Translations under genes and position numbers: made by a program | Shown: in pieces, positions 1 through 64,000 of the stretch | Layout of the letters: each line of letters begins with the position of its first letter | How positions within the stretch are numbered: the first letter of the stretch is position 1 | Notes under the pieces: generated by a model | Told to the model about the DNA's origin: nothing | Database searches by the model: none | Seen by the model: only the letters and a program-made list of their open reading frames with translations | DNA from: Lyophyllum atratum | Lineage: Eukaryota; Basidiomycota; Agaricomycetes; Agaricales; Lyophyllaceae | Direction: 5' to 3' | Assembly (NCBI GenBank): GCA_014905825.1 | Contig: JACGCN010000029.1 | Location: 558,001 to 622,000 of the forward strand | DNA length: 64,000 bases

Positions 1-438
1 GCCAGGTAGTTTCCGCCCCACATTCTCCCGACAAATTGAACTCGTCAGAGGGCCGCTAAATTTCCTTCCACCATCTCATCACCAGTTCTAACTCGTTTAT
101 TTCCGTAATGACTTCCTTCCGGTTCCTTGCGGACGCCTTCTCTATCGCTCCAGACCACTATCTTCCGTGCCCGAATCATTTCCAGGGTCTGTAGACGACA
201 CTTCTTTCAGTGGGGGTAGATGAGCGGGCGTTGCATGATGCGGGATGAGAAGACGTCTCAGGACATCCGGGAAGATGATCTGCATCGCCGACGCCATGTT
301 TCCTGAGCTCCGTAGGGAAACCAATGTTTCGACGACAGCAGGAACAAGGACGGTGCCTGGATATATGGCCTAGAACACGAGGGTTAACTTAATTGTAACG
401 ACGCAGGAAGAGCGATCAATGCGTACTGTAGCCATTTG
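1..438. other. No supported gene
   Basis: Only short overlapping open frames without recognisable motifs are seen. The stretch lies downstream of the stop codon of the minus-strand membrane protein gene and probably holds its 3' untranslated region and an intergenic spacer. Confidence 0.4.
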
Positions 439-1924
439 TCATCGCGAAGTAGTTCTGACGTGTGATGAAGCCTTTCCATCGCTGCTTGCTCTAGCGATCG
501 GTTTTGCGGTATCGTAGGGTTGATCAGATATTTTGGAGATAGTTCTAGAGGCTTGGGCATGGAGCGTCGTCGTGTCGTCGTCTGTTCTGGCTTCAGACGT
601 GTCAAGATGGCCCAATGTTTCCGGGCCCGGTGCAATCTTTTCTGGATCGCGATCGGCGGCATTGTTCTTGAACTCGGTGGTGAGCTCGAACACTTCGACC
701 ATGGAGCGCTGTGAAGCGACAAGAACTACCACAATGGACGGATACATTGCCTGCGGAAAGTCGTCAGTCGGCGCTGAGAAAGAACGGACGGAGACATACA
801 GTGAGGACATCTGCCATTTGAGTGATAAAATTGTATGCAATGTCTGCTGGCGAGTAGGGCTTGAACGGTGCAAGAAAAAGAGCTAGACTGAGTGCCTGTG
901 GAAATGTTAGAGTTGATACGGAGAGCTTGTTGATGACGGACCTGGATCGTACAGTAGGCAAGACCGGATTCCACGAGCACGAGCATGACCTTCGAAACAG
1001 GCGATGTCAACTTCCGCTGGTGGCCCGCGTCTCTCCAAGTTCGCAGATGGGCCCTAAATAGAACAGATCAGCAATGAGAGAAGGACGAGTTACGAGGTTG
1101 AATGTTCTCACCAAAGTCGGTAAAGGATCAGAAGGGTGGAAACAGCGTTGGTGACCAATGAAAGAGCTAAAGATGCTTCGAAGAGCGGGACAGTAGCGAC
1201 TGTATCCGTAACTTGGTATCCCAGTGCCGTGCCTAAGGCGAGAGTGACGGAAATCAAACAACGGCGCAGACATTCAGTTACAAGTACGTACTTATGGTCC
1301 CGAAAAAGAGAGCCAACGTCACAAGTCTGACCGATATTTGATCTGGGAACAGTACCCACGTCCTCCAGATCACTACCCCATCACTGATGATCGTCTGAGA
1401 TGTGAAAATTGCCAGTCAATTTCGAGACCGGAAATATGGAATAGAGAGTACACACCACTAGATGCGGTTCCCACTTCTGGACAGTCAATCTGATTGGAGC
1501 CCCTTGTTCAATGACACGATTCAATGTATCTTGATTCAACACTCCGGCTGAATCTATCAAGATACCCTGGATTTGCATGGCGTAGAATGTCACGAAAACG
1601 ATCCAACGTGAGGTCGAGAGTAGAAAACTTAGAACTGTGGTGACAAGCATTACTTGAGTGGCTCTGCTTTTCAAGCCCCGTTGGCTGCCGCCGCATGTGA
1701 GACTGACTTCAAGGAAATAAAAGTAGGCGACTAACATAAGCGTAAACGTCGAGATGGCGAAAAGCAATGTGAACATCCCTGGTAAACGTATCAACTTCAA
1801 AGTTCGAAGACGGCCATAAATGGGGTAACGTACCATAGAATACCGTGACCGTAGTGGTATTCTCTAGGTTATAGAGAAACACGAAGCCTTTGCGGTGAAG
1901 AATCGCACGTTCGTCGAGCGTCAT
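439..1924 (-). CDS. Polytopic integral membrane protein, Agaricomycete multi-TM family (copy A)
   Basis: Function unknown. Spliced pieces on the minus strand give several hydrophobic segments in the order typical of a large Agaricomycete multi-TM family. An N-terminal exon (1834-1924) ends in VTVFYG. After an intron with acceptor at 1779-1780 come MFTLLFAISTFTLMLVAYFY and TQVMLVTTVLSFLLSTSR. Next is a segment ISDGVVIWRTWVLF (about 1300-1400), then ALSLVTNAVSTLLILYRLW (about 1110-1165), KVMLVLVESGLAYCTIQ (about 940-995) and AMYPSIVVVLVASQRS (about 700-750), followed by a polar cytoplasmic-type tail to the stop at 439. One intron (about 1385-1420) would be only ~34 nt. The exact exon set is provisional. 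It is a paralogue of the gene at 9916-11690. Seven-TM topology is inferred, not shown. Confidence 0.6.
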
Positions 1925-2696
1925 GTCTGTAGTGAAGTCCCACTTTTGAAGAAGAAACGGAGTGTTTGAAGTGACTTATAAGTCATGGTTGGGCGCGCAG
2001 GAACGCGAAATGCTAAATTGACATGTGCGGCCATACACGGGATGTCGAGATCACTTGAAAGTTGAGAATCTGAGATGAGATAAATTTGATCGTTCGGATT
2101 CGTGGGCGCTGGAGGCTAGGCCCCGTTCGTCACAAATTCCTTGCCAAGACTATCACAAGGCTTTGATGAGCAGAGATGTTGTGAAAGAGGTTGAAGCGTG
2201 GCTGTGCTTTACCCTAATATTCCCCGTGGTTCGCACACGTCGAGAAGGCACAGCTGGAAGTACAACTTGAAACAGGCAGAAATTCTTAGAATGTTTCCAG
2301 ATTAGTACTCAGGAGCATTTTAAGGTTTTCGCGCAGGGACAGAACACGTCGAGGGGGTGGAAGTTTCTGATATCTATCCTGTATCTATCGTTTTACAGCG
2401 ACGGAGCTGTGTACTGATTTGTCATCGGTGAATGAGAAACACCGACGTCTTATGACATCGGCTTCGAGTGAGAGCGATTAATGGCCAGAGTGTACCAAGT
2501 GGGTTCCAGCTGAAATGGGCCGTCAGGCACTACCCCTCGTCACCATCAAAGGTTTTGCGAGAAGGCGCCCGAGTCGCGACGAAGGATTGGCGGAGGGACC
2601 GAAGAAGTCTGACAATTTGCGTTGAGGGAGATGGAACGCTCCGTCCCACTACTACGTAGTACTCCTCCTGTCCGCCCTGTCCTTCCTATCCATATT
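1925..2696. other. No supported gene
   Basis: Upstream of membrane protein copy A. Only short frames without motifs; probably promoter and spacer. Confidence 0.35.
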
Positions 2697-3143
2697 TTAA
2701 CTACGCCCATAGGCACAGTGGAACTCTGACGCGACATGAAAACGAACGAGGTGAGGATAGAATGGCTCACCATAGCATAGGGCAGTGGCGTGGAAGTGGA
2801 AGGTCAAAAGACGATAACCCTCGTCAAGGTCAGATGCATCAGGCTGAGAGGCTCTCTTGAAATGTACGTTCGCGATGGTGCCTTCTGGTCCTCCGGCCAT
2901 GTCAGGATGAGGCTGGGTAGGATGTCCATAGTCGAGCCGAAGCTCTGCTACGTTGATCTCAATGTTATCATCCGCCACGATGATAGGATCGAAAGTAGAG
3001 AATGCAAGATCTTGGACACCGGCGTATAGTCGAATCACAGCCACGGCTCCAAGAGTCTTCAGGTAAGTCTTATATAGACCCTGCAAAATTTGTTTCCGGA
3101 GTTCCAAGAGTGCGTCGAGTTCGCGAGCGAGGCGTCGTGCCAT
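2697..3143 (-). CDS. Hypothetical protein fragment
   Basis: A single open frame of 148 codons. The first third (ARELDALLELRKQILQGLYK) is charged and helical, and the rest is mixed. I do not recognise a family. The N-terminal part is loosely like the helix that precedes an F-box in Agaricomycete F-box proteins, but no LPxE F-box core follows. It may be one exon of a larger gene, a remnant, or chance. Confidence 0.2.
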   Translation of the reverse strand: MARRLARELDALLELRKQILQGLYKTYLKTLGAVAVIRLYAGVQDLAFSTFDPIIVADDNIEINVAELRLDYGHPTQPHPDMAGGPEGTIANVHFKRASQPDASDLDEGYRLLTFHFHATALCYGEPFYPHLVRFHVASEFHCAYGRS

Positions 3144-6019
3144 GTCCAGGAGCCTCTTTCCGAGACAAGGTCGGATGCGTGTCCACCCTGTGCACGTTGG
3201 CTCAGAGAGGGAGGTGAATGATAGCGAGAGATAGGTACGTACCGCGCTCCATCAGTTCCGTCGCACATTTCACAGATGGCACCCTCCGGATATGAATGTG
3301 TCGACTTCGAGGTATCCTAGAATTTATGACCATGTCCTGTATAGTTGTTATACCTAGTTCGTCAAAGTATGAGCAGCTTTAAACACGAGATTGAATGACA
3401 AACGCCTCACTTCCAACATGGGCGCTGTGGACACGACTCTCTCCTTTACAGAAGCCCTCCATGTGCCCTAGCAAGTTCATATGACCATTCGATTGGCAGA
3501 CTTTCCAGTGGTCCCAGACATCCAAGATCGGTCGTCGTTCAGACACGAACCACGAAGGCCTTGAGCACATCATGACCAATTCCAACCTGAATTCACGACT
3601 CACGAGTATGTGGACCTGCCCCACTCTCAAAGCAGTACAAAATTCACCATCCACAGGAATTGAGGTCGAGCTGGGATCCTCGCACGTTTTCTCCTTGTTC
3701 AGCATGGACCTTGACGCCGGCGCGGATATCCCTGTTACCACCTCTCCCGTATCCCCGTCATATCGGCGTTCCAGAAGTTTGCGGGTCGTCGCAAAGCTCA
3801 AGCGAATGAATAGAAATAGACCTAAGGGTCAAGTTGGGGCAATGACAGACATGGATGGGTCGAGGCGAATGGATAGGTATGAGGAAGATCAAGACTTGAC
3901 GCCGTCAAGCAACATGGACAAACTTTGTTGATAAGAGTAATCTCAAGATCTAATCCCATAACTGGCCTGCAAAGTGGCGTGTCACCCATCTGCGGTGAAC
4001 TCGGATATCCGAGACAGCACTGAGGATGCGAAGCGGGATGCAGGAAAACATCCTCTGTCCGGTTAAAAAGCGTGATATGCAACCATCTCGAGCTCCATCT
4101 CAACTAACCTAGCTTAACTGCAGGCACGTCGGGCACCAACCGCATCAGCACTTGCTCACCCTCCCGAGTGAACTGTCAAGCTCGGAAACGTCTCTAGCCG
4201 GCCGTCGACGCGACTTATATGAGCAGGAATAGGCCAGGATCTGCGAAGGAAAATGTATCATGCGGAATGGTGTGTTTTACGCTTGTCCCCTGACACTCAG
4301 CGAAATTTGTATATACAACGTCTCACAGCAGAATTCTGGAATTTTGCCTAGGCACTCTGCGGACGAGATGGTCGCCGGATGTCCAACATATCATAACTCT
4401 AACTTGAATCAAGAATCGCCCATCCATGTGTGCGACTTATAAGGTGCCCCAAATCGATATAGAGTCGAAGAAGGGGCTAATAAGTTGTGATAGGTTGAGA
4501 GAATGAATACATTTTAAAGTCATGTATGTATTCATTCTCTCAACCTATCACAACTTTCGCCGGGTATTCGATTCTCTACAGACAGCATGGATGGCCGAGG
4601 TCATCATCATACTTACGACCCCCTCCACGGAGCAGGCGCGGGCCTTATAATAACTTGAGCACAGAACCATTATGATTCGAAAGAATCCTGCCTACCCGCA
4701 TGTCTTCTTCTTCTCCCTTCTGCATGTTGCGAATTGACACAAATCGTCAACATCCCGTGGGCTCGTAGCCATACAGTCACAACGTGTAGCCCAACCGCCC
4801 CACAGTATCATGAATCAGCACCATGTTCCCTCGCGCCACACATCGCACTTTTCCTTATCCTTCCCCTCGCATTCGTGGCCGCTATGATGACGCCGCGCCC
4901 GAGAAAATGTGCGGGAGTCCCCAGGCCGGGACACTCCAATGCTGCACAACGTCGTCACCAGTGCTATGTCTCTCCCCTGCCCATCCGAGTCAACGTATGT
5001 GAATATATGCCAATTCAAACTCATTCGCGCCTCCCGTACAGATTACCCAGGACGTCCTGGACCATCTGGGCGTCAAAGGGCCGAAGGTCCCCAAAACTCG
5101 CCGGGTGTAAGTGTTTTTATCCAAGTCCTGATAGGTCCCGTCTCTTACCCACTCATATTTGGTGCTAGCAGAATGCACGACGGTGCCGGACGATGGGGAA
5201 AGTCCATGCGTGCGCAAAGCCCCTCCGATGCTGCAAATTCATCGACAAGGTGAGGAGAAAATCCAAGTTCGGGGATGATTTATACCGGGGACTATCTGAG
5301 ATTAAGATCCGTGTTTGTTGAGTGTGCAGAAGGGACACAACGCCGTTGGGTGTAGGGAGGCGAAGAAGATCAAGGTTTGACTCGAGGTGCCGCAGGGGTA
5401 GCGTTTTCGGCGGTGGGAGGAGCAACGGGTCTCGATTTCTGTACACTCGGCGATTCGAGCCTGCGTGCCGTTATCAATGATACGCTGGGTCTGCTCGAAG
5501 GATCCAGACCAAATTCGTGGGATGAGGGAATAAGATGAACGAGGCTGGAGAAAGTGATATTAATGCTGAGAATCATCGGACCCTCGCAGAACCAGCGAGA
5601 AAAAGGTATGGAGCGGCGGACAAATCGAAATTGAGCATCAGGTCGGGGCTGCGTGACCGTACGTTGTGATCCAAAGTTCCACTGGATCGCTACCAGCGCC
5701 TGTCCCAGTTGGGACTTGCAAGCGACCTGAAGACTCGCTGGATTTTGATAGAGAGTTAGGGTGTTGTGGGAGGGAGTTATGATCGAGGCTGGAGAAGAGA
5801 ATTTGATGGCCGCCCCCTTCATGAGAATAGAACGGGACGGACGGACTGGATGGAGAAATGGGGAGCAGAAGAGCGCCGGTCCCTGGTGATGACCTATCCA
5901 CATGAGCGGGCGTCGTCGAAATCAGCAAAAAGCCAGGCGAATTCACCTGCATCCTGCATCCAAGGAAAAGAAAAAGGTCAGGAGGCTCTGACTACAAAAC
6001 CACTACCTTCTCGAGGAGT
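3144..6019. other. Intergenic stretch, no supported gene
   Basis: Overlapping frames on both strands (for example 3379-3801 minus, 4734-5168 plus, 5370-5903 minus) lack motifs, and none beats its antisense partner. The clear structure is the hairpin at 4482-4556. Confidence 0.4.
4482..4556. repeat. Near-perfect 31-bp inverted repeat (hairpin)
   Basis: Arms at 4482-4512 and 4526-4556 are exact reverse complements (left arm begins AAGTTGTGATAGGTTGAGAG) with a 13-nt spacer. No gene overlaps it. It could be a very small foldback element or a transcribed hairpin. The flanking bases do not show a convincing target duplication. Confidence 0.85.
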
Positions 6020-6114
6020 TCCGGTACGGGGAATCGAACCCCGAGCTGCCGCGTACCCAACATGGAAGAACCACAGATGAAAGGCGGCAATGTTAGCCGT
6101 TACACCATACCGGA
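6020..6114 (-). tRNA. tRNA-Glu (anticodon TTC) with a 24-nt intron
   Basis: Read on the minus strand, the 7-bp acceptor stem TCCGGTA/TACCGGA closes the molecule. The T arm CGGGG-TTCGATT-CCCCG and an anticodon stem GCCGC/GCGGC are present. The loop reads CTTTCA before and C after the intron, with anticodon TTC at 6081-6079. The intron occupies 6054-6077, just 3' of position 37, the canonical place for nuclear tRNA introns. No CCA is encoded, as expected in eukaryotes. Confidence 0.93.
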
Positions 6115-9342
<3,228 letters not shown>

Positions 9343-9915
9343 GGGGGTGCTTGTTCTCGGTCCAGCAGCTTTTAGGTTCTGTTTTTCTGAAGATGGGATA
9401 GATTCCCCCCCTCCCTCCCTCACGATCCGATCACGATCATGTGCTTTCTTGTCCCTCCCCCCTCCTCCCCCCCTCGCCGCCCCCCAAAGTCGTTCCGCCT
9501 CTGCCCTCGCCTCGTCTGTTCATGCATACAAGTACAGTTCACCCCCCGTCGTTCAAGGTTATACGTCCCTCGCCCCATCGAATACAAGATAAAGAAAGGA
9601 CGATTGCTTCGTTTCGTTTCGTTTCCCCCCCGTCACTTCCTTGCACCCGCCCTTCCCGCCGTCTACACCCGCGATGATATACAATATTCCCGCCCCGCTC
9701 ACCCTGTTATACGATATGCATCCGTTCCGTTCCCGTTCCAGTTCCAGTTCCAGTCTCGAGACAGCAGTTCATACCCCCGTTTCCCGTTCTCATTTCTCAT
9801 TTCTCAATTCTCACAACGCAATGATCCATTCTCTCTCGTTCTGCAATGCAACTTATATCGACTGTGCACACTGCATATATGGTACCGGTACTTTACAAAC
9901 CCCTGAAAGAAATAC
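9343..9915. other. SRPK 3' region, pyrimidine-rich
   Basis: Long C/T-rich runs with overlapping low-complexity frames follow the SRPK stop codon. Best read as 3' untranslated region and spacer; the neighbouring gene is convergent. Confidence 0.5.
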
Positions 9916-11690
9916 TTAGTGTAGGTTGTTGTATTGTACGTGTACGTGTACGTATGTGTGTGGTTTTAGATGAGATGTTATTTTGATGTGTGGTTTCTTG
10001 GTCTGTTGGGTGGTGGTGTGGGGGGGGTGTTGTTTTGTGGGTCTTTCGGTGAGGGGAGTTGGGACGTCATTATACAGAGAGTGGTGTGTGTACGTGATAC
10101 TGCTGTCGTCGATAAGCCGGTTCTTCGAGTGGGTGGAAGCTTGGATCGGTCTACCCTGTATATCTCGGACACTATTGACCATGCCGTCCCTGGTGTTACT
10201 AGGAGGATGGAATCTCGCTAGCTCATTTGTGCCAGAATTTGTTGGGTGCCAACGGTCGAGTGTTGACCCGCGCGGAAAATCGGTCGGAAAATCGGCATAT
10301 TGAATACCAGCTTGTGAATGTACATTGTAACGAGAGGAGACTTGATATTCGGCGTCGCGCTTGACGTCGATCACACCTGGATCTATCTCCTCGCTAGTGA
10401 AACCAAAGGTCTCGAGAATGGAACGGTGGGTGCTGAGCAGGATGATCACCGTTGAGGGATACATTGCCCTGAGTCATGTATGCGACCGGGAACTTATGGA
10501 ATACGAAGAGATCAGTCGACACTTGTACCGTGGCGATGCAGAGCAGACTCATCATGACTGCGGAACCAACCTGGAATGGAATGATCTCTGAGATTAGACT
10601 AATTCTCTGTGAAGTAGTCACCCGTTGGGATGTATCCCTGGTATGTCGCAGCCTTGCCTGTAAGGCGCAGTAGGCACAACCGGATTTGACGAGGAGATTC
10701 ATCATTTTCTCGACGAATGGGATCGGTGTCGCGGCGATAGCAAGTTTCCTCGCAGCCTGTTGTTGATGAAAACCGTTGGATTATCGCCTTGGTTGAATGG
10801 GAGATATAGGATGGGTTAATACACTAGCTCACCATAACGTGTAAAAAACGAGGAGAGTCGCCAGAACATTGACAAAGATAAAAGCACAGATGATCGATGA
10901 TATCGATCAGCATCCTTCGTCGCAAAGTACACCGCTTGTTCAGTGTCCGGAAAAAGAGGTGCCAATGAGATTCCCGTGGACAAGTGGTCGACTTCAGACA
11001 GTCTGAAATCAGCGGTGCAGATAATACTGACCCGTCGTCCCAACAATCTGGGGCGGACCATCCTGTTCGTTATAAGGATAGCTTCGGAGACACCTTGGCC
11101 AGGTTACTGCTCTAGATCGTGCCCAACACTTGCAACGCCTCTTGGAAGATTAAGCCTGCCGCGTACCTCCGACTGCTCCAAGCAACGTACGCATGTATTC
11201 TTTCGCCTTCCTGTTACATGCACGGCACCTTCGCTCTTCAGAAAGAGGCTATTGCTCGCACGGGGGTATCAAGGTCTATCCTCTCCTCCCGCAACTCCCT
11301 TCTCCTGCTGTCTGACCCTGATGCCTGGCGTTTCGAATGCGAATGGAAGAGTCGAAAGTATATAGCCCTGGATATACGATGCTTTGGTTCCCATAGGTCG
11401 GAGAGAGCCGGAGTAGACTGTCGTCCGCAATTCTAGTGCTCCAGAAAGCAGATGACGGTAGGTTCATGCTCGAGAGGATCGGGATGGCGCGCGGAATGAA
11501 GGCCCACATCAGCGTGATGGAGACCACTATGATTGAGAGCTTCATGTTGTTGAGAGCGAGGATGGCGAACGCGCCCCATCTTATGAAGCTGCCGGATTAG
11601 ATCGCGGTACTTGCTTCTTGTATAGAGGAGCGCACCTTGTAAACTTTGCGAGCCATGGTATTGATTAACATTCTCGCCCTCAGCTGCCAA
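9916..11690 (-). CDS. Polytopic integral membrane protein, same family as 439-1924 (copy B)
   Basis: Minus-strand pieces match copy A in order. A hydrophobic segment near 11510-11560 reads MKLSIIVVSITLMWAFIPRA. Then come segments around 10816-11000, then LLVKSGCAYCALQ (about 10640-10700), EIIPFQVGSAVMMSLLCIAT (about 10550-10610) and AMYPSTVIILLSTHRSILE (about 10400-10465). A long hydrophilic tail ends at the stop near 9916. The copy A counterparts are VESGLAYCTIQ and AMYPSIVVVLVASQRS. Function unknown; probably several introns. N-terminal exon limits are uncertain, and the last ~60 codons are low-complexity, so the true stop could differ. Confidence 0.5.
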
Positions 11691-12465
11691 GGATCATGTT
11701 GGCGCATCCCAGTCAGTGGGACGTCCATCTTCGATGTATGTCTGGAATCATCCTTCTTCATGCGCATGGGCAGAGAAACGAACGAGGTGGAATTGGTGAC
11801 GAGACGATGGAAGATATTTGTCCGCAGATATTTGGCGGATCAGATGTGGGTCAGATGTGGGTCAGATGTGGGGCTGGAACTACCTGGACATCAGATCAGA
11901 TCAGATTAGATTGTTTGAGGAAGGCATTGAACCTCCCCGTTGAAAGCGTCACCAATGTGGCGTAGCGACGTGCGGTTGTTTCAGAATGTCAGTTGCGCAG
12001 TGAAATTACCTCTTGATCGATTGATCAGCTACCCTCTCTATGTCTCCCCGCACAGCCCTTCCCCTTTGCACTTCAGGCTTCACTGGCATATCAGGTTACA
12101 TGACTACAAGCGCAGATTCTATCGGGTCCATGACATGTTGAACACCGGGAAGAAGCTATGCGTGTCCTGGAAGGAGTTTATCCGATGAAGGTCCGACACG
12201 TTGGGATTGGCCAGCGTCCGATGTTACATCATCCATCACGACACCTCTAACCTCGTTTTTTGATCTCCTCCCGTCTTCGTCGTCCTGTGAAGACACGCCG
12301 TTTCAGATACTTACGCTTAAGAGTTTACAACCATCGCGGTGGTTATGGAAGGCGCTGCCCGCAGCTCATACTTCCATCTTCCCATCTATAATGTTCTGGG
12401 GTTCATAAGGTGTCTACAGCTCGAGAGCTTGAAGTGCGGCGAAAAAGCTACCCTTTCTTATCACG
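11691..12465. other. No supported gene; short GATGTGGGTCA repeats
   Basis: A small direct repeat (GATGTGGGTCA, about three copies, 11840-11875) followed by a few GATCA units is the only structure. Otherwise short motif-free frames. Confidence 0.4.
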
Positions 12466-13322
12466 ATGTCTCCATACTGGATGCTCAACATGTAAGTGGT
12501 TGAATTTTACTCCACTTGCCCAATCACTAAAGCCCATTCCCAACCTAGATTCATTTGCGCGATTCACATTTCTCAGGCGCTTGTCCTTAAGGCCCCCCAA
12601 TCTCCTGCACTCCTCGGTGATACGCTGAAGATCACCTGGCGCTCTGAGTCTGGGGATCCACCCTGCACATTGTTAAATGCAACCAAACCATTAATATCGA
12701 CCAGTTTACCTCCCGTGCCTGCACCCGAGTCAAATCCTGTATCGAGCATTCCAGGTTTGAACCTTATCCCCGTAAGCTTGTCCGATTCCCTCACCCCTTA
12801 TTTTCTTCGCTAATGGTTCTCCACCCGTTCGACCCCATCAGTCACAAACAGGAGCGCCGCCCGAAGAAACTGTGATAACCGCGAGTCTTATCAGCACCAA
12901 GTACGTAGGATCCGAGTCAAATCCTACATCGAGCATTCCAGGTTTAAACCTTATTCCCGTGAGCCCGTCAGACTCCATTACCCCCTTGTTTTACGCGCTA
13001 ACGGTTCTCCACTCGTCGCCAGTCACGGACAGGAGGTCCGCCAGGAGAAACCGTCGTAACCGCGAGTGTGACCAGCGCAAAGGACGTAGGGACGACTAAA
13101 GCAACTCTCTCACTTCCCACCAGCATATTTGGGACATTCCCTACCACGATTCAAGCTATGCTTCCGAGCAGCGATACATTGACGCCATCTTCCACGACTA
13201 CGCAGGCTTCATCCGAATTGAATGGGTCAAGGAATAACGGTGGACCTATAGGTGTCGGCGTGATACGTATGACTCCTCTGGTGACCATCTCCGCAGTCTT
13301 ACTGTTGCTCTTGAACATTTGA
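12466..13322 (+). CDS. Small secreted Ser/Thr-rich protein, Kre9/Knh1-like start and GPI-type tail
   Basis: Predicted 221 aa from four exons: 12466-12491, 12549-12771, 12842-12958 and 13023-13322; phases match throughout. A short hydrophobic leader (ending in AIHISQA) fits a signal peptide. Then comes GDTLKITWRSESGDPP, which resembles the start of the beta-sandwich in Ser-Thr-rich GPI-anchored (Kre9/Knh1-like) proteins. The middle has a repeated block (ESNP.SSIPGLNLIP and TG.PPEETVITAS), then Ser/Thr-rich sequence. A C-terminal hydrophobic stretch (TPLVTISAVLLLLLNI) ends at the last codon, as in GPI precursors. Cell-surface location is inferred. The Knh-like domain appears shortened. The repeated block comes from duplication of an exon with its intron. 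Confidence 0.65.
12725..13090 (+). repeat. Tandem duplication of exon plus intron, period 187 bp
   Basis: Two direct copies (from about 12727 and 12914) of a block beginning GAGTCAAATCCT. Each copy contains the end of one exon, a complete 63-70 nt intron and the start of the next exon. Splice sites are kept in both, so the reading frame is preserved and the protein gains a 39-residue repeat. Confidence 0.85.
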
Positions 13323-14204
13323 GGACTAGGAGACGACGGTATGTTCTTGCGTTAAACTTTGAGAATATCAGACTCATTCTCCATAGAAATGACTTGGCCC
13401 GGCCTTGCGATGCCTGTGACCGTTACAAAGTCTTGGATCCTTGCTTGTTCGACGACCTACAAGGAGGACATACTTCTTGGCCTAAACGTCTACCTCAGGC
13501 GAGGACGGTAGTTCCTCGGACGCACACCACGAGACAGTGAAACCGGGGCATTCGCTGCGTATGCGTATCGTAAATCGACCCATATACCGGCGCAGCGAAG
13601 TTTACCAAGAGATTTGCGTGGGGCACCCCTTCGGATTACTTAGACTGGATCGGGGCCGCTAGAAACGTACCGCAGTGGAGGTTTGGAGAAGGTCCATGTA
13701 AGATTGATGCCTCAACGTATTTATCGTCAATCATCTCGAGACTGTAATACTACCGTGCGTTCGGATCGAGGAAAGATCCCGGGGACCCGACGTCGTGATC
13801 AAATGCATCGATCACAAACACAATGTCTGGCTCGTACACTCTTTCATGAACTTCCATGGCGCACTCTACTTCCACGTCGTTTATCTTCTGGGACGCGTCA
13901 CGTCCTAATCTCCCTGTTCATGAACGTATTGGGCCTGCCTTCAATTCTTGGCTAAGCCGCTTTATGCTATATATCCGAGTCCTATTACTGTGCGTTAGTG
14001 GCTGAGGTCGAGGATGCTGACATGCTGCCAGTGTATTACAATCAACAGTGCCTGTAGACCTGCATTCAATGCTCATTTATTTGCTGGCACTCGCATTCAA
14101 TACATCGGTGCAGCAGAAATTTCATCTGTGAGATTCAAATTCTATTTACAACACGCCGACGCCTTATAGCGACCGCCAGACGTACTCCAAATTAGCAGAC
14201 AGTG
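13323..14204. other. No supported gene
   Basis: Short motif-free frames only, between two convergent genes. Confidence 0.4.
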
Positions 14205-15525
<1,321 letters not shown>

Positions 15526-17017
15526 TGGATTTCGTTGGTGTTTGGCCTGGAGGGATGGGACGCGTCTTTCTTATAAAGAAAACGATGGCCGGAAGTGTGT
15601 CTTTTTCGAGCAGTCGGCGTGGGCAAGCCTGTCAAGGGTGATCTTTGAGACGCGTTATTCAGCAGATTGCATGATAATGACGCAACGGTGATCAAGGATC
15701 CTGTGAGAAGCATTATCCTGGGGAAAAATTCGAGTAGGATACCTGAGATGCGACCCACGTGTTCGGCTGATTCACCGTATCAGAAGCGGTACAACACACC
15801 ATCAGTAGCTGGTTGTCATCCGCTCGGGAAACATACAAATGGCAGTTTCAAAGTTGTCGAAGCCTTAAGTTCGTTGACTTATAGAACTGAGAAGCAAGAG
15901 GAATACCAAGGACGAGTATCACCCACAGGGTAGGCAAAGTCGAATTTCGTCCGACGCACATGCTTCGAACAGACTGAAGGTGAGCCCTGGAATACGTCGG
16001 ACGTATGATCAACCAGAGCAATATAAGACGACATGGAGACTGACTCACCGAAACTTGTAAAGAGTAAGAAGTGTACAGATGAATTCCAGTCGGAAAAGGG
16101 AGAGCAAAAGGGCAGAGATACATCTTTTCTGAAATTTGTTTTGGCCTTGAGTGAACAGACTGAGATAGGGGGGGAAATCGCTAAATTCTCGAAATTGAAA
16201 GTTAAAACCGTTTTGGCGGCCGGTGGGTTCATCATCGTGATCTTGAAGTCTGATCCAGCAGATGATTGAGGACCATCCAAAGCCGACAGTGGATGTCAAA
16301 GGTTTGATCAAACGACTAGAGAGCGCCCCGGGTATGGTGTGAGAAGAGAGAAAAACCCATGACGCGTCCGAATGAGGCGATGATTTGTTGTGAACTATTT
16401 GGACCGTTGGAAAACTGCCACCTCATCTCCTCCACTATTGATGTTAGCTGCGCAACCTAGGCGCGGCCGCGCGGGAGGTCTGATTATGGCTATTGGGATC
16501 TTCTCCCTACTTGTTGATTTCTCTCTTTTTAGATGCGACTCATACGTTCAGGCTTAAAGCAGATGATATACAGGCCAACTAGAGTCTGAGACGGAGGTCA
16601 TAGAGGCGATCACAGTGCGTATATTGTCTCTCTCTCTCTGGCCCTCTCTCTCGCTCTGGTGCTGACCGTTTGGAAACGTAATAGCCATCCATACCGAAGA
16701 CGACATAGTGCTGGACGACATAGCGCTGCAGCAGCAAATTCGCCCTGGCCGTGTCTGGCCAGTCAATTTTTTCGCGCTTTCCAGGCAGATCAGTACGTTG
16801 ATATAGTTCTTCTAACTTCTCGTTTATCTGATAAGTACCTTAAACCATTAAAGCCGTAAAGCCGTTGCCGATTTACACCGAAACACCTCGACAAGGTCAG
16901 ACTCCTCCGCCAGCGTCTTATCCGGGCCCTACCCATCAGGAAAATCAAATTGTCATTCACCTCCGTATTCACCTGCACCGTTCTGTTCTATCTCCATACG
17001 CCGCACCTCGGGATGTG
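15526..17017. other. Spacer between the two Old Yellow Enzyme genes; no firm gene
   Basis: Contains overlapping frames on both strands (for example 16033-16269 plus, 15879-16280 minus) without recognised motifs, and a CT-rich microsatellite near 16626-16660. The promoter of copy A should lie just above 15525. Confidence 0.35.
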
Positions 17018-18357
17018 CTACTCGTGGTCGTGACTATCGTGATTCTCCTTTCGACTTGCCTCATTCGCAAAAGGATAGTCTATGTAACCTATTTCTGTCC
17101 CCGCTTCGTAACCAGCGATATAGAACGTCTTGCGATTGTACGGTGTAAGCGGGATATTTTCCTTCAAGCGAAGAGGAAGGTCGGGCTAACCAGCAAATCA
17201 GTCGATATCCTGAGCAGAAACACGTCCTTACATTGGAGATGTACATCCTACCAAAGGCGACGAGGTCTCCATTCTCTTCGGCGGTTTCTAAAGCAGTGTC
17301 CCTTGTATATCCACCTGCAACAATTAAAGGAAGTGGTTTCCATATTTTGCGAATGAAGTCATTCGATTCACGGGCAGCCAGTGTTCGTTCTACGTTGCCA
17401 CTTATCCGCGGGTCGATAACGTGAAGATACGCCAAATCCGGCTGCCTCCTCCTCAGCACAGATACGAAGTGAGAGAACTGAGGGATGGGATCGTCCATGC
17501 CCATATCTGTGGAACGCAGCGCGTGAGATGCTGACGAAAAAACAATATACTGGACGAAGTATACCTTGGAAAGTGCCCCACGGACTGAGGCGGATCGCGG
17601 TCTTCTTCGCTCCTACGGCGTTGGCAACGGCGTCGACTACTTCTAGTCCGAATCTGCTTCTGGCATCTATGCTCCCTCCGTAACCATCGGTCCTATGGTT
17701 GCTGACGTCTTGAAGAAACTGGTCGACGAGATAGCCGTTCGCGCCGTGGATCTCGACTCCGTCGAAACCAGCTTTCTCGACGGCATTCTTCGCAGCCTGA
17801 GCGAATAACTGCACATATTCTTGAATCTCGTCAACTATCAGCTCCCTCGGTATATCAGCTGGTCGAGAGGACAGTGGTATGGGAGATGGTGCTACTAATG
17901 GAAAGGAAAAGTCTTCTGCAGCTAATGCCGCAGGATCTGCCGTGCGCCCTAGACCTCGGATCTGGAGGAATATGTATGATCCGTTGGCGTGGACTTTGTC
18001 AGTTATCTAACGGAGACTTTTTGAGCGTGATTCATAGCGGATCTATCAAGATTCTCGAACCTCTCGCCACGCGCTTGCTTGCTCATCGTTCCATATTCCG
18101 GGAGTATTGAGGTATCCTCCTGCTTTGGAGGCGATCAAAGCTGACTCTGCTATCAGCAGGGTTCCGGGTACACTGCTTCGCTGGGAATAATACTCCTTCA
18201 TGAGTGGGACAATCGGGACATGAGTCAATTTCGTTGCTTTCCAGCGGGTCAAAGGTGCTAGGACAAGTCTGTGTTGCAGCGTGATATCTCCGATCTTCGT
18301 GGGCTGAAAGAGTAGAGGTGGGGTAGAGGTGGGGTAGACACGGTCGGTGGCCGTCAT
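17018..18357 (-). CDS. NADH:flavin oxidoreductase, Old Yellow Enzyme family (copy B)
   Basis: Predicted 393-aa paralogue of copy A. Exons on the minus strand: 18357-18061, 18006-17565, 17506-17232 and 17185-17018. The first intron uses a weak GTTCGA donor. Motifs: LLFQPTKIGDITLQHRLVLA, LAPLTR, HGANGYLVDQFLQDVSNH with catalytic His/Asn/Tyr kept, DGYGGSIDARSRFG, and [18 protein letters not shown] longer His/Asp/Ser-rich end (KENHDSHDHE) differs from copy A. Both enzymes should be FMN-dependent ene-reductases; divergence suggests different substrates or regulation rather than a very recent duplication. Confidence 0.92.
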
Positions 18358-19439
18358 GTCGCCGAAAGACTATGGGAAGTGTTTCTTGCATCCTGATCGG
18401 TGCGGGAAAGCGTCGACAATGATCATCAGAGCTGTTGATAAGCTGATCGTCTCGTGATGACGCAGCGGGATGGTGAATGCTGTGAGAAACCTAAGAAGAC
18501 ATCCGAAGACCTCGAACGAGTCGCTTCTGACTTTGATGATTCAAGCTGCTAGGGCTTTGGTGGGCTCTGTTGATTTGGGTCTACAAAAACATTCAAACGC
18601 GTCCACATTGAGTACCGCTCCCACACTACATCACCGATGGCACATATCAGGAATTGAATGGGGAGAAGCAGAGAATAAGCAGAGGATTAACCAGATCGTC
18701 TATCCGCCATCCGGACGTCTAAGGCCTTAAGCCTTGTCGTCATTATTACGAAAAATAGATCGCAATTCTTGCTAGGCAAGGGTGACGATGACAGCCAAGA
18801 GTTCAACCAAGAGAGAATACATGTGTAAAGCAGCTGGAATATGAGGGAGTGCGGCAAGCAAAGAAGCTGGTCTGGTCTTCCGTCGTCGTCGTTGCAAACA
18901 ATTTGAACGATGTCGATCAGTGACCACTGACCACGTGCATCTCTTCATTGACATCTCAACCGCCATGTCGATCACCTACATCTGTGTTTGCATCGACTTT
19001 CATGTACATGGCCAAAGTCCAGAGGAGACGTCTTTGACGTTCAAAAAGGAAGGGGTGGTTTTCTGGCGATGTGTGGCGTGAAGGACGACTGCTTGGTGTG
19101 TCGACTCGTATAGTCCATTGCGAATTTCAGTGCTGATTGGGTTGGGTCCGTATAGACTTACTTATCCCGACGGGGTTACAATGCCTCTCACATAAGCTCC
19201 CATGAGCACTCCTGGCGCTTGGCTGAGCATCAGTCGGAATCCATCGAAATGCGCACCCAAAGCGCCCATGCTATATGAACGAACCCTAGACGTCTAGACC
19301 ATGATAGTTTTCGCCCATCGAGACTTCGGTCCTCTACGTCACAGGTATGAATCATCGATCAGGTTACTTGGAACGGACTTCATGATATAATTTCACAGAC
19401 GGGGTACGTATACGATATGGACATGAGAAAGAGAGATGG
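18358..19439. other. No supported gene
   Basis: Promoter region of Old Yellow Enzyme copy B followed by motif-free spacer. Confidence 0.4.
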
Positions 19440-19588
19440 GATATAGAAGATGGAAATAATATCGAAAAAAGATATAGAGAATGGTATGAATCCTTCGGGC
19501 ACATAACTGAACTATAAAGAAGATGGAAAGGATATGAGAAAAAGATACGGAGAATGGTATGAATCCTTCGGGCACATGACTGAACTGT
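19440..19588. repeat. Two direct copies of a ~72-bp unit
   Basis: The block containing GAATGGTATGAATCCTTCGG occurs twice (about 19480 and 19552), preceded in both by a related AGAAGATGGAAA segment. It lies just beyond the stop codon of the minus-strand gene, probably in its 3' region. Confidence 0.75.
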
Positions 19589-19627
19589 TGATCTAATATA
19601 CGAACCATTATAGCAGCCCACGGCGTC

Positions 19628-22033
19628 TCATCTACGAGCGAGGTCAGGCAATCTCCTACCCACCCTTCGCGGCGTGTTCTCCATCTCCTCCTCCTCCTCC
19701 GCTCTGAGCTTCTCGACCCGTCTCACCCGCATTTCCTCGAGGTTCTCCCGACTCCTCAGGCTATGCTCCCAGTCCTCCGCGAGGTCAGCCTGCGTCGGCC
19801 AATCATCCACCGCATCCATCAAGTTCCCATACCACCCACACAGGCGCAGGATACCCTCCCTATCGAGCGAAGTGTCGTCGTCGCCTGGGTCATACCGAGC
19901 TCCCGTAGGGGTGCGGCGGGATGGAGACGGTGACGATGGGTCACAACGAGCTCTCGTAGGGGTGCGGCTGGATGACGACGGGACTCTGGATCGTTGGGAA
20001 GCGGGGGAGACGTGGGTGCGGGGCGGAGGGGTAGGCATCCGTATGGCGCGGGGCGAAGGCGAGATGCTGTTGATGCTGGGCGGATAGGATTGGCGGCGCG
20101 TGGGAGTGGTGGGCGGGCGGGGAGCTCTCGTAGGGGTGCGGCTGGATGACGACGGGACTATGGATCGTTGGGAGACGCGGGTGCCGGGCGGAGGGGTAGG
20201 CATCCGCATGGCGCGGGGCGAAGGCGAGATGCTGTTGATCCTGGGCGGATATGAATAGCGGCGCATGGGAGTGGTGGGCGGGGGAAGAGCTCTCTTAGGG
20301 GTGCGGTTGGATGACGAGGGGACTCTGGATCGTCGGGAAGCGGGAGAGACGTGGGTGCCGCGTGGCGGGGTAGTCATGCATATGGCTGGGAGCGAAGACG
20401 CTACGATGTCGATGGTGGGATATGGATGGCGGCGTGTGGGAGTGGTGGGCCCGCGGGGAGCTCTCGTAAAGGTGCGGCTGGATGACGAGGGGACTATGGG
20501 TTGTTGGGAAGCGGGGAACACGCGGGTGCCGGGCGGAGGGGTAGGCAGGGGCGAAGGCGAGATGCTGTTGATGCGAGGATATGGTTGGCGGCGCGTGGGA
20601 GTGGTGGGCGAGGGGCTGGTGAGATGTGAGTTGCTGGTGGATGGGTGGACCTCAGCGAGGCTTCCTTCGGACACGGGGGCGGCGGGGGAGGGTTTATGCG
20701 TGAGAAGGTCTAGGGAATCCTCGAGCATCTCGGTGGGCCTTGCAGAAAGGCCGATGACGCTTGCGTTGAGGATCCTTGTCGGGGCTTCGTCTGTCTCCGT
20801 GTCATCGACACGACCTCCCTTCGGAGCGTCCCCTGCGGATTCTTCTTCAGAGGGCATGGGTGCTTCATCCTCGACTGGCGCTGCCGCCACGGCTGGCTGC
20901 TCGGTGTATTGTCTCACCACGAGCTCCTCCGCCATCGCCTCCTCCATTGCAGTTCCGAGCATCATAGCAACCTCAGGCTCCTCCTCTCCCGCTTTCAGGC
21001 CCCCCAGCACCCGTCCCACGAGCGCATAGAGAAGCCCGAAGACGAAGAACCCTTGGCAGTAAACGACGTCTCCAGCGTGGTCATCGGGGAGGCCCTCGTC
21101 CGTTGCGCTGGGATCGGGGTCAGTCACCGACGAAGTACGGGGGATCACTTCCAAAGCCTTGGGTGCAGCCTCCGAGTTGGCTTCGAAGAAGAGCATATAG
21201 CTCACTCCCTCCTCCTCATCGGACAGTCTGGCGAGCCTGGTGCTCCTGTCCGACACAACATCCTCCTCTCCCGCCTGGTCACGTTCTAATCGCGCCGGAT
21301 CCACCCCTCCAGCCGCTACACACTCACACACCGTATCGAGGATACCGTCGAGCGAGGCCTCATCGCGCCCCAGGGGGCTATCCCCGCCGCCAGCGGCGGG
21401 GCCTGGAACGGGATGGGTATCGCTGGCGTCCTCGGGGAAGGGCGAAGGGAAAGGGATTGGGGGAAAGCCATGAAGAGGGGAGAGTGGCGCGTGTTCGGCG
21501 CTCGAGCTCCAGCGTGAGAGGCTTGGCGATGGAGGGAGCGGGATGGTTGGCGCGGGCGTTGTTGGGAGGAGGGAGGGAGAGCTGGGCGGGGAGGGGGGAG
21601 GGGTCGCGTAGTCTTCGAGGTGCGGGATGGGGCTGGTTGTTGAGTCGTCCGAGGTGTGCAGGGGTTGGGGTGGCGAAGTGGGTGTGTTGTCGATGGGGAC
21701 CATGCGTAGCGGCCGTGGCGTATCAGCCACCTTACCCCTAGCCCATATCTTGCGCAATAGGACCATGGTCGTGAGCACAATCACGACTGCGCATAATGGC
21801 GGCAACCAAGGACGGCCTGGGTCGGGTTGGTAAAGGATAGTGAGGGTCGGCGGCAGGGGTGTTGTAGAGGTGGCGGGGATGATGGGGATGGTGGGGATGG
21901 CCGTCAGCCTCACTTCGATCTTGTAGAAGGTCTTTAGGACTAGGAGGGGGAGATAGACGAGCGCGTGCAGATGAGGAGCGAGGAGGGAGGTGATCCCGAG
22001 GGATCTGCAGAGGGTATCGATGATTGCGGACAT
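19628..22033 (-). CDS. Membrane protein with long Pro/Ser/Thr-rich repeat tail, unknown function
   Basis: A single uninterrupted frame. I start it at the ATG at 22033 (MSAIIDTLCRSLG, 801 aa) because the upstream 37 codons look like leader sequence rather than protein. Hydrophobic stretches occur near the N-terminus (LHALVYLPLLVLKTFYKI), at about residues 65-90 (LPPLCAVVIVLTTMVLLRKI) and mid-protein (FFVFGLLYALVGRVLGGL). An acidic region precedes the last. The C-terminal third is built of four imperfect ~47-residue repeats with core TTPTRR.SYP..INSISPSP and PSSSSRTPTRAP. It ends in a charged helix (ENLEEMRVRRVEKLRAEEEE). The family is not recognised. The repeats suggest a disordered, possibly phosphorylated tail. 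Lack of introns is unusual here. Confidence 0.6.
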   Translation of the reverse strand: MSAIIDTLCRSLGITSLLAPHLHALVYLPLLVLKTFYKIEVRLTAIPTIPIIPATSTTPLPPTLTILYQPDPGRPWLPPLCAVVIVLTTMVLLRKIWARGKVADTPRPLRMVPIDNTPTSPPQPLHTSDDSTTSPIPHLEDYATPPPSPPSSPSLLPTTPAPTIPLPPSPSLSRWSSSAEHAPLSPLHGFPPIPFPSPFPEDASDTHPVPGPAAGGGDSPLGRDEASLDGILDTVCECVAAGGVDPARLERDQAGEEDVVSDRSTRLARLSDEEEGVSYMLFFEANSEAAPKALEVIPRTSSVTDPDPSATDEGLPDDHAGDVVYCQGFFVFGLLYALVGRVLGGLKAGEEEPEVAMMLGTAMEEAMAEELVVRQYTEQPAVAAAPVEDEAPMPSEEESAGDAPKGGRVDDTETDEAPTRILNASVIGLSARPTEMLEDSLDLLTHKPSPAAPVSEGSLAEVHPSTSNSHLTSPSPTTPTRRQPYPRINSISPSPLPTPPPGTRVFPASQQPIVPSSSSRTFTRAPRGPTTPTRRHPYPTIDIVASSLPAICMTTPPRGTHVSPASRRSRVPSSSNRTPKRALPPPTTPMRRYSYPPRINSISPSPRAMRMPTPPPGTRVSQRSIVPSSSSRTPTRAPRPPTTPTRRQSYPPSINSISPSPRAIRMPTPPPRTHVSPASQRSRVPSSSSRTPTRARCDPSSPSPSRRTPTGARYDPGDDDTSLDREGILRLCGWYGNLMDAVDDWPTQADLAEDWEHSLRSRENLEEMRVRRVEKLRAEEEEEMENTPRRVGRRLPDLARR
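19890..20640 (-). repeat. Coding tandem repeats, period about 140 bp
   Basis: Four imperfect copies within the 19628-22033 gene encode the Pro/Ser/Thr repeats. On the plus strand each carries GCTCTCGTAGGGGTGCGGCT-like and GGCGAAGGCGAGATGCTG-like segments. Confidence 0.8.
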
Positions 22034-22538
22034 GGTTGGTGATTCTGGTGATGGTGTGGTGGATGTTCGATGACAAGGTGGGGTGAAAGGAAAGAGATGG
22101 GCTGTAAGGAAAGAGATGGGCTGACAGGGTTTATAAACGGGCATTACGATTCGGACTGGGGTGCTGACTTACACGGTTGTACGTGCAGAGACTTAATATG
22201 ACGACGATTCTGTACTGGTCTATCAGTTCATGAGAGAATGTGTGAGGAGCTGACATCGTGGTGAGGGAGGGGACGGGACGAGTAGATATTAGATCCCGCG
22301 CGCTGGGTGTGTTGGCCAGATTCAAAGCCTACCCTGGAATGGGGCCGAACGATCATGGGATATCTTGGACGCTGGAACCTGGTATAGAGCATTTAAAGGC
22401 ATTGGCTAAGAGTCTATGTAGAGGACGGGAGTCAGGTTGATCAGTATGGTGAGTGAGAGAAAAATGATCATACTTATGCTGCAGGGGATCCGGCGAAGGT
22501 CTTAGTAGGACACGAATGAATGTTGGATCGCAGTTGAA
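22034..22538. other. Host sequence left of the 13.3-kb element
   Basis: Upstream region of the 19628-22033 gene. No other gene. Ends in TTGAA (22534-22538), the candidate target-site copy of the element. Confidence 0.4.
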
Positions 22539-22571
22539 CCCCAGTGAAAAGTCGGTCGGGCCGAATTGAGC
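22539..22571 (+). repeat. Left terminal inverted repeat of the 13.3-kb element
   Basis: 33 bp beginning CCCCAGTGAAAAGTCGGTCG; one mismatch to the reverse complement of 35839-35871. Similarity outside CCCC (AA on both sides) makes the exact end uncertain by two bases. Confidence 0.8.
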
Positions 22572-23284
22572 GCAAACGAGCGAAACGGGCCCTGCCGTTA
22601 ACTGTCTGAAATAGCTCGTTTCAACTCCGGACGGCTCAGTATTATAGCCATCTATCCAGCCATATTGAGCAGCTTCAAGCTATATAGGTCTCTCCACATC
22701 GCTTCATTCTTGCTCGATATCTTCCAATTTGATTCAATTACAATTTCGTTCAATTTTGTTCAATCAAAATATATTGACTCTGATAAATACATGGGCAGGA
22801 GTATACAACTAAAATACGCATACATACGGACGGACCCTCAGCGCATCCGCCGTCCGTCACCCAATAAGTCCGCTACCCGCCATTTATCGCGATCGCGCTA
22901 GCCTGCCTGAATATGTACCACTTATGTACCCTTATCAACAAAACATGATCAGATGGCACGAAAGCAAAGCAAAACATCGACGTACGACGAATACGGCGGC
23001 TTGAACGCCCTAAATGCTTGGCTTGAAGTCCTACTGTTGCTTCTCGGTCAGAGTGTGACCGATGGGATCGGCGTTATGCACACACCAAAATGCCTTCGTG
23101 GTTCGCGAATGCTACCGAATTTTGATGGGCGTGCGGTTGCTGCTTGATCGCGATCAGGCGGGAGGAGCCACGTTCCGAGATCTATTTATAGATTGAGGTT
23201 ATACCTTTTTATTTGGGTGGAAAAGTTTTGCGAATTTTTGAAATCTATTTATAGATGGACGCAAAAAAGCTTAATTTTTAGAAG
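22572..23284. other. Left subterminal region of the element, no supported gene
   Basis: A/T-rich in places, with ATCTATTTATAGAT-like repeats (about 23175-23265). No gene seen. Confidence 0.4.
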
Positions 23285-23335
23285 CATGGTCACGTGAATG
23301 CATGTGACTTCCTCGTCTGGACCATCGTTTACATA

Positions 23336-24714
23336 CAGTCGTTTGCAAATGAAACTGCCGATCGGATTTCTTGAAAACCTATTTGCACATGACCGTACAC
23401 GTGAATTTGTGACCAAATGTCACTCCGGGTCATAGCCGGCTCATCGCACTGTTGACCATCGTACAGGCCAATAGCTTGCTCGTTTCACCTACCATGGCGC
23501 CCCATACGTCCACCGAACTCCGAAAGCGCATGGTCTACTGGAAGGATGAGCTTCAATTATCTACTGCTGAGATTGCTAAACTTGCGAGCTGTAGTGAGCG
23601 GACTGTACGTGAAGTTCTTCGCCTACATAGAGAACACGGCATGGTCCACAATCCGTTCGCGCAACCTCGAGGTCGCAGAAGGTCTCTAGAAACTGCAGAT
23701 ATGAATTTTATATTGTCTATCTTGGATGCCAACCCAGCACTATATCTCGATGAAATCCAGTCCAGGCTTTCTGATGACCGAAACACTGATGTATCGATTG
23801 CGACACTCTGCCGTGCCATCCGCAGTCTCGCACTTACACGGAAGCGCATCTCCAAGCATGCACTGGAGAGGAATGAGCTTCTCCGGGCTACATGGCAAGC
23901 TGCATATGGTGACATCCCAGCAGATTATTGCATCTGGTTGGACGAATCGGCTGTCGATGGTCGCACCAATCAACGTGACCACGGATGGGCCCCTGTGGGT
24001 GCTGGGTGCGTTCGCCGTGACACATTTATCCGTGGCCAAAGGTTCTCTATGCTCCCCGCCCTATCACGCGATGGGATTATTGCCTTGGACATCTTCGAAG
24101 GTTCCGTCACCAAAGAGCGTTTCCTCGGTTTTCTCAGAGATCAAATTGTATGTCTGCTTCTCTTCTCTTACTATGAACCAGACATGAAATCATTGAACAG
24201 GCTCCAAAATTGAATCCCTTTCCTGGGCCCCGCAGCGTAGTCATTCTCGATAACTGTACCATACATCATGATGAGGAAGTTCGCAGTCTTATTATCGATG
24301 ATTGTGGTGCGTGGTCAAATATTCGTGGACATGACCGACTTACTGATTAGTGCATAACATAAAGGTGCAAAACTCATATATCTACCACCTTATTCCCCCG
24401 ACTTCAACCCTATCGAGCAAGCGTTCTCTTCGATCAAGGCATGGCTCCGGAGACATGAGGCGGAGGCATTGAACCCTGATGCGCGGGCGTGGCTCATTCA
24501 TCAAGCCACTCATACAGTATCTCGGGAGAAAGCAGAAGCATGGATTCTTAATTGTGGTTATCATTTCCAAGACTAGATGTATGTACTACTTGTGTTCCGA
24601 GCCGTCGATAGATAGTTTCGTTCCCTGTCACGATGTGACAGGCACAGTCACGTGTAAACAGGACCCGGCAACTTTCGTTCAACTTGTGATGGCAGTTTCA
24701 TTTGCAAACGACTG
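23336..24714 (+). mobile_element. Tc1/mariner-type transposon, 1379 bp, apparently intact
   Basis: Perfect 24-bp terminal inverted repeats at 23336-23359 (CAGTCGTTTGCAAATGAAAC...) and 24691-24714, flanked by TA (23334-23335 and 24715-24716). The flanks match a copy without the insert at 25909-26036, which confirms both ends and the TA duplication. Encodes one complete transposase. Perfect TIRs and an open transposase suggest recent insertion. Confidence 0.95.
23494..24576 (+). CDS. Tc1/mariner (IS630-like) DDE transposase
   Basis: Predicted 323 aa from three exons: 23494-24147, 24201-24306 and 24365-24576. An in-frame upstream ATG at 23452 would add 14 residues; 23494 fits the start of the helix-turn-helix better. 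The N-terminal DNA-binding region (STAEIAKLASCSERTVREVL) is a paired-type HTH that should bind the TIRs. The catalytic core has WLDESAVDGR (first Asp), VVILDNCTIHHDEE (second Asp) and LPPYSPDFNPIEQAFSSIK (Glu); I count 35 residues between the second Asp and the Glu. It cuts and rejoins at TA. No frameshift or stop was found. Confidence 0.93.
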
Positions 24715-24795
24715 TAATGCTCGTCTTTTCCCACCCATTCATGAATCGTTTGAGTCCGAGTCCCAGAAAGTGCACCCCATCTCTCTTTTTCCTTA

Positions 24796-25908
24796 ACAAC
24801 TTTTAATTGTTGGGCTCTAAACGCTCTCTTGTCCGTCACGGGGACAGGACTCGAGCCAGCGACGATAGGAGCTATCTAAGGGACATAGTGGAATGAAATG
24901 TAATGTAAGAGTCTGTGAATATGCAGGGAGTGGTGGGTGGAATCGAAATTTGCGCGTCCGGGGACGGTGATTTAGCACGTGCTTCGAGGAAGTGCGTGAG
25001 ACGTGAGACTGGTAAATAAATTGTAAGCTACTGACCTGCGGGGAAGTGCGTGAGACAAGGGATTGTCTACGCCCCTCGCAGGTTTATAAGTAGGGTTCAG
25101 AACGGAATAAAGTAATTGATAAAATAACTAGGGGACGAATAGGATCGTACTTTTGGAGGCCCCGGGAAGCTCCCGAGAAAGCAAGCCCTCAAAATAGCGG
25201 AATTCTGGGCAAAAAATTGCCCAACTCCTGCCCAAAAATAGCGGATTTGAGGTCCAGAAACCGGAACCCTTGCCCACAAAATAGCGGATTTCAGACCCCG
25301 GGAGTAGAAAATTTCGAAATATCTCGTCAAATGTATCTGAATTCATCGTCTATTCAACACTTGTACGAGTGGCACAGGACTCCAACCCAGAACTGGAGGA
25401 AGCCGAACAGAAAAAGACTCGACAACTTCGATGATTGACGACAGCGAAAGAGATTGTCAAATTGAACACATGCTGAAGCCTGCAAGCCACTTGTCCACTT
25501 CGCCCCTGCCTTACTTACCTGAGCCAGAAGAACATAACGGATTCACAAGAGGGCCTACTGAAATCTGATTTATGGTCTTACTGTATGTGATCTTGATGAT
25601 AATTACACATTGATTCTTGGTCTATGGTGGATGGTGGCGAGCTTGGGCGAGCCGTTGAAGAAAAAATAAAATAAAAACAAGAAAATTTCCTTTTTTGGAC
25701 ATTATGTGCAAGGTTCTATCCGGTTTCGCGGATTTGAGGCCTTAATCTTCGCGGATTTGAGGCCGGATTCTGGGGTTTTGCCCGGGCTTGCTTTCTCAGG
25801 AGCTTCCCGGGTCCTACTTTTGGTGGCGGGATGTTGAGCCAGGGCTCGCAGAGTTCGGCGCACGAACATTGACCCGCTGTAGACACCCCACAACAGTACA
25901 GAGATCAG
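24796..25908. other. No supported gene; motif-rich repeat sequence
   Basis: Holds direct repeats of GAAGTGCGTGAGAC (about 24990 and 25044) and the GCGGATTTGAGG cluster listed separately. Motif-free frames only. Confidence 0.4.
25161..25811. repeat. 28-bp inverted repeats with internal GCGGATTTGAGG motifs
   Basis: 25161-25188 (CCCGGGAAGCTCCCGAGAAA...) pairs with 25784-25811 with one mismatch. Between them, variants of GCGGATTT(GAGG) occur at least four times (near 25232, 25283, 25730 and 25752). This could be a small non-autonomous element; no clear target duplication was found. Confidence 0.65.
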
Positions 25909-26036
25909 CATGGTCACGTGAATGCATGTGACTTCCTCATCTGACCATCGTTTACGTAATGCTTATCTTTTCCCACCCATTCATGAATCCATTGAGTCCG
26001 AGTCCCAGAGAGTGCGCCCCATCTCTTTTTCCTTTA
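25909..26036 (+). repeat. Empty-site copy of the mariner target repeat
   Basis: Reads straight through GTTTACGTAATGC where the other copy has the mariner at TA, and is otherwise nearly identical over ~125 bp. Confidence 0.92.
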
Positions 26037-26316
26037 CATCGCTTGCTCATCTGGATCCAACTATGCCCACTCACTGCCTCAACCATCTGATATATGTTTG
26101 TGTTCATATCCTTCATCAGTCATAACATATCTCCCTGTCTTATATAGTTCCGTATGTTATTAAGGACATACCATCAATCTGGTTCTCAACAGGGCGGGTG
26201 TGGTGTTTGGGCCGAGTTGGGGCTGAGGCAATGGGCATCAATTCAGTTTGTGGGTAACCCCGCAGGTGCGTCATTGTGTCCATTTTTTTCCCGCCAAATT
26301 GGGGGTTTATTAATTA

Positions 26317-27230
26317 TTGTTCAATAGCGCGACACATCCGAAGCGGGAGCGTTCACCTCAGCTTCACTACGTCTTCTGGGACGTGAACCAAATTCCCGAA
26401 GCCATATCAGCACTAGGAAACTGTCCGTTCTACGCCAAAAAGTGGGTCGTGTTCCCCAAGGAGGTCACTGCCATGGTCATGTGTACAGTTGACGGAGAAG
26501 TGCAGTCATACCCCACGGTCGAAACGATACATAAAGATGACATCTGCCACTTGTCTTGGCACCCTTACACAGTCACGATCCCACCTTTATTGGTGCACAC
26601 GTGAAGTCACTGAGGCTGTAGTGAAGGATGTACACGGGCGCCAGCGTATTTGGTGTGGAGATATTCCTCATGGAGGATGGTAGGTCCATCGCATGTCTGT
26701 ATGCATACCTGCGCTTAGGTTGCATACACAATAGTGAAGTTGCGCCTCATTGACACAACTACGGGCACTACATCATTGAGGCAATATGTGAGACATCACA
26801 ATACGAGGACCACCTCCACGCGATTCTAAACCACTTGGATTCACCACCCTCAAAAACCCATCAACGGACGACGGTGACGTTAAGCCTGATTGGGCACGCT
26901 TCCTCCATGGACCGGATAATCAACTCCAGCAAAGTGAATCTCACCATCCCCAGCACCTCCACCCATCTCTACGGGAAGTTGGAATGCCGCAAAGGCTGCA
27001 AGATGGGCCACATCACGATTATAGCTGATCCTGATTCCAAGCACCGCAGACGAGATCAACCTATATGCACCCCCTGCCCCGACGCTCAGGTCCAGATTCC
27101 CAGACCCCCATCCCTCGTCGGAATAATCAAGGGCTCTGACTCCAATCTGCCCGTCATGCTCCCTGCTGCGTGCATCCTCAACCACTTCCACATCCCCTAC
27201 ACGCTCACCAAGTTGACTCATTGACCGCAA
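26317..27230 (+). pseudogene. ADE2: Decayed internal fragment of phosphoribosylaminoimidazole carboxylase (ADE2-like)
   Basis: Translated pieces in order: an ATP-grasp segment FYAKKWVVFPKEVTAMVMC with VQSYPTVETIHKDDICH; after a frameshift near 26600, ASVFGVEIFLMEDGR; then SEVAPH-stop-HNYGHYIIEA and ETSQYEDHLHAILNHL; then THLYGKLECRKGCKMGHITI; then the PurE start LVGIIKGSDSNLPVMLPAA and IPYTLTKL. This is the order of fungal ADE2 (PurK-like domain then PurE-like domain), the sixth step of purine synthesis. The N-terminal ATP-grasp part and most of PurE are missing, and an in-frame stop and frameshifts are present. In PurE, MGSDSD is changed to KGSDSN. It cannot be functional; it lies inside the 13.3-kb element, so it is probably a captured host fragment. 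Confidence 0.85.
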
Positions 27231-27610
27231 ACCTAGTCTCTCCTAGACAGACACATCAGTCGTACCTCCTTTCTGTAGTCTGTTGGTTATCTGATGTGCT
27301 CGTCGGGAGGGTAACCTTATTATATAATCATTAGCACATGATTAGAAATGCCTGCACAAACAAGCAATTAAGAGCGCGTCGCGTCCTCATCATGTCCTCG
27401 TCGCATCACCGAAAAGCATGCAATTGACGTGGTTTTGAGTAACTCATATGATTTCCTATTCGATAGAAATAGTGTGAAGAAAGTACCTCTATACATAGGC
27501 TGCATTAACAGTCAAGGAGCATTCAATTTGCTTCCGTCTTGCTAAGCATAATACATATTGGATGATCGCTCAATTTCCAACAGAGAAAATTTCTTGCCTG
27601 ACGAACAGCA
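27231..27610. other. Spacer upstream of the DUF6589 gene
   Basis: A/T-rich, no gene; probable promoter region of the DUF6589 gene. Confidence 0.4.
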
Positions 27611-30600
27611 ATGTCTACACCCAACAGGCTCCCCTATGTGTTCAAACATTCACCATTGTCAACGCCGATGAGGACGGCTGAGCCTGCTGGTGACGAAGAA
27701 CTCGGTTCAAGTACAGCACAACCGATGTCGCTGCCCCGCCTCCGCGCTCCCAAACGCACGAAATGGGACAAGGCGGACAGGATCTTGGAAATGATCCAGA
27801 AGGATTTCGGCTCCCTCGGAGACTTCCTAGTGCACTTGTTTCACAATTCACTGCGAGGTAATGATCCCAGGTCTGCTCGACATGTCAGCATGGTTTCGGC
27901 GTTCTTGCAAGGCAGTTCGCATGCTCATATGGGAGAGATCATCGAGCTTCTCTATCATCACCGCCAGAGCAACCCACGGAAAGGATCCTCAGAACTTAGT
28001 CACGCATACTCTCCCACTATTCCACTTGACGAAATTCGACATGCACGGCCTTGTCTATCGGCATGGGCGGCACATCTTGTAGGGGAAAAAGTACATAACG
28101 AGGTTGGACTGTTGACCCAGAATGACCCTGAAGATCCAGAGGATCGAACGCAGCTACGAGCACAAGAAGTAGCCGCTCGCAGGCAACCGTTCCTCAAGTT
28201 ACCTGGGAAGACCTTGGTAAATTCAGCATTCCGACATTGGCAAAGAAGTATAAGAAGCGGGCACCTCTTACCTCATATCTCACGGAGTCCATGGCTGCGC
28301 CTCGAAAGAATGGAATGGTTATCGTTCGACAGCGGCGACCCCATACCGCAGTGAGTAATAGAATTCTGTCAATGGAGATCAGAAGTGATAGTTGCCCTAG
28401 GTCATGGTAGGAGCCATCAGCGCCTTCGTCCTTGCCAGAAACAGATTTGCAAATTACCTTGCTCTGAATATCGGGGTCTGGCAGTTCGCGTGCAAATCCC
28501 ATATCGACACGAAAAGGATCCTCAGCCGATTTGGTTTTACGGTCCACGACAGCACTGTCCGGGAGTGTTTAAACTCGCTCTCGGATTCCAGTCTTGAGGC
28601 GCTCCGAAGATCTGTGGCTGAAGGAATCGCAAATGGGGAGATGACTTGGAAATTTGTCCTTGATAACGTGCAGCAGTATGAGGTCCATCGGGAGTCTAGG
28701 ATAGGACGTCAGCCTAACCTCAAAGTCGGCACTGCTGCAACCGCAATCAAACTAGACGACTGCGCACCAGGGGCCTTCAACCTTGCAGATCATCTGGAAC
28801 GTGTCATGAAGATGGAGAGGAAACACATGACGACCCACTCACTCTATGAGAGTATAGACTGGAGGCACCAAAGCGAAGTACAGGCACTCCACTGGGTCCG
28901 TGTACTTGTTGGATTCATCGAAGCTCTTGAAGCCTATCGTAAACCAGTTTCGGCACTATTCCGTTCCGACAGCATAGCAAAACACTGCATGCGGAAGGGC
29001 CGCAAGACAGTCATTCAGCCACTCGGGACAAACGGGGAGAAGGAAGTCGAAACGCAAGGAATGAAGAACGCAATTCTAGACTTTGAGAAGCAGATGGGTC
29101 TTGATGAAAAGGCGCTCGAAGGAAAGATTGTCATGCCCGGTGGTGATGGTGCCTCATACGCTGCGATCCTTAGGATAAAGAAGTACATGGCCGCACATCA
29201 GAGCGACTACAAATCCTTCCGCGGGCGTGTCAGTGTTCCTGAACTATGGCATACACGGGCTACAAACCTGAATGCGATGGCGGAAAATCACTATGGACCA
29301 ATAGCCTCTCCCGACCCCTCTTCTTTGTCAAAGAGTGCAGCAGCTGTCAACGTCAAGCGTCCTTCAAACCTCAAAAAATGCGACTTTTACCCAACAGCAC
29401 GTTCGTTCTTTTTTTTGAAGCACGTGTCCTAGATTGCTGGAGGTCAGTACGTATGATTCTATCGACGACAGTCACTTACGAGCTGCATTCAGGGTTTACT
29501 TCGATGTTGAAGACCTGACAAAACACTTCGAGAATCTTCAAGCGGAAGATAAGCTACCAACGCTTGAGAAGCTCCGTAATATTGGACGAATTCTGGTACG
29601 GCGATACACGTCACAAGAAGCGTACGAGCAAGCATTATCCTCCAAGGAATGGGACATGGCAACGGATGACATGAAGGTACCAAAAGGAACACCATGGACT
29701 GCTCCAGTTCAGTCCAAGAAAAAGGCAAGGAACGGAGACCCTACGCAAGATGTAGGACAGGAGTTGAATGAGACCGAAGTTGGTGATCAGGACTTGGGAA
29801 TGTCAGAGAGCAACCTGACCGACAACCAAAACACGACGTCAGCAGAGGCCAATAAGCCACCAGACGATGGAAAAACGACGGTCCACGTTGAAGCTAAAGG
29901 TTTTGATGGGGATCGTGTATTAGCAAATGCCATCCTATTCCTACAGGATGCAGGATGGTGGGTCGAGGCTGCCTATGCAGTTCCTGAAGGTGATATTGGG
30001 CGAGTCTACCAGATAATCAAGGTACATTAGCTCTTTCATATGCGAGGACTTGTCATGTACTCACCTTTATACAGATTTGGATTTTCTCCTTCACGGGGAC
30101 TGCTAACCGTAACTACTCGAGCTGGCTCCTGGAACTTTACTGCCTATTTCGATACGAGTCTTCAAAGGACCTATCGGATGCAATTCTAAATAACTGGCTG
30201 GTTAATATCACAGGGGAGTTAGGAAAATGGATAGAGGCCGACCTTCTGCAAGAACACTATAACCGATGGTTGGAGGATATGGCAGGGAAGATGGGCGGCG
30301 AATTTGATGACAAGTTCTATCGACACACCCTATCTCCGAACGTCCAACATTTCCTCCGGCTGAAAGAAGAAATTGAGTCAGCCTTCGACATCAGGCCACG
30401 GACCAAGGCTCATGGTTCTGCTCACCTTCGTGACGAGTTCCAGAGTCTCCTTCGGATGCATAAGGAGGACGAGCTGCATCGCTTCCGACCTGGCCGCAGT
30501 ATGGGCCATGCAGCGGCCAATACATTCAACCTCGGGTATGCAAGACTGGACGAAGGGCGAATGGAAAGCTTTATAGAAAATAGCCTTCCATATGCAAGGA

Positions 30601-30890
30601 TTGTGGCGGATATGAAATCAACCACCCGCACTGCCAATACTTCCGGGAATGTGCAAAGGGAGGAGCTGGAGCCGGGTCCTAGGGAAGACATTAGCGATGG
30701 AGAGGAGGACGATGCTGTTGACCAGCATCGTCCAATGCCAGGTCAGCAAATATTCGTTGACCAGGACAGTGGTAGTATGGTAATCAACGAGGGTCCCGGG
30801 AGCGAGACGGACAGCAGTGAGGAGGAAGAGGAGGGGGAGGAGGGTAATATGGGACATGCGAGTAGTGGTCGCTCAAGTGATAGCGAGTAG
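27611..30890 (+). CDS. DUF6589 protein, candidate transposase, with one homopolymer frameshift
   Basis: Exons inferred: 27611-28102, 28183-28350, 28401-29442, 29493-30021 and 30075-30890; phases agree if one base is added to the T8 run at 29409-29416. That gives about 1015 aa. Blocks I know from DUF6589 proteins occur in order: TWEDLGKF, RNRFANYLALNIGVWQFACK, FVLDNVQQYEVHR, LKVGTAATAIKLDDCAPGAF, GRKTVIQPLGTNGEKEVETQ, GGDGASYA, ELWHTRATNLNAMAENHYGP, CDFYPTARS, EARVLDCWR, FLQDAGWWVEAAYAVPEGD, WLVNITGELGKWIEADLLQE and HRFRPGRSMG. Asp308 (LDN), Asp469 (GDG) and Glu804 (QEHYN) could form an RNase H-like catalytic set; that is inference. The C-terminus is acidic. Without the missing base the protein would end after the T run. 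Confidence 0.85.
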
Positions 30891-30912
30891 ATAGAAAGTA
30901 GAGGAAATATTA

Positions 30913-33244
30913 TTACTGGGCATTTTCATCGGTAATCTGTGTGCGACTGGATCGACTTGAGCGAGTACGGTAAGGCTGCCTAAAGGATTGTAGAACCTCG
31001 GCGGAACTTTCGAGAGCACGTGGGGCACGGCGTGGACGTTTCGACATGACTCCGTTAGTTTCGTCTTGAAGGGGTGGTCGTTTTGCCGGAGGTGTGCAGT
31101 CGACATGACCAGTGGGTGACGAGCTAGCAGGTGCCGAGTGTCCCATGTCCACTGCCAGGTCTGGAGCGTGGTCATCCTCTGCATCGTCGATAGTTGCCGC
31201 CTTATTGGCGTCGCGCTTCGCTTTTGCACGCAACCTGTTCCTTTCATTCTGAGCTAGTCGGGCCTCGCTACGCTGCGTTTGGAATTTCACTTGTAGCTCC
31301 AATACCAGCTGAAAGAGGAGCGGGCCACAGCGCAAAAAGTATCGCCACGAGGGAATAAGGATCTCAATATCATGGAGAGTCGTTATTGTCATGAGGTTGC
31401 TGGTGAGTTTGGTGGCGAGAGGGACAGGGAAGTATGCAGCTCGGGGAGTACGCCCAGTGAGGTCAAAAGCCTTCTCCAGCTTCCTCGTGGCGTCACGGAA
31501 CTGTTCGAAGGCTTTAGTGACTTCTTCACGCATCTTGGAAGTCAAGGCTGATTCTGGCTTGCCTGAGCCTTGGATAGGGGCGGCGCTTGGAGGTGGACCC
31601 CCGTGGGTGAGTCGAAAAGGGACGAGAGGAGGAAGGTCGGGGTCAAATGGTGATGGGGGAAAATCGAGAGTGATGCCTGAACGTTTAAGACAGTAACTGC
31701 AGAAAACTTGACGGCGGGCGGTGATGCAGTCAAGCTTCGTCTGCTCCAGCAGTGGGTTCTGATACAAAACGTTACGTAGTGCAGTTAGGCAACCTTCCTC
31801 GGGTTCGAGAAGAAGTCTAGCCTTCGAGACGTCCATTTGCGCGGGTTTCGCAGGTGTCTTCTTTGTCCGCTTTGGCTTTGAGGGTGCTTTCGAGGACGAC
31901 TTGGGGTTGGAAGGTAGAGGCTTCATTTCAGATGGAAAATGCGCTGAGAAATCATGGTTTAAAATGAGACGAGTGAAAGGGAAAGAATGTGCACACCTCG
32001 CATATACTTCTCAGCAGCTTCTATGACCTTTGGTTGAGCGAGGACGATACCACGAGCCAGTGAGACACCATCACGGCCAACACGACCCTCTTGCTGGACG
32101 AGTTGGTTCATGACCCAGTTGGATACAGTCGAGAAGGGGCTTCACGTTGATGCCTTGAGCAAATGCAACCGTCGCGATGACCACCTGACAGCATGGGTCA
32201 TCACGGATAAGCCGTATCGTTTCCTCATTTTCGTCAGGCCAGCACATGGCGTGGTAGAGGCGCACTCGTGTCAGTTTCTCGAGGCCGGGGGGCAGAAGAC
32301 TAAATAGGTAGACGGCAACTCGCCAACAAAGTTCAATGGTGTCGCAATAAATGACGGTCTTGCGACCGGATGCAAGGAACTCGAGAAGATCGGGAAAGGT
32401 GTTGCCTCCGAGGGTGTGGGTAAGAGTCTGGAGAATGAAATGGATGTTTGGGCGTTCGTTGGTGCGTCGAAGGTGGTGAAAATGGCCGGGGACGAAGCCC
32501 ATGGTGTCACAGATGGTGGAGGTAGGTAAACCAGGCTCAATTGTCGCTGAGAGGCCGAAAACAGATATGTTCGGAGGACAGCGCCCACGTGCGAACATGC
32601 CAATGAGACGGAAAGCTGTCCGGAAATCTGCACCCCACTCGTATATCAGATGGATCTCGTCGACGCAGAGAAAAGCGATGTTCTTCCTCCACAGCTCGGA
32701 ATTTGTGATGTACTCCCAATCCTTGGCCGTGAGATGTTCTGGATCTATGCATATGAGCGGCCACTTCCCCTCCGCAACTTCCTTCCATACCTGACGTCCC
32801 GTTTTACGTGCCTCTGTCAGGATCTCAGAGGAGTAAGCGATTGCAAGAACGCCGAGTTTCTCGATTTCGAAAACCTGCCAACGAAAAATCAGTTGGATTT
32901 ATTGAGGGGTAGGTAAAACTTACGATGTTCGCAGCCAATCCCTTCGTTGGAGTGATAACTATGCCCATAGGAAACGTTCGACGTGGTAAATTAGAATAGT
33001 ACAGAGGCCGGTCCTTTATCTCCTGCAATACGACGAGAGGAACTGCAAATATTGCTGATTTTCCATCCCCAGTTGCTGTGCTGACTAAAACATCTTCGCC
33101 GTCGAGAATTCGGCTGACTAGATCCAGTTGCCAATCCCGAAGGCCTGCTGTCCATGCTGGGATAAGGTCCTTGACAATTCGCTGGATAGTGTCCTTTCCA
33201 GTGCTTGATTGCCAGCGAAGGAGGACGGACTGGGATGGCACCAT
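30913..33244 (-). CDS. RecQ-like superfamily II DNA helicase of the element, with a frameshift near motif VI
   Basis: Exons on the minus strand: 33244-32924, 32874-31997 and 31943-30913. The N-terminal helicase domain has RDWQLDLVSRILDGEDVLVS and Walker A TATGDGKS, then ICIDPEHL, the DEIH box (CVDEIHLIYEWGADF) and FGLSATIEP (motif III). The second domain has GRKTVIYCDTIELCW, VVIATVAFAQGINV and QQEGRVGRDG (motif VI). Between LLDCIQLG and VMNQLVQQEG the frame shifts (about 32105-32120) and a few expected residues seem missing, so motif VI is out of frame. The third exon carries a Cys-rich module (CLTALRN, DCITARRQVFCSYC) like the zinc region of RecQ-type proteins, then a long basic, Pro-rich tail. 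Probably unwinds DNA during transposition or its repair. It is convergent with the DUF6589 gene; their stops are 22 bp apart. Confidence 0.85.
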
Positions 33245-33606
33245 ATCAACGGGTCAAAGCCGTGTCTCGCATCGAGCCCGAAAACGTTGTATAGGAGTTG
33301 GGTACAGTGCAAGGATAAGCTCACAAGCATTGAAGCAAGTCTCACGCGTACACGCTTCGTTGATCGCTTCACGTGATGCTCTGCCCCTTCCGAAAAAGGA
33401 GATGCTTTGTAATAACCCGACCCTCCCAACATGGGGTCGCAATAGGCGAAGGACTACCGCAAACCATATTTAGTCACAAACTGACATCGCACCTCCGAAT
33501 CAAAGTCGTTTGTTCTCCTGTATGGCATTAGAAAAAGTGTATGGTAAGTTACGAAGCACAGGTAGCAGAGAGTACTTTATGATAGTTAATATAGTAGCTA
33601 GGTTAG

Positions 33607-34640
33607 CTATGGATACGCTTCTGCAGCTTTAAGAATGTCCGTGAATCCCTGGTTCTTGTTCCACCCAAGAAGATTGGTGAATGCACGGGACGTCAAGTGT
33701 TCATAATGTTTGCAAAGGAACTTCAATGCCAGCGCGACATCCCCGTTAGGTTTCTTTGACAGTTGTCGAACCAGATCCACCACCTTGTTTCGTCGGATGG
33801 CCTCGCTCTTTAAAGCCTTTACGTTGCCTTTCCACTTTGTCCCCAGCCCTCGAGGAGCTCTCAAACCAAAAGGTGGCCATTGAGGCCCTTCACATGTTCA
33901 GCCCAGATATCCGTGAGCTTCTTCATGGTTGCATACTCGTAAACGGGCAGCCAGCACTCGCTTTCTGGGATCCACTTCCACTGGTGTTTCAAAAGGCGCT
34001 CCTCAGTGTACCTGACTATCAGACGATGCCACACTACAGCCTCCTTCGGTTTCAATAGCGGTGTGGGAATCGGACCATGCACCGGGGGTGCTGGAGCAGC
34101 GGACACAACAGATGTCTAGAGGGAAGCGGGTGGATAAGAGGAAAGGGATAGATCAAGTCTGGTGAGATGAACACAGGAGAAACGCTCGTTGCTTCCGCAG
34201 CATGAGAAGACGGAGGTGAAGGGGAAGATGTACCAATGGCCGAAGGGGAGAGGACAGGGATGGGTACGTCCGTGGGTATTTCTAGCGCCCGCGGTGATGC
34301 AGCCTGCACCAACAGAAGGGGTGTGATGCAAGGAGGGGTTAGTACCGCTGCAACAAGCAGATGTTCAGTAAATAGCGGAAATTTCAATTGATGAGCACTC
34401 ACTTGCGCTGTGTTGGCTTCTGCGATGTGATGTCATGTTTGAAGTGATAAGCTCTGGTCCTCCTGCTGTTTGAGGGCAATCCTGGCAAGTATTCCCTGTA
34501 GGGAATTAGCCATCTGCTTGGGGAGATTCTGAAAGGCATGGCGAGCCTCTTCCTCTGCACAGTCACTACGAGAGGTTGAGTCTTCTGCAAATTTATGGAA
34601 TACTTCTGTGTTGAAAGGCTCATAACAGAAAATAGACAAT
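33607..34640 (-). CDS. GCR1_C-like DNA-binding domain protein, probably frameshifted
   Basis: The C-terminal part reads WKWIPESECWLPVYEYATMK, KLTDIWAEHVKGLNGHL, then in another frame LRAPRGLGTKWKGNVKALKS and KVVDLVRQLSKKPNGDVALA. This pattern (W.P.YEY..V..LTDIW.E...G..G, then GTKW) is that of the GCR1-like DNA-binding domain that also occurs in some fungal mobile-element proteins. The switch of frame falls near 33862, at CTTTTGGTTTGAG. Upstream pieces (34052-34402, Pro/Ser-rich, and a helical stretch FHKFAEDSTSRSDCAEEEAR near 34560-34610) look like earlier exons. Start and exon limits are not resolved. Likely role: recognition of element ends or regulation. Confidence 0.5.
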
Positions 34641-35838
34641 ATCAGCATTCTAAATCAGACAATCTGCTGCTTTGGCTTACAATGTCTGCAACAACTTGAA
34701 GCAAGACTGTCGAGAGGGGCACCAGTCGCACGGGAAGCACAGTATAGGTAAGGGTCGATTCTGCTGCAAATGACAGTGGGTCCCCGCTAGTGAGGCACAA
34801 TTACCAGCGGTGACGTGGCCCAGACGCAAATCCACTGTGAATTCGGAAGGGTTGCTAATGCACAAAGGTAAAATTATGTCCGAGTGGAGGGACAGATCAT
34901 GCACTTGAAGCAGGAAGGAAGATTGAGGACTTGATGCTATAAAGTACTGGTACTATCTTCGCTGTTGAGAATCCTTGGAGGATTTCTCGGTTTTGCTTGG
35001 AACTTCCTCAACTGCGTCTTGAACTGTTCACATCCGCGTGGATTCCAGTTGAGGAGGAATTGGGATCCTTGGTGGTGACAAATAATGTGGTGGAAGACTA
35101 CTTGATCCGAGTCCTAAGTACAGTAGCGATTTGAGGTGCGAGATAGAGTAGGAACAGAGAAAACAGAGATGAAGTTTTGACGACGCGTGGTAAGCGCCGT
35201 TTATGTAAATTACCACGATTGCGATCCTTGGTCTGGGCCCTCACCTAATTGAGCCAGGTCTCAGAGACTCCTCCGAATAGGCGTGTATTGGGTTGGAGAC
35301 CTTCGGCTAGCTACGCGGGGGTCTCCAGCAGGGTCTCCAGCGCAGTGTGGAGACCCAGAATACACTCTATGTACCAAGCTTACAGAAACCCCCGGATTTA
35401 GATCTCGGCCACGCCATGCTCGCAATGGCCCATACTCGCACGTAAGGTAAGAGCGATGCTGATGGCGACTACATGCGGGCAGCGGCGGACGGTCGGAGTG
35501 GAGAGTTTGGAGCGACGGGATTCCGAGAACACGGTGGTTGGGGGGAAAGAATGGAGAAGTCGTTTTGCCGCCTGCGCCAGACTTATGTATGAATTCGCGC
35601 CAAGTTACGCTCTGAAATAGAAGCAAACAACGGCTTTGAGGAGATATTCCATTGAGCTCAAAATGAGATGACCATGACGATAAAACGTCTGAGCTGGACG
35701 GATTTCACATGTCCATTTGACGAAGTCATCTCGAACTCACGACAATGGCTGAACTTGACCACAAACCATTGGATGGGTCAGAACAAATGATTGCTTTGGG
35801 TAGATTTGGCTCGATTGACTACCGTTTGGCTTGAATAA
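34641..35838. other. Right subterminal region of the element, no firm gene
   Basis: A short GGTCTCCAGC repeat occurs around 35325-35355. The minus-strand frame 35261-35626 has no recognised motif and is probably chance. Confidence 0.35.
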
Positions 35839-35871
35839 GCTCAATTCCGCCCGACCGACTTTTCACTGGGG
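35839..35871 (-). repeat. Right terminal inverted repeat of the 13.3-kb element
   Basis: Ends CCGACTTTTCACTGGGG on the plus strand; 32 of 33 positions match the left repeat in reverse complement. TTGAA follows at 35872-35876. Confidence 0.8.
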
Positions 35872-35876
35872 TTGAA

Positions 35877-37556
35877 CGTTGAAACTGGATACATATCCAC
35901 CTACAACAACGAAATGCGATCAAAGCGACCACGTACAGAAGGAATACTGCAAAAGTCGGAAGTCCATGGCGAGACTCGACACGTCCCAAATGCTTAAACA
36001 CACACTAATCGATCGCGATATCGACAGACCTAAGCTGAGAGGATATAGTCGTTATCATGCCAACTAGACGTAGCGTGAAGGCCGCGTTGCAAAGAAGATC
36101 AGCTCCCGTGGATGTCACTGAGTTATCGTAGCTGCTAGCAAGTGATTGAGGTCGGTAACGGAGATCTGAGAGACGGGCCGCGATCGGAATTCGGATATGT
36201 CTCTTGCCCCGAAACACCAACGTTGCTTGTGCATGCCGTTATCTCTTGGACGCATTCCATCGCTACAGCTGGTAGCGCTCGTTTCTATTTCAGGTCCATA
36301 TCTGGTATCTGTGGGCTCAGCGTCTGTTCGAGGATGCTTCGGTTCGGTGGGTTGGTGTACGCTTCGTCCCTCGCGCTTTGCCCGTAGCTTATACTTACCT
36401 GATAGCTACAGGCTCTCCGTCGTCATCTCTCTTACGTCCGCATCTCTCAATACATTCCTTTTTCCCGCCGGAGGACCTATCGATCGACGTGACATTCTAG
36501 CCTGCCTTGACGAGAAGGAGTGGTCCGTTTCGCCTGGGACAGTGACGCTTGGAGATACGAGGGCGAGTGCCAGTTTGAGATGAGTCTATGCTGCGTCTGT
36601 GGGGAGAGAGGAGTGTGTGGGTTTTAGCTGAGAACGGATTCCTCAAACGGTATGTCCTGTGCCTCTCTTATATGCGCTCTGCTCTTTCTCCCCCCTTGCA
36701 TGTCCTGCTGTCGGAGCTGTCCCGGTGTACTACCGTTCTTACCGCGACGTACACGTCCACGTAACCCTTTAAACCCTTCTTCAACCTCCCTGATGACTTC
36801 TATGTACATTCGCCTCGGATACTCAGTACTCATGAATCATCTTGCCTTACAGCTGGTCCACCCCTCCATGTCCATGCCCTCTGATCAGATGCCCAACGTC
36901 ACCGTTGGCCTAGTCGTAATTCCGGAGGAAAAGAACGAGTCAGAATGCGATAATGAACAGTTCCGGCAGGTGCGATGGAGGAGGACGAGTTCGATGACAG
37001 TGCAAGCTGCAGGCTCTCGTGAGGCCTGTTCATCGCTCATATATCGTCATACACCTTCGGTTCGTCGCTCTACCCCACCCGCCCTTCTCCTCTCCCCTGC
37101 TGACCCTTCCTCGTTCCCGACAGCCGACATGTGCATGATGTCTCCTTCACGAGGAGCACCGATAGGAGAGGCTCCGACTTCGCTACATGCGGCCTCATCG
37201 TTCGACATCCATGATGGACAATCAAGCTCGAGTGGGCTGGACTTCCGCAACGTACCCGAACTTCACCAACCACCATTCCCGGATCCTCGCTCTCGGATTT
37301 GCGCTCACCGACACCATGACAGCCTTCCAGACTAGGGGCTCATGCTCGAATTACGTCTCATCTCATCGGCCCACTCCTCCGCCCATCGAATCGTTCCAAA
37401 ACTTAGGCCCAGAGCTCGTCCGTCTCCTGCTACGTCGGTATCACGTGACGGCCAACAAGGACAACTCATCCGAATCGACGAGTTCAACGGCGGCTACTCC
37501 TCGTGCGGGGCTGAGAGAAGGGCAGGGGAGGGGAATGGTATATGTCGATGTACATG
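35877..37556. other. No supported gene
   Basis: Several 60-230 codon frames (the longest 36652-37335 plus) lack motifs and have competing frames on both strands. A spliced hypothetical gene here cannot be excluded. Confidence 0.35.
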
Positions 37557-38505
37557 TATGTCTGATGCGGCCGCCGACCGGTGGGGCATGTATCTGGGTA
37601 TGTGGACGTTCGGCTGAAGCGTCAGCTTATATTCATACTTATCTTCGTTCTTTTCGTTCGTAGGCCCGCCTTCGATCTAGGTTCGGAACTGCTGATGATG
37701 TTCTTGGAATTGGCGGGTGTTCGAGGCCTATTAAGCTCGCGCTAGGCTAGAGACGTTGACGATCCAGATGACGTAGGCAAGGCAAGCGCGAGGATGCTGG
37801 TGTGAAGCTTGAATCTGGATGTAATCTGCGTCAGTTCTGTCGTTCACCATGCCAATCGTATCATCCTAACATCACCGATGTTAAGTTACATGCGATGATG
37901 CTGTAGAATGACTTTGAGGCTAACTTCCGTGCTGGGGGTGTTAGTGAGCGCGTTTCTGCACATGCTGAAGGTCTGGCTTGCTGATTACGAACCCCTTCGA
38001 AGTTCGGTCGGTCACAGTGTCTACGTCTGGTGTGGCCGCCGACTGATGAGGTATGTATCTGAGTATGCGGATGTTCGGCTTGTGATGCTACGTCTCGCGT
38101 CTCGCATTCTGCCTCCCTTTGAAGCATCACCTCATATTCATACGCATCTCCGCCCTTTCGTTCGCAGACCCTCCTGCTGATTATACTTTCTTGGAATCAG
38201 CAGATCAAAGACGCCTCCTAAGCGCGCTTCAGGCTAGTGACGTCGACAAGTCAGATGATGTAGGGAGGGCAAGTGCGAGGAGGTGCCGGTGGTCTGAGGT
38301 TGAATGCGAATCTTATCTGCGTAAGTTCTGTCCTTCACCATGCCGTCCGTACTATACTTATATCATCGATGTCAAGTTACGTGCGGTCACGATGTAGAAC
38401 GACGTAGAGGCTGACTTCCATTCGAAAAACGTCTGGTAAGCGCGTTTTGAAACCTGCTGAAGGTCTGGCTCGCTGATAGCGGACGCCCTCGAAGTTCGAC
38501 CACTT
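37557..38505. repeat. Diverged tandem duplication, period about 480 bp
   Basis: 37560-38011 and 38030-38505 share, in the same order, GGCCGCCGAC...GGTATGT, a TCATATTCATACGCATCT-like block, GTGACGT..ACAAGTCAGATGA-like and GTTCTGTC.TTCACCATGCC blocks, and GGTCTGGCT(T/C)GCTGAT...CGAAGTTCG. Neither copy has a clear gene. Confidence 0.75.
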
Positions 38506-41500
38506 GGGCAGCCAGTTTTCTCACTCCCGGTACGCCTTCGTCCTTATGTTCTGCCTTCATAGTTGATGCGGAGACGGGCTCTTGCTGGGAGGAGGAGCGA
38601 CATCACGGGCCGCCGCTACTGTCCTAATGTCCCTCTCGCTGCATGATCATCCAACAGCATATCGGATGCAGCCCATGTGACCCATTTGGGTCCGTGTGCT
38701 CCCGTTCGACTCGGGTATTGGGTATACCTTCACCTGACGCTAAGACCCGAATGTAAATTTGCGAGATACTCGATTTCGGTGCTCCTGCAACTTGAAGGTC
38801 GTTCATCTGCGCGTCTTCATGTTGTGACGCTGCGTAAGGGTCGACTTTCAAATCCCAAGCAGAGTTTCCCTGCGGTGCACCGATTTGATGCCTTGTCCAG
38901 GTGACATGTAAGTACTTGTACGGCCGATAATTCCCTCCGTGGAGAAGTGATGGCAATGAACCCTAGCCTGGGCCAGGGGAAGATCAGCGTTTCGTCAGGA
39001 ACCATCTCGGCATTGAAGCTCTCTTGCGGCCGATCCTTTTGAAATTCAGAAGGATCTCAAGGCGGTTCCTTGTTCTTCATCTGGTGCTTCGTTTATAATC
39101 TAATCGACCACTCTTACAGCGATTTCTACCGTGATGACCTCCGTGGGCACCAGCACAAGCCAGCCATCGTAGCATCCCGATAGGTATCGTAAAATGTGGC
39201 ACATGCTCATTTCCCGTTGACCTCGGCCTATCAACCTTCCTTGATTGGTGGGCATCATTCAAAAACACTTATGCGGGGCTGTTCAGACGTGATCCGTGAC
39301 TACATGTTTGAGCCGCCCCGCCCTCTCAATCACCTCGGAAGCCCATCACAAGCCAATCACGCTCGTTCAACGGATCTCTCATGTCTGCCTTCGACATTTT
39401 CCCTGGATATCAACCTTGAAGGAATTCCGGCATTCTTGACGTGTGTCGAAAAAGGCCCCTGAAATCAGAAACGGGGTGTAGGCGTCTGGGCTCAGGATCT
39501 TGACGTGGTGGCAGATTGTGGCAAGTTCGACGTGGCGCGGAGGTTGTGCGAGATGGGCGTTGTTGATCACTTGGACCACGCCGCGTATTGAACGTGAACG
39601 GCCACCGGAATCTCCTCGTCTTGGGTCCGGGACTCGCAGGCCTGGGTCACTGGCATGGATGATCATCAAGGATCTGCGGTAGTTGACACGGGCACGGTTA
39701 TCACTGCGGACGTTTAAATGGATGGTTCAAGCTCTAGACCGAGCGCAATTGCACGCGGTGTAGGTTTGACGTACTTGTCAGTTTTTTCGGGGGATTTTGA
39801 CATGTGTAATCAATGTTTAGCTCAGTATCAGAACCGCGGTCTCTGCCGTACATCGTCGCGTGGCTTTTCCTTGTTTCCCAAGTTCCCTGCGCTGTCACCT
39901 GCGCAAAGTCCCGTCTACGCGCATGTCTCTGCCGTCGAACCTAATGGTTCATTCAATAAAGCGACCAGGCCTCTGATGTACATGCCAAGCTTTACAAATC
40001 GTGATGAATAGCAGTGCGCCCCCTCCAAATTGTCATATTAATTTCATTCAGCTTTCATTGACTTATCGCCGAATGTGTAGCGGATTCAGTCCCTCGACGA
40101 CCCCGCCGTCCTCGCAGGTCTTTCCTGCGACTCTGCTCTCTTCTCTGAGAATGCGAAGGTGATGTGATCGGATCCAAACGCGACGCCCATTCCCATGCCA
40201 CCTCCCCAGTAGCGTCAAGGTCCTTCCACCTTCCGCCCCCGTGTCGCGTCCCCTCCCAGTGCCAAGATCACGACCCCGCGCTGCCCGACTGTTTCCCTTA
40301 CGGAACTCCGTCGTCCGCGGGCAAATATGTCCAGCAGCGGCCCTTGTCATCGCTCAACAAGCAACCGTCGACCGCCTTGTTCAATCACGACGCCCACCAC
40401 CACCTCGGACACGCTACGGATCCCCACCCCAAAGACAGTCTCTTCACGGGTGTCCGGAAGCTTCGCACAGCTACGAGACGGTAGTGCTGCCCCGCAATGG
40501 ACCGATCACGCTAAACCTGTCCGCCCAGGAGCAGAGTAGGTTCGCCCTAGGTACTATGGCAGCGGGAGTGCGTCGCCGGATGTACGCTTGCGCGAATCTT
40601 CCGTCGCTGCGTCGGATGGGAGTGGTGGTACGAACGAGGGCGGGCTGATGGTGGGTTGGCTTAAGGCCGTTGTTTGATAGGTTGTCGTCTCAAACGTTGG
40701 TGTCGGCGGACACGAAGCAGGCTTTGGTCATACGTGTAAGGGGGGCTCGATACGTTCTTTCTTTTACATCCTTCGACCAAACTTTAGTGACGTTCGGCGT
40801 ATGGTGTACCTCAGGATCATATTTGTTTCAAAATCTCATAGCGACTATCACTCTTTGCCGCTAGATCTGAGGTACGACATAGGAGGAGGAGTGCGAGACA
40901 TATTAGTCGATGTGGTGGAAGACTGTTTCCGCCGCGGATGGAGTACCGTTGGACGAATCGGTTGAGTCAAAAGAACCTGAGGTGGACGTGAAGCCCTCGG
41001 GACGGAATGATACCAAGTTATGTTGACTCCAGAATGGCCTTGTAGTATCGGAAATTAGATATGAGTATCGCAGGAAGAGAGAAAACAGACGAACCTTGCT
41101 CTTTAGATTGCCCACACAACCGCCGCTCCTTTCCGCGAAACCTCTCATCAAGCGAAAATGAAAATCCTCTCCCACGAGATAAGCTCTGTGCGACATGCAT
41201 GTCCACGATCCAGACAGCCTTCTACGTGGTTCGGAGGCAGGTTTCGGCTGGCGGGTGTATACGTATGGTTATCAATGAAGGTGTAGTTGGCACCGTTGTT
41301 GTCTTCTCGAGCCGTGGTGGTGCAGCCAATTCGATAGAAGGAGCTTGTCCCGCCGCAAGAAAATGTCGATTCTGGAGTTGCCGTCAGTCAACTTGAAGGC
41401 GGATTGGTGAGACGAGACGTAGGACGTTGACCTGTACCTTCTTCCGGCGAGCTCTACCCCCGTGATCCTGAAGCAAGTTTCCTCACCGCCCCCGACTTCC

Positions 41501-43491
41501 AATGACACCACCGACTTCCAACTACACCATCATCACCTCCGGGAAATCATGCGAGCGGTGTCATGTCTTGACCCAGTCTAGTCCGGGAAACACATCACGA
41601 ACGGCGCATGCGAATGATCACGAAGTTGTGCGTGTTGTGGAGTTCGGAGTGGGTCTCGAAAGAGCTCGATGGAGCAGTGACAGGAGTTGGGTCGATCTAT
41701 GGGCAACCTTCGCTGTTAGCAAGGGCAACGTTGGCTGGACGAGATGGAGACATTGGTTTGGAGGGCGCGTTAGTGGATGATAACCACCGGGCAAAAAAAG
41801 GAAGGCTCCACCTACTTCGAGCCTCACGAGCTCACACCCACGCTCTGAATCGCGGGGAGAGGTACAGAAAGGAGAAGGAGGAGTAAATATGAGTAAGAAT
41901 GAGGCAGGGCGGGGTGGTGGGAGGGCGGAGGGCGAAGGAGGGGCATGGATATTAAGGAGAGGATCCAAGATCGACAGTGGGCGGCAGGCCTCGCTCGTGA
42001 CACTTCCGGTGGTTCTTCGATGCCTGTTTTCATTACTGATCATAATGAACCCGCACCCGGATCCCCAGAATGCGGAATAACATACCAGAGTTTGGATTCG
42101 GGGTGGGAAGTTGTGTGGTGGTGGTGACGGGTCATGTTATCGCATCAGATCAGGTGTCAGGTGGGATTCGAGAATCCATCATTGGCATTTGGGGTGTCAT
42201 GGATGGCCTGAGCGTTAAGCGTCGAACGTTGAGCGCTGTGCTCGATGTTGAGCTCGGAGGAGTGGGGATCCGGGATTGGCAATAGCATTGCATGCAAGGG
42301 CAGATTGTGACGAACCCGGGACTACGATGCAATGCACAAGAACCTCCCCTTCCCCTTCCCCTGCGTGCGCGCCGTGCGACACCTCAAACCCTCAGCCCAT
42401 CACCTGAAAGTCACGCTGAAGGATGTGTACCCCCCCTCGGCGACATTTTTGGAGCGATGCGCTGTTCCGCTATGGACCATCAAGTTTCGGATTCGGGCTC
42501 GGATCAGTCATGGTGGGATCACGACATCAGCTGTGCAGGACTGACTGCTGGTTGGGGAAGATGTCGATTGGAAAGCTTCTCTGATCATGATGGGGTGTCG
42601 GGTTATGTTATGTTTTGTATGACGGTGTACTGATTATGGCCTTGCAGGGTTTTCGTGTGGATACAGTGAGAGATTTGGGCAAGGAATGGTCGTGGGTATT
42701 GGACTTTGCGTCATGCGTGACGTGGCTCAAGAGTACGATACACTGCAACGATCTACAGAAACTCGGTGGGCAGTGGTAGAGCTCTGGCGGCACCGCCACC
42801 GAGGGGTAGCCTCGGACACGGAGCGCAAGCGCTTCAGATTGGAGGAAAGGCACGACCCCGCCCTGGTCTATCTTTATCTCGCCTGTGCCGACTTTAGCGT
42901 TCGCTGATCGGTTCCAGACCCACGAGACGCAAAACAGCAGTTGTTGTATTCTGTATTTCGCTTTTTTGGCGTTTTCGTGTTCAAGGATGGGCAGAAGACA
43001 GGGTCGTATGATAGAGCGGCCGGGAGTCGGGTCCCGGGCCCGGGTGTTGACTTTTCGGGTTTTTTTGTTGTGGTGGTGTTCGAGCGGTCGTCGCATTGAA
43101 GAGCAGTTGGGAGAGCATGAAAAGATACAAAACGGGGTTGATTGGACTTGATTCATGGACGAGGACAAATGCGCCTAGTGATTAAATTTTTTTGATTGCC
43201 TTGATTGACGGGACACAGGGAAGGCAGGGGATGGGGTTAGGGAGGACTGAGGAGGGCGGGAGAGGTGGAGCGCGACGACGGCGGGACTGGTTCTTTCTGT
43301 TGACCTGCTCGAGGAACTTGGACCTGCTCCATCGCGCCCTTGAGAACCAGGGAGGGACGGATGGGCGCCAAGACGGGAAGCGGGGCCTGAACCAAAGAGA
43401 AAGCAAACAAAGTTGAAACTCCGCTTTGTGCCTTAGCATCTCATTGATCAGGCACCTTATATGTAGTGCTGTCCTTTTTCTTCTCCAGTTC
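38506..43491. other. 5-kb stretch without a supportable gene; upstream region of the C2H2 factor
   Basis: Many short frames on both strands (for example 40164-40648 plus, 41618-42043 minus, 42608-43168 minus) but no domain, repeat or consistent splice pattern I can defend. A pyrimidine tract with CCAG just before the ATG at 43492 suggests a 5' UTR intron ending there. The long upstream region would suit a regulatory gene with a large promoter. Confidence 0.35.
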
Positions 43492-46007
43492 ATGGACCGC
43501 AAATCGTCCCCTGAACGATCCTCCCCTGATCCCAACACCGGCCAAGGCACTCAGCTCGACTCTGCACACAACGACGAACACAACAACATGGCCGCTATGG
43601 TTGCTACCTCCCTCCCCCACAATATGCCTGGCCCCATCGCCGGCGTGAACAAGCGATACCGTCCAGCCCCAGCGAAGACCTTCCAGTGCAGGGGATACGG
43701 AGACTGTCGCATGGTATTCTCTCGCAGCGAGCATCTGGCACGCCATATCCGGTACGCTACCTGCATCCTCGTCGTCGTTCGCTCTTACTCACACGTCGTC
43801 TTATCGCCAGAAAACACACAGGAGAGCGTCCGTTCGCGTGTCACTGCGGCAAGCAGTTCTCGCGTCTCGATAACCTGCGCCAGCACGCGCAGACAGTCCA
43901 CGCAGATAAGCAGGAGCAGAACGAGCGTATGATGCGCGATCTCACCTCGCTGCACGCCACGATGGCCGCCGCCAACAAGGTCGGGAATCCCCGTGGTGGA
44001 CGTCGCAGCAGCGCCGTCGCAGCCGCGCCTCATTCGCCCACCGGAACCGGGAGTGTGCATTCGAATGGGAGCCCGGATGGGAACGGCGTGTCGGGCGGTA
44101 TGGACATGATCAAGCAGGAGGATCTCGCATCCATGCCCGTCCACCACCGCGCCGACAGCTCGGGATACGACGAGGAGCACCACTCGATGCTTTATCATCA
44201 GTCATCGTCGTGGCACGTCCAGTCCACGGACCTCGAGCCCCGGCCAAGCTCACGTGGTCCCCACCACTCGGCCAGCCAGTCCTTTCGTGATCAGTCTTTT
44301 CGGGACCCCAGCCAGTCCTTTCTCCCTTCCGCCCAGTCACAGTCCTTTCTCCCCTTCACTCCCACCCTCACTTTCGGCCTACCCGGCGATCCCACCCGCT
44401 CTGGCACCGGATCCCGTCCCGGCACCTCGGGCGAACGTCTTCCGCCACTATCAGCCATCGTCTCTGCTGCGACAATCCCGGCCCCGCCGTCCCCGCAACA
44501 GCACCCCACCCTCCACCAGTACCAGCAGCAGCACCAGGCCCAGCAATCCTACCCATCACCCACATCTCCCGCGTCCCAGCACCAGCAGCATCAACAGCAG
44601 CAGCAGCAGCTCCTTCCCTTCCCCGCCCACCTCCGTCCACGCCCTTCAACCGCCACCCGTCCTTCTTCCTCCTCATCCGCCACCTCTTTCTACCCAACCC
44701 CCGCTCTGAACACCTCCAAGTCGTTCTACGGCGGCGGGGTGCCCGCCCTCCACTACACACGCGCATATAGCGACCTGCCTCCGCCTCAGGGCCCGCCAGC
44801 CGGGTACGAATCCAGCGACGCCGTGTCCTCGACCGCCTCCACCTCGCCCACCGGTGCCCACCCCCAAGACTCGCCCTTCTACTTCCAAGCCCCGGACCCA
44901 CACCACCAGCAGCACCACCGCACCACCCCGCCCGCGCCTCACAACCCCCGTAAGCGCGCCTTTGCGAGCCCGGACGGACCGTTGCATTCGTACGAGGAGC
45001 TCGCTGCGTACGCGCACCCGCATCATCACTCCCAGCACCCGCAACAGCATCAGCACCAACACCCGCACTCACAGCAGCAGGACTACGACTACGGCTCCGA
45101 GTCACGCCCGCAGAGTCGCAGGCTCTCGGTGATGGAGCTGTGCAACGACGCGACGGGGGTCGACCCGAACACCGTGTTTGGGCCCGAGTTCCTCCTGGAG
45201 GGGCGCGGTCGTCCTATCACGGCGTCGGGTTTGGGAATCGTAGGGAACACGGGGGCGTTGAGCATATTTGACCGCGGGTCGGGGTCGCCTCTAGGACAAG
45301 GACAAGGACAGGTCCAGAGGAGGGTGTCGCCTGCGGGCTCGAGAGGCTCTGGGGGCGGGAGGAGCAGGACCAGTCAGGAGGGGGGCATGTCGAATGGGAG
45401 TACGGGGCCTGGGAGGGTGTCGCCGCCGTCGAGGAGGGTGACGCCAGCGCAGAACGGGTATGCGACCCACCCGCACCCGCCCCCGCCGCGCCCGCATTCC
45501 ACGGCGTACTCGGTGTCGTCGTCGACGACGTCGAATTCGCCGCCGGGGGGTGCGCATCCGCATCACCTGCAGCAGCAGCAGGCCCATGCACAGCAGCAGC
45601 AGCAGCAGAATGCCTACGCGTACGCTGCGCACCAACACCAGCAGCAGCAGGCGCAGGCGCAGTCCTACGCCGCCGCCGCTTTGAACCTCAACCTCACCTC
45701 GGGGATGAACCTAGGCATGTACGCAGCCTCCCCCACCTCGGGGGCCTCTACGCCCGCGTCGGCGTTTGCGCCGACAGCTCCCTTCGCTGCGGCGCCGTCG
45801 TCGCATGATCGGTATCAGGGTAATGGGGGGACGCCGAACTCGACGCCGCCGGTGTCGCCGATGCATGGGCATGCGCATATGGCGCATCAGCAGGCGCAGA
45901 GCTTTCAGGCGCTGCAGCAGCAGCAGCAGGCGTATGCGGGGTCGGGGACGGGGGGGCAGGGGTACTATGAGGGGTACCCTGGTGCGGGGCAGGGGTATGC
46001 TGCCTAG
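43492..46007 (+). CDS. C2H2 zinc-finger transcription factor with poly-Gln/Pro-rich tail
   Basis: Predicted 818 aa from two exons, 43492-43751 and 43811-46007; the intron splits the codon for Arg87, so the finger pair is correct only after splicing. Finger 1: [20 protein letters not shown] with Cys66, Cys72, His85, His89. The linker KHTGERPF follows. Finger 2: [16 protein letters not shown] with Cys97 and Cys99 (one residue apart instead of two), His112 and His117. The [15 protein letters not shown] and SRLDNLRQH helices resemble the RGM1/USV1/ADR1-type pair that binds C-rich stress-response sites. The remainder is low-complexity, with Gln, His, Ser, Pro and Ala runs, typical of fungal activation regions. 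Nuclear location and target are inferred. The antisense frames are shadows of the repeats. Confidence 0.9.
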
Positions 46008-47020
46008 GTTTTTGGAGTCGGTGGGGGCGGGGTGGTTGATGCGGACAGTTGTCGATAACCGGCACGTTTTTCGTTTTCCTTTAATATGGGTCTTATGGGT
46101 GTACTTTGTTGCTTTTCTTCGAGTTTTGTTGGACGTTGAAAACTCACTCTTCTTTCTTTTTCGCCACCTGTCCGTCTTTTTGCTTTCGTGTTCAGGCCGG
46201 ATTTCGAGTCTCCATCCATCGCATATCTTGTCGTGCATATATATCATATCGTACCATATATCATCATCCCCTTTCCGATATTCTTGTCACATACTTTTCG
46301 TGTTAACATACTCCCCCGGGCGCTATCGCGCCCCCATTATCCTATTGCCCTCGCCCTCGCTGCCGCTCGCTTGTTGTCATTCGTATATATCCTACATCCG
46401 TAATTGCCTTCACGTACCATAACTTTTTATTACTCTACTTTTTGTTTGCTTTTTCGCCATTCGCCAGTACATACTTTCGTCACCCCCTCCCCCTCCCCCG
46501 CCGCTCTGCCACAAAAACATGAATGTGAATGTATCCGTTGTACTGTTTGGCTTGTTGTACTACGCTACTGATACCAAAATCGTAATCTTGCTGTCCTTGC
46601 CGTATCTTCTATGACAGTCAGATGGGAGTCGTCCTAGTATGCACTTCAAGTAAGCCCGTTCGGATCGTCATATCCGGGTACAATTGGATTCAGGGGTTCA
46701 GATCTTGGGGCGCGCGTCAATTTCGATATGGAGATTCATTCTTGTCTCTAGATCTCATATCTGAACCCTCCCCCCGCGCCTTCGCGTGTTTAGGCCTTCC
46801 CACCATCTGACGCGCCTTGGATGTATCTGGACTCTGCCTTCATGACGTCCTCCTCGCGAACAACGAAATACCGAGAAAAAGACATACACATAATGACATG
46901 AAGTGATCATGAGATCGCGGGAGATGACATATAACTTGGGTGGGCCGTGATGCATGTTGATTACGGTGCGGGGGCTCGTGATGGATATCCTTGTAACGCC
47001 ACTTGATCCGGACACCGCGC
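46008..47020. other. 3' region of the C2H2 gene and spacer
   Basis: T-rich sequence after the stop, then short motif-free frames. Confidence 0.4.
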
Positions 47021-48300
47021 TTACCTCTTTCGGTCCACCATGATCTGTGCAACACCTGACTCAAACTTCCGAATTCGTGGCTCACCACACACCCTGCGAG
47101 CGACGACGTTACTTTCAGTGCTTCACCCGAGGCTCGAGACGCATCTCAAGGCGAAGCAGTGGGAAGACTTGTCTAGCCCAGATTCGAACGCGGTTCCACT
47201 TCGACTCCGTGCTGCCACAACGATGAATGGTCCAGATGGATATGGTGCGGGTCCGGCTAGACCAATCGGGGTGCGCCTCATACCAGCCCTTGACGACATC
47301 GCCTTTTGGGATCTTGGACCTTGGTCATGGGGTTCATTCTGGTTCAAAAGCCTTTACGGGAGGTGGAGGCGTCGGAGGGTGGTGATTGACGTTCAGGCTC
47401 GGTCAATGTGAGGTGCAATACGTTGATATGGGCTCTACGCTGACAGTCCGTTGTCGCAGAGCCACAACGATGAATATTTCCTCGATTATGGCATGACAGA
47501 ACGAGGGCTCTTTATGTGGGAACGGCATCAGTACCCTGCTTGGGCACCGAACCTGTCAAGATGAGGAGCGCGTCACATACCAATTAGTTGCCATCCTTGC
47601 GGACCCACCGAGATATCCTAAACGCGAGCCTGAAAACGCCCCAAAATCCTGTTGGCACGGCGTTCTTTGCATAATTCGACCGGCTGGCTATGACGGAAGA
47701 AGCAAGTGAGCTCCAACAACACTTCCAACCAGTGAGTCAACGTAATTCATCCTATCAAAGGTTGAAGCGCATGATCCGATTGTGGTGCCATAGCAGCGAC
47801 CGGTCCGTACTTGCGAAGGCGGCTGCAGTACGCTTACAGCACAAGTTGGACGGGACACAGGACAACCCCACCTTGTACGACTGCGACGCGGATGGCCCAA
47901 AGTCGATCGCGGACGTTTAGATGTCGATATCGATGGGTTGATCGAGGGAGGCTTCTCCAGGACCTGACGGTGACGGAAGCGAAAGGTGAGGCTTATATGC
48001 TTCCTTCGTGCTCGTTCCTGAAGATCCGCCTGTGCAGTGGGATGTGGGGAACAGTGCGAAACGCGAGGAAGAAGCCATGGAAAAGTCTAATGGCGCCCTG
48101 GACCCTGGGACAATCTTGTGATATGTGTTGGTCGTCAAGAGGATTTGACATTCGACAAGCACCAGGGTTCGTAATCTTGCTTACTGATCTCTACCAGTTA
48201 CCTCTTCAAGCGAAGGACAAGCGAAGGAGAGCAGTATCGTCTTTCGTTTCCGCAGCTTCGTTTCTCTCCCAGTACCGCGATAATGATGCTTAGGAGCCTC
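47021..48300 (+). pseudogene. Possible remnant of a spliced hypothetical gene
   Basis: Several consecutive plus-strand pieces look protein-like: a stretch ending LIPALDDIAFWDLGPWSWG (to about 47330), SHNDEYFLDYGMTERGLFMW (about 47460-47520), YQLVAILADPPRYPKREPEN (about 47577-47640) and LKRMIRLWCHSSDRSVLAKA (about 47760-47825). Plausible splice sites exist (GTGAGG near 47409 with CGCAG near 47460; GTGAGC near 47704 with AAAG near 47760). The frames do not join cleanly, so this is either a decayed gene or one with exons I mis-assigned. No family recognised. Confidence 0.25.
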
Positions 48301-48456
48301 GAGCGATTCCATTCGCATTACGGGATTCTCCTGCTCTGCGGTCCTCATCATTCAGCTGGTTCCTTCTTCCCTAACAATGCCCGTTATCGGTCGTGATATA
48401 GCCATCTTTCCTTGGACCTTAATCCCTATGAATGCCGGGTTTTGCTATCTCTAGTA

Positions 48457-48825
48457 TGTTAGAACCGAATGATATAAGGAATAGACTTAGAGAGATGAGG
48501 ATGACTTAGATGAATAGAGATAACTGGGTTTTAACACTGAGTTGATTCGATATAGAATACAGAGAACTACGAGGTTTATATAGAGTACTGGTTAGGGGTT
48601 TTTGGAAAGGAGACTATGTATGTGTATCATATGAATTGGGATTTTAAGTAGAGTAGTATGATAAGAAGCATATAAGTAGGGAATGTGATTATGTTGCGAG
48701 GACTGTGATAATATCGAGGAGAGGAGATGAGACGAGGGAGAGGGGACGAGACGAGGGGCAAGGAGGTGGTAAGGTATTGGATGGTCGGGAATCGGGATTC
48801 GGAAGGGACTTAGGGATTCACGACA
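48457..48825 (-). repeat. 3' LTR of the Ty3/Gypsy element
   Basis: On the plus strand it starts TGTTAGAACC and ends TTCACGACA, giving the TGT...ACA ends expected of an LTR. It sits directly next to the purine tract and the pol stop codon. 369 bp by my count. Confidence 0.8.
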
Positions 48826-51279
48826 TTACCCCCCTTTTAAGATCGAGAGGGCGTAGTCTTTGGACTTGGGCGGGTGTGCCACGCGGCCGGAACGGGTAGT
48901 GGTTTGCGCGGGAGCTTCGTAGTCGCGTTGCCAAGGGCCAGGAGGCGGAGATGGGGAACGAGGTGGAGGAAGGTCTGATGGGGCTGTGGTGATGGGTTCT
49001 AGGGACGTGATCGGGTGATGGGTGGAGGTGTCGAAGTCGAAGCGAGGTGGGTGAGGACGACGGGGATTTTGACGGTGGAAGCGGTCGAGGATTTCGTAGA
49101 GTGTGGTACTGATGTCGGAGAAAGGAATCCATGAATTTTCAGAGTCGGGTAGATCACGCCATTGGATGAAGTAGTCGTAACGGCGCCCAACTTTGCGGCT
49201 GTCGATGATCGTTTTAATGTCGCGTGGTTGATCGGGGATGATGTCGACGGATGGAACAGAGCTGGAGGGAAGTCGACCGGGAATTATGGAAGGTGTGATG
49301 TAGGGTTCGAGGAGGGATACGTGGAATACGGGGTGGAGGCGAGACATGGAGCGGGGGAGATCGAGGAGATAGGAGGAGAGGCCGTGACGTGCGAGGACTT
49401 TGAAGGGGCCCAAGCGGCGGTAATCGAACTTGTTGGATGGTCTTGTGGTCTTGATGTTGCGTCGGAGGAGCCATACTTGGCTGTCGGGTTTGAACTGGGG
49501 TGCCGGTGAGTGTCTTCGGTCGTAGTACTTGGCCATGTATTCGTTTGAATGATTGAGTTCGGCGCGAAGTTCTTCGTGGATGATTTGAAGGCGATCGGCG
49601 AGTTCGGTTGCTGCTGGATTGGTGGTTCTGTCGGTGATGCGAACTTCGAAGTCGGGATGAAAGCCGAGATTGGCATAGAACGGGGTTTGCTGGGTAGAAG
49701 AGTTTTTCGAGTTATTGAAGGAAAACTCAGCTAATGCGAGGTAGTCGGACCAGTCGTCCTGCTGATAGGAACAGTAAGTCCGAATGTATGTCTCGAGGGT
49801 TTGGTTGGTGCGCTCCGTGAGGCCGTCAGTTTGGGGATGGTAGGCTGTGGATGGCTTCATCTTCGTCCCGCAAAGCTTCATGAGGTGAGTGAGGAATGAC
49901 GAGACGAAGACCGACCCGCGGTCGGAGACGACGGAGTGGGGGAATCCATGGTGGCGGAAAACGCGGTCGAGGTAGAGACGAGCGAGTCCTGGGGCGTCGA
50001 TGGACTCGTTGATCGGAATGAAGTGTGCGGCGCGTGTCATGCGGTCGCATACTACCCAAATGGAGTCGTAACCATGGGATAGTGGGAGTTTGGTGATGAA
50101 ATCCATGGATATGGATTGCCAAGGGCGATCAGGGATGTCGAGCGGCTGCAGAAGGCCGTAGGGTTTGTGTGTTGCGTTCTTGACACGCGAACAAAGATCG
50201 CAGGAAGCGACGTAAGACCGTATGTAACGTCTCATTCCTGGCCAGGAGTAGTCGCGTTCGACATTGTCGTAAGTGCCGGCGCGTCCTGGGTGACCACTGA
50301 GAACTGAATCATGACGTGAATGGACGATTTTGGCGCGGAGGGACTGGGGAACGAAGAGTCGATCGTTGTGAAAAACAAGATCATTTTCGTAAGTGATGGA
50401 AGGGTCGTCCTTAGTGTGAAGATCACGCCATTCCGTGTCATCGCGGAAGGCGGCTTTGAATTCGTCAAGGAGCTCGGAGTTGTCGATTGTGAAGGTGGAG
50501 AGAGAGTTGATGGTTGGAGGACGGGGGACAGGAGCTGACGAAGTGCTGGGGAAGAGTTTCTGGATGTGGTAGTCCGTGAGGAGCGCCTTGCGCTGCGTGA
50601 GGAGGACTTCATCCCCATCTTGAGGCACGAAGTCGGGGCGACGGGAAGCGGCGTCCGCAGGGTTGTGTTTGCCAGGCGCGTAGTCGAGTTGGAAGTCGAA
50701 TTGGGATAAGTGCATGGACCAGCGGCCCTGACGGCGGTTGAGGACTCGGGTAGACATGAAATATCTAAGGTTGGAGTGGTCGGAAATGACGGTGATGGTG
50801 TGGGGGGAACTGATGAGCCATGAGCGCATTTCTCGGAAAGTTTCGACGACAGCGAGAAGTTCTTTGTCATGAACTTCATAGTTGATTTCGGCGGGAGTGA
50901 ACTTGCGTGAATAGTATGCTACGGGGTGTAGGAGGCTGTCTTCGTCAGGTTGGAGGAGGATACTGGCTAGAGCGTAATCGGATGCGTCCGTGACAACCGT
51001 GGAAGGCAGTGTAGGGTCGTAGTGTCGTAGGAGGGGTGATGTGGTAAAGATGAGTTTTAACTTCTCGAATGCTTGAAGAGCGTCGGGAGAGAGTCCGGGG
51101 AAGGATTTCTTGCACTTGGCTGTCGTTAAGTTGGTGAGGGGAAGGCAGATTTCGGCGTAATGGTGAATGAAACGTCGATAGAAATTGGTGAACCCGAGGA
51201 ATTGTTGAATATGCTTGACGGATTTGGGGACGGGCCAACTCTGGATAGTGTCGAGCTTCTTAGGGTTCATTATATCCAC
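48826..51279 (-). CDS. Ty3/Gypsy pol polyprotein fragment (RT end, RNase H, integrase, chromodomain)
   Basis: An open 817-codon frame. It begins in the RT thumb (IQQFLGFTNFYRRFIHHYAE), so the ATG is internal and not the natural start. The RNase H region has VVTDASDYALASILLQ, NYEVHDKELLAVVETFREMR and ISDHSNLRYF. The integrase zinc region has CDLCSRVKNATHKP. The catalytic core has SMDFITKLP, VVSDRGSVFVSSF and QTDGLTERTNQTLE (DDE). The C-terminal chromodomain (TIIDSRKVGRRYDYFIQWRD, ENSWIPFSDI) should read histone marks and steer integration. The frame is intact over the retained part, so the truncation seems to be the main damage. Origin by recombination or deletion is inferred. Confidence 0.95.
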   Translation of the reverse strand: MDIMNPKKLDTIQSWPVPKSVKHIQQFLGFTNFYRRFIHHYAEICLPLTNLTTAKCKKSFPGLSPDALQAFEKLKLIFTTSPLLRHYDPTLPSTVVTDASDYALASILLQPDEDSLLHPVAYYSRKFTPAEINYEVHDKELLAVVETFREMRSWLISSPHTITVISDHSNLRYFMSTRVLNRRQGRWSMHLSQFDFQLDYAPGKHNPADAASRRPDFVPQDGDEVLLTQRKALLTDYHIQKLFPSTSSAPVPRPPTINSLSTFTIDNSELLDEFKAAFRDDTEWRDLHTKDDPSITYENDLVFHNDRLFVPQSLRAKIVHSRHDSVLSGHPGRAGTYDNVERDYSWPGMRRYIRSYVASCDLCSRVKNATHKPYGLLQPLDIPDRPWQSISMDFITKLPLSHGYDSIWVVCDRMTRAAHFIPINESIDAPGLARLYLDRVFRHHGFPHSVVSDRGSVFVSSFLTHLMKLCGTKMKPSTAYHPQTDGLTERTNQTLETYIRTYCSYQQDDWSDYLALAEFSFNNSKNSSTQQTPFYANLGFHPDFEVRITDRTTNPAATELADRLQIIHEELRAELNHSNEYMAKYYDRRHSPAPQFKPDSQVWLLRRNIKTTRPSNKFDYRRLGPFKVLARHGLSSYLLDLPRSMSRLHPVFHVSLLEPYITPSIIPGRLPSSSVPSVDIIPDQPRDIKTIIDSRKVGRRYDYFIQWRDLPDSENSWIPFSDISTTLYEILDRFHRQNPRRPHPPRFDFDTSTHHPITSLEPITTAPSDLPPPRSPSPPPGPWQRDYEAPAQTTTRSGRVAHPPKSKDYALSILKGG

Positions 51280-51283
51280 CTGT

Positions 51284-51774
51284 ATAAGAGTATATTTATA
51301 AATTCAAAACCATTTTTCGGGGGTGATTGGGGTGCCATATGAAAGCTTATATATACATAAACTCATGTGCAAAAGAGCTAAGAGATTGGCGGTCGCGTTG
51401 TGGAGCTATGTGGCCATGAAGTGGGCGGGGTTGATGGGGAGACGGGGCAGACATCAAAAATATCAAAGTCCGCTCAATACAACTTTCGTACATCCTTTCC
51501 TTGTTCTAGCCTATACTAATATGAATATACTATGCTGCTGGCTTGGTATAGATGTTGGATGATAGCTTTTTTCAGTATAGGCCGGTCGCATGTCGCATGT
51601 CGCATGTCGCATGTCGCATGTCGCATTTCGCATGTCGCATGTCGCATGTCGCACGTCGCATGTCGTTCGCAGCTCGCACATCGCATCTCACATCTCCCAT
51701 CTCGCATCTTTATTGCTCACAATAAGAAGATGATGATGATTCAATCTGACGATCAATACATTGAATTTGATACA
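51284..51774. other. Spacer with a 7-bp microsatellite, no gene
   Basis: From the truncation point of the retroelement to the 3' end of the oxygenase gene. The heptamer array is listed separately. Confidence 0.5.
51586..51664. repeat. (TCGCATG)n microsatellite, 11 units
   Basis: Eleven consecutive 7-bp units, two with single substitutions (TCGCATT, TCGCACG), then degenerate TCGCA/TCTCA-like units to about 51710. Confidence 0.95.
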
Positions 51775-52419
51775 CTACAAGCCGGGAGATGGCCAGCGGC
51801 CATAATCTCTCTCTTTCGCCCACCCAGGTGGCTTATCTTTCAGCTGGTGGATACTGTTCTTCGGGCAGAAAAATACGGTGCTGATCCGACCAGGTGTAAG
51901 AACATCTCCCTCCACCATAGGCTTCGGGGTCCATCGGGCGACTGCATGGAAGATTTTGCAGGCCTGGAATATGCAAATATCACCAGGGTTGTAGCTATAC
52001 AAGTCAGCGTACACCGTGGTGCAAAGTGCTGCATTTACTCACCGGAACTTAGCACGCAACTGAGGGATGAGCATCTCTCCTCCTTCGAAATAACCACACG
52101 GAAAGCTTGCGGCGGGACCGTTGTCACCAGTGTCGCAGTGAAGGTAGACTTGCAATTTATAAACAATTGCACGACCCAACCATGGCCCTGGGTCCTCTGG
52201 TACCCAGACACCTGCGTCGAATGCAGCTTTGTAAGTCTTGTAAACTGTCGGGTACACTACCTCGAAGATCGCAGTGAGGCAGCCAGCCATGACGCGTGTG
52301 TTTCTAAAATATAATTCAGCTCCTGCGAGAGCCGACCCACTTCCCGTCATGTTGTGGGAGAGAAAAAGACCCTTAAAAAAATTAATGCGGTACAAAAAAG
52401 AGTAGAAAATGCAACGCAC
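51775..52419 (-). CDS. TET/JBP-like 2-oxoglutarate/Fe(II) oxygenase, probably N-terminally incomplete
   Basis: Two exons on the minus strand, 52419-52043 and 51994-51775, GT-AG spliced. The core shows the double-stranded beta-helix set. The His-x-Asp iron motif is in VYLHCDTGD (52132-52140). Next comes FPCGYFEGGEMLIPQL, then YNPGDICIFQACKIFHAVAR with the distal His (51946-51948). TPGRISTVFF carries the Arg (51886-51888) expected to bind 2-oxoglutarate. GG.L.IP.L...Y.PGD....H.V.....GR.S.VFF matches the TET/JBP-like family that is expanded in Agaricomycetes and linked there to transposons; those enzymes oxidise methylated bases in DNA. Activity on DNA here is inference. No domain precedes the core and the start (52419, or ATG near 52353) is unclear. 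Confidence 0.65.
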
Positions 52420-52557
52420 CTAGTTATATACTTTCGAGGAACCTGCCTTAGTTTCTGATAGCTATCGGACCAGCTTTTTGGAGACAATCACCATGGTTTC
52501 TGATGCAATGTATCAGAGAACGATACATGTATCGGAACAACATGACAGCAATATATA

Positions 52558-52860
52558 TTTTATCAGAATGTATCGGACAGGTAAGTATCAGAATGTATCA
52601 GGTTGTATCGGGCAGGTAGGTATCAGAATGTATCAGACGGGTAAGTATCAGAATGTATCAGACGGGTAAGTATCAGAATGTATCAGAAGGGTAAGTATCA
52701 GAATGTATCAGACGGGTAAGTATCAGAATGTATAAGATATCAGAATGTATCAATGTATCAGAATGTACCGGGCAGGTAAGTATCAGAATGTATCAGTGTA
52801 TCTGAATGGTATTGGTGTCAGAATGTATCAGTGTATCTGAATGTATCAGAGTGGGCATTG
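52558..52860. repeat. Minisatellite built of GTATCAGAAT units
   Basis: About a dozen copies of GTATCAGAATGTATCAGACG-type units with a 24-26 bp period and local variation, in the region between the oxygenase and the tandem family. Confidence 0.85.
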
Positions 52861-53042
52861 GTACATGTTGGAGAGTATTTAATAAATAACACCTTTCAAG
52901 GAAGCTATGATTACACATATCTATATGGATACAAGTGTATTGGTTTGCTCTAGTGTTTTCGCCACCCACATGTACATCTATTTGGTGATGTTTATTGATC
53001 AATCCATCAATGATGTATTTGGTTATGTTTGGCCTTTCAGGC

Positions 53043-53144
53043 TATATAAGCTCAGTGCCCTCATCCAATAGTTTCCCCCCCCTTCTTCATTATTCTTTGA
53101 TGCGCACAGCATCTGCTTACATAACCACAATCTCACCCACATCA
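53043..53144 (+). promoter_or_regulatory. Promoter of tandem-family copy 1 (layout shared by copies 2 and 3)
   Basis: TATATAA at 53043-53049, a C run at 53075-53082, GCTTACATAA at 53115-53124, ATG at 53145. The same three elements in the same order precede copy 2 (56441, 56474-56479, 56516-56525, ATG 56540) and copy 3 (61102, 61145-61150, 61160-61169, ATG 61180). Confidence 0.6.
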
Positions 53145-56100
53145 ATGGCAGCAGTACGTTGCAATATTAGCTTTCTGAGAACCTATGATTTATTTTTTCC
53201 CGTAGCACAACAATTCTGTATTGTACAAAGTAAGCTGATTGCAATAATACATTTCTAGCCAACTAATATTCGCAACACTTTCAGCCACCTGGTTTGAACT
53301 TGTCATCTGTGAGTCATTAGGGGAACTACTTGTCAAAACCTGTACTGATTTTTGCTTGAGATTCACCCTCATCCAGCTTCTCCAAAGTTCTTCGATAGGC
53401 TAAAATCCCATGTTATTGGTTGGGCTATTGTCTGTCTTGCCACTATAGATGATGGGCGCCGCACGACACCACTCTTGTTGAATGTCTGGAACTCTTGTGA
53501 TGAGACTTCCTTTGGCTTTGAACGTCTGCTCATGACGACCAACAATGGCACCAGCATTGATCGCTTCAATCCTGCACATGCAATTGTTATTGGTTCACAT
53601 CGCGACGCTCTAGCCCAGCCTTTGAGTGCAACAGCTGCAGGTGCGACCCAGGTCTCGTGGGCACCAACACACCGCGAGGATCACATAAACTCCCTCATGA
53701 TTGATGGCCGTCTTCGCCAGAAGCTCATTGCAACAACGACATGCAAAGAGGCACTTGGTGATCTTGCGGCCGCAGAAAAGACAATCAGCACTTCTGGCAT
53801 GTATCGCTCTGATAAGGCTGAAGCTCGAAAGCAAAGGGAGGAAGCTTTGGAGTATATAAGGAGAGAGGGAGCATGGCTAGCTGTGTTTTACGACTTGGGT
53901 ACGCTGATTGCAATAACAGCTTTCTTGAAAATTAATATTCAAATCTTGTTAGATACCATCGACCATGATGAAGAAGCCAAAGCTATGAAGACATATCTCA
54001 CCACCAATCAGGCTTTTTTTAATGCCAAGGATGGGACTGCTGATCCTCTCGCAGTCTTTTATCGCAAACTGCAAGGACATATGGTAGCAGACATCGAGCG
54101 ATATATAGGCCGATTTCTCAATCTCCGAATCAATGCTTCAGAGCAGATGCAGCTGCGTGCTGTGTTAAGCGACTACTATTGGACATCTGCTATAGCACGT
54201 CTTTCCAACTGGGATTATTTCCGGACCTCCCCTGAGTTGCAATTGCAGCAGCAGTACAAGTGGCATGTTGTTGGAAGTCAATTTGCTGGACCCTTTGCAC
54301 ACATGGCAGTCCATCTTCTTGATGGATTGTGCTCGACATCTCTTAGGTCTAGTCCATATCATCCCAAGGCTTCTCCGCAGTCTCCATTCTTTGCTGGCCA
54401 GGTCCAGCACTTCCATAGGCTGGTCAGAAAACATCCGGATCACCGCCAAGTTCAGTATCATCTTTTGGATCGCCAATTCTTCCTTATTCTTGAAGAATGC
54501 TACAACACACATCTGCGTAGGCACCACAAATTTTTTGGACAACAAAAAGAGGGTGCTAGTGTTCATATCAGCATTTGGAACCAGGCATTCGAGGAGTATG
54601 CAGGCGATGTACTTGCGCAACTTGAGACTTGGGTTCGCAATCGCAAGGCGGCATACATTGGTGATCATGGTTCTCAGGACCTCCTCAGTGAAATCACCAA
54701 CAAAATGAAATGGTACCTCCTTGGACAAGTGCACAACACATCCCCAAGCTGGCTTCCTCACCTCGACACCCGTGTTCCAATGATTGAGCTCAATTTCCTT
54801 CGTGCTATTGCAGATGAGATGACGGAACTCGCACAACCGGTTCTTCAGGCAAGTTTTTCTGCAATAATAGCTTTCTGGAAGCTAAATATTATTCAGGTGC
54901 TTTCATATCTTGAGCCTGTCTTTCATGGTGCTACCAAGCGTGACTCAGAGGCTTCGCTTACTCTGACAAACATCATGGCTCAGGTCCATCAGACCCACCA
55001 TCGAGGAGTCGACATTACACAACGAGGAGTCGACATCTTGAAGCTTTTTGGGACCATTTATGCAGCACGCCATACGGCTTTACGTGACATGCATCAGATC
55101 AATGCACATCAATCCCCTCCTTATTTTGCGCACCACTCGCCCCTTCTTCCAGCAAATGTGGACCATGACATTGCCAAAGGCATTTTGGATGAATATGATG
55201 AAATATCGCTCCTCCTCAAAACTGCATTGTCAACAGCAAAGCCTGGCAAGCGTCCTTCCAGTAACGACATTAGTCTGGACGTCTGGCGGCAGATTAGCAA
55301 GGTTGATCAGACAATGTTCAAAAATGTGATGGACAGGACAGGGTTTAAGTGGTGGACCAATGGAAACCTCAAAGTGCTTGAGTTACGTCATCTGTCGCAG
55401 GCGATGTATATTGCGATCCATGTGCCCAGGACTTGGGACAAGGAACATTTGGCCTGTTCGTCTGTCCACAGGCTATTTGAGGTGATCAAACAGGATGCCC
55501 ATTTCCACACATGGTTTTTGTTGCCGCCACCTCCCATGGTCACTTTCCCTTCCCTTGGCAATATTGTGAACCAACGTGCAGTTCGGGAGGCTTCCATGCT
55601 CGTTGATCTGGCGGCACTTTTGGAGCTGTTGCTTTTTCCACCAGCATATTCTATTGAAGCGACTGACGATGAAGGCAAGAAGACCTTTAAGCTCACCATC
55701 GATGGAAGCGCCCTCTGGAATGCAGCAGTTGAGGTAAGAGCCTCCTTTACAATAATATTTTTCTAGGAATCTGACATTTATTCAGAATGCGCTCAGAACA
55801 TTGGTGATCCTTGAACGATGTGACCATAGCAAAAAGAAGGACATGGAACTTCTGGCACCTGTCTACCCTTCTCAAATCACTGAAATGCGTGCTCGTCTGG
55901 ACATTCCAAAGCCTCTTGTAGCTAACAATGCTGAAGTTGTGGCGTATCTAACAACAGTTGGGCATCATGATGACCATCGATTTGCATTGTATCATCAGGA
56001 AGTGGAAAGATTGACAGGGAAGAATCACACAGTGTTTGATGTGCAGGGTTCATGTACGCATCCAATTTTTTTATGTCCTTGATGCCTTTACAAATTACGT

Positions 56101-56369
56101 TCTGCAGCTTCTTACATGCAACAAGACAGTGCAACTGTGCATGTTGATCTGAAACGGCAAATTGAGCAGGTGAATGCTCCCAACACAACCATACCAGGTA
56201 AGAATCAACTGTATGTATACGATAAAAAGGCTTGAGGAGCTTAACATTCGGTCTAGGAAACAGCAATTCTTCTGAGGATCACCCAGGCAGCAACAAACGT
56301 ACTCGAGTGCAATTTCCATCACCTGTCGTCGTAAAAAAAGAACTAAAGCTGGAGGCTGATGCTAATTGA
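53145..56369 (+). CDS. Tandem gene family X, copy 1; unknown function, about 880 aa
   Basis: I do not recognise this family. Exons: a tiny first exon (ATGGCAGCA, 53145-53153), then 53377-53898, 53953-54848, 54897-55733, 55786-56053, 56108-56197 and 56257-56369. The joins at the 5' end are uncertain; two 24-nt mini-exons between 53209 and 53315 are possible. Conserved with copies 2 and 3: RLKSHVIGWAIV, DPLAVFY, LRAVLSDYYWTSAIARLSNW, HVVGSQFAGPFAHMAVHLLD, DRQFFLILEECYNTHLR, SIWNQAFEEYAGDVLAQLE, NKMKWYLLGQVHN, VLSYLEPVFHG, VMDRTGFKWW, HFHTWFLLPPPP and LEPLVANN-like IPKPLVANN. No signal peptide, membrane segment or catalytic motif is evident; it looks soluble and helical. The end (NKRTRVQFPSPVVVKKELKL) is basic and could be a nuclear signal. 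Intron 54849-54896 may be GC-AG. No stops. Confidence 0.75.
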
Positions 56370-56539
56370 TTGTATTTGGTTTTATCTGATCAATAAATAT
56401 TTGTCCCTGTTTGTATTTGTCCCTGTTTGTATTCTCATGGTATATAAGCCTGAACACGATAGTCAATGCTTTTCCCCCCTTCTCTGTCAATTCAACTATC
56501 ATTCTCTGTGTTGTTGCTTACATAAGCTGAGTTTATCCA

Positions 56540-59280
56540 ATGGCCCAAGTACGTAGCAATAATAGCTTTCTGGACATTCAGTATTAACAAATGGTATAGC
56601 TAGATGATCACTCATCTTTACCAGTTTGTGTCTTTGATGCTGTGTATTCATTTATCGAGCTAACGTCTCTCCATACAGTCCTCACCTGATTTTCTTGCCA
56701 GGCTCAAGTATTACGTTCTTGGATGGGGTATTGTTTCTTCGGAAATGGATGACACTATCATGTCCACCAATCCGTTTGACCCAACCAGGGCCATTGCTAT
56801 TGCCGCACAGCCTTGTGTCTTTGCAAAGCCTTTGAGTTCAACTTCCGCGAATGCGACCAAAGTAGTCTGGGCTACGATCAGCAATGGCGTGAATAGCCCA
56901 ATCATGCCACTGAACAGGAAGCAGCTACAAAGGCTGGCCTCTGAGTTGTTCCGATATGATATCAGTGATTTCAAATCGGAGCAGGTTTTGAAGCCACTCA
57001 GACTCGCTGTGTTCTACAATCTTGGTAGGTGCAGCTTAATAACAGCTTTCTAGGAAATTGACATTTTGTAACTGCAGATGCGATTGATGGTGATGATGAT
57101 GCCAATGCTATCAAAGCATACCTCAGCATCAGTCCAGCATTTTTTGAAGCAGAAGACAGTTTTTCCGATCCACTGTCAGTTTTCTATCAGGACCTTCAAG
57201 GCCAGACATTGTATGACATACAGCATCATCTTGGCACCTTTCTTGATCTCCATGTCAATGTTTCTCGCCAACGCAAGCTGCGTGCTGTGCTGTCTGATTA
57301 CACTTGGACAGCTTCCATGTCACGTCTTTTCAACTGGGAATACCTGCGCAGATCACCGCTCCTGGACTTAGAAAACCAATACAGGTGGCGGTCAACTGGC
57401 AATCAGTTTGCAGGACCCTTTGCAATCATGGCGGTCCATGTACTCGAAGGCTTATGTACCCATGTTCTCCGCTTTTCTGTCTACGACACAAAGCAGCCAG
57501 CTGGTTCACAATTCTTTATCTCCCACATCAAACACTTTGAGGTGTTTTGTCAAACACCATTCAATGATCGCAAGATCAAATATGATTTGCTGGACAACCA
57601 GTTCTTCCAGCTGCTCCGTATGTGTTATGACAAGCACCTACATCCTCACTACAGGTACTTTGGACGTCGCAAAGAAGGCAACCTGGTCAATGTCAGCATT
57701 TGGAACGAGGCCTTTGAGGCGTACTCTATGGATGTCATTTCCCATCTTCGGGCATGGATTATAGATCGCAAAGACAGCTACATTGGTGATCAGCATGCTA
57801 TTGATGTTCTGGACGCCATTCCAAACAAGCTATCTTGGTTCCTGCTTGGACAGCTTCCCAATCAGCTGCCTGATTACTTGGTGCCGCAGGATACCAGTAT
57901 TCCTGTGGTTGAGCTCGCTCTTCTATCTGAAATAGCAGAGGAGATGGCTGACCTTGAAGAACCTGTGTGTCAGGCATGTCATACAATGCCATAGCGATTA
58001 CCTAGAAACTCATTATTATTGTCCAGGTGCTGTCATATCTTGAGCCAATTCTCCATGGAGTCACCAAGAAAACCTCCGAATCAGCTTATACTCTCTCCGA
58101 GATCATGTTCCATGCCTACAAGGTCATCCATCCATACACCAGCAGCATCAACCAGAAAAAGTCTGTGCATCAAGTGTTTGCACTTATCTATGCCTCACGT
58201 GACACAGTGCTGCGCCCAATGTCCAATACGAATGTCGTACAGCCTCCACCATATTTTGGGAAGGATTCTGTCTCATGCTCTCCGAGTATGGGAGATGTCA
58301 TTGTCGGACATGACAATGCGGTCTCTGAAGAATATAATCAGATAAGCAATTTGCTTGACAGCGCTTTATGTGGTGTCGCTCCAGGAGAACGTCCGAAGGC
58401 TGCAATGATCAGTAAAGCAGCTTGGGCACATGCTCCAAGGGTGGACATTATCACAGTAAAACAGGTGCTGGATCACACTGGCCATGCTTGGTGGAATGAC
58501 CTTGGCCTTCGTGGCACCCAGAAAACCGCCAAGCTTCACTTGCTTTCTCAATTGGTCTACATCTCCATCCACGTTGCCACTGAATGGGACCGTGTGCGAT
58601 TCATGTCACCTCCTGTCTACAATCTTCTCGGCCAAATTAAAAAAATTGCACATTTCCCAACCTGGTTTCTGCTCCCATCACCCCCTGCCAGCACTCCATA
58701 TGCCAATGTTACTCAACCATCATCTTTTGTGGGCCGACGTGCAAGGCATGAATCTGATGTCGAATATCATTTACACATGGTTTTGGATAGGTTGCTCACA
58801 CCACCTTCCCACTCCATTGAAACCTATGACCACCATGGAAATCAGGGTTTTAAGCTTACTATTGGAGGCAAAAAGCTTTGGGATATGGCTGTGCAGGTCA
58901 GTATTCTCATCAAATAATAGCTTTCTAGGATCTTTAACATTTTACCTCAGGTAGCGCTTGAAAGCCTTGTTATCTGTAAACGCACCGACCTTGGCTTCAC
59001 CCATGATTTAGAGCTTTTGGCACCTGTCTCTTTGACAGAATCTCAGCAGATCTGTTACCAACTGCATATCCCTGAGCCTTTAGTTGCCAATAACAGCGAG
59101 ATTTTAGCATATATGCGCACCAAGGACTGCTCACAAGAGTCACGTCCAGCATTATACTATGCAGAATACCTCAAACTGTGGAACACAGAAGAGGCTGCTC
59201 TGAATGGAGAGGCAGGAATTTCAGACTTGCGCTATGTTTCAGCACGTAGCCATATTCAATGGTCAGATATTCCTGTGTAG
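56540..59280 (+). CDS. Tandem gene family X, copy 2; unknown function, 816 aa
   Basis: Exons: 56540-56548 (MAQ), 56679-57024, 57078-57973, 58027-58896 and 58951-59280, all in phase. The protein matches copy 1 along its length: RLKYYVLGWGIV, NLDAIDGDDDANAIKAYLS, LRAVLSDYTWTASMSRLFNW, STGNQFAGPFAIMAVHVLEG, DNQFFQLLRMCYDKHLHPHY, SIWNEAFEAYSMDVISHLRA, NKLSWFLLGQLPNQ, VLSYLEPILHGVTKK, VLDHTGHAWWNDLG, HFPTWFLLPSPP and IPEPLVANNSEI. It lacks the basic C-terminal exons of copy 1. Intron 57974-58026 would be GC-AG (CAG|GCATGT), though a GTGTGT donor 6 bases upstream keeps the frame too. Open throughout, so probably functional. Confidence 0.78.
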
Positions 59281-59305
59281 ATTGTATGTTATGAAACACA
59301 GCTTG

Positions 59306-60990
59306 CATTTGTAGATTCTTGGATCTGTCCGGAGTTTGTAGACGCATGACGAGTTTTACGCCCCTGATGTACACCTCTGATCGCAAGAGTCTTTGGATGC
59401 TCAAGTCACTGATCGCTTTTGTAGATTCTCGGATCTGTCCTGAGGTCGTAGACGCATGACGAGTTTTACGCACCTATTGTACAACTCTGATCGCAAGAGT
59501 CTTTGGATGCTGATCGCATTTGTAGATTCTTGGATCTGTCCGGAGTTTGTAGACACATGACGAGTTTTACGCACCTCATGTACAACTCTGATCGCAAGAG
59601 TCTTTGGATGCTGATCGCATTTGTAGATTCTTGGATCTGTCTGGAGGTCGTAGACGCATGACGAGTTTTACGCACCTCATGTACACCTCTGATCGCAAGA
59701 GTCTTTGGATGCTCAAGTCACTGATCGCTTTTGTAGATTCTTGGATCTGTCTGGAGTTTGTAGACGCATGACGCGTTTTACGCCCCTAGTGTACAACTCT
59801 GATCGCAAGAGTCTTTGGATGCTGATCGCATTTGTAGATTCTTGGATCTGTCCGGAGTTTGTAGACACATGACGAGTTTTACGCACCTCATGTACAACTC
59901 TGATCGCAAGAGTCTTTGGATGCTGATCGCATTTGTAGATTCTTGGATCTGTCTGGAGGTCGTAGACGCATGACGAGTTTTACGCACCTCATGTACACCT
60001 CTGATCGCAAGAGTCTTTGGATGCTGATCGCATTTGTAGATTCTTGGATCTGTCTGGAGGTCGTAGACGCATGATGAGTTTTACGCACCTCATGTACACC
60101 TCTGATCGCAAGAGTCTTTGGATGCTCAAGTCACTGATCGCTTTTGTAGATTCTCGCATCTGTCCTGAGGTCGTAGACACATGACGAGTTTTACGCACCT
60201 CATGTACACCTCTGATCGCAAGAGTCTTTGGATGCTCAAGTCACTGATCGCTTTTGTAGATTCTCGGATCTGTCCTGAGGTCGTAGACACATGACGAGTT
60301 TTACGCACCTCATGTACACCTCTGATCGCAAGAGTCTTTGGATGCTCAAGTCACTGATCGCTTTTGTAGATTCTTGGATCTGTCCGGAGTTTGTAGACGC
60401 ATGACGCGTTTTACGCCCCTAATGTACAACTCTGATCGCAAGAGTCTTTGGATGCTGATCGCATTTGTAGATTCTTGGATCTGTCTGGAGTTTGTAGACG
60501 CATGACGAGTTTTACGCCCCTAATGTACAACTCTGATCGCAAGAGTCTTTGGATGCTGATCGCATTTGTAGATTCTTGGATCTGTCTGGAGGTCGTAGAC
60601 GCATGATGAGTTTTACGCACCTCATGTACACCTCTGATCGCAAGAGTCTTTGGATGCTCAAGTCACTGATCGCTTTTGTAGATTCTCGGATCTGTCCTGA
60701 GGTCGTAGACACATGACGAGTTTTACGCACCTAATGTACAACTCTGATCGCAAGAGTCTTTGGATGCTGATCACATTTGTAGATTCTCGGATCTGTCCTG
60801 AGGTCGTAGACGCATGACGAGTTTTACGCCCCTAATGTACAACTCTGATCGCAAGAGTCTTTGGATGCTCAAGTCACTGATCGCTTTTGTAGATTCTCGG
60901 ATCTGTCCTGAGGTCGTAGACGCATGACGAGTTTTATGCACCTCATGTACAACTCTGATCGCAACAGTCTTTGGATAGTCTTAGATGGAC
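59306..60990. repeat. Minisatellite of 16-17 units, two unit lengths (101 and 110 bp)
   Basis: Unit starts (TCGCAAGAG) fall at 59381, 59491, 59592, 59693, 59803, 59904, 60005, 60106, 60216, 60326, 60436, 60537, 60638, 60748, 60849 and 60959. Spacings are either 101 or 110 bp; the 9-bp difference is presence or absence of CAAGTCACT-type sequence. Each unit contains TTTGTAGATTC and GACGAGTTTTACGC. The array separates family X copies 2 and 3. Repeated short minus-strand frames in it are by-products of the repeat. Confidence 0.95.
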
Positions 60991-61179
60991 TGGTAGATGC
61001 ATGGCGAGTTGCGCCCTTCTTGTTGACCTCTTTTACGCTACTATTTGCAGTTACTTGTTTGTATTTAATGTCTTCTATTTGGCTATTGATGCACTACATG
61101 CTATATAAATGTTTCCTGTGAAAGCAATGATCCTTTGTTTCTTTCCCCCCACTTTAATTGCTTACATAAGTATTTCACC

Positions 61180-62934
61180 ATGTCCAATGTGAGTTTTAAT
61201 AATAAGTTCCGAGAAAGCTAATATTAAGGTGCCAAGCAGGGCGCAGACATACCCACTGAACGCTTTCTTCAGGTTCATGATACTGATCCGGATGCACTCG
61301 CAGTCTTTTATTCCCATCTCCGCACACTTTCGCTCGATGACATCAAACAGTTCATTGTGCGGTATCTCAACCATCGAGACAAAGCTCCCTATCAAAGGCA
61401 GCTTCGTGCGGTTCTATCAGACTATTAGTGGAGTGGACTCATCGCCCGTCTCTCTTCATGGCCATACTTTGCCCTCGCAGAAGCTCTTCAACTCCGGCAG
61501 CAGTATGCATGGCACCATATTGGGACACAATTTGCTGCTCCATATGCCCATCTTGGGCTCTATATGCTACAAGGCTTGTGTAGCAAAAGTCTAGTGTTCT
61601 CACGCTATGATACAACCAAATCGGTGCAGAACGAACTGGGAAAGTTTCACACGTGGCTTCAGGATGCCTATACCGACAGAGAGCCCCAGCAGTGGTTGCT
61701 TGACCAGGCATTTTTTTCAATTCTGCAAACTGCATATGAGAAGCACCTCCTTTATCTTCATCGACACTTTGGTCTCTCGCTAGACAAAGATGCTGGTCGA
61801 GTCCACATTTGGAATCAGGCGTTTGATCGCTACGTTGATTATATGATGCTACACATCTGTCAATGGGTGACAAAGCGTCAAGAAGAAGAATCACAGAGGG
61901 ATGACGTCTTTTTCATTCTCCAGGATATTCCCAATAAGATCCGTTGGTATATGCTCGGTCAGCTGCACAACCACACTCCAAGGCTCCTGGCCCAGCAGCA
62001 TACCCGAATTCCCATGATTGAAATCAGGTTTATTCAATCAATCGCGGATGAAATGACCACATTGGAAAAGCCAGTAATCTATGTCAGCTACTGTTTTATA
62101 ATCTTATTTTTCCAGAAACTTAATATTGCACAGGTCCTCTCGTATTTTGACCCCCTCATTTCTAAAGCAAGTGAAAGCCTACCGGACGTGCCTTCCCTGC
62201 TACATGTCATGGTCCGCAACCACAAAGTGAATCACCGCAAGGAGGGTCCCGTCAACTCGGTAGCAGCCACTCTCAGGTTGTTCTCATGCATCTACGCAAC
62301 AAGAGGGTCCACTCTGCGGCAGCTCAATGGGTCCTTGCTATCGGGTCTGACCATTGACACTGATAATGACCAGTACAAGGACATTCAAAGGTTTCTGAGG
62401 ATCCTTCACTCAGTCTACGTGGTCCGTGATTGCGGGCCATCAAACAGAGATTGGAGCTCCTCACATTTGGATGTTGATTTATTTGGCATCACAATGGACC
62501 GTACTGGACGTCCTTGGAGAAAAGAGCTTGCCAGTAACGCAAATAGTCCTCAGCTATCAGTCTCTATCTATGCAGCCATCCAACTCGCTTCCAACTGGGC
62601 TATCGAGGAAACAAAGTCACCTCTCTTGTCAAAGGCAATCAATGCCATTCATAATGAGGGGCAATTCAAGATCTGGTTCCATAGGCAAGGCCAAGAGGTG
62701 ACGGTTACCTAGTTTCATTCAGGTTTGGATGTATGCTTATCCAATAGCTATCTACAGCATGAAACATTGACATCTACCCACGTAATGTCAAAAGTCGCTG
62801 AAGAACAGAAACAGAAAACCAACATCCATGCGGCTCCTGAGACTGTGGATGCCCAGGCTATAGTCAAAAAGCAAAGGATCAGCAAAACAGGATCAGGTCA
62901 GATGGTGCAGTTTCTCGATCCAGCAATATGTTGA
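61180..62934 (+). pseudogene. Tandem gene family X, copy 3, decayed
   Basis: Starts like the others (ATGTCCAAT then a GTGAGT intron), but the region equivalent to the first ~170 residues is missing and the next piece (DPDALAVFYSHLRTLSLDDI) is out of frame with the ATG. An in-frame TAG at 61426-61428 interrupts the LRAVLSDY(stop)WSGLIARLSSW block where copies 1 and 2 have Tyr or Thr. From 61430 the frame is open: GTQFAAPYAHLGLYMLQGLC, VHIWNQAFDRYVDYMML, NKIRWYMLGQLHNHTP, VLSYFDPLISKAS, TMDRTGRPWRKE and FKIWFHRQ. The stretch after that is lost, and a C-terminal tail like that of copy 1 appears at 62800-62934 (KVAEEQKQKTN, VKKQRIS). Intron 62077-62133 uses a GT donor where copies 1 and 2 may use GC. 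Confidence 0.8.
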
Positions 62935-63132
62935 CCACCACTTCTAGCAGGAATAAACTACCGATCGACATTTCAAGACATACCTTACATTACCAAACGT
63001 TTGGGAACCAGGCTAGTTCGTATCAAGAAATTGTAATCCTGTGCAATAACAGCTTTCTGGACCATTGATATTAATTCGTCAAGTGAACTTTGTTTGAAAG
63101 ACAGGTTTGAATAAGTCCATGAGTTCTACATT
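62935..63132. other. Spacer containing an orphan copy of the family X intron motif
   Basis: GTGCAATAACAGCTTTCTGG at 63041-63060 followed by TTGATATTAAT is the same motif as in the family X introns. It may be a 3' UTR intron of copy 3 or a relic. Confidence 0.6.
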
Positions 63133-64000
63133 TTATAGAATGACTACAGCTAGCGTGTTGGTAGGTACAGGGAATAAATTGACCCCCACTTTCCTTCTGT
63201 CACTGTTATTCGGCCCTACAACACATTCGTTTCCTTCACACTTGTGCACCCGTTGAATCTCACCCCGCTTCCAGACATCAAGACTGACCACAAGCTGGCT
63301 CTTTATAGTGGGCCGAAGAGGTTGAATATACTTCTCTGGAATCAGGAATGTGTCCCTTGCCACCTTAATTTTTGCATTGGAACTTTCCGTCCCCAACCAA
63401 GTGGCCGTTTTACCCTCATGATCACCGTATCGCCAGCCGGGGTCACGAAGGGAGGGTCGTGTGCCTGTGATATTCACACGTATGGATTTCCCTATCACGG
63501 CCGGGTCTATCATCCAAGGATTGTGGGCTGTTGTGAAACCAGGTCAGGCCTTGACATCTATATACACAAAATCAACATACGAAATGGTGAACTTGGGTTG
63601 GGTGTACGAGACGACGGATCCCATGCTGGCCCAAATGCGGCACTCGAACCCTCTGGCAGTGGTGTCGATGGAGTCAATGTCAGTGTAGACTCGGGAATCT
63701 CTACAGATCTATAGACACGGGTGAAGTCGCTGCGATATGCACCATCATGCAACAAAGGAATCATATGAGGGTCGTTCCTACTGAAAATGTCAGTGAGATC
63801 TTTGGGATTTGGAGGTAACGTACTCCAGAACAAGAATTGTGAGGTGGAGACGCTGCTTCTCTGGGCGCGCATCCAACTTTACCATGACAAAGTTGTCGTC
63901 CGCCGTCTCTACCACTGTCCCGACGTAGTCTTTAAACTGTGGATGCTTGATTACACGCACACGAGTATTGAGAAAACGCCGGTTGACATCTCCGTGGGAC
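63133..64000 (-). CDS. KOW-domain protein (Spt5-like, element-associated type), 5' part outside the window
   Basis: Exons on the minus strand: 64000-63824 (continues beyond the window), 63780-63581 and 63527-63133. The first piece, NTRVRVIKHPQFKDYVGTVV followed by DNFVMVKLD, is a KOW-type SH3-like barrel (V.V....FK...G.V....). Between the barrels is a Pro/Ser/Thr-rich linker (TLTPSTPLPEGSSA). A second barrel-like region reads GKSIRVNITGTRPSLRDPGW with DHEGKTATWLG. KOW modules bind RNA and RNA polymerase partners; Agaricomycetes carry many Spt5-like KOW proteins outside the true SPT5. This is unlikely to be the SPT5 gene itself, but only the C-terminal part is visible. Confidence 0.6.

What the first reader, a model, noticed from the sequence alone, without database searches (positions are those of the whole stretch)
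22534..35876. 13.3-kb transposon-like element pairing a DUF6589 protein with a RecQ-like helicase and a GCR1_C-like protein
Seen: 33-bp inverted ends (32/33 matches, starting CCCCAGTGAAAAGTCGG) 13.3 kb apart, with TTGAA directly outside both. Between them lie a DUF6589 protein, an SF2 helicase convergent with it, and a GCR1-like DNA-binding module. DUF6589 has LDN, GDG and QEHYN blocks at positions suitable for an RNase H-like DDE core. Inference: DUF6589 is the transposase and the helicase assists it. Helicase-carrying Academ-type elements are the nearest known concept, but membership is unproven.
Basis: partly seen in the sequence, partly recalled or inferred. Interest (0 to 1): 0.88.

Follow-up and report, generated by a model that had tools for sequence, protein, structure and literature searches.

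The report
Helicase-carrying transposon nested in mushroom DNA
A mushroom genome carries a 6.2-kb jumping gene made of an uncharacterised cut-and-paste enzyme and a RecQ-type helicase; the 13-kb element first reported is really several mobile elements inserted into one another, and short remnants of the jumping gene's left end hint at an unusual way of leaving its old sites.

Summary
The inverted ends at 22,539 and 35,871 are real but belong to another element: a 1.0-1.1-kb non-autonomous transposon with 5-bp target duplications, found elsewhere and split here by later insertions. DUF6589 and the helicase form their own 6,223-bp transposon at 27,234-33,456, with ends TAGTC...GACTA and a perfect 9-bp duplication (CCGCAAACC); a related repeat on another contig lacks it and holds a single CCGTAAACC. 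Three further two-gene elements in this genome (Lyophyllum atratum) have the same termini and perfect 9-bp duplications. DUF6589 lies within 10 kb of this helicase at 16 of 21 loci, and both share contigs in other mushrooms. AlphaFold models show an RNase H-like DDE core nearest Hermes and P-element transposases. A 9-bp duplication plus SF2 helicase fits published descriptions of AcademH; kinship to Academ transposases could not be tested. The GCR1-like stretch lies outside the element and was not confirmed. Unexpected: short copies consisting of the left end only (44-53 bp), flanked by 9-bp duplications in 19 of 26 short copies read. I read them as excision scars from a long one-sided stagger; that is inferred.

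The parts
27234..33456 (.). The true element: 6,223-bp DNA transposon with DUF6589 and helicase genes, ends TAGTC...GACTA
   Evidence: Homology to the C78 copy ends at both edges; empty site on C24
27225..27233 (+). 9-bp target duplication, left copy CCGCAAACC
33457..33465 (+). 9-bp target duplication, right copy CCGCAAACC
27234..27277 (+). Left-terminal 44 bp, found alone elsewhere in the genome between 9-bp duplications; an internal GTCTG follows at 27278
27611..30890 (+). DUF6589 gene (proposed DDE transposase), about four exons; 720 combinations of candidate introns leave an open frame, so exact splice sites are not fixed
30913..33253 (-). RecQ-type SF2 helicase gene, convergent with DUF6589; motif VI is in another frame than motifs I and II (read by eye), so this copy may be damaged or have a further intron
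22539..23173 (.). Left part of the outer non-autonomous transposon, with the 33-bp end 22539-22571
35439..35871 (.). Right part of the outer non-autonomous transposon, with the 33-bp end 35839-35871
22534..22538 (+). 5-bp target duplication TTGAA of the outer element, left copy (right copy 35872-35876)
23174..35438 (.). 12.27-kb insert in the outer element, between CACGT repeats; an older repeat carrying an ADE2-like fragment, itself hit by later insertions
23336..24714 (+). Tc1-like (DDE_3) transposon inserted at TA, absent from the C24 relative
25157..25814 (.). 0.66-kb inverted-repeat insert between TACTTTTGG copies, absent from the C24 relative
   Evidence: coordinates counted by hand

Best explanation
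A 6,223-bp cut-and-paste DNA transposon (27,234-33,456) encodes a DUF6589 DDE transposase and a convergent RecQ-type helicase. Shown: boundaries, 9-bp duplication, empty site, further copies with the same ends, gene pairing. Strongly inferred: DUF6589 is the catalytic enzyme (predicted RNase H-like fold, conserved D, D and E). Inferred: the helicase helps to open or repair the ends; the class is AcademH-like. Inferred with less confidence (about 0.4): excision cuts the two strands of the left end 44-53 nt apart, beside an internal GTCTG, so that the donor keeps a short left-end scar between the duplications while the element regains its full left end by gap filling.
Confidence: 0.85

Rival explanations
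1. One 13.3-kb element bounded by the 33-bp ends with 5-bp duplications, as first read, with DUF6589 as its transposase; the 1-kb copies would be deletion products.
For: The two 33-bp ends face each other and have TTGAA on both sides.
Against: The four short copies compared in full share one junction although they range from 82-91% to 98% identity to the window; the pair has its own ends, 9-bp duplications and an empty site inside; no other DUF6589 locus coincides with these ends.
Confidence: 0.03
2. The element is real, but DUF6589 belongs to a superfamily separate from Academ, which has gained a helicase on its own, as KolobokH has.
For: KolobokH shows that a RecQ helicase has joined another superfamily in fungi (PMC9587614). 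No Academ protein could be compared here. The closest folds are Hermes and the P element.
Against: Duplication length, helicase and occurrence in Basidiomycota all fit published statements on AcademH (PMC10045372, PMC10799480, PMC6416283).
Confidence: 0.3
3. DUF6589 and the helicase are passengers of a transposon moved by another enzyme.
For: Non-autonomous copies are common, and no activity has been measured.
Against: They are the only coding content recognised in the resolved elements, are paired across species, and DUF6589 has a transposase-like fold and conserved acidic residues.
Confidence: 0.05
4. The 44-53-bp left-end units are not scars of staggered excision: they are excisions that used the internal GTCTG as a false left end, abortive one-ended insertions, or true micro-transposons.
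For: In one family the internal motif reads TAGTCTG, a copy of the terminal TAGTCTC; 9-bp duplications by themselves mark insertion events.
Against: No listed copy begins at the internal site, as a false end with reinsertion would predict; 44 bp is very short for pairing two ends (inference); the unit has no inverted copy of the terminal motif at its right side.
Confidence: 0.5

Closest known systems
AcademH (Academ lineage with helicase)
   Same: 9-bp duplication (9 or 10 bp stated in PMC10045372, passage), DDE-type enzyme, SF2 helicase, occurrence in Basidiomycota (PMC10799480, passage), recQ domains in fungal Academ copies (PMC6416283, passage)
   Different: Kinship of DUF6589 to described Academ transposases not tested; the AcademH paper itself was not available; short left-end units are not mentioned in the passages seen
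KolobokH
   Same: RecQ helicase beside a DDE transposase, reported only from fungi (PMC9587614, passage)
   Different: Kolobok uses TTAA targets (recalled); here the duplications are 9 bp and not TTAA
Drosophila P element
   Different: Different duplication length (8 bp, recalled), no helicase of its own, stagger at both ends
Hermes (hAT)
   Same: Highest structural Z (11.5 and 11.1); RNase H-like core with helical insertion
   Different: No hAT Pfam domain in DUF6589 proteins scanned; 9 bp rather than the usual 8 bp
Helitron
   Same: Transposon with a helicase
   Different: No target duplication and an HUH nuclease define Helitrons (recalled); here 9-bp duplications and no such domain in the Pfam scans

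Membership tests
AcademH | 9- or 10-bp target duplications (PMC10045372) | tested here: met
   Perfect 9 bp at window, C78, C97 and C79; C73/C116 lack the right terminus and C57 gave none
AcademH | SF2 helicase encoded by the element | tested here: met
   Helicase lies inside the edges in the window, C78, C97 and C79; RecQ profile match E 6.8e-35
AcademH | DDD/E transposase | tested here: met
   Predicted RNase H-like fold and conserved D, D, E; prediction only
AcademH | Transposase homologous to described Academ transposases | not testable with these tools
   Academ sequences and the defining paper are not held
AcademX | 3- or 4-bp duplications (PMC10045372) and a nuclease in place of the helicase | tested here: not met
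   9-bp duplications
Kolobok / KolobokH | TTAA target duplication (recalled) | tested here: not met
   24 listed 9-bp duplications are varied and none is TTAA-based
MuDR | MULE transposase domain in Pfam | tested here: not met
   P0001, P0010 and P0065 hit DUF6589 and no MULE family
hAT or P superfamily | Superfamily-specific Pfam domain | tested here: not met
   None in the scans of the window exons, P0001, P0010 and P0065; fold resemblance only
Helitron | No target duplication (recalled) | tested here: not met
   9-bp duplications

The most novel reading that the evidence does not exclude
DUF6589 elements move by a cut-and-paste reaction with an extremely long, one-sided stagger: at the left end the two strands are cut 44-53 nt apart, the inner cut being set by an internal GTCTG, and the RecQ-type helicase is needed to open or process that stretch. 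Each excision leaves the left 44-53 bp between intact 9-bp duplications as a permanent mark, so the genome keeps a readable log of past jumps.
Probability: 0.38. Interest if true: 0.78.

Novelty: new variant of a known kind. Interest (0 to 1): 0.6.

Why it matters
It gives a likely function to a Pfam family of unknown function that recurs in mushroom genomes, explains a set of fungal genes named RecQ helicase as parts of transposons, and corrects the limits of the element. If the short units are excision scars, the long-open question of what a helicase does for a cut-and-paste transposon becomes directly testable, because scar length and position can be read out.

Tried and rejected
A single 13.3-kb element: rejected by the copies of the outer ends and the inner empty site. 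GCR1-like stretch as part of the element: it lies outside the junction, and two frames gave no GCR1_C hit. The frame at 26754-27221 is a PurK_C/AIRC (ADE2-like) fragment of the surrounding repeat. An allelic contig without the outer element: the search with the right flank found only a 74-81% relative on C57. A duplication for the divergent-arrangement element: none at C57. The blind end scan put another pair (10-bp duplication, 5-bp inverted end) above the true one in the window, and at C79 the true pair was the tenth row behind a local inverted duplication; at C78 and C97 the true pair came first. Homology edges and the empty site decide, not the scan. Footprints of the form 9 bp-TA-9 bp: in 0.36 Mb held, only one match, inside a tandem repeat, so no power. 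Hairpin in the short unit: z -0.3 for the 44-bp unit, -2.8 for one 53-bp unit. PDB by sequence for DUF6589: none at E 1. Remote DUF6589 search: 10 proteins, all DUF6589, none with an informative name. Literature: searches listed no paper, as far as titles and abstract starts show, on left-end scars of helicase-bearing transposons; the library lacks most subscription papers, so this does not establish novelty.

Papers: passages only were seen of PMC10799480, PMC10045372, PMC8290104, PMC12730594, PMC9587614, PMC9674265, PMC6416283, PMC10294476, PMC7776569, PMC3985635 and PMC12210899. The AcademH paper was not seen; it is known here through other papers and recall.

Full report
What was checked. 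The 33-bp inverted ends and the flanking TTGAA are in the sequence as described. DUF6589 and a convergent helicase gene lie between them. The window is part of contig C74 of a 64.8-Mb genome. P0001, annotated in Lyophyllum atratum, lies on a contig of 608,708 bases, the length of C79, and matches its frame 100%; P0010 likewise fits C97.

The outer ends belong to another element. Five other places read at both ends carry these termini 1,026-1,067 bp apart, each with its own 5-bp duplication (CTGAG, CTCAG, TTGAT, TTGAA, TTGAC); with the window, 6 of 6. In the four that match the window throughout (C1, C35, C87, C98) the sequence runs straight from the counterpart of 23173 to that of 35439; the fifth (C70) matches at its ends only. 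The C98 copy is 98% identical to the window on both sides; the others are 83-85% on the left and 82-91% on the right. The junction word occurs once in these copies (CACGT, CATGT in C1, TACGT in C98) and twice in the window (CACGT). So 12.27 kb was inserted there; deletion products would need one identical deletion in old and young copies. Of 21 DUF6589 loci (grouped by hand from the 40 exon-level rows) only the window's coincides with hits of these ends (40 rows each).

The true element. Comparison with C78 gives edges at 27234 and 33456. Directly outside lie CCGCAAACC on both sides in the window and ATATACACT at C78. A scan for duplication plus inverted end found TGCGCGTCT at C97:2442609-2448331 as best row and, at C79:404013-409840, GCATTGTGG as tenth row behind a local inverted duplication. 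In the window the scan put a chance pair first, so the scan alone would not have decided. The empty site does: a relative of the surrounding repeat on C24 (94% identical) runs through the site with a single CCGTAAACC and without the 6,223 bp; the same comparison shows that the Tc1-like insert and a 0.66-kb insert are also absent there. Of the six distinct loci whose flanks I read, four show the 9-bp duplication; C73 and its identical copy C116 have the left end but lack the last bases of the right one, and at C57 no duplication was found.

The gene pair. A core helicase exon lies within 10 kb of 16 of 21 DUF6589 loci (15 within 2.2 kb), and 16 of 20 helicase loci have DUF6589 nearby; random placement gives about 0.7% per locus (from the rows and one row). 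Left out of that count are ten further places that match only within the first hundred or so residues of the helicase and have no DUF6589; eight lie within 5 kb of left-end hits or 81 and look like non-autonomous copies. Two arrangements occur: convergent as in the window, and divergent (C57 at 326 kb, C75 twice, C13, C64, C76). Five DUF6589 loci (C87, C20, C68, C130, C71) show no helicase at this sensitivity. In the protein database 65 relatives were listed, 64 bearing PF20231; those with organism names are, by recall, all Agaricomycetes. Distances of the 15 pairs correlate (r 0.72, 0 of 5000 permutations); shared host descent may contribute. The helicase profile matches RecQ best among solved structures. 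In the window copy the QQEGRVGRD-like motif VI is in another frame than motifs I and II (by eye, compare), so this copy may not work.

Short left-end units. A search with the first 147 bp scored 40 of 56 candidates: all rows start at base 1 or 3; 9 cover 99 bp or more and 31 only 38-56 bp. Of the longer ones six besides the loci above were read; five have both ends and 9-bp duplications at 571-854 bp, one with a mismatch. Of the 31 short ones 19 were read: in 13 the sequence stops after 44 or 45 bp and a copy of the left flanking 9 bp follows, 10 perfect and 3 with one mismatch; 6 show no clear duplication, one of which (L094) runs on past the internal motif. L103/L105, L090/L100 and L091/L098 have the same or nearly the same flanks, so this is about 11 of 16 distinct sites. 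A second, diverged family (C79/C97 type) gave 34 rows, 22 short; 7 were read and 6 have the duplication after 50-53 bp, 5 perfect and one with a mismatch, two of the 6 (L108/L109) having the same flanks. In the first family the break lies just before an internal GTCTG (GTCTA in one subtype), in the second at or up to three bases before it. No row begins at the internal site. Twenty-four duplications of short units and longer copies together lean to G at the first and C at the last position (11 and 14 of 24).

Reading of the short units. Loss of everything from the internal GTCTG to the right terminus, with both duplications kept, looks like an excision product. The P element is a precedent, with a 17-nt staggered cleavage at each end (PMC7776569, passage), and is among the closest folds. 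A one-sided stagger of 44-53 nt would explain the uniform length, the full left end of moved copies and the absence of shortened elements. A false internal end, abortive insertion or a true micro-transposon are not excluded.

Comparison with known families. PMC10045372 states 9 or 10 bp for AcademH and 3 or 4 bp for AcademX; PMC6416283 reports DEAD/DEAH and recQ domains in fungal Academ copies; PMC10799480 reports AcademH in Basidiomycota, Ascomycota and Mucoromycota. These fit. KolobokH also carries a RecQ helicase in fungi (PMC9587614), but Kolobok uses TTAA (recalled). No held paper contains the term DUF6589. I call the element AcademH-like, membership likely but not shown.

Verdict. The finding points at a real and interesting object whose limits were misdrawn. 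The element is probably a member of a known lineage, with an enzyme family not named as its transposase in the papers searched here; the short left-end units are the most novel part.

Noticed in passing
window 26330-27233: ADE2-like (PurK_C, E 4.4e-11) gene fragment within a repeat that has 94% and 89% copies on C24 and C141 and four 73-74% relatives; a captured or duplicated host gene piece.
   Followed up: partly
   Followed up: partly
window 25148-25823: 0.66-kb insert with inverted ends and TACTTTTGG on both sides, a second small element with a 9-bp duplication; class not determined.
   Followed up: partly
window 35385-35448: tRNA-like (SINE-like) head sequence at the right edge of the 12.27-kb insert, also found beside the C35 copy of the outer element.
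   Followed up: no
G000 C75:658232-670430 and C57:322619-328728: Nearly identical DUF6589-helicase copies in divergent arrangement, two of them head to head on C75; ends and duplications not resolved.
   Followed up: partly
G000 C79:401927-409693: Two nearly identical helicase copies in inverted orientation on either side of one DUF6589 gene.
   Followed up: no
G000 C24:492298-499657 and C63:134310-159133: Facing end hits of the outer family 7.4 kb and 24.8 kb apart; either larger members that might encode its transposase, or copies with inserts.
   Followed up: no
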